64,000 bases of DNA, taken from Coriolopsis trogii. Its lineage: Eukaryota; Basidiomycota; Agaricomycetes; Polyporales; Polyporaceae. The notes below the pieces were generated by a model. It saw nothing but the letters and a program-made list of their open reading frames with translations, ran no database searches and was not told the origin of the DNA. Both the position numbers and the translations under genes were made by a program. Shown here in pieces: positions 1 through 64,000 of this stretch; the stretch's first letter is position 1, and every line of letters starts with the position of its first letter. The DNA is taken from positions 4,402,001-4,466,000 of the forward strand of contig JAHYIO010000001.1 in assembly GCA_020543525.1 (NCBI GenBank), in the 5' to 3' direction.

Positions 1-1
1 C

Positions 2-1521
2 GCTGGGGAGACAGTTGCCGGAACCGAGTCAGCATCAAATGGAACTTCCTCACCTGCACCGGAACAGAAGGAGAAGCCTGTCAGGAAAGCACTGCTCAAG
101 AACGACGACACAGAACTGATCAGGGTCAGGCAGGTACGTTGCTCAATGCCTCTGAAAATATTACATTCTATTCAAGTGTGACATCTATGAAGATCCTTGA
201 CCTCGTACACGAACGGTTCTATACCGCATATGACAAGCGCAAGCCCGAAGATGAGCATAAAGCTTCAAAGAAGGCAAAGCGACATGAACACGACCCTTAC
301 GATGTCCGAGTATGTCATCGCAATTGTGTTGTTTCCATAAGCGTGTACTGACGCGACACAGCATATAATTCCTCGGATGCGATTGGATACCCTCGCTGGA
401 TGTCACTTGCTCTTCACGAGCATCATTCCTCTGGATACCAATCCAGAGGTCACGGAGATATGGAAGACAGCAACTGCCTTTGGTGCACAGTGTCACAGGG
501 AGCTCTCGCCGGCCGTTACGCATGTCGTTACAGTCAAGGTGAGAATCTCCATCCCTGACCCTCCGCGCCACAATGCGCTCACGCTATACGCCTTTCTAGA
601 ACGGCACGACGAAGATCAAGATGGCGCGCAAGATCTCGGGGATCAAGATTGTGTGGGTCCAGTGGCTGAACGACTCGATCGCGCTGTGGCAGCGCCAGGA
701 CGAGACCCCGTACCTCGTCCCGCCCGAGCCCCCAGAACCAGGCGACAGCGGCGGTGCGGCGCTTGCGAGTCCCTCCTCGGATCCTCATCAGATTAGTTCT
801 GACCCCGAGCCGGACGCAGATGACTGGGACCAGCATTTCCTCGAGGGCTCGGGCTCGGGCTCCGGGCGCGCGCTCGGACCGCTCGGGGTCGAAGGACCCG
901 ATGGGGAGGGGGCTGAGCAGCTCGAGCTGGACGCGGTCGACTGGGACGAGATCAACAATGAGGTAGAGGCCGCTATGAACGAGAGCGATGATGATGGGGA
1001 TGGAGGCGGGAGTGGCCGGAGTGGGGGCGGGATGTCTGAAGATGAGTGGACGGACGAGACGAACAGCATCATCAGGTGCGCATTATCGTTTTGTCTGATT
1101 TGGGTATCGCGCTCATACTGGGTCTTATGTCTGCGCTTGTAGCAGCACGACGTCGTCGCCTCGCATGAAGCGGAAACGCGTCCGCAGCTTGACGCCGTCC
1201 GAGATCGTCCCCCTGAACGGCGCGGACTCGGACGTGCTCCGTTCGCCGCTCGCGAAGCGCAAGAAGCTCGCATTGGAGCGTTCGGGAGCGTCGAAGCTGA
1301 AGGAGGCGTTCACCGCGGAGCAACTCCGCTCACGGACGCATACACCGACTCGGAGCTTGGAGGATGACGAGAAGATCCCGTGGAGTCAGCGGTCGTCGCC
1401 CGCGACTGCTGGGGCAGACGGCGATGATGACGATGACGGTGACGACGAGGATGGTGGCAGCGAGTATAACATGGTCGAGGACGACTTCCTCGCGAGCGCT
1501 CTGGAAGAGGAGTGGGGATAG
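2..1521 (+). CDS. fcp1: FCP1-type RNA polymerase II CTD phosphatase, C-terminal part
   Basis: Partial gene; the catalytic FCPH domain lies upstream of the window. Exons read as <2-133, 193-309, 362-538, 600-1075 and 1143-1521, all with GT-AG borders and consistent phase, giving the last 426 residues. The exons encode the typical post-catalytic helix (VHERFYTAYD), then a BRCT domain that starts with LDTLAGCHLLF and includes LSPAVTHVV and the IKIVWVQWLND segment. A long Asp/Glu/Gly/Ser-rich linker and a basic KRKRVRSL patch follow, and the protein ends in an acidic tail with the FLASALEEEWG motif that in FCP1 contacts TFIIF. Known role of the family: removes phosphate from Ser2/Ser5 of the Pol II C-terminal domain in the nucleus, recycling polymerase. 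The identity is strong because both BRCT and the acidic C-terminal motif are present in the expected order. Confidence 0.9.
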
Positions 1522-2270
1522 CGCCGCTGCTGCGACCGTCTCGTATCGTTGAGCCTACATATGTTCTGGGAGTTCACGTCTGGTGTGTACAATGCGCATT
1601 CGTTCGCCTCATAGTTTGTGTGTGTGCTGTAGATAGTAAGTAGTCAGTAGTCTAGTGTCGTGAGACTTATTGCCGTTGTGTGTAGCAATGTAGTATAGGT
1701 ATACTAAGTCCGGATCCTCCAAGCGTACTTACGTCCACATCTTATAGGATCTCTGTTCGAGTACCATTCAATGTCACAGGCGTTCGGAATTGAATATATT
1801 CGCGGTCGTAAAGTCGCATTAGAGCCCAGAGCCTGTGGCGCTTATCCAGTTGTGGTTGTGGCCCGTTTCGAGTAGAAAGGTGTGGAGGCTATGCTGAAGC
1901 CCCATCCGCTGAGGTTCTTGACGCTTGCGTCGATGTCGGGCTGGTACCGTTTGTATGCTTGGTTGCCCCAGAAATGGGTGTTGCGCCTCTTCTAGAGAAG
2001 TCTGGCGAGGGCGGGAGAAAACGGACAGAATGCATATGCCAACCTTCTACCACGCGCCCGTGGCAGTTGCGTGAGTACCGTGTTCTGTGAACTGTTCTAC
2101 ATTCATGTGGGGAGGACAACATCTTATAGAATAAATAGGAGAGGCCATCACAAGCACTCGCTTCGATGACCGTCTTGTCCTGTGTGGGATAGTGAGAGCC
2201 GTATCATAACAAAAATCAAATTCAGGAGCATACCGTGGTGTAGTATGCCAACCTTGCCGGTGTGGAGAGG
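1522..2270. other. Convergent intergenic region, no gene seen
   Basis: Stretch between the 3' ends of FCP1 and the BSP peptidase gene. It should hold both 3' untranslated regions. Short frames on both strands show no family signature and no plausible spliced gene. Confidence 0.5.
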
Positions 2271-3201
2271 TCAGGTCGTAGGGCCCTGTAGGTCCTCCAG
2301 GTGCCCCTTGTACAGCTTCCATAACTTGGAGACCTTGCGCCCAGTGACGTCCTTGAAGATATCGTCATCATAATCCTTGTCCTTCAAGCCTTCGTTGAGC
2401 TCGCGGATCGAACCGTCCCCGTACCGGCCCTCGATCCATTCGAGGAAGTAGGCGGTCGTCTGGTACCCTGCGTCCCATTCGCCCTTGGCTTCTCTCTTCC
2501 AATGCGGGGGAGCGTGTCCGGCGTTGAGACGTACCCAATCTGGGGAACAACGATCAGTATTCAAATACGGCGTTATCTGAAGTCCGAGGCGGGCCCCGCC
2601 TGCCCGCCGATCAGACAAACCTGCGACGCCTTCGATGAGGCCGCCGGGACATTTTCCCCGGCCGTTGTATTGGTAGCAGTGGACCATCTCGTGCACGAGG
2701 ACGCCGAGGATCTCGTCTCTGGCGCGTGACTGGGAGTTGCGGACGTGATCGAGAGAGAAGTGGATCTCTTTGTGTGTCGGAGAGCCAAAGGTGTGCGCTA
2801 CGCCTTGCATGGGCCGGAGAACGAGCGTGATGCACTCGACGCTGGACGGAGGGCGGCGCGGACGTCCCGCGAAGAATCAAGAAGGAATCAAGAAGCGTCG
2901 TCATAGGTTGAGCAGCGTGACCGCGGCGAAAGGTGGAGTGACGGCATAGTGAGGACCGCGCTAGTGTGAGACGCATGTCTGGCATTCTGATCTGGAGGCG
3001 TGCAGCTCACTTTGTTGGAACGGTGTCAATGGTGTAGAGCCAGCTGCAGACGGTGACGACAGCCTTGCGCAATTCCTCGTCTGGACGTATGTGGTCGAGG
3101 AAGAGCTTTGCGCCCGGATGGGCGAGATCCTCGATGCGGAGATTAAACGTCGGAATGGGCCATTGCGGTTCTGGGTCCGAAGGGAGAGGGGGCGGGGGCA
3201 T
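2271..3201 (-). CDS. BSP-family (basic secretory protein) metallopeptidase-like protein
   Basis: Exons (minus strand): 3201-3011, 2841-2621, 2539-2271; 226 residues. The second intron is required because direct reading would put unrelated residues between GLIEGVA and DWVRLNAG; splicing gives the family's GLIEGVADWVRL block. Core features: a zinc-site type HEMVHCYQ helix (HExxH), a preceding MQGVAHTFGSP strand, GLIEGVADWVRL, and the C-terminal GYQTTAYFLEWIEGRYGDGS block of PF04450. Plant and fungal members are mostly secreted and presumed peptidases. This model starts at MPPPPLPSDPEPQW and shows no signal peptide, so an upstream exon or a cytosolic location is possible. The gene is divergent from beta-xylosidase 1. 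A broken copy of its first exon lies at 6712-6879. Confidence 0.82.
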
Positions 3202-3630
3202 GGGAGAAGAGGAATGGTTGGGTGTAGTACGTGCGCGTGGTCGTGTGGTTTGGAATGGCTGCTACAACGTCTACGCCAAATTCGCGGTTGAAGATCGGGT
3301 CACACCAGCGTGACGTGACATGGCTTGTTTCTTGGCGTCATCAATCCCGGCGCTGGCGGCGTGTTCTCCCGTTTCTTCCACCACAACCTCCTCCGCAGAC
3401 GGATTCTGCAACATCTTCTGACACTTTCAGGTGACCGTCGCTTGTTCATCGTACCTGATGTTCTCACTCGTTGCTACTTCGAACACACCTTCGTGCCCTG
3501 CCATCATGATCGACATCGCTGTGTTCTTCGACTCCGGGCCGCATTGCTGCCGACAATTTGGATTTAAGAGACTTGTTCACCTTGCCAGCTCAGATCGTCG
3601 ACTATTTCCTGTGCTTGTTTGCCTCCTGGG
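3202..3630. promoter_or_regulatory. Divergent promoter region of BSP peptidase and beta-xylosidase 1
   Basis: About 430 bp between the two start codons. A TATA-like ATTTAA element is at 3562-3567, about 65 bp upstream of the xylosidase ATG. The same layout is found in the second copy (6880-7283), where TATTTAA is at 7217-7223. I did not find a convincing xylanase-regulator site. Confidence 0.5.
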
Positions 3631-6166
3631 ATGGCCGACGGACTGCGTCGTCTCGCTGCTTTGCTCGCCGCTCTGGTCCTGGGCGCCGCCAGCGTCCAGG
3701 CCTACGGCTTTCCCGACTGCGCCAATGGTCCATTGAAGAACAACACGGTTTGCGACACTTCCAAGGACGCTATTACTCGGGCTACTGCTCTCATCGAGCT
3801 ATGGACCGATGAGGAACTGACTAACAACATGGGCTACTCGACTCCCGGTGTCCCTCGCTTAGGACTGGCGAACTACAACTGGTGGTCCGAGGCCCTCGTA
3901 CGTCATCGCGTCGCTGTCCCCATTATTGTCATTGACAGTCCTCCTTCACCAGCACGGATTAGGGGGGAGCCCAGGCGTCGGCTTCGCATCCACTGGCAAC
4001 TTCAGCCATGCATCTTCCTTCCCTCAGCCCATCCTCATGGGGGCCGCTTTTGACGACTCTCTAATTCAAAAGGTTGCTTCCGTCATCAGCACGGAAGGCC
4101 GAGCATTCAGCAATGCCGGCCGCGCGGGTCTCGACTTTTGGACTCCGAATATCAACCGTAAGCTCCGTCTCTGCTTCATCGACGTCTCTATCCTGAGATA
4201 TACCTCCCAGCGTTCAAGGACCCGCGATGGGGACGAGGCCAAGAGACCCCGGGTGAAGACCCATTCTACCTCCAACAATATGTGTACAACCTCGTCATCG
4301 GCCTCCAGGGTGGCCTCGATCCGAAGCCTTACTTCAAGATCGTCGCCGATTGCAAGCACTTTGCTGCATACGACCTGGACAACTGGCAAGGTATCAAACG
4401 ATACGGGTTTGATGCTGTTGTCACACAGCAAGATCTCTCCGACTTCTACTTGCCGCCCTTCCAGACCTGCGTGCGCGACGCTAAGGTTGGGAGCGTCATG
4501 TGCTCTTACAACGCTGTCAACGGCGTCCCGGCATGCGCGAACAAGTTCCTCCTGCAGGACCTTCTGCGCGACAGCTGGGGATTCGCCGAGGATAGATGGG
4601 TGACCAGCGACTGCGATGCCGTCGAGAACATCTACAGTCCGCACAAATACACCACTGATCCTGCCCAGGCTGCCGCAGAAGCGCTACTTGCCGGTACGGA
4701 CATTGATTGCGGAACCTTCTCCACCGAACACCTCCCCGACGCACTCGCAAAGGGGATGATCACCTCCGCAGATATCCGGAAGGCGGGGATCCGCAAATAT
4801 GCGTCTCTCGTGAGGTATGTACCTCTCGTTTCGTCATTTTAAATTGGCTGAACGAGGTCGTAGGCTCGGCTACTTCGACCCTCCCGAGGTGCAGCCGTAC
4901 CGCAAGCTCGGTTGGGGCGACGTGAACACGCCCGAAGCCCAGGAGCTCGCACACACCGCCGCCGTCGAAGGCATGGTCCTTTTGAAGAATGACGGCGTCC
5001 TCCCGCTCTCGAAGGACGTGAAGAAGCTCGCTCTTATCGGACCGTGGGCGAACGCAACGACGCTCATGCAGGGCAACTACGCCGGTGTCGCCCCCTTCCT
5101 CATCAGTCCTCTTCTTGGAGCCCAGCAAGCAGGCTTCGAAGTTGAGTACGTCTTCGGCACGAACGTCACTACGGTCAACGACACGAGCGGGTTCCCAGCG
5201 GCCGTGGCTGCGGCATCTCGTGCAGATGTGGTCATCTTCGCCGGGGGGCTCGACCAGACCCTCGAGCGCGAGGGCACAGACAGGCTGAATGTTACGTGGC
5301 CGGGCAACCAGCTTGACCTTGTTGCTGCCCTAGGGGACGTAGGCAAGCCGCTCATCGTCGCGCAGTTTGGTGGAGGCCAGATCGACGACACGGTGCTGAA
5401 GCAAAGCCCCGCGGTACGTTCTCATCCATCGTCGACTCACATATACTGATCAGCGACTCGTATCACACAGGTCAACGCGATCATATGGGGCGGATACCCT
5501 GGTCAGAGCGGGGGTGCCGCTCTCTTCGACATCCTCACCGGCAAAGCTGCCCCCGCCGGCCGCCTACCCATTACCCAGTACCCCGCCGCATACACCGAGC
5601 AACTCCCGATGACAGACATGACCCTCCGTCCGAGCGCGTCCAACCCAGGACGGACGTACAAGTGGTATGCGGGCACACCTGTCTACGAATTCGGCTTCGG
5701 GCTGCACTACACGACCTTCTCCTTTGCCTGGGCGCCCGCATCGGGCTTGTCGCAGACATACGACATCGGTCAACTCGTCACCAAGGGGCGCGCGAGTGCT
5801 GCGTTCCTCGACCTCGCCCTGCTCGACACCTTCGCGGTGAGCGTGACGAACACGGGCCCCGTCACGTCCGACTACGTCGCGCTCCTCTTCGTGAATGGCA
5901 CGTTTGGGCCCGCGCCACACCCGAACAAGCAGCTCGTGGCGTACACGCGCGTGCATGCGCTCGCCCCGAAGGAGAGCACTGTGGTGCAGCTGCCGGTCAA
6001 GCTCGGTGCTATCGCGCGCGCGGACGAGAGCGGGACGCAGTGGGTGTACCCTGGGACGTATACGATCGCGCTCGACACGACGGGCGAGCTGAGCCACACG
6101 TTTACGTTGACGGGTGAGGCGGCGAAGATCGTGGATTGGCCGAGCGACTCGAGCGCGAGTTCGTAA
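3631..6166 (+). CDS. GH3 beta-xylosidase, copy 1 (secreted)
   Basis: Exons 3631-3897, 3953-4157, 4211-4814, 4864-5413, 5471-6166; 773 residues. The N-terminus MADGLRRLAALLAALVLGAA is a signal peptide. The GH3 N-terminal barrel shows [39 protein letters not shown] and the nucleophile motif WVTSDCDAV (Asp about residue 291). The second GH3 domain begins near LLKNDGVLPL; the acid/base Glu is expected in the LEREGTDR block (about residue 492). A fibronectin III-like domain with a conserved GLHYTTF stretch ends the protein. Fungal proteins of this type release xylose from xylo-oligosaccharides outside the cell. The start at 3631 is chosen because it begins the signal peptide and matches copy 2. 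All four introns match copy 2 in position. Confidence 0.93.
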
Positions 6167-6465
6167 ATGGGAGTCGGCGGACGACGATCGTGATGTAGGC
6201 TCTCGGATTTGTGGCTATTGTTGTTCGTATGCATCTTCGTCTTTGATCGACTGCTACAGCACTCGTTGCGGAGTGGAATGAGTTTCAGCCGTGTGTGTTC
6301 TCTGTTGATTGTATGGGAGACTAGTCACGGCCTACTGTTACCACCCGCAGGCTGCAGTACCAACAATGTTCATCGACATGGCTTGACGGGCTATAGTGTC
6401 ATCGCGAGTGCTACAACATAATCTAGACACAGGACAACCATATTCATACATTTGACCTCTTACAC

Positions 6466-6691
6466 TCACGTATTCCCTGGCACAAGCGCAACAAACGTAG
6501 GATACAGAACCGCCTTCAGGCCTGTGGTATCCTCAGTAAGGACGACCGCGAATCCGACCTCGAGATGGAAGTCGATGGGTAGAAGTGGAGGGACCCCGGG
6601 CCGGGGTTGTCCATCCTGAACCAGATCGTCACGTTGTCGTTCACGCACGGCGTTCCCGTGCTGAGCATGTCCCGCAGACGGGGTTCTCGGC
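6466..6691 (-). pseudogene. Laccase 3'-end remnant at a duplication junction
   Basis: The minus strand carries a decayed version of the laccase C-terminus: a GFAVVL block followed by EDTTGLKAV and VALVPGNT, matching the end of laccase 1 ([10 protein letters not shown]... ALAPGDT). The L4 copper motif HCHIDFH is disrupted by indels. Similarity stops abruptly near 6691, within the region matching laccase 1 around 10380. The nucleotide match to laccase 1 includes the TTGTCGTTC tract missing in laccase 2, so the source was a laccase-1-like gene. It lacks exons 1-9 and cannot encode a laccase. Confidence 0.85.
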
Positions 6692-6711
6692 ATTTATTGT
6701 GTAAAGCTAAG

Positions 6712-6879
6712 TGCAGACGGTGACGACAGCTTTCCGTAATTTCTCGTCTGGACGAACCTTCGGGATTCAGAACGATGTCGAGGAAGAGCTTTGCGCCAGG
6801 ATAGGCGAGATCCTCGGAGATTGAATGCAGACATGGGTCATTGGAGTTCTGGGTCGGAAGGGAGAGGCGGAGGAGGCAT
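6712..6879 (-). pseudogene. Remnant of BSP peptidase exon 1
   Basis: Reverse complement matches bases 3045-3201 of the BSP gene, including the start MPPPPLPSDPE, but a stop codon follows after 13 codons, and small indels are present. The rest of the peptidase gene is absent; the adjacent sequence is the laccase remnant. It is the other half of the duplication junction. Confidence 0.82.
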
Positions 6880-7216
6880 GGAAGAGGAAGAATGAAGGTC
6901 GTGTGGTTTGCCGCTACAACGTTGTTGCCAAAGTCGCCCGGTCACGCCTGCTATGGTGATCCAGCGTGACAGTGCGTGACATGGCTTGTTTTCTGCCGTC
7001 ATTGGTCCCAAGCGCTGGCGGAGTGTTCTCCCGTCTGTTCCGCTACGACTCCTACGTAGATGGATTCTGCAACACCTTCTGACCATTCCAGCTGACCTTC
7101 GCTTGTGTGTTCTATCTAACAGTCTCGCTCGCTGAAACTCCAACGGCAACTCTCTGCCCAGTCATGGTCACCTCTTCAAAATTCTACCTCCGCATTGCTA
7201 CCGACATAATCTGTCG

Positions 7217-7223
7217 TATTTAA
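7217..7223 (+). promoter_or_regulatory. TATA-like element of beta-xylosidase 2
   Basis: TATTTAA 61 bp upstream of the second in-frame ATG (7284) but only about 16 bp upstream of the first ATG (7239). This spacing favours translation from 7284. Confidence 0.5.
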
Positions 7224-7283
7224 GGGATCGTGTTCGCCATGGCTCAAATCGTGGACTATCTCCTGTCCTTCTTGCCTCCTGGG

Positions 7284-9864
7284 ATGGCCAACGGACTGCG
7301 TCGCCTCGCTGCCTTGCTTCCCGCTCTTGCGGTAGGAGCCGCCAGTGTCCAGGCTCAAGCTTACGGCTTCCCTGATTGCACCAATGGTCCACTGAAGAAC
7401 AACACCATTTGCGACACTTCCAAGGACGCTATCACTAGGGCTACTGCTCTCATCAACCTCTGGACGGACGAGGAACTAACCAACAACACGGTCAACGCAT
7501 CTCCTGGTGTCCCTCGTCTAGGTCTGCCGGCTTACAACTGGTGGTCCGAGGGTCTCGTACGTCATCGCGTCGCTATCTACATTGACTCTTCGATAACCCT
7601 TCTTGAACTTACCAGCATGGAGTAGCGAAGAGCCCTGGTGTCACCTTTGCACCCTCCGGCGAATTCAGTCATGCATCTTCCTTTCCTCAGCCCATCCTCA
7701 TGGGGGCCGCTTTTGACGACCCTCTGATCCAAAAAATCGCTTCCATCGTCAGTACGGAGGGCCGAGCGTTCAACAACGCCGGTCGTGCAGGTCTTGATTA
7801 TTGGACTCCGAACATCAACCGTAAGCCACCTGTAACTTTGTCCAGCCTCTCACATTCAAAGTATACCTCTCAGCTTTCAAGGACCCACGTTGGGGACGAG
7901 GCCAAGAGACCCCGGGCGAAGACCCGTTCCACCTCCAACAATATGTGTACAACCTCATCGTCGGCCTCCAGGGTGGCCTTGATCCAAAGCCTTACTTCAA
8001 GGTCGTCGCCGATTGCAAGCACTTTGCTGCATATGACATGGATAACTGGGAAGGTATCGTGCGATACGGGTTTGATGCTGTTGTCACACAGCAGGATCTC
8101 TCCGACTTCTACTTGCCGCCCTTCCAGACGTGCGTCCGTGACGCCAAAGTCGCGAGCGTCATGTGCTCTTATAACGCCGTGAACGGCATCCCGGCATGCG
8201 CGAACAAGTTCCTCTTGCAAGACGTTCTGCGCGACAGCTGGGGATTCACCGACGACAGATGGGTGACCAGCGACTGCGATGCCGTTCAGAACATCTTTAC
8301 TCCGCACAACTTCACCACTGATCCTGCCCAGGCTGCCGCAGACGCTCTGCTTGCAGGTACCGATATTGATTGTGGAACCTTTTCATCCACATATCTCCCC
8401 GAGGCGCTCGCGAAGGGCATGATCACCTCCGCGGACCTCCGACGGGCTGCGATCCGTCAATACGCGTCTCTCGTGAGGTATGTATCCTTCATCTTATCAT
8501 GTTTCGATGTACGATAGCTGAACGGAGTCGTAGGCTCGGCTACTTCGACCCTCCCGAGGCGCAGCCGTATCGCCTGCTCGGCTGGGGCGACGTGAACACA
8601 CCTGAAGCCCAGGAGCTCGCACACACCGCCGCCGTCGAGGGCATGGTCCTTTTGAAAAATGACGGCGTGCTTCCGCTCTCGAAGCGAGTCAAGAAGCTCG
8701 CTCTTATCGGACCGTGGGCAAACGCAACGACGCTCATGCAGGGCAACTACGCCGGTGTCGCCCCCTTCCTCATTAGTCCTCTTCTTGGAGCCCAGCAAGC
8801 AGGCTTCGAAGTTGAGTACGTCTTTGGCACGAACGTCACTACGCGTAACGACACGAGCGGGTTCCCGGCTGCCGTGGCCGCGGCGAGGCGCGCGGATGTG
8901 ATTGTCTTTGCAGGTGGGCTCGACGAGACCGTTGAGCGCGAGGAGGTGGATAGGTTGAACGTTACGTGGCCCGGTAACCAACTTGAGCTCGTCGCTGCGC
9001 TGGAGCATGTAGGCAAACCGCTCATCGTCGCACAGTTCGGTGGTGGCCAACTCGACGACACCGCGCTGAAGCGCAGTCGCGCGGTATGTTCTTCATGCAT
9101 TGTTCGCTCACGGATACTCACGAGTTGCTTGTCTCACGCAGGTCAATGCTATCATATGGGGTGGGTATCCCGGACAGAGCGGGGGTACCGCTCTCTTCGA
9201 CATCCTCACCGGCAAAGCTGCCCCCGCCGGCCGCCTGCCCATCACCCAGTACCCCGCCGCATACGCCGAGCAAGTGCCGATGACCGACATGACCCTCCGC
9301 CCGAGCGCGTCCAACCCGGGACGGACGTACAAATGGTACACAGGCACGCCCGTCTACGAGTTTGGCTTCGGGCTTCACTACACCACCTTCTCCTTCGCCT
9401 GGGCGCCCGGTGCGGCGTCGGCGTCGGGCTCGCGCGCCGGGCAGCTGCCGCGGACGTATGACATCGGCCAGCTCGTCGCGCACGGGCGGACGAGCGCGGC
9501 GTTCCTCGACCTCGCCCCGCTCGATACCTTCACGGTGCGCGTGACGAACACGGGCCGCGTCAAGTCCGATTACGTCGCGCTCCTCTTCGTGAGCGGCGCG
9601 TTTGGGCCCGCGCCGCACCCGAACAAGCAGCTCGTGTCATACACGCGCGTGCATGCGCTCGCCCCGCGCAAGAGCACCGTCGTGCAGCTGCCGGTCTCGT
9701 TGGGGGCGATCGCGCGCGCGGACGAGAGCGGGGCGAAGTGGGTGTACCCTGGGACGTATACGGTTGCGCTGGACACGACGGGCGAGCTGAAGCATACGTT
9801 CAGGTTGACAGGTGAGGCGGCGAAGATCGCGGATTGGCCGAGCGACTCGAATGCGAGGGCGTGA
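7284..9864 (+). CDS. GH3 beta-xylosidase, copy 2 (secreted)
   Basis: Exons 7284-7556, 7616-7820, 7874-8477, 8534-9083, 9142-9864; 784 residues. It has the same intron positions and identical lengths for exons 2-4 as copy 1, so the two are recent paralogues. Signal peptide MANGLRRLAALLPALAVGAA; nucleophile motif WVTSDCDAV; the acid/base block reads VEREEVDR. The extra residues are mainly an Ala/Ser/Gly/Arg-rich insertion near APGAASASGSRAG in the C-terminal domain, plus two residues (QA) at the signal-peptide border. An upstream in-frame ATG at 7239 would add 15 residues; it is less likely because the TATA element is too close and copy 1 lacks it. Same predicted reaction and location as copy 1. 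Confidence 0.93.
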
Positions 9865-10134
9865 ATGTGGTAAACGGTGGATGAGGGTTGTGGTGTACGT
9901 AGGCTTGCAAAAGGCGTCTCCGTCTTCGGGCGACTCATGTATCATCCATTGCGGATATGAATGAGCTGCATTCTGTGTTGATCGCGTGTGCGGTAACTGT
10001 GAGCTAAGTCACGACAGACACCATCTTCGAACCCTACTGCTCGCACCAACGTTAATCGATATCGCTGAGCGTACCATGATTCTTTACAAAGTGCTACGAC
10101 ATAATCCAGAACATACACCCTTGCCCTCGCCCAC

Positions 10135-12192
10135 TCACGTATCCCCAGGCGCAAGCGCGTTGAACGTCGGGCACAGATCCTCCCAAGCCTTCGGGACCGG
10201 GTTCACCGCCTTCACGTCGGGTGTGTCCTCAGCCAGGACGACCGCAAAGCCCGCGTCGAGGTGGAAGTCGATGTGGCAGTGGAGGAACCACGGGCCGGGG
10301 TTGTCCGTCCTGAACCGGATCGTCACGTTGTCGTTCGCGGCGGGCGTGCCCGTGCTGACCACGTCCCGGAAGACGGGGTTCTCGAAGTTGAAGCCCGTCT
10401 GGCCCGCGCTGCGCACGACGGCGAACGAGTGTCCGTGCAGGTGGAAGGGGTGCGGGGCGCCGGCCGCGCCTGCGGGCATGGAGATCTCAATGTCGGCGTT
10501 GGGGGGCAGGGTGAAGACGCTGCCAGAGGGGAGGAGGTCTTGGGCGGCTTGGGCGCCGCTCAGGATCTGGAGGAGGACCGGGACGGTAGGCGGCACGAAG
10601 GATGCGCCGTTGATGAAGAAGTTGCTGCCGTTCTGCGGGCAGGGATTCGGGTATTAGAAGACTGACTGGTTGTTTAAACGGCTGTTGGTTACGTACGAAG
10701 CTGAAGAGCAAATTGAGGGCCAAGTCCACACCACCAGGAACCGGGCGACCAGGCTTGCGAACGCGGCAGGTTAGGCGGTTCTCGTATGGGGGAGAATGCT
10801 CAGAGACTTACCGCAGGCCTTGAATCGAACGTCGTGAGGTCGGCCTCCACCATGGGAATGACGGACGGTGGCTGGACTGTCGTCGGTTCCACGGGAGGAG
10901 CACCGTCGTAGCGCAGGATAGCGGAGTTGATCCCGCCTGCAAAGCCCCTGTTCCCGACGTTCGGGTTGGCACGGATCCAATAGTTGTCCACTGGCTGGTC
11001 CGCAATAAGCTGTACAGTATGTTTGAGCATCACGACTCCTACACGATCAAGTTGTGAAAGAACTTACGACGAAGGAGTAGCGTTGGGCAGTGAAGATCGT
11101 AATAGAGTCCACAGTATGGGGCTTCGTGCTCACGCTGTCAGCCTCGATAATTGTCATGTTGTGATTGTCGATGCTGAAGGCCCAGTTAGGGTCGCATGCC
11201 AGGGACACCAAGCGGAAACGGTAACTGGATGCTCTTTGTCAATATGTCTTACACAAACAATTGAACCAGATGCGTACCGTTTCCCTTGGGTAACCGATAC
11301 GACAGCCAAATCCGCATTAAGGGTGGTAATGCTGCGACCGAGACCGTTGATGAGTGTCGAATCGGACCCGGGGCTGTGGAAGGAGCGTGGTGTGGTTAGT
11401 CGAGCAGTATCTCATTGGTGGCCAAAATGGCTCACGGGAAGCGAGCGCCCAGCTTAGCAGCCACATGGTACCAGTCGGAGAGTGTGATGACGGTGGACTC
11501 TGCAAATTGTGTGAGCACTCGTACCGACGTCAATCAGCCGTCTCACCATCATCTATATCATATAGGTCGAGGTTGGGGTCTTGGGGGTCATAGACGACCA
11601 TCGCACCCCTTAGACCGTCACAGTACTGAGTTGACAGATGACTATGGTACCAGAAAGTCCCTAGCGAGATTGGGGTTCATATTCGACGCAAGGGTAGAGT
11701 GGTATGACCACTTACCAGCTTGATCGGGGACTTGGAATTCATACAAAAACGAGTTCCCGCTAGCAATGGGGCACTGGTTGATGAAGGCGGGTCCGTCAGC
11801 CCAATTGGTGCCGTGTTGGAAGAAGCCATGCCAGTGCTGAAGACAAGCGTGAGTTGTATGTCAACAAGCGAGCGACGTCACTCACAATACTGGTAGATTT
11901 CAGCATGGTGTGGTTCGTCAACTGGTCGATGACGTTCAGCTGGAAGCGATCACCCTAGGAGACCATTAGACCATGAGCATATGAGCAGGCGGCAACAACG
12001 ATGACTAGCCTTCTGAGCCTGGATGAGGGGACCGGGAAAGACGTCGTTAACTACGATGGCATCTCGGGTGAAACCATCGGGGGCGATGGCAGCGTTCGAG
12101 ATGACGAGGTCAGCGACGGGGCCAATGGCAGCATACGCCGAGGCCACGAGGGAAAGCGTGATGTAGGAGAGGAGAGACCGGAAATTAGCCAT
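10135..12192 (-). CDS. Laccase 1 (secreted multicopper oxidase)
   Basis: Exons (minus): 12192-12010, 11954-11886, 11836-11716, 11660-11547, 11499-11436, 11373-11278, 11224-11068, 11009-10812, 10753-10697, 10632-10135; 518 residues. Signal peptide [21 protein letters not shown]. All four copper signatures are present: HWHGFFQHG (from residue 85), [11 protein letters not shown] (130), HPFHLHGH (414) and [12 protein letters not shown] (Cys about 472). The residue ten after that Cys is Phe, the axial position often associated with high redox potential in fungal laccases. Laccases oxidise phenols with reduction of O2 to water. Intron 1 uses a GC donor; no GT donor preserves the reading frame. Laccase 2 is its tandem paralogue. 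Confidence 0.95.
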
Positions 12193-12272
12193 GGTAGAGA
12201 GGGATCGGTCTCTGGGTGTGGCGAGGAAGAAAACAGGCTCCGGAATTGTTCGAATGCGCCTCATTTCGTACG

Positions 12273-12279
12273 TTTTATA
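12273..12279 (-). promoter_or_regulatory. TATA box of laccase 1
   Basis: TATAAAA on the minus strand, about 80 bp upstream of the ATG. The equivalent element of laccase 2 is at nearly the same distance. Confidence 0.65.
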
Positions 12280-14592
12280 CCCAGCCTGCCATGTCGACTT
12301 GACTATCGTGCGTAAGCCAATTGTATTGCAACATTACGGTTCAAACCCTTCGCATCGCGAATACTGTTGAGAAAAATCGCTCCGTTGGGAGCGTACCAGA
12401 GGACAGGGAGGATTTGAATCGCGTCCGCCCTGAAAGCAATCAATAGGCGGGTCGGGGCGTGTACCATGTGAGCAAGGGTGAGCAAGGACATAACCTTACC
12501 TCACGACGCAGTGTTGTCGCCCCTGAGGTGAGGTTCAAATTGCTGCATCTGCGAGAGTACAGCTAGATGCCGTTGCCGCCAGTGAAGGATTGAAAGGACA
12601 AAGTTCATACAGACATGAGGAAGAAGCTTCGCCCCTGAATTAGCAAGGTTCATGCGAACCAAGGCGTTCCTTTTCGAGGATGTATGTGGGTTGGCAGAGA
12701 GTGTAATACCTCCTAAAGCAATTGGAGGAGAAACTCACGTCAAATGTGCCAAGACTGAGGCTTGAGCCGGTCGCGCAATAGACAGATGGCAGCTGTACAT
12801 CGTATACAATACTTATGCCAAAGTGATCACAAGCCTTGACGGCGATCAGCTGGTAGCAGCAAGTGGGAAGCGTAAAAGAAGAAAAACAATGGAATAGAAC
12901 TAGAGCGGGCCTGATAGTTCTGACATTCGTCTACCTCCGACTCGGACTCGGCGTGAGAGAGGAAAAGATGGCGAAGTGCGACTGACAGTTACGGCAACGC
13001 CGATGCATGGGTTCTAAGGAAGCAAGGCACAACAGCAGCTTATTGGAGGGAGAGTATGTCTGGGTTGGAGATGGTGGCAGGAGGAGAGAGTTGTCGCCAT
13101 CGCTGGCACTGACATGGCCTCGGCTGTCATCCTCGTCCGTGGGCGCCTCCATCTCGAACTTGCTTTCCGGATCCGGCCATCTGCATCAATGTTCAACTTC
13201 AGTGAGCGCATGAGACCTTGATTTGCGGCCACTGCGTCCATTTTCCCATCGTCACGTATGTATTCCAGAACTGACTGTGGGACTGATACTCACGTTCTTT
13301 GTGTGTGTCTATTACTCTCTTTACCTTCCATTCGCGTTCTCATTCAACTCCTACCTGCTTGAACGCCCCATGATCGCGCATCCGACACGCTAGCAAGCAT
13401 GGAATAGCTTTACCCGAATGTGCCATGAAATCGGGCTGAGAATATCAGCCGAAAGGATGGTATAATCTCATACTCATGCCATTTTCTATTCAATACCCCT
13501 GAGCGATGCAGGCAGGACGTGCCTTGTGGATGCGCCACTTCGTTTCGTGCAAGCCTCAATGAGCCACATGTGCGGAGAACCCCGCGCAGAAAGAGCTCAC
13601 CACTCGTTGAATGTATGTGAAGCGCTCGGAAGAGATGGGCTAGCTTGTGGGACTGTAACTGCGATCCCCAATGGTCTCTTTTCTATTCGACAGCAGTCTC
13701 TGATCCCAACCCAGGCAACACATACATACCGTACCCTGGCGCTCCCGCGACAGACATGTCCATGCCACTGAATGTACTACTCCCCGACAGTCGTGGTCCC
13801 GCCATCGTACATATTCTCACCCAGGACCTGCCCAAGCCACTCTCCGCCCGCAGCACGCCTTCCTTTCCATTCCGCCCACAGCGTCGGGCGTGCATCGTCC
13901 TCTCCCGTCGCTCGCCGCCTAGAACCGTCTTCCCGAAGTGTTTCCCATCGATGAGAGTCGCCCGGGCGGCCAATCAGTTCCCGGTTCACAGCGCAAATGT
14001 CTCTCTTCTGCGCCGTATGCCGAGGCTGCACAGTGGCTCAGAGGTAATACGTTCCATATCCTCTGCGGGGAACGCAGGAGGAGGGAAGAGTGCGATACTC
14101 GACTGACGAGCGACACCACGTTGTGCCTGTCATGCCACACCCCTCTCTCTTCGTCATCAACGCGCGCGGTGACTGAGCAAGTCCGGGAGTACCCAGGCTG
14201 TTATGCTAACAAAGGGGGGGGGGGGGCGGAGCAGACCACTACTATGCATCCAGCACGGCCTATCAGCTGCACAGTCGCCAAGCATCGCGACACAAACTTA
14301 TGCATGCCTGGCAGCAACAAGCACCCGAGTCGGAGTCCACACCCGGCCACGTTCCGAAGCCATATCTTTGTATTCCGATCATAGTTCTCGCGAGGTGATA
14401 GTACAAGTCGCAGTCGCATGACGAAAACGACGCCATAAGCCCAAACCGTGCCGTCCCCCCCATACGCGTGCAGCGCACAAGAAAAAGCGGACTTTTACCA
14501 GAGATGTGTCGTACCCTCATAAATAGCTGATTCCAACAAGCCAAAGTCCAAACGATCCAACCGCAAATTCCCCGTCTCTCGACCAAGACCGC
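12280..14592. other. Laccase 1 upstream flank, no gene recognised
   Basis: No convincing gene. The stretch 12.7-14.1 kb is visibly related to 17.2-19.0 kb: shared tracts include GGCAGCTGTACATCG (12787 and 17293), a TGTGTCTATTAC tract (13303 and 18147) and a stretch around CCCATCGATGAGAG / CCCATGGATGAGAG (13945 and 18898). It is therefore the promoter-side part of the laccase duplication. A run of 13 G is at 14214-14226. Confidence 0.6.
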
Positions 14593-16733
14593 TTACTGGT
14601 CGTCAGGCGAGAGCGCGTCGTAAGTCGGGCACAGGTCCGACCACGCCTGCGGGACCGGGTTCGTAGCAGCGACGTCGGGGATGTCCTCGGCCATGACGAC
14701 CGCAAAGCCCGCCTCGAGGTGGAAGTCGATGTGGCAGTGGAGGAACCACGGGCCGGGGTTATCCGTCCGGAACCGGATCGTGACGTTGTCCCCGGGCGTG
14801 CCCGTGCTGACCACGTCGCGGTAGACCGGGTTCTCGTAGTTGTACGTCGACGAGCCCGCGCTGCGCACGACGGCAAAGGCGTGCTGTGAGCGAATGGGAG
14901 GTTAGCATGGGTGCGGATGCGGTGAGGAGGAGGAGGAGGGCGGGCGAGACGTACCCCGTGCAAGTGGAAGGGGTGCGGGAAGCCGGGGGCGGCGGTGGTG
15001 GCGGGCAGGGAGATCTCAATGTCCGCGTTCGCAGGGAGGGAGTACACACTCCCGGTGGGGAGGAGGTCCTGCGCCGACTGCGCGCCGCTCAGGATCTGCA
15101 GGAGCACAGGGACCGTGGGAGGAGTGAAGCTCGCGCCGTTGATGCTGAACCTGCCGCCGGCCTGAGAAGGTGGTAATGATCAGCCATGTGCTCTGCGACG
15201 GAGAATGGAACCTAAGAGATGGACGAGCGAGACTTACGAAGCCAAAAGCCATGTTGAGAGCGAGGTCGACACCGCCAGGGGTCGGGCTGCCGGGCTAGAG
15301 GACACTATGGGTCAGACGGTTATCGGTGGTTCGCCCGCGCTTTTACGTACTGCAGCGGTGCCTTCGAGCGTAGTGAGGGCGGACTCCACCAAAGGATTCG
15401 TTGACGGCGCCTGAGACGTGGTGGGCTCAACCGGCGCAGCACCGTCGTAGCGAAGGATGGCGGAGTTGACACCGCCGTCGAAGTTCGTGTTTCCGGAGTT
15501 GGGAAGGGCGCGGATCCAGTAGTTGTCCACATCCTGATCTGCGTTGAGCTATGAAGGTGGGTGAGTAGTCTGCAGTTACTATGAAGCCGGGTCAACTTAC
15601 CACGAACGAGTACCGCTGGGCAGCGAAGATCTGGATGGAGTCGACGGTATGGGGCTTGAGGTTCACGCTGTCCGCCTCGATGACAGTCAAAGAGTGACCG
15701 TCGATGCTGAACGTGTGATTCGGGTCGCATGAGAGTGACACCAGGCGGAAGCGATAGCTACATGACGTTCATTAGGATACCCGCATTTTGACCTCTGGGT
15801 TGGACACGTACCGCTTGCCCTTCGTGACCGTGATGACAGCCAAATCGGCGTTGAGCGTGTTGATGCTGCGACCGAGACCGTTGATGAGAGTCGCATCGGC
15901 AGTACTGTGAGAATATGACTGGATGTCAGCAAAAATAGAGTACTCTCCAGACGAAATAGACTCACGGGATGGCCGGGCCGACTCTGGCAGCCAAATGGTA
16001 CCAATCTGCGAGAGTGATTACAGTAGAATCTGCAATAAAACATGTTAGCATTCGCAAAGACTCCAGTATCAATGGCACTCACCGTCATCAACATCGTAGA
16101 GGCTCTTGTGGGGGTCTTGAGGATCATAGACAACAATCGGACCCCTGAGACCATCACAGTACTGAGTGGACAAGTGACTGTGGTACCAGAAAGTACCTAT
16201 TGCAGTAGGCTATTAGCACCGGACTTTGTTCGTCAGCCATATATCGTTCGCAACTCACCCGCTTGGTCAGGGACCTGGAAGTCGTAAAGGAACGCATGCC
16301 CGGTAGAAATGGGGCACTGGTTGACGAAGGCGGGGCCATCGGCCCAGTTCGTACCGTGTTGGAAGAAGCCGTGCCAGTGCTGAAAGGAGCAATGTGAGCG
16401 GTAAATCGGACAGTACGCCGAGGTACTCACGATACTAGTAGACTTCAACATGGTGTGGTTCGTCATGTTGTCGATGACGTTGAGTTGGAAGCGATCACCC
16501 TGTAAGCAGGTCAGCATGTGCGGTGAACGGCGATGGAGAAAACAACTGGCCTTGTTACCCGTAATGAGGGGACTGGGGAAGACGTCGTTGACCAGGATCG
16601 CCTGCCGAGAGAAACCATCGGGACTGACGGCACCATTGGAGATGGTGAGGTCTGCAACTGGCCCGATAGCAGCGTACACGGAGGCAACGAGCGAGAGGGT
16701 GATGAAGGTGAGGAGAGATTGGAACCTGGCCAT
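14593..16733 (-). CDS. Laccase 2 (secreted multicopper oxidase)
   Basis: Exons (minus): 16733-16551, 16499-16431, 16379-16259, 16196-16083, 16029-15966, 15904-15812, 15757-15601, 15548-15351, 15294-15238, 15161-14955, 14883-14593; 517 residues. Signal peptide [21 protein letters not shown]. Copper motifs [28 protein letters not shown] and [12 protein letters not shown] are complete; the axial-position residue is Phe. Compared with laccase 1 it has one additional intron (14884-14954), splitting the L3 copper motif between Gly and His of HLHGH. Intron 1 again has a GC donor. Introns 1 and 2 are each 51 nt and free of stops in frame. Same reaction and secretion as laccase 1. Confidence 0.95.
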
Positions 16734-16809
16734 GTCGGAGTGATTGGGGAGGAATACCGAAGACTCGAGGTGGCCTGGGGTTGGTCTGGAAGGACAAATC
16801 CTCGCGGCC

Positions 16810-16815
16810 TTTATA
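16810..16815 (-). promoter_or_regulatory. TATA box of laccase 2
   Basis: TATAAA on the minus strand, about 77 bp upstream of the ATG, same placement as in laccase 1. Confidence 0.65.
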
Positions 16816-19050
16816 CACGCAGAGAAAGACCAGCGCCATTCTACACTGAGCAGTCATTGTGTTGTGTAACGATGGACGCCTTGCCGTAGAGCGTATCGTC
16901 GGATTGTCGCCATTTGGACGTGGTGCAGGGAAGTATTGAATGACATTTGCCCTGAGGCGGGCATCGCGCGAGCCTGAAAGTGTGCGTGAGAACTGGGAGA
17001 GAAAGAGGGACTAGGAGTGCCTCTCACGGAAGGAAGTGTGCGTCCCGAAGGATGTCGGCATGCTGAGAAGGGCGATGGTAGACTCGGGGCCGGGAGCTTG
17101 TGCTGGGTGTATAATGATGAAATGAAGGTGTTGGGCCTAGAAAATAGCGGCATCTGAGCAGAGATTGGCGCGAGTGCGAGTGCAGCGATCGTAAGCCGAA
17201 GAGCTGCTTGACGCGCTCGGTGAGGTATATTTGCGGATTGAAGCTGCTGTGTCAAAAATTGCCAAGACGGAGCTGACCGCGTTTCAAGACCAATGGCAGC
17301 TGTACATCGGCTATAGTCCAACTCTAACCTGTTTCAACGGCTAGTTAGGGATGCAGAGGATGAGTAGGATGTGAGAGAACAGGCCCAGTGGGACTCCTGC
17401 GACGGGCTTACGTCGACCTCCGACCGTGCGTGAGAGGGCAGACGGCCGAGTGCGGCCGGGGTAGTAGACATGGCCAGGCACGCCAACAGAGCGGGTGGAG
17501 AGAGCGGGAGAGAAAGAGAGCAGGCCTGTGCTGGTGGTGGGAGTGACATCCTGGCGGGCACTGGCCGCGTCCTGATCCGTCGGCGCCTATGAGCACCAAG
17601 CCGCGAACAAACATGCCTGCCATATTTGGGCATCCCACCCCATCACCGGCGTCTACACCCAATCATCCTCTCTCTCGCCACCACCCACTCCGTCCTGTTC
17701 CTCGTATTTTTCTCTCTAACACCGTCTAATACTACTGACAAGCCTTGCGCGCGGCGAGGCCGACCGTTTCCATGCACATCGCCAAAGGTACCCCACCTGT
17801 CACCCGCACTACCGCTTGCAACTCGAATCAGCCCCTCTACTGCTCCGACAACCCCCGACAACTTGGGCCCGCCTTTCTCCCATAAGTGACTCACTCTCGA
17901 TGCGCCCGTGCCTTGTGCGCAGCGTTACCGATAGGCTTCGGGCACAAACGCCGACATTACGTCCTAGTACTCATTCAGCCAGCTGTCCGCTCTTACTACA
18001 ACCACAGTCCGAAAGAGACTGTAGTAACGCCTTTGCACTCATCCCTGGGACTCCTGTTCACAACGCAATGATCGTCACCATGTGCTCCTGTCGTTTCCCA
18101 ACTTCGTTCCCGCACTAACTCTGAGACGTAAACGCACGTTCCGTATGTGTGTCTATTACCCTGAATGCTCCTTCCGTATACGTTCTGACTTCTCTCACAT
18201 AGGACCATAGGCGACATCCCATGATCATTTCCTGGCAAGCGGGAAGAAGACGGCGCGTTCCGCCGCGGTTCGCCAAGGACTGGCTTGAGGTACATGACCG
18301 TCGCAGATGGGCCTTTGCATATGACGGATAGCGTCATTATTGATTAACCCAGGCCTGTGTACTTCTCTGGTATGTGCTTCCCAATGGATGACACTAGCCA
18401 AAGAATAGCTTACGACAAGCATTCGTCCAGACCGAGCTAATTATGCGAATCCCTCACCCTCATCGGTCCTCCGCCGAGGGCTGATGAGGACAGCATCACC
18501 CCCAACTACAGTTCGAACCCGGTATAATCAGCCGGCATACGTCAAAGCGCTCCAGGCCGACTACTCCCTTCCCAGTCTGGCCAGTGCAATCGCCAAAAGT
18601 CTGTTTTTCATCTCCCAGGAACATTCAGGAAATGTATACGCCGTTCCTGGTTCACATCTGCTGCTTCCGCGAAAGGGCATCGGACTCACTTGTTATTTGC
18701 AGTGTCGTGCGCTAGCGCCCCCGACGGTCGTGGTCGCGCACCAGCGCCCCCACCCACAGTGCCGTCGGCCTATTCCCACCGAGGACGGCTTCACCCTCTC
18801 TTCGTCCACGGCGCCGACATCGAATCCATTGAGAACACAGCGTCGGGCAGACGTCCTTGACATCCAGACGGTCTGGAATGATGCATCCGAAGTTTTTCCC
18901 ATGGATGAGAGCCGCGCAGGCGGCCAATGGTGACCCGGTTCGCAGCCCAAATCTCTCTCCCTCTGGGGTCCCAGCTGGATGCTGAATGGCGAGGTGAGCA
19001 CAGCGTTTGTTCAGTCAATAGGCCCGGGTCGCTCATGACACATTGGCCCT
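16816..19050. repeat. Laccase 2 upstream flank, diverged copy of the laccase 1 flank
   Basis: Similar in order to 12.3-14.1 kb (see that entry), so the laccase duplication included roughly 2 kb of upstream DNA. Both copies have many indels. Open frames here are short and not conserved in reading frame between the two copies, which argues against a coding gene. Confidence 0.6.
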
Positions 19051-22000
19051 TCACCTGGAAGGGTACGGCGGCACGCGCGACGAGAGGGCGCTCCGCGTCG
19101 TGACAAAGTTTGGGTGAGGCTTTCAGCTACCAATCGCATCAGTCCGAGCCTGATCTCGACACAGCTTTTCATCCATCATCCTTTCCCGACCGTCCCTGCA
19201 CTCTACATATAGCTTGACGCTGGCGTGCGCGCGTTGCGTAGACTCACGCGTCGGGGCGGCACGGTTGGACCGTGTGCTTTTGCGCGTATGGTGGGGCGAG
19301 GCGGCAGTATGTCCGCCGGCTGGATGGTAGCTTCACCGCATCGAGAGCTGAACCTACGACGGTGAAGAGCCCGTCGATATCAGACTCGACGGGTGATCGT
19401 GTTATCCATGCCGATGATCACGATTCTTCGGCCCCGAGGTGGGGATGAGACGACGGTCCTCAGCGAGCGGCAGCCCAGGCACGTCCTTGCTGATGCGTCA
19501 ATCGTGCCTGGACTTACCTTAGCCATCGCAGAGCTGGCCGGGAGCATTCTTTGCAGACATCCACGAGCGGAATGGCCGGACCTCCGACGAAGCACTGGGC
19601 TCCAAACTTCCAAGGCAAGTAGCCCCATTCATCTTCATGAGCTTCTCTGTTCGATTTGCAGACCCACTCCCGCATGACCGGAGAGCGCAGCTCATGGTTC
19701 ATCATACACGCAGACCGGGACGGATCCAGGTCGACCGACGTGCGACATGCCGACCCGACCCCACATCACCTCCCACGACAGGCCAGGGTTAGCAATCCCC
19801 TGCAATCTCGCCAGCGCGCCGATCCCTCTTTGAGCCGCGCACCCTCTCACACCCAAGCACAGAACCGGTGGTTGCACAACGAGCACGAACCAGGCAGTAC
19901 CCGCCATCATGATTGGGAATGCACACATCACCGTCGTCCCAGGAGGACACGAGCAGGGCCGCACTCGCACTCGCACTCTCACGTCTGCACATCGCCGCTT
20001 TAGGCTGCGAGCAGACGACGAGTGTCATGGGCCTTGATCGTGTGTCCAATAAGCCCTGGACTTGCCGTTCCTGTCGACCATCGCGTCTCTGCGGGAGATG
20101 GCCGATTGCAGGGTGGGTGTCTCCACGCGAAGCGCATCCCACACCCGGTGCACGTACCCCCGGCTCGACATGCCACAATGGTCGGTGGTCGGTCAGGGTC
20201 ACCCCAGCAGGAACGACTCGACGGTGACGAGTCGGCACCTCGGGCCAGCCGTGCTGTATCAGAACTCGTACGTACGCCGGGTCTGCGTCTTGTCATGTGC
20301 TGACGAGACATGCAACCTCTCTTGCTGTCCTGGCCTGTCATGGGCCTCAACGCTTCTGGGGCTGACAACGCGGAGCATGGTGCGCTGACCGAGCGAGTTG
20401 ACCAAGTCCCGAGCCCTCTCTGTCTCCCCCTATGCCGACACCCCAAGCGGATTCTTGAGAAAGGCAGCTGGCGACCCCCAATCCAGGCTGGAATAAGGAC
20501 CCTTCTCGATGCGGCCCAGGGATGCGGGCGGGAGAGACTTGGCCGGAGTGTTGGACTTGACTCTCTGAGCGCGCCAGGACTTGGCTCTCCGACAGCAGCG
20601 CCGGGCCTTCCCTCTGAGGCTCTGAGCCGGCCTCATGCCCAAGCTCGATTCATCGCCTGCCGTACCGTACGGGACTGTACGCACAAACAGCTCAATGCCC
20701 AAAGCCCAACGTTCAATCGCCCAACCCGCAGCGCTCGCTCGGACTCTGCGGAATCGCAACCGGAACTCGAGTGCGGTCTGGCCTGTGGCCATGGTGGTCT
20801 CCTCCGCACCATGTAGCGACTCTGGAGGGTGGAGGGCAGACGACAGTGACGTTGACAGGATGCATCATGTCTGGTCGCGACGTGCGAGCGCGAATCTCGT
20901 CGACATCCCGACATGCACACATGCCTAGTTCGACAGGACGGCGACTCCGATCGCGACGGTGCTATCTACGACCCTCGCAGCGCCTCCCGCACAAATACCT
21001 CCGAGCGCGCACATAGCAGCAAAGACAACCCGCGGCCGGGCGATCTCTTGTGGCGCTCGGTGGCGCGTCTGTATCTCTGTCGGTGCTCACTTCCTGTTAT
21101 TGTCCATGTATACAGTATTTGTCGCAATCTCCGTACCCGTACCCTGGCGGCGCGCCGCCCGCCTGCGAGGGAACAGTGTCAGCGTAAGACGTTGACAGAT
21201 CCTCTCTCACCCTGCCCGCCGCCCGCACGCCACCCAAGGGCCGAAAGCTCTCAGCTCTCAGCTCTCGAGGGGGGGGTACGCCAGAACGACCCACACGGCC
21301 ATGAGGGTATGCCCAGCTCTTCAGCGACGCATTCATGTATATATGCCATATGTATGACGCATCTTTCGACTCGACAAATGTACACCATGGCGTGCGCAGC
21401 GTTGCAGCGCGCGTCGCCCCTCCCCGACTCGATATTTGCATTCGTGCCCTTGCGCAGCCCACGGCGACATGACATGCAGAGCACATGCCGACGAGCGAGT
21501 CCACGATACTGGAAACTCTCGACATTCCCTAGGGGTTGCACCCAACCGTTCGGAGTCCTCGTCTTCCGCACCGTGATCCGCACCGTTCAGCGCTCGTCTG
21601 CCCCCTTCAAGTTCCCGCCGCTCAGTGTCATATGCCTCAACGGCGGCAAACCGTCCAGACACGACCTCGGGGGTTCCAAGACGCCAGCCCGCCTTAGTGA
21701 GGAGCTCAGACGTATTTCGAGGTGCCTGAGCAAGAGGCCGTGACTCAGCCTCACTCAGCACGACGTTCCATGTAGACGTGCGAGAACGCCTGCGTCGACC
21801 GAATACGTCGGTCTCGTACCCGCGTCCATCGCCCGACGCTGGCTGACCCACCCGACCCACCGCTCTGCGTCCCCTTGAAGGCCTCAGGCCTCACCTCCGC
21901 CGACGGTCTTTGGGTGGAGCCAACCCCGTTTCGAGCGCGGGCCCCGCCTCGCGAAACGCTGGAGAAGGATGGCCCAAGTAGTCAGACGGCACACACGGAT

Positions 22001-22645
22001 GGTCACAACTGATGATGGCCATCGTTCGACTGGCAATTTGCTCGTATTCGCAGACCGTTCGGAGGACGATGCGTGTCGTAACCCGTTTCTGATGATCCAC
22101 GTCCCCCTCGGGGTCCTCAGGGGTCGCGCGTACGTCCCTGGGGTTGGTCCAAAGCCGACCGTCGGTCGATGGCATGAGAAGCAGTGAGAAAGTAATAGGG
22201 GCGGGGGTGCCACGATACGCGTGCGCGCAACATATCCCTTCAGGGCCATACCGCGAGTCGTCTCGTGTCCTCGTGTCCGTCCATAGCGCGTGCGCGATCT
22301 GCCGGCGAGGCGTCCAGAGTGCAAAGGCGGACTAGTGCACGAGCACGAATCCCGGACGAGGGTCGTGGGTCGGAACATATGCCGGCAACCTATGCAAGGG
22401 GAATCCGAGAGGAGGTCAGAGATTCCATCATACGATTGTGCCTTTCGAGAAGGGCTGATGCTCACACGTTCCTTGAACTCCTGTATGACGGCATACGCTG
22501 GCGCCAAGACATGGTCATGACATGGTTGGCCTAGTCTGCAAACTACAGCCGCATGCCATGAATACCGGTAAAACGCGAAGGCTGCTGGCACAGAAGACAA
22601 CTCACGAGAGAGCTCCCCAGAACAGCCATGCCTCCGAGATGCGCG
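19051..22645. other. Gene-poor region, nothing recognised
   Basis: 3.6 kb with many overlapping frames on both strands, none with a domain signature, a coherent exon structure or coding-like composition. It could be decayed sequence or regulatory DNA. I see no transposase, reverse transcriptase or terminal repeats. Confidence 0.45.
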
Positions 22646-23449
22646 CTACCGGATCCCAGCAGCGGCCTCCAGCCTCGTCACCTCGTCCAAGAGGGCGTCC
22701 CTGCCCTCCTCGAGCCAGTGTATGTACTCCCTCGCACGGAAGAGGATGCCGCTCTTGCCCTTGGTGCCGCGCCCGCGGCTCCCGCTTCCCTTTGGGCGAC
22801 CGCGGGTGGGCATGCCCGAGCCGGGGGGTGCGCCTGCGGGCGCGAGGAGGGTGGTGAGCTGGAGGTAGCCGTCGCGGATGGCATTGCGCCGTTTTTGTTC
22901 GGACATGATGTGGTTCAGCCTCTTTTGGGGGGTGGAGAGGAGGGGCTTGGCGCCTCGGGCGGTGGCGGAGGGGGTGTCACGTGATGCGGGGGAGGAGGAT
23001 GAGGACGGGGAGCGACTCCTGGAGGGGATACGGGGTTTGGTATCGGCATTGTGGGCGTATGCTGTGTGTTGTGGGGTTTGAGGGTGGTTCTGCTGCTGCT
23101 GCTGATTGTCGTGCTGGGAGTTGAAGAGGTTCGAGGACGAGGGGAGCTGATCTAGCCCTGGAGGCGCTGTCTGCTGAAGGGGAGTCTGGTAGAGTGGATC
23201 TGGAGGGATGTCAGGAAAGTGAGGAAGGCCGTCGAGGTTGAAGTCCCAGTCAAAGTTGTCGAGGAAACCGAAGAGATCGGTGGTCTCTGACTGGGAGAAG
23301 AGCTCGTTTGAGGGCGGGAGCGGGGGCGGGGGCGGGGCGAAGCCGTCGAGGTTGGCGTTGAACAGCTGGAGGTCGTCGAACTGGGCGTGCGGGAGGGGGG
23401 CGGGCGAGTGCGGGGGCGAGTGCGGGGGCGGGTGGTGGGGGGCAGACAT
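22646..23449 (-). CDS. bHLH transcription factor
   Basis: Single exon, 267 residues. The N-terminal two thirds are Pro-, Ser- and Gln-rich with a Gln run after residue 110, as in activation regions. The bHLH is at the C-terminus (about 178-262). The basic region HIMSEQKRRNAIRDGY has the Glu and Arg pattern that reads E-box DNA (CANNTG). Helix 1 is YLQLTTLLAP, then a long Gly/Arg/Lys-rich loop, then helix 2 FRAREYIHWLEEGRDALLDEV. Fungal bHLH factors of this layout regulate lipid, phosphate or developmental genes; which applies here cannot be told. It is transcribed divergently from the Zn2Cys6 gene. Confidence 0.85.
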   Translation of the reverse strand: MSAPHHPPPHSPPHSPAPLPHAQFDDLQLFNANLDGFAPPPPPLPPSNELFSQSETTDLFGFLDNFDWDFNLDGLPHFPDIPPDPLYQTPLQQTAPPGLDQLPSSSNLFNSQHDNQQQQQNHPQTPQHTAYAHNADTKPRIPSRSRSPSSSSSPASRDTPSATARGAKPLLSTPQKRLNHIMSEQKRRNAIRDGYLQLTTLLAPAGAPPGSGMPTRGRPKGSGSRGRGTKGKSGILFRAREYIHWLEEGRDALLDEVTRLEAAAGIR

Positions 23450-23604
23450 GGTGGTCCGAGAGCAAGGCCGGAGTTGCCGGAGAGCGGGGTGTGAGCGGAG
23501 AGGGGAGGGCCGGATGGCCGGGGCGGGGGGGACGTGGGAAAGAGAAAGGGGAGAAAAGCGGGGGGAGGGGCTCCGTACGCTCCGAAGCCCCGCCCATCAC
23601 GTCC
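23450..23604. promoter_or_regulatory. Shared promoter of two transcription factor genes
   Basis: Only 155 bp separate the ATG of the bHLH gene and the ATG of the Zn2Cys6 gene. The sequence is very G-rich on the plus strand. No canonical CACGTG is seen here. Confidence 0.55.
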
Positions 23605-24457
23605 ATGTCGGCCCTCTCAGAGGCCTCCACGCCGGCCCAGGACGCGGCCCCTCCGTCGATCGACTCTCAGCAGCTCCAGCAGCAACACCCGCACGCCCTC
23701 TCTGCCGACCTCCACCAGCGGCCCCCCGGCTCCGCCTCTGTCCACGGCCCCGACGCCAGCCGCAAGCGTGCGTATCGTCCCCCGCCCCCCGCTCGCCGTT
23801 CTCCCTGCTCACCACGCCGTCGACAGCCAAGGCGCCCTCGGTACGCAGGGCGTGCACCGCCTGCCACGCCGGAAAGACCAGATGTAGCGAGGTCCTCCCC
23901 TGCCAGGTCGGTCTGTCCCCGTCCGCGCTCTCTCTCTGCCCCCCACACTCACCCACTCCCCCCAGAGCTGCCTCAAGCGCGGCCTCGGCGACTCCTGCGC
24001 CTACCCAGACCCGGAGGCCGACAACCACCAGAACCAGGCCCAGCCGCGTATGTTCGCCCTCTCTAACCCACAACACGGTCCCCTGACCCACCCCCCGCCA
24101 GAACAAGTGCCCCCCTTCGCCGCCGCCGCCATGGCCTACCCCCCGCCCATGCAGGGCCTCGCACACCCCCACTACTACGACTACAACAACACCTTCCCCG
24201 CCGCCCCCGCAAACCCCACCAACCCCGCGAACCCGACCGGGGCGTCCACGTCCACGTTCCGCCCCAGCAAGCGGCCACGCCCGCTGACCGAGGAAGAGAC
24301 CGCCGCCATCACCCGCAACTTCACCCGCGGCGACTTCTTCGTCGGCTCCAGCGCCCCCGTCCGCATCGACCCCCGCCTCCCCGTCCGGCTCACCCTCGCC
24401 GAGGGCGACCAGGTCCACTTTTCCATCGGGGAGGCTATCGGACAGCCCATGGTGTGA
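23605..24457 (+). CDS. Small Zn2Cys6 (fungal binuclear cluster) protein
   Basis: Exons 23605-23767, 23827-23906, 23966-24047, 24102-24457; 226 residues. Splicing joins the cluster C64-X2-C67-X6-C74-X5-C80-X2-C83-X8-C92, an exact match to the GAL4-type consensus, preceded by basic residues. The cluster is split by an intron between PCQ and SC. No fungal-specific middle homology domain follows; the rest is Pro/Ala-rich, then a conserved-looking C-terminus containing RNFTRGDFFVGSSAPVR. It is much shorter than usual activators of this family, so it may act as a small DNA-binding adaptor. It probably acts in the nucleus; targets are unknown. Confidence 0.82.
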
Positions 24458-24508
24458 AAAATTCAGTGTGAAGTATGCTCCCCTCTCTCTTCTCTATCGT
24501 GGGTATCT

Positions 24509-24509
24509 G

Positions 24510-24541
<32 letters not shown>

Positions 24542-24542
24542 T
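24509..24542 (+). repeat. (GTGC)n microsatellite
   Basis: About 8.5 perfect tandem copies of GTGC just downstream of the Zn2Cys6 gene, probably in its 3' untranslated region. Confidence 0.9.
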
Positions 24543-25716
24543 CAAGCTTAAGGACTTGCAAAATCTGTATTGTTGTCGACTCGCTGTCTAGGTCTGACTC
24601 GCCTTCTGCCTGTCTGTCTGTGTATGTATGTTGTACGTCTATACCACCTCCCGTCGTCTCTGATCCAATGGGCGACTTGAGAGTCGTGCTGCGGCACTTC
24701 AGATCAGTGTTCAGTGGTACATACATCCGGTATGTCCGGGGACACCCCACCGAACCGGCCTGCAACGTCTCGACTATCAAAGTCCGCGAGCCTTGCGTGC
24801 TCCACAAGGCCCGGCGCCCCCGGCAACAACTACGGCGTTCAGAACAAACACTCGGAGAGGCTATCGGGACAAGATCACGATGATCGCACCGAGGCCTGCC
24901 GGGCACCAAGTCGAAGGACGGACAAAGATGAGGGACGCAAGCTCTGAATCTCCGTTCGATCCAACCGATCAATTGTATGCACTTTGAACGCCGTGCGCAG
25001 CCGTGGACACACAACCTCAAGCGGGCATAATCGTCTATGTACTACGTAGCGGATAATCGTCCGTGGTAAACTCGGGGTAAATCTGGGTGCCTTTCTGTTT
25101 TGACTCGTGCTGTTCTCTCGCGCTCATATGTACTCGGTAGAGGCACACTTTGTCGTCTGCAAGGAATGCGAACGCGCTGGCTATATAAAGGTTCAAGATC
25201 GGACCAGCGGTGGTGGCAGATGCCGACATACGTATTAAAGTTTTGTACGCCTTTGGATGCGGCTTTGCCAGCAGCTCGAGGGCGCCGTCATTCGAAGTGC
25301 GCGCGTCTGCAAAGGTGCACACTCTCTCGTTCGTTTCATCGTGCGTCTCAAACATGCCGAAGCACGCGCTAACTCAGTTGCGTTGTATAGTGACGATACT
25401 TCGGGGCTTGTATTGAGACATGACGTCGTCCTCAGTGCAATTGGTCGGCGGAACTTGAACGCATGGCAGGTATCATACGTGGCCAATCTCCCTGGGTAGG
25501 GCCATGAATCTGTCCGAGGCTTGCAACGGTCCAGTGTGAACGTGCTGCAGCGATTGATTGCACTGAATGACGCTTACGTTGGGAGAAGCACAAGATACTT
25601 CTACGGCGTATAGTGATTCCCATCCTCCTACCGCAGCACGCCAACAAAACGTATGTCGTGACAGGACCGACTCCCTCCTCTCATCCCCCCATCCTCGCTC
25701 ACACAGTCGGACCACC
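24543..25716. other. Intergenic region, no supported gene
   Basis: A 106-codon minus-strand frame (25035-25355) has unbiased composition but no recognisable domain, no TATA element and no supporting splice structure; I do not call it. Otherwise nothing is seen. Confidence 0.4.
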
Positions 25717-26227
25717 ATGAATGTATCTGCAACAGAACGCCAGGCTCTCCAGTACGTCGATCTAATATCGTCTCTGTCCCGCGCTCTAGAGCAGACTGAC
25801 GTTCGTCTCCTATCCTTTCTGTCTCCCAACAAATCAAAGACTGAAGAGCGTATCCGAGCTCTTCCTCCCCGACCACCTCCTTCTCCTTGTCTGTTCCGAG
25901 CCTAACTCTCTAGAGAGCACCGATCCGCCCTCGGTCGCTCCCAACAACAACATCCGACTTGAGAATTGGACGGCTTATAGCCGCGCTGTCAGCGTCTTCA
26001 TTCGTTTTCACGGTCTCGGGGAGCACCTCGTATCTATCATCATCTTCAGGCGGCTCACGCAGAGGACCCAAGCAGAGGCGCTCGAGTACGAGATGACCGA
26101 TCGGTTCTGCAAGGATTTTCTGACGTTGAACATCCGGGGGCTCACCCCGGCGCTTGGGGAGATGGCCGACTCCATGTCCGCCGCGAAGTTCTTCGAGGCG
26201 CTGAGCAAGCTCCCTGGCGCAGCGTAG
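25717..26227 (+). CDS. Small uncharacterised protein
   Basis: Exons 25717-25800 and 25847-26227; 154 residues. The acceptor at 25846 is the one that keeps the frame open to the stop at 26225. Sequence: a mainly helical N-terminus (ATERQALQYVDLISSLSRAL), LFLPDHLLLLVC, then IRLENWTAYSRAVSVFIRFH and a C-terminal helix rich in Ala and Lys. No signal peptide, membrane segment or known domain is recognised. I cannot assign a function. Support is the coherent two-exon structure. Confidence 0.55.
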
Positions 26228-27317
26228 CGGCGGCGGATTGGGAACTCAAGCAGGGTCCCCTGCAGCCTGTGCGTAGATGCTCACTTCTAGATGGGGAGTG
26301 AATACTGAGGGATTACGGACAGGGATAGCTTCCGAAGAGGTGTCGGTTGCAGTCGTCTTTGTGCAGCTCTAGTCAGACTCAAGGGGGGACGTTCCCCCAG
26401 CCAATATTCAGAAGCTGCCAATCCCGATGTTGTGTCCGCGTTACTTGTGCACGTCTTCTCTTTCAAAGCTACCGCGCCGGACGTTCCAGCTTCTACTGCC
26501 GCCGGTGAGCTGAGCGAGGCGGTCGACGGCCAAGTCAATGTCACCCGGAGGCGAGCAATGTTTCGCAACAAGCGACGATGGCTTATACGCTATCAGATGC
26601 GGACACCAACCTATCCGTTTTCCACGTCCGCGCCTCCACCAATGCAGCCGCGCGCGCCGGGCTGCGTTGTGGTGCCTCGGGAAATTGGCTGAGAGGCAGT
26701 GCGCACTGCTGCATCCGCAACGCCACAACGCGGGTGAGGCGGGCGCGCGCCCGGTCGCGTCTCTCCTCACGCGTCCACAATATGCGATGCTTGAGCGCGA
26801 CTGAGACGCGTGCATAGGGTCGCCGCCCGGGACGCCATCGAGCAAATTCAGTGATCGCTGGACACGCTTTGCGCGCATCCCATACGGTGCTGACTCGACG
26901 ATCTCCTCTGAAAGGAGAGGAAGTGAGGAAGTGAGCGGAGATCGCATGTTCTAGGGACTGCTTGTGTTTTTCGGCGAGCGCGGTGGGTGTCTCGTACATC
27001 CTTGTGTGAGCTCATCGTGTCCTAGGTGTCTCCCACTCACCATCCTGGCTCAGACTAGATGACGACAACCCGTTGGAGCTCACACCGCGCGCGCGTTGCG
27101 CATTCAATATGCGATGCGTAAGTGTATGGCCCCGACGCCAAGCTCCAGAATTCCACAGCACACCCCGGCGTCGCATGACCGCCTGTAACTGCGCGCTATG
27201 TATCAACGTATAAAACTTTGCACGAGGGCGCAGAGGTGCCTCACCATCCTATACACCCTCCCGTCCCTCCTTCCTTTGACGCTTCTTCTCTTTCTTGTCC
27301 ACCGTTCGACGTTCGTC
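26228..27317. other. Intergenic region, no supported gene
   Basis: Several short overlapping frames on both strands, none with a signature. The last 100 bp should contain the promoter of the small secreted protein; TATAAAA is at 27209-27215. Confidence 0.4.
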
Positions 27318-28047
27318 ATGTTCCGCGGATCTGCTGCCCTTTTCGCCCTTTTCTTCTTCCTCTTCGCAGCATCCGCTCTTGTCGTGAACGCGGCCGCCGT
27401 CGAGGAGAAACGCAGTAAGTCCTCACCTTGAAACACCGCCTCGACGGCGTGTGCAATGCGAATGGCTGATGGTTGATGGCTCGCCTAGACTTCATTGACG
27501 ACTGTAAGTCTTCCGGAAGCCGGCAAACACGAACGGCGTCTCAGCCGATAACCACGTCCATCCTACAGTCACCTCCGCCGTCGGAAACGGCTTCGACGAT
27601 ATCAAGACCATCGTGCAGAGTAAGCCGGCCACGGCCACTGGACGGCAGTCACAGCACGACCGACGCTGACCCCCGTCTCTCCATCGCAGGCATCGAAGGC
27701 AAGGCAGAGACCGTGATCACCGCTGCCGGAGGCCAAGCTCTCACCCTGGCCAACGACGGCAAGGGCGTCGTCACCTCGATCGGCCACGAGGTGTACACCA
27801 TTGCGACCGCCGAGCTCAACCAGTGAGTGTCTCGCTTGCTTCTGCTGTCGGACTTGTCTGCTAGCTGTGGAGGAGGAGGAGCCACCGTCGCGACTGATAA
27901 GTACTGACAGCCGGTTCCAGGCCAACAGGAACGCACAACCCCAACTCCGCACCGGGTATGCACGCACTCTCGGTGTCAACGTCTTTGCTCGGTGGACTGT
28001 TGACGGTGTTTGTGGCTACCTTCATGGGTGCTTGGATCGTGTTGTGA
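27318..28047 (+). CDS. Small secreted or membrane-anchored protein
   Basis: Exons 27318-27414, 27489-27503, 27569-27619, 27690-27822, 27921-28047; 140 residues. Phase is kept through all five exons, including a 15-nt exon 2. The N-terminus MFRGSAALFALFFFLFAASA is a clear signal peptide. The mature part contains SAVGNGFDDIKTIV and KAETVITAAGGQALTLAN. The C-terminus after NSAPGMHAL is a hydrophobic segment (LLGGLLTVFVATFMGAWIVL) running to the stop. That pattern fits a GPI-anchored or single-pass membrane protein. No enzyme motif is seen, and I do not recognise a named family. Confidence 0.72.
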
Positions 28048-28244
28048 TCGATTGCGTTGCATTGCTTGTCGTATATCATATCGACTTTATCCTTACAAAA
28101 GACTGTGTTTATATATTATTTGTTCGTCAATAGCTCGACCAAAGCATTAGTGAACATCATGGCGCAAAGGTGCAAGGGGCACTGCCTGACATTTATATTT
28201 GGCTGTCGGTGCACGCTTGCTGAACACTGACGATTTGCTAAGTA

Positions 28245-28600
28245 ATGAGGAGAAATTGCGCTTCGAATATCAGTTCATCCGTGAGGATGCGGTTCCTGTA
28301 GGACATAGAAGGGGTAACAAAAGGGGAATTGGACGACGAGAAGACAAAATAAAAATTGATTGACGAGAGTGGGATTCGAACCCACGCCCTTTCGGACCAG
28401 ATCCTTAGTCTGGCGCCTTAGACCGCTCGGCCATCTCGCCATGAGAATGCATTTCCCAAGTGCGTTTCCGAACCGCCGTGATCAGGTCCGCCATTCCAGC
28501 AACGCAACGGCGTACGCCACCCCTCAGAATACTAAGGCCAGGACTATGCACAGAATTGGTCACCCAGCCTCTGGTCCAGAATAGTTTGGGAGATTACGCC
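28245..28600. repeat. Left arm of a large inverted repeat with tRNA-Leu
   Basis: Reverse complement of 28685-29080 with scattered mismatches and small indels. Shared landmarks: the CCTGTAGGACATAGA / TCTATGTCCTACATG tracts, the full tRNA gene, the AAGTGCGTTTCCGAACCGCC tract, and GTACGCCACCCCTCAGAATA. Confidence 0.85.
28361..28440 (-). tRNA. tRNA-Leu (anticodon AAG), minus copy
   Basis: 80-nt class II tRNA. Acceptor stem GGCGAGA pairs with TCTCGTC with one G-T pair; anticodon stem CCAGA/TCTGG encloses loop CTAAGGA with anticodon AAG; a long variable arm TCCGAAAGGGCG and the T arm with GTTCGAATC follow. No intron. Identical in sequence to the plus copy as far as I can read. Confidence 0.93.
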
Positions 28601-28684
28601 AGAACCTATGTAAGGCGGATAAGCAGCTGTGATGGGCTTTTCGGAGTAAGTTGTACCATTTGTACTTGGCGCTCTGGTGGTCTT

Positions 28685-29080
28685 ACCACAGTGTTCTGGC
28701 CTGGAACAGGAGACCAATTCCGTGCATGTTCCTGGCCTTAGTATTCTGAGGGGTGGTGTACGCCGTTGCTCGTCGTAGCCGAACTGTCTTCATCATTCTA
28801 TTTCAAGTTGCTGGAATGGCGGACCTGATCACGGCGGTTCGGAAACGCACTTGGGAAATGCATTTTCATGGCGAGATGGCCGAGCGGTCTAAGGCGCCAG
28901 ACTAAGGATCTGGTCCGAAAGGGCGTGGGTTCGAATCCCACTCTCGTCAATCAATTTTTATTTTGTATTCTCGTCGTCCAATTCCCCTTTTGTTACCCCC
29001 TCTATGTCCTACATGAACCTTTGAACCGCATCCTCAAGGATGAATGAGTATTTCAATCACGCGTTCTCCCTATTGTATCG
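28685..29080. repeat. Right arm of the inverted repeat with tRNA-Leu
   Basis: Partner of 28245-28600; the arms are separated by about 80-90 bp. Similarity fades near 29080. Confidence 0.85.
28870..28949 (+). tRNA. tRNA-Leu (anticodon AAG), plus copy
   Basis: Same 80-nt structure as the minus copy at 28361-28440. It is followed by AT-rich sequence with a T run at 28955-28959 that could terminate Pol III. Confidence 0.93.
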
Positions 29081-29158
29081 GTAGGATTACGCATTTATGA
29101 TCAGGATGGATTACTATATGTACGTTCGACTAGCTACGCCGCCTATGACAGACATTCT

Positions 29159-32100
29159 CTAATCATCGCCGAACATGATCTTCAGGTTCTCGATGCTTTC
29201 TGGATCAGTGTCACGTTTGCCTTTGAAGGCCTCCTTGACAATAGCAGTCTTCCTCTTCTGGATCTGTAATATGCGTCCTTCTATAGTGCCTGAAACCTAC
29301 AAATCATGAGGCACAATCAGCATTGAGTGGGTGACGGCATAAGCTGCGATCACGGACGATGAAGTGCGTGACGTGGACGGTCTTTTCTTGGCCGATTCTG
29401 TGTACGCGGTCAATGGCTGAGAGAACGCGTGAGCAAGGCACGGCTAGTCGAAATGCAGTCTAGTACCGACCTTGGTTCTCCGTGGCCGCATTCCACCAGC
29501 AATCCATCTGCGTGATCGTCAGTGTGCACGATCCACGGGCTCCGAGCCTATGACGATACGTACCATGTATACGTGGTTGGCATTCGTCAACTGGGAAGGC
29601 GTTTGTCAGTAGATAGTCCCATCGTACTCTTGACTCAGGGCTCAGTATGGGTACCCACGTTGAGTCCTACGCCTCCAGCTTTCAGGCTGATGATGAGAAC
29701 TTTCGCATCGCGCGAAGGAGCCTTGAAGCCGTTCACGGCCTCATTGCGCTTCTTCACGTCCATTGAGCCGTCGAAGCGGAACCAGGGGAGGCCCTCACGC
29801 TCCAGGACTGCCTGGATTAGGTCGAGGAAGGAGGTAAATTGCGAGAAGACTACGGCACGAAAGCAAGGATCCTGGTCTCTCAAGCGTCCTGAACACGCGA
29901 TTCGTGGGTGTTCAGCACATTATTCAAAGGCACGACGAGGATGGGATACATACGGAGGTGCTGAACGAGGGCTTCCAGCTTCGTAGAGGAGCGGAAGTCG
30001 TTCCGTCTCAACATGACGGTGGAAGATGGTGCTTGTTCCTCGTCACCAGACTTGTCACCACTATGATTTCTTGAGCGTACAATCTCGAGCAAGTCGCTCT
30101 CCTGTATAGCACATGAGCAAGGGCTAGCGCGCGCGACGCGTCGTTACTCGCCTTGACGGGCCCTCGAGAACATGTTGGACACTTCCCATCTTCGCCTTTC
30201 TCTCTGCACTTCTCAATGAACGCGATGATGCAATCCTTGCAACTACGGAGCGCCCACAGTAAGTACCATTGCTGCTTCAGAAATGCAGGGACACATACCA
30301 CTGATGCAGACAATCGGGGAGGATTGCAGGGGACTCCATCGCGTCGAAACATATCGGACACTCCGCGTCTTCCTCCTGCCCGAGATTGGCGAGGACACCT
30401 TCGGCATAAACCTTGTTGTCACCCGCAGCGTTTTCACCTTTTCCAAAGCGCTGAATGAGCTCTTGTACGTCTACCTCACCGCTACCTCTAGGGGCTTTGG
30501 TGATAGTGCTGTCGCTCCCAGACAAGACCAAATTGGGATGGAGAACGGCACGGCGAAGTCTGGGGAGCATTGATCAGCGATGACAACGGCTTTTTACGAG
30601 GCGCAACTTACCGCATGAGCATGGCTAGAATGTGCGTATAATTGCGGCTCACGAGACCCTTCTCGGAGAGATGCTCGAAGTCCTTCTTTGCGTCGGAGTA
30701 CAGCGAGTCGTAGATCTTGCGTTCAAGCGGAGAGAACTCGAGCATCTCAATCGCAACCTGGGACGATTTGTTTTGAGACAGAAGGTGGCACAAAAGGAAT
30801 ATAACCACGTACCTCCTTGGGCGGTAGTTCGACTATGCGCTTGCCATCAGAATCCAGCATGTCTTTCTCGCGACGCAAAAGGACGCTCTCGAGGATGATC
30901 TGAACGACCTCCACAGCCTTCCGATCGCGTGCAAGGAATGGCAGAGTAATGAAGCTGAAGCATCTGTTAGATGTGATACAATGACACCTGAGCTAATACT
31001 CACGAGCGGAAGAACGTGTAGTTGGACCAGGGCTGGAAGTCCAAGAACTTCCTGCGGCACGACGTCAGTATAGGTGAAGATACCGTTTCAGATGTCCACG
31101 TACAAGAGCGAGTACAGATCCTCCAGGCGATTGACGATCGGCGTGCCAGTGACTGCCCACCGCCTACGTGCACGAAGCGCATACACCGCCTTCGCGGTCT
31201 TGCTCGTTCGAGATTTGCAATGGTGAGCTTCATCGAGTACGACCCCTGTCCGATACTGTAAGCAACTATATGCATAGCGTACTGAGTGCGAAACGCCTCA
31301 CGCAGCCATTCCACTGTCGGTTCGAACATAAACACATGTCGATGGAATCCATATGCTATCACGCACCTTCGAAGATAGTCGAGGGTTGCCTCTCATGCTT
31401 CGCATGCTCCGATACTAGCGTTCCGTATGACGTGACGACTACAGTGATCGCAGATTCGTTGTCTACGGCAGCGTCTAGGTCGAGTCGGTTTTGTCCATGC
31501 CAGACTGTGACCTTGATCGTGTCCGGTTTACTTGAGCGTTGGAGCTCCTCGGCCCATTGAGCAAGGAGCGAAGTAGGTGCAACGATCAAAGTCGCAGAGG
31601 GCCCTTTCCGTTGGCCTGGCGGAGGATTGGGCATGACACGGAAGGCGCTGTTGAGTCTGAGCTGCTTCGCCTTGGAGCTGCTCGTGTATTCCGCAGGGGC
31701 TTCGGGTTCTCGAGCGGTCTGGATGAGAGCAGAAAGCATTATTGTCTTGCCCATACCCACTGAGTACCTCGTCAGCGTGCATGAAACACGCGCAGAGCTA
31801 AAGCACTTACTCTCTACAAACCGTATCAAAGGACAGTCAGTGCCGGTCAGACGATGTTAGACGACTGTATGCATGTGAATTGACATACCGTCTCTACAAT
31901 GAAAAATGAGTACGCGCATGATACTTGCAGTGTAGATACTTACGCTAGAATGCCACCTTTACACTTTCGTTCCGCCTTGGGGAACTCAAGGCTCAGCTCG
32001 CCCGAGTACTCGTTGAAGTAGAACGATCGTTCGTCAGCAGTAAGATCTATCATATCATCGTTGGGGTCGTAAGGGAAGACATATCTGTGAGCAAGTCAAA

Positions 32101-33674
32101 CTCCTGCGCACATACGTCGTAGATCATTGACCTACTCCTTCCATAGAGGATGCAACGATCGCGCCTCTCGTGCAGAAGTCGCACCCGTCTCGATGGAGTG
32201 CATCCACCTAGAGAGAGATCAATACGAGACAGCGCACAGAATCAAGGACGCAGAACGCACAGGAGCGCTTGTTTCTGGTAGCCTCGCAGCTTCAGAGTGA
32301 ACGTGTCACCAGGCTCCATCTCCCCGAGCTTGCTGTCGTTCTGTTGCGCTCTTGATGATTCTCAGTCTCACGTACATAACGAACATCCACGTGCAAACCG
32401 TACTTCTTATATATGAGGTTAATCTGTTCCTCGGTGATGTCGCCTTCTTCGTCGTCGTCCTCTCCTGCTTGCGTCTGCTTGACGGCGCCCGGCCGTTGCG
32501 TAAGCAGCTCAAGGTCCTGTGCGCCAAGTTTGCCATTGGTGGAGAGGGGTCGAGGGCTCTTTCGTGGCTTCAGGTTGATCTTCTTGAACAAGTTGAGGAG
32601 CGAACGTTTGCGTTCCCGCAGTATTTGCTCGGCTTCTGTCTCATGACTTTCATTGAACATCACCTTCGAGCTATCATCGGCAGCAGACGCCACTTTGGGA
32701 GGTCGGAAAGCGGATGGCTTTATATAGACAGATAGCGACAGTATGAGGTCTGCACCGGTTGTAAGCTTTGCTGGGCACTCGACCATTGTGCACTTTTTGA
32801 ACTCCACGATATCTATCACAGAGTGAGAATGGTGGCAGAATCGAACACCTTCTTCTAGCACTCACCTAGGTCGAGAAGACGTGAGACCCACGACGCAACC
32901 TCTTGAGGCAATCGACCAAACTCTGCAGGATGATGGGCGTCATGACATTGTATGTAGGCTCATAAGGGACCAACCGAATCCTCGCGAGTTCGTGATGCGA
33001 ACCACAGAGTCCTGCTTCTTCTTATTTGGCTTTGGAGGCGCGGGCTTGAACATGTTGGCTATCGTAAGTTGCTTCTTTCCGTCTGTACCCTTCTTAGCAG
33101 GCTTCTTGGGTAGTGGAGGGAGCGCTTTCTCGGGCTCTTCACGCTCTATTCGTATCTCATCCCCGGCTTTGATGTACCCCGTACCTTTGACCGTGCTCCA
33201 CGCATTGTCAACGAGGAAGTAACCGAGATACATGGACTCTGACTCTGGTGTCTTCGGATCCATGTTACGATCGGGGGACAGCTTTCGCCGTTTGATTGGT
33301 GGACCTTCGGTACGCAAAGGGGGAAGGGGAACAGGAAGAGGGGAAGAGTCCCGGGTCTCGTGTACTCCGGAAGACATACTGGAAACACTCGATGCCCTGG
33401 GTACGTCGACATATTCGGGAAGATCTAGCACATCGAAGTCATCTTCTCCCGCATCTTGCTCTAAAGGCTGGGAGTAAGGTCTATAGCTGGGAGATTCCTC
33501 GTCGTCACTGTCGGCAAAGAACAGGGGTTTCTGTGTCGAGGGTAGAGGGCGCTTTGTCGCGCTTGGTTCTACGTTCAGAGGCTGCGCAGGGGGTGGTGGA
33601 GAGACACGGTTCGGCTCTAAGTCCTCGTCATCAGATCCAGCAAAGAACATAGGGTGATCGCCGTCGCGGTCCAT
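29159..33674 (-). CDS. rad5: RAD5/HLTF-type DNA repair helicase and ubiquitin ligase
   Basis: 22 exons reconstructed (minus): 33674-32975, 32922-32866, 32812-32376, 32340-32261, 32207-32136, 32084-31944, 31893-31889, 31813-31811, 31759-31367, 31313-31302, 31245-31104, 31051-31004, 30954-30813, 30757-30612, 30559-30299, 30242-30152, 30101-29954, 29888-29659, 29590-29564, 29507-29471, 29416-29358, 29296-29159; 1122 residues. Domains in order: acidic N-terminus, HIRAN (about 150-310), SNF2 ATPase with DEMGMGKT (about 497) and DEAHH, a C3HC4-like RING (CPICFDAM to CPTCSR, about 858-903) inside the helicase lobes, then the C-terminal helicase domain with VGLN and DRVHRIGQ. This order is diagnostic of Rad5. 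Known role: polyubiquitination of PCNA and fork reversal in error-free damage tolerance, nuclear. Micro-exons of 5, 3 and 12 nt and one GC-AG intron (30151-30102) are needed. Confidence 0.92.
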
Positions 33675-33932
33675 GACAAGTCGACGCGGAGAGGTAACCG
33701 TAGGGCGTATGAGTCGAAAAGTGACGCGTAGAGTCGCGTCGCGTCAGCTAAGCAGCTTGCAGCCACAGACGCGGGTCCGACGCGTCAATACAGCCAAATA
33801 GCAAATGTCTCTGATAGGCAGTTCAGTCTCACGCATAACTTGACGTCTTGAGAATTCAATCGAAAGTGCTTAGAACTCATTTGGCCGGTCTACTCTCCCT
33901 CCCCTCCACCTCATCGTTCACGTCATCACAAA
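33675..33932. promoter_or_regulatory. Bidirectional promoter with two ACGCGT (MCB-like) boxes
   Basis: 258 bp between the start codons of rad5 and cct7. ACGCGT occurs at 33724-33729 and 33780-33785, with related TCGCGTC repeats between them. ACGCGT is the MBF site of yeast S-phase genes; its use here is inferred. Confidence 0.6.
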
Positions 33933-35892
33933 ATGCAGCGGGGACTTCCAATGGTATGTTTACACACTTTTTGCCATGGTTTGCATCTGACAAGTCTGCA
34001 GCAACCGACCGTAGTCCTCCTGAAGGAGGGCACGGACACCTCTCAAGGAAAACCTCAACTCCTCTCGAACATCTCAGCATGTCTCGCGATATCCGAGACG
34101 CTTTCGAGCACCCTTGGTCCTCGCGGAATGGACAAGCTCATCGTCAATGAGCGTGGCGAGGCTCAGATCACGAACGATGGTGCGACTATCCTCAAGCTCC
34201 TTGACATCGTACATCCTGCCGCGCGTACACTCGTGGATATCGCCCGGGCCCAAGACGCTGAGGTCGGCGACGGTACTACAAGCGTTGTGCTTCTTGCTGC
34301 GCAGCTGTTGAAGGAGGTCCGTGGATACATCGAGGAGGGCGTGAGCCCGCATATTATCATGAAGGGTTTCAGGAAAGCTGCCGAGCTGGTGAGTGTCATT
34401 CAGGAAGTTGTAACACACGGCCTCATGAAGCATATAGGCGATAGAGCACATCAAGTCTGTTCAAATCACCATTGACAAGTCAGATCCCGAGTACGTACAA
34501 CCTGTCTAAAACGGACAAGCAAAGGAGCTCATCATATGACCAGACAATTCCGTTCCCTTCTCCTCAAATGCGCGTCCACATCCATGTCTTCAAAACTTAT
34601 CCACTCAGAAAAGCCTTTCTTCTCGAATATGGTCGTCGATGCCGTGCAGTGTCTCGACCAGGACGACTTGAACGAGAACCTCATCGGCGTGAAGAAGGTA
34701 CCCGGAGGCGGCATGCAGGACTCGCTCCTGGTCAAGGGCGTCGCGTTCAAGAAGACGTTCACATATGCAGGTGCTGAGCAGCAGCCGAAATCGTTCCGCG
34801 ATCCGCTCATCCTGAGTTTGAACGTCGAGCTGGAACTGAAGGCCGAGAAGGACAATGCTGAAGTCCGCGTAGAGCACGTATCGGACTACCAGGCTATTGT
34901 CGATGCTGAGTGGGAGATCATCTACCGGAAGCTCGAGGCAATCGAGAAGACCGGCGCAAAGGTTGTCCTCAGCAAATTGCCTATCGGTGACCTCGCGACA
35001 CAGTGGTTCGCCGACCGCGACATCTTCTGCGCCGGTCGTGTTCCTGCTGACGATCTCAACCGGGTTGTCCAAGCAGTCGGTGGCTCCATCCAGTCCACCT
35101 GCTCCGATATCAAGCGCGAGCATCTGGGAACCTGTGGTTCCTTCGAGGAAAAGCAGATTGGAGGAGAGCGTTACAACCTCTTCACGGAATGTCCGAAGGC
35201 AAAGACTTGCACTCTCATCCTTCGAGGAGGTGCGGAGCAGTTCATCGAGGAGGTCGAGCGGAGTCTGCATGATGCTATCATGGTGGTGAAACGTGCGGTC
35301 AAGAACGGCGACATCGTTGCGGGTGGAGGTGCAATCGAGGTACGGCTCGCCAAGTTGCTTATCTTGGAAAATTTGCTCTTACATTAGTGTGCTCGATGAC
35401 AGCTGGACCTATCTTCACGCATCCGTAAACACGCCTTGTCAATTCCGGGCAAGCTCCAACTAGTCATGATGGCGTTCGCGAAGGCGCTCGAAGTCATTCC
35501 GCGACAGATTAGCGACAACGCGGGCTTGGACTCGACGGATATCCTGAACAAGCTGCGCATGAAGCATGCAAATGGTGAAAAGTGGTTTGGTGTCGACGTC
35601 GACGGGTCTGACGGCATCCGCAACAATTTCGACGCCTTTGTTTGGGAGCCCAGTCTGGTCAAGGTGAACGCGATCAATAGCGCGACCGAGGCGGCCTGCT
35701 TAATCCTGAGCGTCGATGAGACCGTCAGGGCACCACAGAGCGAAGCCGTAAGTGTCGTCCCCGCATTGACCGTCTTCCGACCGCTTAGCTGACGCGCCCT
35801 GTCCTATATAGCAAAATCCAGGACCCAGGGCGCCGCCGGGGACGGCTCAGAGGGCACTCCGAGGAAGGGGACGTGGGATGCCAAGGCGGTGA
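33933..35892 (+). CDS. cct7: Chaperonin CCT/TRiC subunit eta
   Basis: Exons 33933-33953, 34002-34388, 34438-34490, 34544-35339, 35403-35747, 35812-35892; 560 residues, the usual length. The N-terminus [20 protein letters not shown] is typical of eta. Group II chaperonin motifs: [29 protein letters not shown], the ATP-site [11 protein letters not shown], the apical segment with [22 protein letters not shown], and [14 protein letters not shown] near the end. It forms part of the hexadecameric cytosolic chaperonin that folds actin, tubulin and WD-repeat proteins. The C-terminal tail is Gly/Arg/Pro-rich. It is divergent from rad5. Confidence 0.95.
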
Positions 35893-36271
35893 TGGAATAG
35901 AAAGATGCAATTGCGAATGTGTAGACTATCGATATCGCTCACCCACTTTCCCCGCTTCACTTTCCAGTGGGCCAAAAAAAGCTTACCCTGTGACGGTCAC
36001 GCGGAGTGATGGCAGCGCGGGCCGGGAGAGCGTGACACGGTGAGTGGTTCATCCTTCGGCGAGGGAGGGGATGTCGCCATTTGGTGATCCAATGTGCAAT
36101 GTTCGTCTTCGTCCCCGATGGCTAATATTCACATACCATGTCGACTGGCTGATATCATCCAGGTTCACCACTCCTCTTTTCGTAATTCCTAACGCTTGTA
36201 TAAGAGCGCAGAGCTAGGAGCAACATGACGCGCAGTCTCACCGGTCGCTCCTCCAGGTCCTTGCTGCTGCG
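35893..36271. other. Intergenic region upstream of permease 1
   Basis: Holds the cct7 3' flank and the presumed promoter of the next gene. No other gene seen. Confidence 0.5.
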
Positions 36272-38599
36272 ATGTCGACAGTACTCACGAAGGCGGTATC
36301 CAAGAAGGTTCTCGAGGGCTCAGACTCGGGCTCCATCAAAGGCTCTCTAAGCCCGACGGACAGCCTCGTTGAAGTCCCGACGCTCGGCGCCCCTGTCGCA
36401 AGCAAAGCTCAGCCCTTCTGGGGTACACCGAAGCACGAGCTTGACAGCATTGCGACGCAACCTTCTGTCTTTGACGATCCTGTTACTCTCGAGCTCTACC
36501 GTCCCCCTGCGGTTTGGGAGAACTCTCACCGCTTCGACCCGTCAGCGCGGTGGACATGGCGCGAGGAATATGTGAGTGCTTGCAGCTTCGCGTCCATTCC
36601 CTTCCCGCTCGTTTGACACATGTGGTTAGCGCGTCGTTCGCAAGATCGACTGGCTGATCATGGTCTGGGCGTGCGTCATGTTCTTCAGTCTCGACCTCGA
36701 CCGGTCGAACATCTCGCAGGCAAACGCGGACAACTTCCTGGGAGACCTCGGGCTGACGACGGACGACTTCAACTTGGGCAACACGCTTTTCAAGGTGAGT
36801 TTGGGTGAGCTGCTTCCGTGCCTGACCACGTCGCTGATCCCCCGCCTGGTAGTTGTGCTTCCTGATTGCGGAGCTCCCTTCGCAGCTCATCTCGAAGCGT
36901 GTCGGACCCGATGTTTGGATTCCGAGCCAGGTTCGCGGATCACTTGAACTCTCACATTCATTCAGTGCGAACTCATGTCCCGCAGATGGTGTTGTGGAGC
37001 TTTGTCAACCTCGGTCAGTTCTGGCTCACAGGACGAGGATCCTTCCTCGCGACGAGGTATGTTTGCTGCAAATTCTCGTACCTCCTGCGAACACATCCCC
37101 AACCGCATACCAACCAGATGTCTACTGGGCTTCATGCAAGGCGGCTTCATCCCTGACGTCATCCTCTACCTCTCCTACTTCTACACGAAGTCCGAGCGTG
37201 AGTATCGCACGCCTGTCACGGGGTAATGAACAATGCTGACTTGGAGTGTATAGTTCCCTTGCGCCTGGCGTGGTTCTGGGTGTCGAATTATATGGCTGAG
37301 ATCATAGGCGCATTCATGGCGACCGGTCTGCTCCGTTTACGTGGCGTCGGTGGCAGAGCCGGGTGGAGGTATCTGTTCCTCATCGAGGGCATCCTCACTC
37401 TCTTGATCGGCTTCGCCTCGTTCTTCATGATGCCACCGAGCCCGACGCAGACGAAGGCGTGGTTCAGGCCGAAGGGATGGTTCTCAGAACGGTGCGTTGC
37501 TCGTCGTGTCCGCCGAGAGAGCGTTGTTCATCGGTCGACCTCCCGCTCAGTGAGGAGATTATCATGGTCAACCGTGTCCTTCGAGATGATCCCACAAAGT
37601 CAAGCATGCACAACCGAGAGGGTCTGTCTATCAGGAGCATCTTCAACATCCTCAAGGACTGGCGCATGTGGCCTCTCTACATCTTGGGACTCACATTCAT
37701 GGGTACGTCAGACCATCCATCACGTATCCAAGCTCACTCTCACTTGTTTCCATGCCTACATAGCACCCCTCCAACCTCCCCAAACCTACCTCACACTCTC
37801 CCTCCGCAACCTCGGATACACAACCACGCAGACGAGTCTTCTCAGCATCCCTTCGAAGGTGATCGGCATGATCGGGCTCCTTGTTTTCTGCTACCTCAGC
37901 GAATACATCAACAGCCGTGTCGTCGCGACGGTGCTCTTGCAGTTCTGGGCACTTCCACTCCTCATCGCGCTCTACACGTTCACCTCGGACACGTCGCCAT
38001 GGGTCTATTTTGCCGTCGTCACCCTGATTGCGGGCTTCCCGTATGTCCATCCTGTCCAGGTAGCTTGGGCGTCGACGAACTCGTCTGGTGTTGGGACGCG
38101 GACGGTCTCTGCCTCGATCTACAATATGTTCGTCCAGGCCAGCGGTATCATCTCGGTGCGTCCATCTACCGTCGCATCTCGATCCGCGTTGCTCATCGTG
38201 CTCTAGGCCAACATCTACCGGGACGACGACAAGCCGCTTTGTAAGTATCTGAGCAGCTGACAGGTCGGTGCTTGTGCTCATTGTGCTTCCACAGACAAGC
38301 GCGGGAACCGTGTTCTCATCGCAATCACTGTGATGAACATGTTCCTTTATCTCTTCACGTACCTCTTCTACAAGGGTCTCAACAAACGCCGGGATAGGAT
38401 CTGGAACTCTTGGAGTGCGAAGGTGAGGGAACTCCTTCGATTGTAGTTCTAGCTGGTCTGACGGGATAATACAGGAACAACAAGAGTATCTCGATACGAC
38501 TGAGGATAAGGTACGAGTGCTTCTACTAGGTGTTCAAGGCTGTCGTGCTGACGCTTCCAATAGGGGAATGCCAAGATGAACTTCCGATTTGTTTACTGA
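36272..38599 (+). CDS. MFS permease 1, Dal5-like anion:cation symporter family
   Basis: Exons 36272-36571, 36630-36794, 36853-36930, 36986-37056, 37118-37197, 37254-37491, 37551-37702, 37764-38155, 38207-38240, 38295-38422, 38475-38510, 38564-38599; 569 residues. A cytosolic N-terminus of about 110 residues is followed by helices and the MFS loop. Family landmarks: [61 protein letters not shown] and [11 protein letters not shown] before the central loop. Members of this family (Dal5, Tna1, Liz1-like) carry allantoate, nicotinate, pantothenate or other organic acids with protons at the plasma membrane; the substrate here is not predictable. Tandem with permease 2. Confidence 0.9.
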
Positions 38600-39490
38600 A
38601 CTCTAGACTTGCTGTATCGATAACTTTCTCATGATCTGACGAATGAAGACCATAATGGTCTATTGTGACACTTACAAACGAGACGTACCCGGTGTGTGGC
38701 CGGAATATGTTTTGGTGGCCGTCTAGTATGCCTCTGTAGGGTGCTGAGTCGTCTACCTCGGTGTTTCCATACGCTTGCAGGCGGACGCCCTCGAGCGACT
38801 TCGTTACCTCAGCGGACGTGATTGGACGATAAAGCGGAACTCGCATGTAGTTGGGAAGTCTTCTCTCCCGACTCTATTTATGGCATCAATGTCACGTCCC
38901 GTACCGTACGGTCAAACGGCCGTACGCGTTCTTCCAGCCTGGCATGCTATGTGAGTCTCTACGCATACGCTAATCACACGACTCACGACTCACAGATGTA
39001 GAGCGGCTTGTGTTTCGAAGAACCTCCTCTCACCAGGGACGACCCTGTTCTATGAGTACAAACCACCCTCCAGACGCCCCGAGTCTCTCACGGATCGCTT
39101 CTCATTGCATCCTCACTGGTCCCGTCTCCACCCTTGGGCGTGGCGACCTTTCGCGATCGTCTAGCAAGGTTATCATTGCCTTGGTCTTCAGCTACTTATG
39201 ATCTGGCTATCACGGGGGTACGAGTACGGTTCTCACGTCAGGCAAGGTCTCGAGGTCGTGCTCGGTACGTGAGAGCCCTGGTGCTGCCTTCGGAGGCGGA
39301 ATGAATGCTTAGAAGGACTCGGGAGTTTGTGCTTGACGTCCTTATCTAAGGTAACGTTCCGTCTCCATTTGCGAGCCCTTCTCACCCCTTTATCTGTCCG
39401 AAGTTTCATCCGGATTACGGGAGTTTTGAGCAGATAAGAGGTCGCAGCACATTGGGGCCCCAGTGCAGCTAAACCCTCCCGAACGCCAGC
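38600..39490. other. Intergenic region between the two permeases
   Basis: About 890 bp. Short frames only. It contains the permease 1 3' flank and the permease 2 promoter. No gene seen. Confidence 0.5.
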
Positions 39491-41882
39491 ATGTCTACCG
39501 TCCGTACGAAGATTGAGGAAGTAAAACTTTGCCCGGGGGAGGTGGGCGAGGCAGAGAAGGAGATTCTCAGTCCTGAGGGCGCATCTCTCGAGGTCCCGAC
39601 TGTTGGTCGCTCGACGGCGAAGGCGGAGCGAATTCCTTTCTGGCGAAGGTCCAAGGACGAGCTAGACAGCGTCGCGACCCAGCCGTCCGTCTTCGACGAC
39701 CCGGTCACACTCGAAATCTACCGCCCTCCAGCCTCATGGGAGAACTCGCATCGCTTCAATCCAGACGCACGGTGGACATGGCGCGAGGAGTACGTGAGTA
39801 CATCTGCAGTTTTAAAGCTCTGTATCGCCAACGTTCTTGACACTGCTTCGCAGAGTATCGTGCGGAAGATTGATCTGCGCATCATGATATGGGCGTTCCT
39901 CATGTTCTTCAGCCTCGACCTGGATCGATCCAATATCTCGCAGGCTAACACCGACAACTTTCTGGGTGATTTAAGATTGACTACCGACGACTTTAACCTG
40001 GGGAATACCCTTTTCAAGGTGTGTGCCATGATATGTCTTCGGAGCTTCCATGATCTTCTCATCAACATCGCCCAGGCTTGTTTCCTTATCGCTGAGCTCC
40101 CGTCTCAGCTAATCTCGAAGAGAATCGGACCAGATGTTTGGGTTCCCAGTCAGGTGAGTATTATGCCTCGTTGCGTTGGCTCTCGCATAGTAACTCCGCC
40201 AGATGGTACTCTGGAGTTTCGTCTCCCTGAGCCAGTTTTGGATCAAGGACCGAACGACATTTCTCGCTACGAGGTGCGAATTCTGTAAACATACTGCCCT
40301 CAGATTCTGACGGCCTTTACGCAGGTGTCTTCTAGGATTCATGCAGGGCGGTTTCATCCCCGACATGGTCCTCTATCTCTCATATTTCTATACAAAGGCA
40401 GAATGTAGGTGTCGCAGCTGGTTCCATTTCCCTCACATGCTGAACAAGTCTGTCGAGCAGTGCCTCTCCGCCTCGCATGGTTCTGGGCCTCTAACTATGT
40501 GGCTGAGATCGTCAGCGCCCTCACGGCTAGCGCTATCTTGCGCTTGCGGGGTGTGGGCGGCCACGCGGGGTGGCGGTACCTCTTCCTCATCGAGGGCTGC
40601 ATTACGCTCTTGGTCGGCATCGTCTCATTCTTCATGATGCCGCCAAGTCCTACGCAAACGAAGACGTGGTTCCGGCCGAAAGGCTGGTTCACCGAGCGGT
40701 GGGTGCATACCTTGCTCGCACTGCTCCGGACGCCACTGACTCTCTATCGCTCAGCGAAGAGGTTATCATGGTCAACCGCGTGCTTCGAGACGACCCGTCC
40801 AAGTCGGACATGCACAATCGAGAGGGTTTATCCATCAAAATGGTCCTCAAAGTGTTCATGGATTGGCGAATCTGGCCCATCTATGTCATGGGAGTGCTAC
40901 ATATGGGTGCGTCTCATTCCTTCTCTTGTTCGGCGATCATGTCATGCTGAGATAACGTGCTGCAGTTCCAGTACAAACACCCCAGACGTATTTGACCCTC
41001 ATCCTGCGCAACCTCGGTTTTACGACTACGCAGACGAACCTCCTCAGTGTGCCCTCGAAGGTGATAGGCCTCTTCATGCTGCTTATCTTCTGCTACCTCA
41101 GCGAGATCATCGACAGCCGGGTCGGAGCGACGATTTTGTTACAATTCTGGGCACTCCCACTCCTCTGCGCTCTGTACACTTTCACGGAGCAAACCTCTCC
41201 CTGGTCGTACTTCGTCGTCGTCACGCTCATCACAGGATTTCCTTACGTCCACCCCGTTCAAGTGGCATGGGCGTCCACAAACTCATATAGTGTGGGGACG
41301 CGTACCGTGTCCGCATCCATCTACAACATGGCCTATCAGGCCGACGGCATGATCTCGGTGAGTTCTGCGGTCTACGGATTACCTGTCCGTAACGACTGAT
41401 ATACCTATTCGTTCGCTCTGCTAGGCGAATATCTACAGGGAGGATGACAAGGTAAGTTACCTATCCCCGATCGTCCCAGGTAGTCACGTTGATGTGCTTT
41501 CCTTGATAGCCACTTTGTGAGTACTTCACACAACGACCGTGCAAACTCTGACCGACTTTTGCGACCGAACCCGTATAGATAAGCGAGGAAACCGCGCCTT
41601 GATTACTATCACTGTCGTAAACATCTTCATATACCTAGGCAGTTGGGTATTCTACAGGTCGATCAACAAGCGCAGGGACAGAACATGGAACTCTTGGACA
41701 GCGAAGGTTCGTACACAGCCCGCACGTCCCCCATACGCGACGGCATGTCTCAACGATGCCAATAGGAGCAACAGGATTACCTTGACAACACTACAGACGA
41801 GGTGAGGTGCCTTAGGACTCCTCACGCGATGCTGACATTGGTGCAGGGAAATACCAAGATGAACTTCCGTTTCGTGTACTGA
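39491..41882 (+). CDS. MFS permease 2, Dal5-like anion:cation symporter family
   Basis: Exons 39491-39793, 39854-40018, 40076-40153, 40203-40273, 40325-40404, 40461-40698, 40755-40906, 40966-41357, 41425-41451, 41510-41516, 41579-41706, 41766-41801, 41847-41882; 570 residues. Intron positions match permease 1, except that one extra intron here splits the DDK/PL junction and leaves a 7-nt exon (41510-41516). Sequence parallels permease 1 throughout: [45 protein letters not shown], and the identical C-terminal pattern KMNFRFVY. A tandem duplicate, probably with a related organic-anion substrate. Confidence 0.9.
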
Positions 41883-42004
41883 GAATCGCTTGTCGATGCG
41901 GCAGCGACCTCGACCCTATTGGGAAGGGAACCCTTGCAGGCCAATGAACTACAACAAAGCATGTACACATAGCACGACAGCAATAGCACCAGTAAACGAA
42001 CATA

Positions 42005-44017
42005 TCACGCCTCATCAGCGCTCTCAGTGATCTGCACGGACGACAGCATGGACGAGAAGTCCAGCAGCGGCGTCGCGAGCGTGTCCACGCTATCCCGTTG
42101 TAGCGCCCGCTCGCGCAGTAAGCCCCACTGCATCCACCAGTCGTCCGCCTCGTCCTCGCAGTCGTACCCGAATATTGTCCTGATCTCGTCCCATAGTCGA
42201 CTCACGTCGCCATCGAGCCCTTCGAGCGCGTTCGCGCCCTTGGCCAGCTGCGCGCGCATAGCGTCGTCGCGCTTCCGCGCCTCTTCGCCGTCCGGGAGCG
42301 TCATGTAGAAGATGTTACCAAACTCGCCTGCGCGGACCGAGCGGGTGCGCGGCTGCCGGAGCTCCTGGAAGGCGAAGAGGAAGCTCTCGATCTGGCGCTC
42401 TTCTGAGAGATGGGAGAAGAGCTTCGCGAGCACAGCACCGTCTTCGATCGCCATGGCTGTGGCTTGAATGGTGCCCGGCTATACGAAGCACGTATTCGTG
42501 TCAGCGCGCCAGGGTCGATCTTCGAGAAGTGGAAGCACGAACGGGAAATGGGTGGGCGGCTTCTCCGATGAGGATTAGCGGTCCGTCGTCGGATACCCAG
42601 TCGTCGAGATCTTTGTGGTCGCGGATAGCCACGCGGACAGCTTTTGAAGCGTCCTTCATGAGCGGTTGGTAGCTGTAGAATCGTAACATGAGCGTGCGCC
42701 GTCTATAAGGGAAATGTGGCGCATGCTTACTGCGTGGTGAGGGTCTTCGTTACCTCAGCCATCTCGACACTAGGTGTATCCCCATATTTTCCGTCACTCT
42801 CATCGGGTCCATAAAATTGCATCACGAGATTGTCTGTATCATGCTACGTTCTGGTCAACCGTGTTCCGTCACGAGGCTTATGAGGGCCACTCACAACAGG
42901 ATATGAAACAACGGCGCGTTGGTTACCAAAAGCTGTGTAGATAGCATGCTGATGATGGGCGTGAGGAGTAGTGGCATAAGGGTTGTGTGAGTTGTGACCT
43001 ACGTCTTTCCATATTGACTCGGTGGCATAACTTGCCATGAACTCGCTGGAAACAATCGTACTGCCCTTGGAGGTCAGCCCCACGTCACTGCAATATGAGG
43101 CAGAATACGACTTACTCATACATCACAAGGCCGGTCGGTGTACCGGCAACATCTTTGCCCATGACCGTTTTCCTTGATGGCCCGAACTCCCCATCTGCGC
43201 CCACAAGTACATCTCCTGATAGCGACTCTCCGGACTTCAGTGTAACTTTGCAGCTTTCTGGATCGATGTCGACGACTTCAGCATCGAACTGTACCTGCGC
43301 GCCCATCGAGACCGCGGCATCGTAGAGTATATCGTAGAGATCATCGTGCTGTCACGCACAAAAAGTCAGCGATGCTAATGGGTGCACATCGGGTGGACGT
43401 ACTGTGCACAACATGTATACCCCGCGCGTCTCCTTCAACATTCCCTTGTCCCATACATGCTCACCCAGTGGCTCACCCGTCTCGTCTTCGGTATGTTAAC
43501 CCGGGTCCGCAAAGCTCAGAACGCACCGTTACTCACATCTCATGAACATCATCGTATGGGTGATAGTCCCTTTCTGCATGAGGGCGGGCTTGAGGCCCCA
43601 GTGGAAGAGGATTTTCGTGCAGTTAGGTGGTAAGCGGACGCCTCCGCTTCCACGCTGCAGGACTTGATCATCGTCTCATGAGACAACGAAAGAAGAGGAC
43701 CGATGTGCACTCACCGCCGCATCTTTCCCATCACGTTCCAGCACTACTGCATCGTGGCCAACCCGTCTCAAGGCTAGTGCGGCCGAGATCCCTGCGAGAC
43801 CTGAACGTGTACGCTATGAGCTCAGTAGACACGCATGACGGGAAAAATAGTGATCGAGCGCACCTCCACCTATGATGAGGAAAGTGATCGGCCGGCTGGT
43901 CTGAAGTGGAGGGTTCGATTTTGTTGACTGTACGGTGGCCACGACATACGATCGTCAGCAAGGGCGTCGAGTCATACGTCACCAAAACTGAAAGGACAGA
44001 CGTACTTCTGCGCTCAT
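42005..44017 (-). CDS. FAD-dependent monooxygenase (salicylate hydroxylase-like)
   Basis: Exons (minus): 44017-44006, 43927-43864, 43800-43715, 43654-43537, 43485-43403, 43348-43116, 43087-42895, 42843-42731, 42702-42543, 42478-42005; 511 residues. The 12-nt first exon (MSAE) is inferred because the second exon has no in-frame ATG; a TATA-like ATATAT is about 70 bp upstream. Rossmann FAD motif LIIGGGLAGISAALALRR (residues 21-38), LPPNCTKIL, the VLVGADGEFGPSR block for FAD/NAD(P)H contact, and GEAAHPFP (346-353; the usual GDAAHP with Asp to Glu) before QATAMAIEDGAVLAKLF. Class A flavin monooxygenases hydroxylate aromatic acids using NAD(P)H and O2. A role in breakdown of lignin-derived aromatics is plausible but inferred. 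Confidence 0.88.
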
Positions 44018-44825
44018 GGTTGATGAAGGACGGGGAGATGGAACGAAGGAGTCACGTCAACGCGAGGAGCACTCCTGCCCGGGAATATATGACCGGCTGG
44101 GACGCTGTGGGCGTGGGCATGCGTCCCTTGGGTCATGCTCGTATGCGATCAGAGAGGTTCCATCGTGCACAAGACGGTCATTTCTCTGTTTCTTGTGCGG
44201 AGCGCGATAGGTCTCATTATGCGGAAGATACGTTTCTCCCGGGCATCAGGGTGCCTTGTCGGGAGAAGACCTCGCTTGCGAGTAGTGATTCACACATGTC
44301 ATCAACGGAGGACCAAAGACGCTGTTTAGAAGTCGGTGAACGACCAGCGTATCGGTGCCATCAAAATGAACGGCTCTGTACTTCTTGCACAAGTGATTGT
44401 GATGCCAACAATTCCTCTATTGAAATCATTTAGCACGGGCAAACTCTCCATACGCATGGTATTCTGGAGGGGCAACCTACAAGTCACCGAGCACGGAGGC
44501 AAATAAATTGTGTGCCAAGACTCCGGAGTACGCACTTCTCCACTCCGCACGCGCTGTCGACCAATTTCAATATGTTAGCATCGAACTCGAAGACTTGCGA
44601 ACAGCGAAAGTGAGAACGTCAAGTTTAGTAGCCGACCCTGCCTCTAATGTGTCAGTGCGGGCCTACCGCCGGGAGCTCGAATGTACTTAGACCCGATCTT
44701 AGCCATGCAGTTGAACACGGTCGTGCGACAGAGGACAGTACAAAGTCGCTGTCTCTCTTCTGGGCAATCCTATCTGCAGTAACGCGGATGACGGATCAGA
44801 ATACGCAGCTGCGCCCACAGAAAGT
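44018..44825. other. Upstream flank of the monooxygenase, no gene seen
   Basis: Short frames only. Contains the ATATAT element at about 44084-44090. Confidence 0.4.
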
Positions 44826-45230
44826 CTAGAGCCCCACCGGATGTCCCTGCTTCCACAAGTACTGCGCGCGAATCTCGGCCTTGCGTTCGTCACTCCAGAT
44901 CCCGATGAAGGAGAAAGCGCCCCGAAGCCCGGTCGTACCCATGATTTCTTCCGCCAAAAAGGCCCCGGCCCGAAGTACCTGCAATAGATGCGGCGGTGAT
45001 TGTAATTTAAGGACCTAAGCACCTGGTCGTCGACTCGTCTGGATGCTCACCGCCTCATCCTCCCTCACCCAATTTACCGCTGTGGGCGCAGTGGCGTGCT
45101 GAGTCGAGTTTGGCACTACGCCCACATGTTCTAGCGGGACGGCACAATCTCCCCCCGTGGTCCTGCCCGTATTCGAATAAATTGACCTTGTGACGCATCT
45201 CCTCGTCGTACTGACACGCTTGCTGCCCAA
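44826..45230 (-). CDS. Unrecognised gene, 3' exons only
   Basis: The last exon (44978-44826, 51 codons with stop) has coding character: FLAEEIMGTTGLRGAF, then SFIGIWSDERKAEIRAQYLW and KQGHPVGL. A GT-AG intron of 72 nt (45050-44979) links it in phase 0 to an exon ending WVREDEA at 45051, which contains PLEHVGVVPNSTQ. The 5' part is not resolved: two overlapping frames around 45100-45290 both look protein-like (one with QACQYDEEMRHKVNLFEYGQ). I cannot name the family. It may be a complete small gene with unrecognised introns or a decaying one. Confidence 0.35.
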
Positions 45231-45752
45231 GAAAGCCTAAAGACCGCCACGCGTGAGCTGGATTGGATGTGCCCAGTCTGTAGGGACGCACTCACAAAGG
45301 AAAACGCATGAGACGACGTGCACCGCCCTTTGATGCGAACGAGTCTTGTCTTTGAGGGGGCTCTCGCCCTTTCCCTACCGACCTTCTCAATAGGCAAAAC
45401 TGTTCCGACACAAGGCGACGGAACCCCGCCTTTCTGTCACAGGGTACGACGAGGATCGTATCAGGCCCTTAGAACCAGCTACCGCAAGCAGATACGCCTG
45501 TCCGCATGTGTGCGTGGGCGATTTTTGATTGGCATGAGCACGAGAGGTTGTGCAACTAATGTCGCACTTACCCACGTCCTTCCGCGCCTCCTTGGCGCCG
45601 AACCACCCCTGTTCAACTGATTGACAACAGCGGCGGTAGGCAGACGACACGTCCTTGGGTTTTCGCGGCACACGAGGGTGATGATGACAAGAAGAATTAG
45701 ATCCAATATTCCTGGATTACGAAGTAATCCGAGGTTTAGGGGGGAGAAATCA

Positions 45753-45956
45753 CGCTGCAAAGTGACGGTAACATCACGCTCGCGTGCGGGTCACATCAGT
45801 CATATCACGGCGTTACACAGAGAAAAAGGAGCAGAAAAGTCACTCTGCAAAGTGACGGTAACATCACGCTTCACGTGTACGTCACATACGTCATATCACG
45901 GCGTTACACTCAGAAGGGGGCAAAAGTCACTCTGCAAAGTGACGGTAACATCACAC
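45753..45956. repeat. Tandem repeat, unit 88-91 bp, about 2.3 copies
   Basis: The core CTGCAAAGTGACGGTAACAT recurs at about 45752, 45844 and 45932, spaced 91 then 88 bp. Each full unit also holds TCATATCACGGCGTTACAC. The unit is full of TGACG/CGTCA and GTGA/TCAC inverted motifs, and AGTCACTCTGCAAAGTGAC can form a short hairpin. The third copy is partial. The surrounding 45231-46185 shows no other feature. Confidence 0.85.
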
Positions 45957-46185
45957 TTTCTTGCATGTCACGGGTGACCGCTATCACTCCGTGACTACCT
46001 GAGAGCCCCCGACTGTCACTCTTCGGACTTCACGCTGCCATTTGCGCCCGCGCGTTGAAGGAGGGCGCAAGCCCGACTGATGCGCGCCTCTCGATCGGGC
46101 GATTTATTCAGTACAATACCTACGTAATCCAGGTGTGCCCAGCGGCCCTACTATAGTACTACAGTAGTCGCAAAGAAGGAACATC

Positions 46186-47660
46186 CTATGCAGATACGGT
46201 TTCCTGCGTCGCAGCGGGTGCTTCGCCCAAAGCAGAAGCATCAAGTGCCTTATGCTTCCGTTTGAGCAACGACCGACGCTTAGCAGCTTGGACACGCTTC
46301 AGTCGATCCTTGACATCTACAAACTTGACGCCAACATCGACGAAGCGAATGACTGGCCGTCCTGGTCGTTCGACAACAACGTCTGGTTGTGTGTCTGGAT
46401 CAATGTTACGCAAGCGCTTCAGAAGCGCCTCTTTCCCGGCCTTGTGCGACTCGGCTGCGTCTACAGCTGCCTGCGAGAGCATAGCAGTCATCTTCGGTTC
46501 CTGGAGGCGAAAAGGTCAGCACTCGACAACGGAAGCGCTTGTTTGCATGAAAGAACTCGTACCTTGCCTTCAACGACGGGCTCCCAGAACAGTCGTTGAT
46601 AGCGAGCACGTGCAACATCCTTGGTCACCTCAGACACCTCATCGGCCTCGACAGCATCCTGGCCGAGTTCTGAAGCCGCAGCACGTGCGATACCGGCGGC
46701 CCGACGGTTCTCAGTAACACCGAGAGAGAATTCCATGCCCGACAGGAAGCCGGTCTGAAGTTCCTTGCCCTAGAAAAGACGCTAGAATTAGCATACATTC
46801 ACCAGCAATAACGATGACACGAGTCAGATGGGGTTGAATAGGTGTAACCAGAACCCGTGTGATGTAAGACACAACGGACGTCTTCAAATTCGCGAATGAT
46901 GATGAAGTTCTCATCATAGATACGATGACGGACAGACGAACTCACCTCCTAAAAGACCATCCGCGAAAAACTAGCGATTAGCTGAAAGCCAAAGGGACAC
47001 TAAAGCGACTGTATTACCTGGGTTGAGACAGTCAGTATACGAGTACACCAAAACGTGCTCGAAGACAAAACGCGACGAAGATCAGAAAGCCATGCATGTA
47101 AGTTTGTTTAACCATGTGGATGTCTTAAAGACTAATCGATTTGGACTCATCCCACAGTACGTCGCGTCGAAGATAAGGTCTCAGATCTATGAGAACTCAC
47201 CTTCTTCCAATGCTCCTCGAGACCCTTCAGTCGCAGGATGGCGTCCACGCGGGCGATACTGATGCCATACGAACGCGCGATCTGTCTTACATTAGACTTC
47301 ACGGGGTCGCGCATATAGTCATTCCAGATCTCTGTGCGTATGGCGTCGGAAATAGGCGGAGGCGGCTTGAAAGACGGGTTCAGAGGAAACGGCTGAACAC
47401 GTTCGCCAGTCAACATTTGCAACGCGGCATTAATCACAGCAGACGAACTCAACTACTTTGCCACCTCCAAGCCAGTTGTTTGGTCGATGTGCCTCCTTGT
47501 ACTTGACACCCTCGGTGCGTAGCCAGGTAGCGTATGTAGGACCCTGTGTAAACGGGTCATCGGGACCGCCCTCTGTCTTTGCAGCATAATGCCGCCGGGG
47601 AGGGAGAGCAAGCCATGAGCGAGCTGGTCGACGAGAGGCCTGAGCAAGATGGGCGAGCAT
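46186..47660 (-). CDS. Mitochondrial small-subunit ribosomal protein mS45 (Bot1/Mrps35 type)
   Basis: Exons (minus): 47660-47457, 47392-47201, possibly 46948-46946, 46769-46563, 46500-46186; 305 residues without, 306 with, the putative 3-nt exon. The N-terminus MLAHLAQASRRPARSWLALP is a basic mitochondrial presequence. Family landmarks (PF12298): NNWLGG, PFPLNPSFKPPPPISD, VRQIARSYGISIARVDAILRL, LEEHWKK, LQTGFLSGME. It belongs to the mitochondrial 37S ribosome, and the S. pombe homologue also affects respiration control. The intron between HWKK and GKELQTGF would be 431 nt, far longer than its neighbours; an internal GAG exon flanked by TTTTAG and GTGAGT would supply one extra residue. Confidence 0.85.
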
Positions 47661-47794
47661 TGTAAGTCTCGCTGGCAAATTTTGTCCCCTTTCTCCTGCG
47701 TGTCACGTGTAGCTTAGGGCAGGCTCCCGACGCGCCCGCCGCCCGCCCTCGCCGCGTGAGCGCTCGCTGTCGCTTGACTCTGGACTGCGACGAG
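47661..47794. promoter_or_regulatory. Bidirectional promoter with an E-box
   Basis: 134 bp between the starts of the mS45 and EF2 methyltransferase genes. One CACGTG palindrome at 47704-47709 is centrally placed. Confidence 0.55.
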
Positions 47795-49184
47795 ATGGAC
47801 GCCGTCCCGGATCCCCTCTTCCACGTCCTTCGCGTGTATGCCACCTTGCAGCCGCCAAAGTCGATACAGAAATGCGACATCTCGTTTATCTCCGCTCACG
47901 CTTTTGTCCTGGATCGTCTACTGCTGAACCCTCACTTCGTCGAGTTCCCGCCGTCTGAGCAGTATCAACTCACATTCTGGAAGTGGGCTATCGATTGGCT
48001 AGAAAGCCTAGCATCTGAAGAGGCATGAGCCTCCATGTATGTGCTATGACCTGTGCTAACTCTCGCGCGAAGGATGAAGTCGACGAGCGCATTTATACCC
48101 ACCATGTGGATCTCATGCGGAGCACCACATTGTGCGTGTTGTAAAAGAGCCTATAATGGCTTTGAAACCTTGCTGAGAATTGTTTTAGCAAGACCATAGG
48201 AGGCTCAAGGCCCGCAGCGTCCTATCTGACCTATCTCTGGCCTACGGAAGGACAGTTGGATCGACCGATCTACCCAGGATATGCGAGCGCAACGCTGCTC
48301 GAGTCGCGCACCACTATCGAGGCTGGTACCACTGGGCTACGGACATGGTCTGCCAGCTTGATTCTGGCGCAGTACATTCTCTCTCATCCAGGTACTGTCC
48401 ATTGATGTGCGGCGTACTCCTACGAGGACTCAACTTCGCTTGCAGAACTTGTCACCGGTCGCAGAGTTCTCGAGCTGGGCTGCGGAGTAGGCTTCCTAGG
48501 CACTGTTGTTGCATCCATACAAATGAGCAATCGCGCGTTTGCCGCCTCGTCTTTGTGGTTAACGGACGTCAACGAACCTGTCCTGCAGCGTTGTGAAGTA
48601 AATCTTGGCCTGCCGTGCAGTGCGTTCCAATTGTCTCCACTCTTAATACCACTCATATCTTCACAGACAGGTCTCATCTACATCCCGATGTGAATATTCG
48701 CCCACTTGACTGGTCAGATGCGATGGACCCTCTCAAGGCGCCTACACTCCGTGCACTCCTCGCAGAGGCACAACCAGATGTCGTCCTTGGAGCAGATCTC
48801 GTAAGTCATGCTCTCGCCTGTGTAATCCGAGTTGACATTATGTCCTCCCTGGCAGGTGTATGAACCATCTATTATACCCTTACTGGTCAATGTTCTGGCC
48901 GCCGCCCTTACACCGATAGGAGAAGGTCATGAACCTACCGCATATATCGCGCTCACAGTAAGGAACGAGCAGACGCTCTCCGACTTCATAGGACAGGCAG
49001 GTGAGAGTCGTCGTCCACCCCAAGGCGATCGTCAAGACCAATGTGACATCCAGAGCAACAACTCGCCGTACATGAGGTTGAGACCCTCCTTGTCGCCAGC
49101 AATATATTCACAGGAACGACAGAACTTGGCCAGGATGCAGCGCCGCAGTCCGTGAGAATATTGAAGGTCATGCAGCGGGAGTAG
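47795..49184 (+). CDS. EF2 lysine methyltransferase (EEF2KMT/FAM86, yeast Efm3 type)
   Basis: Exons 47795-48022, 48073-48131, 48189-48391, 48446-48619, 48667-48800, 48856-49000, 49054-49184; 357 residues. A FAM86-like N-terminal helical domain precedes the diagnostic RTTIEAGTTGLRTWSASLIL block and the SAM-binding motif RVLELGCGVGFLG (about 170-182). WLTDVNEPVLQRCEVN, the LDWSDAM stretch and PDVVLGADLVYEPSIIPLL complete the Rossmann fold. Known family role: trimethylates a lysine of elongation factor 2 in the cytosol. Intron 1 (48023-48072, 50 nt) has a GC donor; a CTAAC branch site sits 12 nt before its acceptor and no GT donor keeps the frame. Confidence 0.88.
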
Positions 49185-49335
49185 TAATGCATACATACCG
49201 TGATCATCCAACCTGAGAAGCCCTCGACACCAGGTTCCGCCAAGCAGTATGTAAGTCCCACGTTCCACGTGCGCCGAAGTACTTAAGAACAGAACTTGGA
49301 AAATCCAGCGCTCAGCCCTGTAGTGGCCCTCCACA

Positions 49336-50667
49336 ATGTGCTCTCTGCCGCCAGAGATATGGGATGACATATTTGCCTTAGCGTGCACAGACGGCGGCTA
49401 TACAGGTTGCTCCCTCGCGCTCTCCTCGCGCTTTCTGCATGCCCAGTCCTCGCGCTTCCGGTTCCATTCGTTGTCCATCGGCTCTCTTCTTGCCCTACAA
49501 CGGTTCATAGACTTGGCGCGCGTCCGCACCGCCGAAATTTCGCCTATCGTAATCCGCCATCTCTGGCTTTGGATCCCCTCTGGCTCCTCCACTGACCGGC
49601 CCTGGAGGGTGTGGCCGAGGTCGTCCGGAACCTGCGACTGGCAGGCGTACTACAGAGAAGCCCTGGTCAGCCTCCTAAGCCTCGCTGCATCGACGCTCCT
49701 CGCGCTGTGCCTCGTCATGAAACCCCCCTTCTGCTATGTACCCGCCTTTTCCTTTCCCTTTCCACAGCTCGAAGCACTGACGACAACAACGGGAACCCTG
49801 CCTTTCTCACTGTTTCCCTCACCACTCCCTCACATGCCCTCGCTCAGACGCCTCCACCTCGTCGGTGTAGACGCATTCGTCCGAGTAGCGAAGGCGCCGG
49901 AGACCCCTGTCATACACACCGCGCCCCTCACCCACCTCCGATTTTCCATGCTTGACCCCACTGCTACGGTGCGCACGCTCCAGACCACCTGCCATCATTT
50001 GGGCATCGAGTACCCATCGGCTGCGACCTCGGCTGCGGCCCGCGATTCCTCCACTCCCAAGCCACAGACAGCGACCCGCGTCGCCCCCCCGCATTCCCTG
50101 TATTGCAGCGTCATCGCGCACTGGGGCGACCTCGTCCCCGACTTCGACGTCTGACCTGTGGGTGAGGAAGCGGTGCTCCGGCCCAGAGTATACTACTATG
50201 GTCGCCGAGCGCTCGATGGGAGCGACGCTTTGGCGGACGCCGGACGCGCTGCTGTCGGCTCCAACAACCCGGACGGCGTGGCGGCAGGGGATGAGGGTGA
50301 GGGGCTCCGCGTTGTCGTGCTGCAGCGCTTCAGCCACGACTTCCGGTGGCGGGAGCGGCTCTGGGCGGACTGGGTGGACAGGATGCGAGGCGGCGCGGGG
50401 TGTTGGGTGGCTTCCGAAGAGGAGGAGGGAGCGCTGGAGAGGCGGGTTCGGGATCTGTCGGACCTGGTGTACGACTATGCGACAGGCACGTATGCTAACG
50501 GGGGAGGCGGGAATGAGGATGTGGAAGGCGTGCCTACTAGGGACGAAACAGTTGCAGGACATGAGCCGGAAGAGGACGATGCCGACCGGAGTCTCGACGA
50601 AGAGATGGCATACGAGAATGCGGGGCGTTGGAGAGTGTGTATGCGTATCGGATGTAGAATTGTCTGA
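49336..50667 (+). CDS. F-box protein
   Basis: Exons 49336-50099 and 50187-50667; 414 residues. The F-box is at the N-terminus: LPPEIWDDIFALACTDGG, CSLALSSRFLHAQSSRFRFH. A weak leucine-rich region follows (MPSLRRLHLVGVDAF, LTHLRFSML). The 87-nt intron removes an in-frame TGA at 50152 and has a CTGAC branch-like site; it joins PPHSL to VYYYGRRAL. The C-terminal RLWADWVDRMRGGAGCW matches the end of many agaricomycete F-box proteins, so the second exon belongs to the gene. Without splicing the protein would stop at 272 residues. Substrate-receptor role in SCF ubiquitin ligases is inferred from the family. Confidence 0.75.
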
Positions 50668-50856
50668 GAGTCATGTATACATATGTCTCAAAGTCATGTG
50701 CGATGCCACATGAGAGTCGCATACAGTGGTGTATGTGATGATCATGACTATGTTACATGTATATCCGAGTCCATCTATGGCATACACTTTGCGCAGGAGT
50801 TGTTACAAACACGTTATGTATCGGAAGGAGAACGGCACCGGTAGTGATAGTACCGC

Positions 50857-53125
50857 TCAAGCTGGAATGCCCTCAACAGGCCAACGAATCTCCCTCCAGT
50901 CCATGTCGTCCACAGTCTCCACTAAGAGCGTCTCCGGAGGATCTCCACCGCGCGCCCGCTGCTCTCGCCATCTATTCCTCCCCCTTTCAACCTCCTTGAT
51001 CCAGGACCTCAGACAGAAATCCTTATAGACAGCGTGACCCTCAATACCGTTCGGCAGTAGCATGTACGAACTCCAATCGTCGTTCATCAGACGAAGGGCA
51101 TCGTCAAGCCTGCGGGACGTATCGCGGAAGATCCAGAAGTCCGCGCACACGTAATCGTAGACGACGAAGAGACCTCCGACGTATAGGAGTACCTGCATGG
51201 GATCTGGGCGGTATAGGAGGGGAATGAGCTCTCCCGGGAGTTGCAGTGCGGTGCGTACATAGGATGCGAGTAGGTAATCCGGGCTAGCCCATTCCTCGAC
51301 GAGAAAATTGCTTGATGTGTCCCGACAGTGTGACTGCCAACCATAGCCTTCGTAGTTGGCATCAGATAGAAGTTCGACCCGCAAAGCGGAGGCGCGAGTC
51401 GAGAGGGAGGTGGCCGTATGGTACAAGGGCGATCGGTAGGTGGCCTGTTACCACCACTCAGTATGTGCTATCACAATTAGGGAATGTCACGTACAGGAAA
51501 TAGCGCCTCTTTTTCTCCGGGCGCCGGGGACTGGCAAGGGATAGCTGCAAAGGAAAAGGCGGAAACCAACTCGAAAGTGGCATCATCGGCACGAAGACTC
51601 GCAACAGCGAGTTCACCGAAGATATTGCCAACAACAAGGAGACCGTACGCCTCCACATACTCCAGTGATGCCTGTGCCCACAATGCGGGAAGCTTGTCAC
51701 AGAAGCCTAGCGGTCTGAGGTCGAGATGTGCTGGAGGAGCATCAACTTCATTCAGGTAATGGCCTGTGGGACAACGGGCAGACAGGATACGAGCTTCGTG
51801 ACACTCGTCTTGTGAAGACAAAGCTAGCACCCTGAAAGCAGACGCGCCGACAGCAACATGCAAAGTATGCCTCAGGTGTCCACTCTGCCAGCGGTTACAG
51901 TATCCTGCCATACGGAAGAAAACAGGTGTATCCGCAGTGGCTGGGTGCTTGTGAGAAGCACCTTGGCCGACAGTGACCTCCCAGACCGCAAAGTCTGATC
52001 GATACTGCAGGATTCTGTTGTCATAGTAGTCTCCGTACGTAGCAATGACCACTGAGCATGAATGTGCATCGGCCGTCCGCTGTGCGAAGTGGGCAGCAGT
52101 AGGAATGGCGTCCAGAGCTTGACGTGCGAGAACTGTGGTGCTTGGACGACCGGAGCGGGTCTGAAGTTTGTACACCGTGATGCTCGTTGGCTCAACAGTG
52201 ATTAGAAGCTGATCTGACAAGAACGCAGCTCGGCACGAACCCTACATAGCATGAAGTAAGTACAAGCTGGAGCTGCAAGTCACATACGACGCCTTACCTC
52301 GGGATCAAGGGTCGCACGTGGCGCATGTGAGGTTCTGGTTCGCCAGTTGAGGAGGTGCGGTTTCCCGATACCTTTGTGAACGCCACAGAAAACTATGTCC
52401 CCGTGAATAGCCATGGGCATCGAGAAGTCTGTGAAATGAGAATGATACTTAAACACAACCCTCTCTCCCTCGCGTACGAGGGAGACAATGACGAGAGCAG
52501 AATTGCTGTGCAGAATCTGAGCATCTGCGGACTAACAGAGTGATTTGACTCACTCACATTCCCCCAATACCAAGTGCGATGACATTCCCGTCCTCTCTCA
52601 CATGAATCCTCTCATCGACAATAGGGCCAGGAATCCGACGCTGCGCGACGATCATCCCGGCCGCAAAGTCATAACAAGTCAAAACACCTTCTTCCGAGTC
52701 CCTAGAGCTAACGAGCAAGTACTTCGATGATAGCCAAGCGACACACGTGATGATGTCCGGCCTATCGAGGCGTTTTACAGAGTGGGGCGCAGAGTCCTGG
52801 TCCCAAATTCGTTCAGTGGCGATGGCGTGGCGGACGTATGATTCAAGTTGATGAGCATCAAGGTGGACAAATTCAACCCGTCTCGGAGGAAGTAGAATGA
52901 CGCCTTCATGCTTATACCGGTCTAGTACGCCTAGCCAGACGGCTTTGAGCCGTGTCGCAGCGGTCATTATGCGACATGTCTACGCAAAGTACGGATTTCT
53001 CAGTAGCCGCTACAACTTCACACTTGAGATCCATATCTCACCTTTCGTACACTTAGAAGAGACTCAACATCGCAGTTCTGAAGTATAAGAATGGTAATGT
53101 CATCGTTCAAGTGTCGGAACAGCAT
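50857..53125 (-). CDS. F-box protein with propeller-like C-terminal region
   Basis: Exons (minus): 53125-53042, 52979-52558, 52460-52298, 52241-51495, 51444-50857; 667 residues. The F-box starts at LNDDITILILQNCDVESLLS and continues over intron 1 into TCRIMTAATRLKAVW. Downstream come beta-rich repeats (ITCVAWLSSKYLLVSSRD, GILTCYDF-like strands, DFSMPMAIHGDIVFCGVH, YGLLVVGNIFGELAV), as in agaricomycete F-box/WD40-like proteins. Acceptor 52461 is the only one giving an open frame through exon 3. It converges with the F-box gene at 49336. Probable SCF adaptor; target unknown. Confidence 0.78.
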
Positions 53126-53954
53126 CAAGTATAGCACGCAGTGAAGATATGGTGAGAAGGGAAAATGCAGATGGGTGACATCGGGGCATAAATTGGTGTG
53201 ACATATTAACACATCTCAGTCACGCTGTTGCAACTATATGTCATATACGACCGTGTCACAGTCAAACCAATCCGACAATTCCGCGTTACAACGTAGTCAC
53301 ATTCGAAACTTGTGCAGCTGTACTACTTGAATGGCTTCATGCCCCGATGGAGCATTGTTAAGATGCTTCCCGGGCCGGATGCGGATGCGACCTCCCAACG
53401 CGTCCTCACTGGCAGTCCTGTTATAACTCATCCCTCCGGAGGTTGATCAAGGTTGACGGTACGATAACCTCGCGATCTCGGTGAGCGGGAAGAACACATT
53501 GCAAATCCTGAAATTCAGCGTGTTCTCTAGTATGTAGATTCTCCGATGGCACAGGGCGAAGATCCCGATCACAATCATCATGCTATGAGCTTGGGACTCG
53601 GAGTTGGAAGTTGGCAGTGCGTAGTACTTACATCGTCTTATTCGCAGCGCGACGCTAACAAAGGCTGAACATACACTCTCCACACATGGTTGATAGAAGC
53701 TCATAAGACCTCTGTGCTCCACGACCACGCCATGGACGATTGCGAAGACGGTTGAGGCCAAGGGTTATGCGCATAACTTGTGCTGGAGATCGGGGACATG
53801 CGCCGGGCGGTGTAGTCGTACAACTGTGGCAGCATGCTCTCTGCTGGCCCAGTGGACGGAAGGGAGCCACTGCGACCAAATGAAATGGGAGCTCTATGAT
53901 CGAAATATTCATTGGCGGTAGTACGCTAATGAAGCCGGTGCTGTGCTGACTCAG
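53126..53954. other. Intergenic region, no supported gene
   Basis: Minus-strand frames at 53447-53761 and 53655-53912 overlap each other and show no domain. I do not call them genes. Confidence 0.4.
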
Positions 53955-54566
53955 TCAGGCGACCGATTGGTTCAAGTCGCTGTAGGTCCGACCCGTCCCA
54001 GTGAGGACTTGAGGATCTACTGCGGCTACGATGAGACGGTCCCGAACCTGGGATCGGGTCCTGCTGCGACCAGACAGTCCAGAGTCGTACGAATATGCAC
54101 TGGGTGGCTGGTCAGTATGCTCATCCGGGCTGCGGCTATGGCCCCATCGAGACGGGAGGCGACTTCCATGGAATCGGCTTTCTGACATATCTGAGTCGGA
54201 CATCGGCATGTAACTCGGGTTGGGTAGAAAAGTGGATGTCAATCATTGCGTTGCTACAATATTGCTCGCGGAACCATGCAGCAGGGAAGCCTCACCAGAG
54301 CACAAAGGAGCGTCGGCACAAGGGTCATCGGCATTCATCTGACTGGACGCATCCTCTGCCAAGCTTCTCGATGGTGATGAGGATGTGGACGACGTATAGG
54401 GAAGGGGTTCCATCCCTTGACTAACTGGTCTGCGTCTGGGTTCCTTGAACATCCGACGCAAATCGTAGATGACTGGCTTCCGACTGCTCCTGCTCCCGCT
54501 CGCCGATCCCTGAGGTTTAGCCGGGTTGAAGGCAAGGCGAGACAACTCCAGTCTATCGTGCACTTC
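53955..54566 (-). other. Open frames continuing in phase after the FunK1 stop
   Basis: Directly after the FunK1 TAG (54567-54569) the same frame stays open to a TGA at 54243 and then again to 53955. The first stretch includes SRSSRKPVIYDLRRMFKEPR, the second SRFHGSRLPSRWGHSRSP. Neither has a convincing own start. This may be a C-terminal extension reached by splicing, a decayed tail, or chance. Confidence 0.3.
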
Positions 54567-56988
54567 CTACTTCAAGGTCCAGTTTTGGTAAAGCGTTGCG
54601 CGAAGGATTGCCTCCATCTTGTTGTGGTTTCTGAGAGGAGATTGTGATGCCTTCGATGTCACGGAGCCACACTGCTGAGCGGGCTTGTCCTTCTCTGGGG
54701 TGTTCAAGATGATGACATCGTGGTCATTCTCGTTCTTAGGTTCGCCCTCGTCGTTCTCCAAGGGTACATCCAATGCTAAGAACTTGGCGCGGTCTGGAGC
54801 TCGCCAGGGCTTGTCCTCGCGAGCAGGAACGAAGTAGATATCGTTGTCGTCGTCGGCAGGGACAGGGACACAGTCGTAATGTTCCTTGAGAAGATTTGCC
54901 AACGGCTGCATGACCTGGCACAACGGATTGTTGGAGGCGAGTTTCACGAAGAGTTTGCCTCTTTGTATGAGATCGAGAGCTGTGTGCCCGCCGACTTCGA
55001 AACTCTCACCATTCTTGCGCGTGACCACCTCGTAATCATCATAGATATCTTTGACATGGATTGCAACCCAGTCGCGATTGGACGACCGTCGATGCGGGAG
55101 GTATACGAGCGCACTCCAGTTGAGTACATGGACGAATGACTCGAGGTCGTCTGGAAGTTGGTGAGGTAGCGATGGGAATCGCTTCAGCCGGGCTGACATG
55201 AACGTCCAGCTTCCCTACGTCACGCAAAGCACGTCAGTGACCTATGTGATACCGTGGCGTATACCAGTAATGTTGAAGACAGGCTCACCGATCGCGTCGT
55301 TTGTGCTGCGCCGCCGCCCTCTCCTTTCGCAAGGTCCCAATCTGCTAGAAGCCCTTTCACATCCATACTATCTGAATCGTTCGTTTCATCGTAGATGAGG
55401 ATATTGCCAACGCTGATGTCGCGATGAAGTAGTTGACAGTGCCTCCACACAAGCCTATGAGCTGTTGGGGGATTGTGAGTGACGTATGGCAAGATGACAG
55501 TGATCCACCGAACTTACCAGTCAAAGCGTTCGACACAGTTTTGAGGAGCTGCCAGCTGTTGTTGAATTGCACCAGAGGCCGACAAACCTCCTTGAGCACC
55601 AAGCGGAAGTGAACGTACTCGGTGCTAGGTGGGCGGATATTATCTTTCACAGTGAGGCTACGCTGCGAAGCACCTCCCGGCCCCGAGAGTACATCTCCGC
55701 CTCCGAGGAGGGTTGGGAAGTACATCTGGAATTCACGAGGCACTTTCTCCCTGATAAGCAGGTAGGTGTCGTATTCCGCGCGAACGCCCGGCAAATCGGG
55801 CCGTCCACTGTCCTTGATGAAGACGACCTGGTGGGAGACGATGTCGTACGCAACGAATCCACGAGTGCCTCGTCCCACGAGAGACCTGGGCGAGTTAACG
55901 GGACGTCCTACCAGGAATTGGCGACTGGAAGAAGGACTGCGTCGTGAGACACCCTGCATTTTGCCGTGCTCGTCCAACGAAAACGGACCGAACACAGTCA
56001 GCTTGTAAATAGGCCATCCTATGGTGCTTGCATGCTCAAGAGCCGTCCTGACCGTGTAATTGTCTGGAAATTGGGAGCTCAGAGCACGGAACGTAGCGGC
56101 CTCCTCCTCTGACGCAAGGGAAACGGTCGGATCATAGCCACGGCGCTGTCGGTCCAATCTGGACAAGCGATACAAAAAGTTACCGATGGTCTCGGGATGC
56201 TGCACGTAGCTGAACCGCGTGGAAGCAATGATTCCCGACCGGTCGAATCGCAGGAAAGCGGCAGTGTCGTTGTGGATGGATATCATGAAGAAGAACGTGC
56301 GATGCTGACGGTACATGGCGCCGACAGCGTAGTCGACGATCTGACTCCGCTCTTGAGACTCTGGAACAGGATGCAGCGATTTCGAAACAGGCTTCTTCGA
56401 CACTTTGATCTTTACGAGTAGTTCGGCCCATGCCCACGACACACGAGCCGTCGCAGATACCGGGGCAGGGTGAACCTCGTCTTCGTCACCCATGACTCCG
56501 CTCGTACTGCTTTGCGGATGTTGAGTCGACTCGGCACCACAAGCCGCCTCAGCTTCTACTTGGGTGGAGGGGTCGTGAACGAGCCAATCGCGCGGCCTCT
56601 GCTTTGGATAGATACCGAGGTCTGGCCGGGTAGAGTTACGGTGGGCAGACAACTGCGGCCCTGCGGCGGATGTGTCCGCGTGATTGTAGGTGCTGAGAGC
56701 TTCGTAGTCGGTCCACCCTGCTGCTTTTAGATGACCATTCACTCCGTCGCGCTATAATGCGGTTTAGCTCGGCTGAATGTACGCGACAGTGCCGTTACTC
56801 ACAATACCGTCATAGGAGGCAAGCTCGCCATGGTTGAGGTCCACTGCAAAGTTCGGAAACTTAATATAGGCCGGAGGATCCTCTCCAGGAACAAGGATGT
56901 GCACGAAGTCGTCACAGGAAACTATCTGCCAATTTGTCTCATTGTCCAGATCAAGACGTTTCAGCTGTTTGCCAGGGGAATCTCTCAT
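54567..56988 (-). CDS. FunK1 fungal-type protein kinase
   Basis: Exons (minus): 56988-56803, 56751-55518, 55461-55289, 55214-54567; 746 residues. The 5' end is the least certain; an acceptor-like CCAAG just upstream of 57005 means an earlier exon may exist. FunK1 (PF17667) features: RPDLGIYPKQ, a large insert-rich N-lobe with VGRGTRGFVAYD, the catalytic loop LLHRDISVGN (HRD at 486-488, Asn 493), DWDLAK in place of DFG (514-516), then GSWTFMSARL and DDLESFVHVLNW. The loop Asp and metal-binding Asp are both present, so activity is plausible. FunK1 kinases are expanded in mushroom-forming fungi and linked to multicellularity. Substrates are unknown. Confidence 0.85.
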
Positions 56989-57706
56989 GTGGACAGCGTT
57001 CTCCCGGAAGACTCCTTGGAGGGAAAGACAAGAGATCTCGCGGGTGAAGGTCCCGGTGTATGTGCAACGTGTATCGGAAGCTCGGAGTCTAGAGTGCAGA
57101 GTAGTTACGTCGAAGAGCTGGGAGGTTCTCTGGTAGTACTCATGTCTGAGCGATTGAAAAAGAGTGACAATGGGAGCTAAGCCACGTACCGATTTGCCCG
57201 GCTTTATAGTCAGAGAAATGTGACTGGCACCGCGATGTGCGACGACTTTCTTCCCTACTGGGGCGGAGAGGTGATCTGCAACTTTGCGCGTTGGCTGGCA
57301 CGTTCCACCTACGGAGACTCAAGGCAGCGAACACGAGGCGATTCTTTGCGGCGATGACATGGGCAGAGAGAGTCGTGTTGAACAGCAAACCCGCTAAGCG
57401 CTCACCGCCCGACTCCATAAGTATAAGCGCTCATCACAGCGTTGCCACCAGGCTCGCCCTCACCAAGTTCGACTGGCAATTGCTCGAGACACCTGCCCGG
57501 ACCCAGACCATGCAGAGTGTGGCTCCTCAAAACATTCACGGTCATCTGAACAATAGCGCGCGGCCCTGAGTGAGATCGTACTACTCCGAGTCGAACATCA
57601 CTGTTGTGCTGAGGAATGGTGTTGTCTGAGAAGATCTTAATATGACACTCATACCAGACTCGGAAGCTCATAGAACAGCATCGCATGTCGTACAAGTTTT
57701 CAACAG
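56989..57706. other. Intergenic region, no supported gene
   Basis: May contain an unrecognised first exon of the FunK1 gene (for example from an ATG near 57147). Otherwise short frames on both strands with no signature. Confidence 0.4.
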
Positions 57707-60165
57707 CTACCGGCCCTCAACATTCGATGACATCTGCAGTTCATGCAATGTCCGTTTCCGACTGGAAGAGACGAGGATGACGGGCGATCTATAAGTAGAG
57801 ATCCATGAGGAAGGTGAAGCACAATTGAAGACAACAAACGTTGACTTACATATGACCGGACTCGCTTCCCGAAGATATACATCGGAATCGATGCCAGCCA
57901 ACAGAACGCCTGACATCCTCCGAGAATAAGAAGCGCGACCTTCACACCACGACTGATGATGATGCCGTTTGCAAAGAATGTGGACGCATAGAGGACCATG
58001 TTCTTTGCAAAGTTCGTGACTGCCAGTATATGTAGTGCGTCCGCGCGGTGCGTGTCGAGTAGGTACGTGACAGCCGCAGACCCCGAGACGACCATGCTGA
58101 AGTTCATCATCCTGCGCCCAATTAATGGCCGAGTCAGCGATTTCACCGTGTCCTATTAAATTGCTAGCGAAGACGTACGTGATGCATGCCACAGCGCCAA
58201 TCCACGGCATGTTATGCTGGGTCCCGATGGCCCAACCGACATACCCAAAGATCCCGAAGAGCATGCCGAACATGAATACCAGCCGGAACTCGGGCTCGAA
58301 CGTGCCTCCGTTGCGCTTCGACATCCACACAACGCCCCTATCGTTCAGTGGTCCGGTGATGACCATGGCCAAGATGATTCCAACGATGCCACCCAGGTTC
58401 GTAAGGCCCTAACGTGGTGTCAAGTGAAATTTCACGATGAATCGGAAGAGATCGAAATCGCGTACAATCTGGGCAGCGTCAAACTTGTACTCCAGTGTGA
58501 AGATGGTCGAAGAACACAGCGGTACGAGACCTGCCGTGAGTCATTGAAGCACTGCCCGCACACGGCATGACAACTCTTACTTAGCCACACAGTCTGCATA
58601 CTGTACGCCAGAAATAGGAACCAAGTCTGGAGAAAGTGCATTAGTCGAGAATCAATCCACGCAGAGTACGCTCGCTTACCACAGGAGACAGGATGAAAGG
58701 GAAAGGTTTGAGAAAAATCCTCCACAGAGGCTCGTCCGAGAAGCTTCCGTTCCATAGCTTGAGCTGAGAGACGTGACTACTAGTGGTTGATGCATTGTGC
58801 ATGACGCTGACAATCTCTGGTTCGGAGATAGACTTCTCCACGCTTCCTCTGTCGCCATCTTGCTTATCGTCCTTCGCTTTTTCACGCTTGAATGTAGTCT
58901 GCAAATTTGTCGGTGAGATGTGGTACACCGTAGACGTAGGAGAAAACTGACCTCAGGCACGAAGAAGAACACCATGACAACGTTCAGTCCGAGCGCGATG
59001 CTGATGAACCAGAATCCAAACTCCCAAGTGAGATTCTGGATGACGTAGCTGCAAACCAGCGGTCCACTGAATTGTACATCATGAGTGTCGAGTTTCACAA
59101 CGTGAACCGTCGGGAAGAATGCCTACAGAGTTATTCCGGCCATTATTGAGAAATTCCAAATCACAGAGCGCGAACCTCGTTCGTGAACGCTGCACTTCTC
59201 GTCAATATCATCACCGTCCCGGGCCATGTATCTAATCAATTCACAAATAGATCTGCTCGAGTGTGGACGGGACGAGACTGCGACAAACAATTGAGACCTA
59301 GAGCTCGAGAGCAGGGATCATGAGCACTCACGCTTGTGCCGCAGACATTCCAAACCCTTGGAACACGCGCGACGCGCGAATCGAGGCAAGGTTGGGGCTC
59401 AGTGCGCACCAGATGCAAGAGATGAACATCTGTGCAGGATATATTAACGCTCGTTCTATCTGTCGTATGCATAGAGAAAAATACCGCTCACCAGGAACAC
59501 GGAGATCAAGTACACGATGCGATGGCCATATTTGACCGCCAGGGTGTTCTGTGCGAGCCTGAAAAGTCGGACGTTGGACGCGTGAGCATACACGCAGACG
59601 GTTCACGCACATGGATATCCCGAGTCCTAGGAGCAGTGCTCCGAACGATGACGTGATGTCGTCGACCGAGACGTCAAATTGCTTCGACAGCAGCATATAG
59701 CCTGCGCTGACAAGGGGCGACATTGCCCCGCTTAGGCTCGTCGCATAGCACCTGACCACACACCGCATTAAGTCTATGACCTCGACGCATAAGGGACGAA
59801 TAAGGCGACGTACAGCGTCCAAAAGCAAGCCTCCTTCTTCCATGTTGACCAGCCTGAGTTCAGTCTAAACCATCGAATCAGTGGTCCGCCGCTCACAATC
59901 CGCTTCATGAGTTCAGCTCACGGGTCCCGAGGATCGTCGGACGGCTGCGGGATTAGTACAACATGTGCATACTTTCCGGATCCGCGTTTCAAGTCTCGCG
60001 CCTCGTCAATGGCGATCTCGTGACCGTGCACTACTCCTTGGTCGGAAAGCAGCCCCGTACCGGGAACATTCTCTAGATAACGATCTTCTGCCCTCAAGCA
60101 GGATATCAGCCATCCGACCATAACCTATGGACTATGGCGCACTCACCTAGAATCCCAAACGCCAT
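57707..60165 (-). CDS. DHA1-type MFS transporter A
   Basis: Exons (minus): 60165-60147, 60087-59922, 59864-59814, 59751-59611, 59558-59492, 59429-59332, 59277-59245, 59189-59127, 59066-58952, 58898-58680, 58626-58581, 58530-58466, 58408-58179, 58111-57850, 57733-57707; 533 residues. A cytosolic N-terminus (LIPQPSDDPRDP) leads into LNSGWSTWKKEACFWTL, the place of the PLNW..R motif of fungal drug:H+ antiporters. It continues with SAGYMLLSKQFDVSVDDITS, SPNLASIRASRVFQGFGMSA (helix 4-type GFG), VHERGSRSVIWNF (the A-like loop), a charged central loop and six further helices. The family exports drugs, polyamines or metabolites at the plasma membrane. Tandem paralogue of transporter B, with the same intron positions. 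Confidence 0.88.
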
Positions 60166-60658
60166 GAGTGACTAGCTGGTTCACTCGAGGATTCGTCGTC
60201 CTGGAAAGAAGCAGACCTATATAGACGATGGCAGAGTCACGGATTCCCACTAGCGTGGAGTCTCAACGTATCTATAGTATTGGGAGGCGCTCATTGAATG
60301 GCAAGGTCGTCTATAGGAAGATCGCTACAGTCATCAAGTGACCGGCCCTGCAAATGCAGTTAAGCGTAAAACGGAATATGTCTCTCATGCACGCGAGGGG
60401 GCTTTTGGATCGTGAGTATGTTGCAGAGCGTTCATATATCCGGATGGATTCAAAGGCAGGATGCACTCGCCTCTCGCTCTCACATCTACATAGTCCGGAG
60501 ACTTCTGATAGCGATCACCTATCATACACACATGTGCTACACGTCCATCTGTTGGCGTACGTCAGTAGAGTACTATAGGACGTACACACTGAGATCAACA
60601 CAGACCTCTTCTTGTCTCCATGTCCGTCTTGCATATGGTTGACCCTCAGAGCATGTCA
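60166..60658. other. Intergenic region between the two DHA1 genes
   Basis: Promoter of transporter A and 3' flank of transporter B. Nothing else seen. Confidence 0.45.
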
Positions 60659-63122
60659 TCATCGTTTTCCACTCATATACGAAGAAGCAGGCAGATCTCC
60701 TTGGAACCACCGAGGATTCCTTGCAATCTGGGTTGAACGCCGCGTTAGCACCAGCTCCTTCATACTCCTCCGAGCACATACGACTACTCACGAACGACCG
60801 GACGCGCTTCCCATACACATACATCGGGATGGACGCGAGCCAGCAGACCGCCTGACACGCGCCGAGGATGAGCAGCGACACTTTGACGCCGCGGCTGAGG
60901 ACCATCCCGTTCGCGAAGAACGTGGAAGCATACAGGACCATGTTCTTCCCGAAGTTGCTGAGTGCGAGGATATGCAGCGCGTTCGCGCGGTGCGTGTCGA
61001 GCAGGTACGTCACCGCGGCGGATCCAGACACGACCATGCTGAAGTTCAGCATCCTGCACAGCGCACCGAGGCAATTTGTGAGAATTAGCGAGTAGTGACA
61101 AGAAGATAGCGATACGTACGTGATGCAAGCGACAGCGCCGATCCAGGGCATGCTGTGGTCGTTGCCTACGGCCCAGCCAACGTATCCAAAGACGCCGAAG
61201 AGCATGCTCGCCATGAACACCAGTCTGAATTCGGGCTCGTAGATCCCTCGGTTGCGCTTAGAAATCCAGATAATGCCCCAGTCATTCAGAGGGCCAGTGA
61301 CGACCATGGCGAGTATGATGCCCACGATGCCGCCCAGATTCGTAAGGCCCTGCGGGTCTGTGAGCTTCGCGAGAGAACGAAGCCCATAGAATGCTCACGA
61401 TCTGCGCTGCGTTGAAGTTGTACTCCAGAGTGAATATGGTGGACGAGCAAAGAGGGACCAAGCCTGAATGTCGTGGGAGTCAGTCTCGCAAACCTCGTAC
61501 AAAACAAAACAGTGGCCAAATATACTCAGCCACACAGTCTGCATCCCATGCGAGAGGAATAGGAACCAGGTCTACTATAAGTCAGTGCTCGACCCATCTT
61601 TACCATGTTTTAAGAAGACATACGACAGGTGACAAGAGGAATGGGAACGGCCTAAGGACGATCTTGAAGATACTAACGTTTGTGAACGTCCCGTGCCAGA
61701 TCTTGAGCGATGAAAGATAGGCAGGCGTTGAGGACTGAGACGACTGCGTTTGCGAGCTTCGGTCCACGCTCTCAACATCAACATCCGCAGACGCCTTCTC
61801 ATCCGCATCATGATTTTTGTTGCGTCGCATCGCCGCCTCGCGGTCGAATGTCGTCTACGTCCACGACATAGTCAGTCGACCCCCCACAAATGCTGAATAA
61901 GGGAGGTACATACCTCCGAAACAAAGAAGAAGACCATGATGACTGTGAGGCCAAGGGGGATGCTGACGAACCAGAATCCGAATTCCCAGGATAAGTTCTG
62001 AATCACGTAGCTGCAGATCAATGGCCCCCTGAGGTCGACACCATCCGTGAATGACGTCGTACTATAGATTCTGCCTCTGTTTACTCACAGTGTGATTCCT
62101 GCCATAATCGCGAAGCTCCATATAACAGAGCGGGAGCCTCGTTCGTGTACGCTGCACATCCAGTCCATCGTTGAGTTGGAGGGCTGACGACGACTGTATA
62201 GCATGACACCTACCAGTATACTTGCTCGAGAGTGGACGCGACGAGACTAGATAGTAGATCAAACGTTGGACTCTGCGTTGAGGACACCATAGGTGAGAGC
62301 GTACCTCTGTAGCGCAGACATTCCAAACCCTTGGAACAGGCGCGAAGCCCGGATCGAGGCGAGATTCGGGCTCAGAGCGCACCAAATGCACGAGACGAAC
62401 ATCTATAAGGAAGTTAGCGACTCAGAACGAGTCGCCCATTGTCCAAAAGGGGTTGACACACCAGGGACACGGAAACAAGATAAACAATACGATGACCAAA
62501 TTTCACAGCGAGCGCGTTCTGCGCGAGCCTATATGCAATGATATCAGGGAACGGGAGACCATCGTCGAGAATCTCACATGAAGATACCGAGCCCTAGAAG
62601 GATGAAGCCGAAGGACGAAGTGATGTTGTCGACGGACACGTTGAATTGTTTGGCGAGCAAGACATAGCCCGGACCGACCATGGGTGAGAGCGCTCCATCG
62701 AGGCTGGCAGCAAATGCTCTGATACACCGTCATTGAGTATGCCATGGAGGGCCGGACGAAGGACTCGAAGGACTCACAGAGTCCAGAAACAGGCTTCCTT
62801 TCTCCACCTGGGCCAATTCAGACTAAACGTGACACGACCATCAGCAGCGACACTTCTTCGCAAGACAGAGGAGGACGTACGGATCGCGCGGATCGTCTGA
62901 TGGTTGCGGGATGAGTACGACATGCGCATACTTGCCAGTCCCGCGCTTCAGGTCCTTCGCTTCGTCAATAGCGACTTCATGACCGCGAACGATACCCTGA
63001 TCGGACAGCAGTCCCGTCCCTGGGACGTTTGCCAACAAGTGGTCCTCTGAACTCGGGAGTGAAGGATTAGGACATACAGCAGATCATATCCGCGACGACT
63101 CACCAAGGATGCCAAACGTCAT
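60659..63122 (-). CDS. DHA1-type MFS transporter B
   Basis: Exons (minus): 63122-63104, 63046-62881, 62822-62778, 62718-62578, 62528-62462, 62402-62305, 62246-62214, 62151-62089, 62028-61914, 61854-61624, 61571-61526, 61463-61399, 61349-61120, 61053-60792, 60727-60659; 549 residues. Here the canonical LNWPRWRKEACFWTL is intact. Other landmarks: VGPGYVLLAKQFNVSVDNIT, RASRLFQGFGMSA, VHERGSRSVIWSF, WEFGFWFVSIPLGL, and MVVTGPLNDWGIIWISKRNR before the last helices. The final exon is chosen by a GCTAAC branch site and a CCCAG acceptor, giving a short tail IARNPRWFQGDLPASS. Predicted proton-driven exporter at the plasma membrane; substrate unknown. Confidence 0.87.
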
Positions 63123-64000
63123 GGAGTATGCGAGTCAGAGCGAAGGGTCCGTGGGTGTAGGGATGCGAGAAGTAATCCTATATACTCCATGACCACCTTT
63201 CCCCCACTTTCGACGTCCACGCGAGAACCTAACTCAGTGAACGCCCTCACGACATCATGGGACTTCTCCTGTGCAGTAGAAGCCCCTCGGAGCCGCTATA
63301 GGAGTCAAGTGATGCTCTCAGCCACCGACACTCGCATGCAAAGACAAAGGCCATTCCCAGGGCACCAAAAGGCGGGAGCAGGACTCACCTATTAGGCGTA
63401 TCGTATCCAAACTGAACGACATGCGGAACACGCATAAATAGCATGGAATAGATCGTTCCGCTTTGCGTACTGTATATACACTGTATAACATGCAGAACAT
63501 ATAAGTAGATGGGAGGCAACCGCCTCCCGAGTCCCCGGCGACGAAGATAGCATGATGTCTTTGAATGACCGCGGTGATTGGGGAATGTATATTCGGGACA
63601 CCTGCAGAGCATTGTCGTGGAGGTGATGTGACTCACACCGAGGTGCGGTCTAGTTGGTGTAATGCGTGCTTCTGGATGGTGATTTGCAGTTTACAACCTC
63701 AGCCACCTTGAGGCAGCAAACGGGACATTGCGCGCGATGGCGTTCAGAACAGATCAAAGCGCACCTCAGGGATATGTGTTGCATGCATCCAGATGCTGTT
63801 CAGCGACATGAGTAGTTTCCTCTCTCGAGATCTGTATTGTCTAGGCTATCGGCCCGTTATCGAGGTGTACCTAGGAGCGACGATGCTGCCCGGTGCCGCG
63901 TCATATCAACCGTGGACTGCGCTATGAATTTGCAAGTGCGCTGCGCGGAGATGGCACCAGGAACCTTTCGCGTTGGTCAGGACAATGCGCGAGGGTGAGT
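63123..64000. other. Upstream region of transporter B, no gene seen
   Basis: About 880 bp at the window end. It holds short frames only. Most should be promoter DNA of transporter B. A further gene could start beyond the edge. Confidence 0.4.

Follow-up and report, generated by a model that had tools for sequence, protein, structure and literature searches.

The RAD5 gene and its two micro-exons

The window, which is the whole 64,000-nt stretch of Coriolopsis trogii DNA that was analyzed, contains on its minus strand a gene of the RAD5/HLTF type (Table 1). A Pfam scan found the HIRAN (PF08797), SNF2 N-terminal (PF00176), RING (PF00097) and Helicase_C (PF00271) domains in one protein. Polypore RAD5-type proteins were the nearest among the matches listed, with Dichomitus squalens, which a taxonomy look-up placed in Polyporales, showing 89% identity over residues 410-780, and many of the matches listed were named DNA repair protein RAD5. 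Over the same residues the identity to the 14 best-listed relatives was 81-89%. The best sequence match of the window protein in the PDB was entry 6l8n, Rad5, which has ILADEMGLGKT at the motif I site. Hence, the host gene is the 22-exon RAD5 of a polypore fungus, and the identity proposed in an earlier note on this DNA is borne out by both the domain content and the relatives.

The Pfam scan, the protein searches and the column alignment were based on an earlier model of 1122 aa, which differs from the final 1116-aa model at intron 3. The residues that differ between the two models are outside the searched regions (410-780, 468-518, and 468-517); the PDB query included residues affected by intron 3, and its best match starts downstream of them. 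The 53-nt length of intron 3 was set by comparison with relatives, which have the sequence LIYKKAQQND, and a 35-nt intron at this place was rejected on the same sequence. The gene also has a GC-AG intron (window 30151-30102, AAG/GCGAGT...ATACAG). A chaperonin CCT subunit gene, which we take to be eta-like, is located head to head with RAD5, with open frames at 33852-35387 of the plus strand.

Table 1. Positions in the window of the RAD5 gene and of the exons and introns discussed
Feature	Position	Strand	Description
RAD5/HLTF gene	29159..33674	minus	hand model: 22 exons, 21 introns, 1116 aa
Exon 6	31944..32084	minus	ends ...GGCATTCTAGC (GGIL and first two bases of the A codon)
Intron 6	31894..31943	minus	50 nt, GTAAGT...TTGTAG, CTCAT 13 nt from 3' splice site
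Exon 7	31889..31893	minus	AGACG (5 nt, micro-exon): supplies the last base of the A codon, the D codon and base 1 of the E codon
Intron 7	31814..31888	minus	75 nt, GTATGT...TTGTAG, CTGAC 23 nt from 3' splice site
Exon 8	31811..31813	minus	AGA (3 nt, micro-exon): supplies bases 2 and 3 of the E codon and base 1 of the M codon
Intron 8	31760..31810	minus	51 nt, GTAAGT...ACTCAG, CTGAC 12 nt from 3' splice site
Exon 9	31367..31759	minus	starts TG GGT ATG GGC AAG ACA: end of M, then G-M-G-K-T
Exon 10	31302..31313	minus	12-nt micro-exon, about VEWL, upstream of DEAH box
Exon 19	29564..29590	minus	27-nt small exon, LTNANHVYM

Three GT-AG introns split SNF2 motif I of this gene within 8 coding bases. 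Exons 7 and 8, which are located between them, are internal coding exons of at most 15 nt with GT-AG introns on both sides, as is characteristic of ultra-short micro-exons. Splicing of exons 6-9 on the minus strand gives GGILADEMGMGKT, in which the four-exon junction sequence is GGCATTCTAGC-AGACG-AGA-TGGGTATG, and the phases GC^A GAC G^AG A^TG lead to A-D-E-M. The coordinates, the exon sequences AGACG and AGA, and the intron lengths of 50, 75 and 51 nt were all exact in the earlier note.

The proposal that ADEM can be built only by way of a 5-nt and a 3-nt exon agrees with an exhaustive enumeration of introns of 30-200 nt taken in succession, which found one GT-AG parse only. Five near variants of ADEM gave zero parses when introns of 20-200 nt were enumerated. 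When a minimum intron length of 45 nt was set, 32 in-frame parses of up to 10 codons were possible in the real stretch; half of them (16) are stop-free, and just one of these spells the SNF2 motif. When the two outer splice sites were fixed and introns of 45-120 nt were considered, an ADEM parse arose in 1 of 20,000 dinucleotide shuffles, and an ADEM parse with GTRNG donors in none of the 20,000. The spliced motif ILADEMGMGKT, as first proposed, is supported by this unique parse and by the relatives described below.

The consequences of omitting the micro-exons are different for the two. Joining of 31944 straight to 31759, with both micro-exons omitted, leads to a frameshift, and so does the omission of the 5-nt exon alone, while the omission of the 3-nt exon alone stays in frame and gives ADVGMGKT. 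An alternative AG is present beside each micro-exon (TAGAG, with the cut after the last base), the use of which would leave an exon of 3 nt (ACG) or 1 nt (A); each was rejected, as alone it shifts the frame or the motif.

Splice sites and intron lengths

The splice sites of introns 6-8 were compared with those of 32 other introns from the same genome, of which 18 were from the RAD5 gene and 14 from SNF2 paralogues. The data showed that the donors of introns 6, 7, and 8 outscore 20, 22, and 16 of these introns, respectively. The acceptors of introns 6 and 7 outscore 26 and 22 of them, while the acceptor of intron 8, GAGGTACTCAG, is weak and outscores just one. The view that the acceptors are good is therefore right for the two TAG acceptors and does not hold for the last one. 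Among decoys in coding exons, scored with a training set that had one misplaced intron, 54% of 151 AGs score at least as high as the intron 8 acceptor, while the intron 6 and intron 7 acceptors are equalled by no more than 3%, and the three donors by no more than 1% of 94 GTs. All three introns contain a branch-like CTNAY sequence, at 13 nt (intron 6), 23 nt (intron 7) and 12 nt (intron 8) from the acceptor, and intron 7 has further branch-like motifs at 33 and 43 nt from the 3' splice site. Overall, introns 6-8 resemble the other RAD5 introns in length, in donors, and in two of the three acceptors.

The 21 introns of the hand model are 49-75 nt long, with a median of 53 nt, which is a setting of intron definition, in which the length of an exon matters less. 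Hence, the earlier description of the 3-nt exon as extreme for exon definition does not apply to this gene. Exons of 1-6 nt have been published in plants, flies, and fungi, as described in four reports (PMC4674806, PMC12940212, PMC7392893, PMC1184071), which makes a 3-nt exon rare and not unprecedented.

The ADEM motif in related RAD5 proteins

The comparison with RAD5 of relatives, which had been proposed as a check on the micro-exons, was made with proteins. Three protein searches gave 3684, 129, and 138 matches under the E-value limit, and the best 120 of each were listed, with a union of 162 proteins. All 162 were classified by pattern counts, GKS forms included, because the column alignment mis-registered the E of ADEM, with 0 agreement even in carriers. 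Among the matches listed, ADEM is present in 12 of 12 RAD5 sequences of lgn/jgi source, and in 28 of 150 annotated relatives, of which 44 read ADV and 78 differ otherwise (12/12 versus 28/150, Fisher 1.2e-8, to be taken as a rough guide since the sequences are not independent). The motif queries, in the ADEM and ADV forms, enrich the listings for those forms. The query of the first search had 371 residues (410-780) and was not centred on the motif, and among its listed matches alone 8/8 lgn/jgi sequences and 18/112 annotated relatives have ADEM. By form, the 150 annotated relatives comprise DV (44), DEM (28), [SPTAILV]V (21), other (19), a DG start (16), proteins without a readable ILA..GxGK (12), other D forms (5), [YCW][RK]V[ML] (4), and DVM (1).

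The coding part makes up 83-97% of the contig in 10 of the 12 lgn/jgi sequences. These contigs have no space for about 20 introns of 50 nt, the number assumed here, and are therefore taken to be cDNA-like, while P0125 (CDS 60% of the contig) and P0036 (23% of a 15-kb contig) are less clear as cDNA. The lgn/jgi entries are assembled consensus sequences, in which minor isoforms would not appear. In the search with the ADV query, ADV was read in 0 of the 7 lgn/jgi sequences among the matches listed, and all 7 read DEM.

The ADV form is the exact product of skipping the 3-nt exon (GC-AGACG joined to TG). It is annotated in Trametes, Scleroderma, Agaricus, Amylostereum, and Gloeophyllum, among others, and also in Sanghuangporus, Serendipita, Tulasnella calospora, and Rhizoctonia, by way of which its range reaches Hymenochaetales, Sebacinales, and Cantharellales; the order of Rhizoctonia, and the orders of the ADV genera other than Sanghuangporus, Serendipita, and Tulasnella, are those that we assume for them. 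Two other Tulasnella proteins read DEM. Several pairs of similar sequences are discordant at this site. P0056, an lgn sequence with ADEM, is 95% identical to the annotated RAD5 of Armillaria fumosa, which has AYV; P0086 (ADEM) and Pisolithus croceorrhizus (ADGKM) share 90% identity, P0132 (ADEM) and Thelephora ganbajun (AKHV) 80%, and P0146 (ADEMGMGKS) and Rhizoctonia solani (ADVGMGKS) 72%. Some close annotated relatives do carry ADEM, for example Suillus weaverae, which is 92% identical to P0043. Going by their names, the nearest annotated relatives of the lgn/jgi entries are presumably all outside Polyporales.

Some of the deviating forms could be decoded by codon inspection, and many were left undecoded, for example the 19 counted as other. 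The DG forms, which continue with K, M, N, T, I, E, or V, may result from read-through of GAC G into a donor such as GTAAG, GTATG, or GTAAT. The forms WRVM (Ganoderma), YRVL (Fomitopsis), CKVM (Leucogyrophana), and YKVL (Auriscalpium) could be explained as GC+GTRN, AGA/AAA+GTAW, TG, in which the next GT, 4 bases on, would be used at the intron-6 and intron-8 donors with the 3-nt exon retained. The DVM form of Gelatoporia could correspond to G+TAA+TG, with TAA from AGAGTAAGT; this sequence stands in the window too, where ADVM is among the spurious parses. Some of the error patterns in the proteins of relatives would thus point to an AGA or AAA exon. Altogether, 122 of the 150 annotated relatives among the matches listed are without DEM at this place, which suggests a systematic annotation error, and analyses that rely on the ATP-binding motif as annotated in these proteins are misled by it. 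At the site of exon 10, 82 of the 150 annotated relatives among the matches listed have an intact pattern around VEWxRVVLDEA. In the Daedaleopsis protein (P0017) ADEM is annotated correctly, yet the 12-nt exon 10 and the 27-nt exon 19 are missing.

Probable splicing of the micro-exons, and introns in motif I of other SNF2 genes

These data make it very probable that both short stretches, of 5 and 3 nt, are true micro-exons of the housekeeping gene RAD5, constitutively included, intron-defined, freed by stepwise intron removal, and old in Agaricomycetes. With introns of about 50 nt, recognition across each intron is the simplest scheme, and each short intron would be recognized across itself as a unit. 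U1 at a donor covers three exon bases before it. At the donor of intron 8 these three bases are the whole of exon 8, which would clash with the recognition of the intron 7 acceptor. Removal of the neighboring introns one after another, in either order, would avoid this overlap of U1 with the 3' splice site, and the mature C. trogii mRNA would then encode ILADEMGMGKT and a normal Rad5 ATPase. As far as indirect evidence goes, the micro-exon pair is constitutive, and it is probably old in Agaricomycetes. The proteins of relatives contain signs that the 3-nt exon is common to Polyporales through Cantharellales; it may have been in place early in Agaricomycetes, and in several lineages the 5-nt exon probably was as well, to judge from the same proteins.

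A different reading of the ADV forms would be that the 3-nt exon is optional or unused, and that the main or regulated product is ADVGMGKT, an ATPase-impaired Rad5 which keeps HIRAN and RING. The in-frame skip, its exact product in 44 of the 150 annotated relatives among the matches listed, and the weak intron 8 acceptor could each be taken in its favor. However, annotation pipelines unable to place a 3-nt exon would produce the same ADV error, and ADV is present in 0 of 12 lgn/jgi sequences among the matches listed. The skip would also need a 129-nt intron (31888 to 31760), which is longer than all 21 introns of the model, it would meet the very same weak acceptor, and it would delete the conserved E-M of the motif. 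Hence, we consider this reading improbable. The sequence TAG-AGA-GTAAGT, where acceptor and donor are three bases apart, could suggest a stwintron, with a split donor and nested intron, or recursive splicing, with no true exon between the introns. It is very hard to reconcile this with the observation that each intron has its own donor and acceptor, that the zero-length-exon AG/GT is absent there, and that the three exonic bases AGA between introns 7 and 8 are needed in the mRNA for ADEM, for which the plain route through three introns was the sole one found by enumeration of introns in succession. Decay or misassembly of this RAD5 copy, with a motif that is simply broken, as the frameshift on direct joining of the flanking exons might suggest, is hardly credible given that the remainder of the reading frame (1116 aa in all) is open, with an identity of 81-89% to the 14 best-listed relatives over residues 410-780, that the exon directly after the motif has a single match in the 38.8-Mb genome (G000), at its own locus, and that relatives show trouble at the same motif site.

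The two RAD5 micro-exons, taken as genuine, have partial counterparts in earlier reports. The CYP621A gene of Fusarium, an ascomycete P450, has one 1-nt exon per gene, with RNA reads behind it; it is similar to RAD5 in that a tiny fungal exon in a conserved motif is needed for the frame and was missed by annotation, while it differs by the single exon of 1 nt, in contrast to the tandem of 5-nt and 3-nt exons in RAD5, a basidiomycete gene for an SNF2 ATPase (PMC12940212). Arabidopsis APC11 also has a constitutive ultra-short exon, of 1 nt, for which the authors favor intron definition with stepwise removal as more plausible; unlike RAD5, it is a plant gene and the exon was experimentally tested. 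Before APC11, in 2015, the smallest known constitutive exon was of 6 nt and the smallest alternative one of 3 nt (PMC4674806). In plants, conserved exons of at most 15 nt are mostly absent from annotation, which is a known problem, and rice has an adjacent pair of 5-nt and 12-nt exons; these clusters are conserved and pervasively misannotated, as the RAD5 exons probably are, and differ from RAD5 in being from plants and having genome-wide RNA-seq evidence (PMC8831610). The P450 family of the white-rot fungus Phanerochaete chrysosporium has frequent introns of 45-55 bp and common micro-exons, while the shortest exon reported there is 6 bp (PMC1184071). The 3-bp micro-exon of Drosophila homothorax is of the same length as exon 8 and is from an animal, where it is alternatively spliced (PMC7392893). 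In Trichoderma Xlr2 a fungal micro-exon was also overlooked by annotation; its inclusion is regulated, in which it differs from the RAD5 pair, which is probably constitutive (PMC11121469). Among the papers listed from the open-licence PMC literature, no report of micro-exons at the RAD5 motif I site was found; the 10 listed of 17 papers that contain both RAD5 and microexon deal, by title and opening of the abstract, with other matters. The tandem placement in a catalytic motif, the apparent depth across Agaricomycetes, and the damaged annotation are the notable features of this case. If its presence across these orders is confirmed, the 3-nt exon would rank among the shortest known exons with deep conservation, and could serve to test in nature how an intron-defining spliceosome copes with exons shorter than the U1 footprint.

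Introns in motif I were also observed in other SNF2 genes of the genome. In a sample of the best 30 of 60 genome matches plus the window gene, motif I was readable in 18 genes, and 13 of these have at least one intron inside its nine codons (L082, L083, L084, L085, L087, L088, L089, L092, L093, L096, L107, L109, and the window gene), with 17 introns in 486 nt, boundaries and count being made by hand. Across RAD5 as a whole the intron density is 0.63 per 100 nt. Against this rate, the excess in motif I has a Poisson probability of 3e-8; with a baseline of 0.95, a higher value that we set ourselves, it is 7e-6. Motif III (TGTPxxN) is interrupted or not found in 4 of the 18 genes (Fisher 0.007 versus motif I, a comparison made after the pattern was noticed). 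By these counts, SNF2 motif I resembles a hot spot for introns. A class-wide 3-nt exon together with the introns crowding motif I of other SNF2 genes could suggest that junctions in the catalytic motif are selected, either as a fail-safe or as a switch with ADEM on and ADV off. That the 3-nt exon has been in motif I since the Agaricomycetes ancestor, works as an exon class-wide, and reflects such selection is rather unlikely; if true, an in-frame ADEM/ADV switch would separate the ATPase of Rad5 from its RING and HIRAN functions.

Small exons are also present among these genes. At about 995-1005 of L096 (contig C7), which we take to be a RAD16-like gene, the DEMG part of motif I is encoded by an 11-nt exon, GACGAGATGGG, that has introns of 63 nt and 54 nt on its two sides. 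At about 882-904 of L088, which is the same gene as L111 (contig C5), a 23-nt exon flanked by introns of 59 and 53 nt contains most of motif I. On the reverse strand of L085, presumably a MOT1-like gene, an intron at about 1446-1501 is located at GAC G^AC and matches intron 7 of RAD5 in codon and phase. Separately, a scan of viral contigs gave 80 loci encoding SNF2 relatives.
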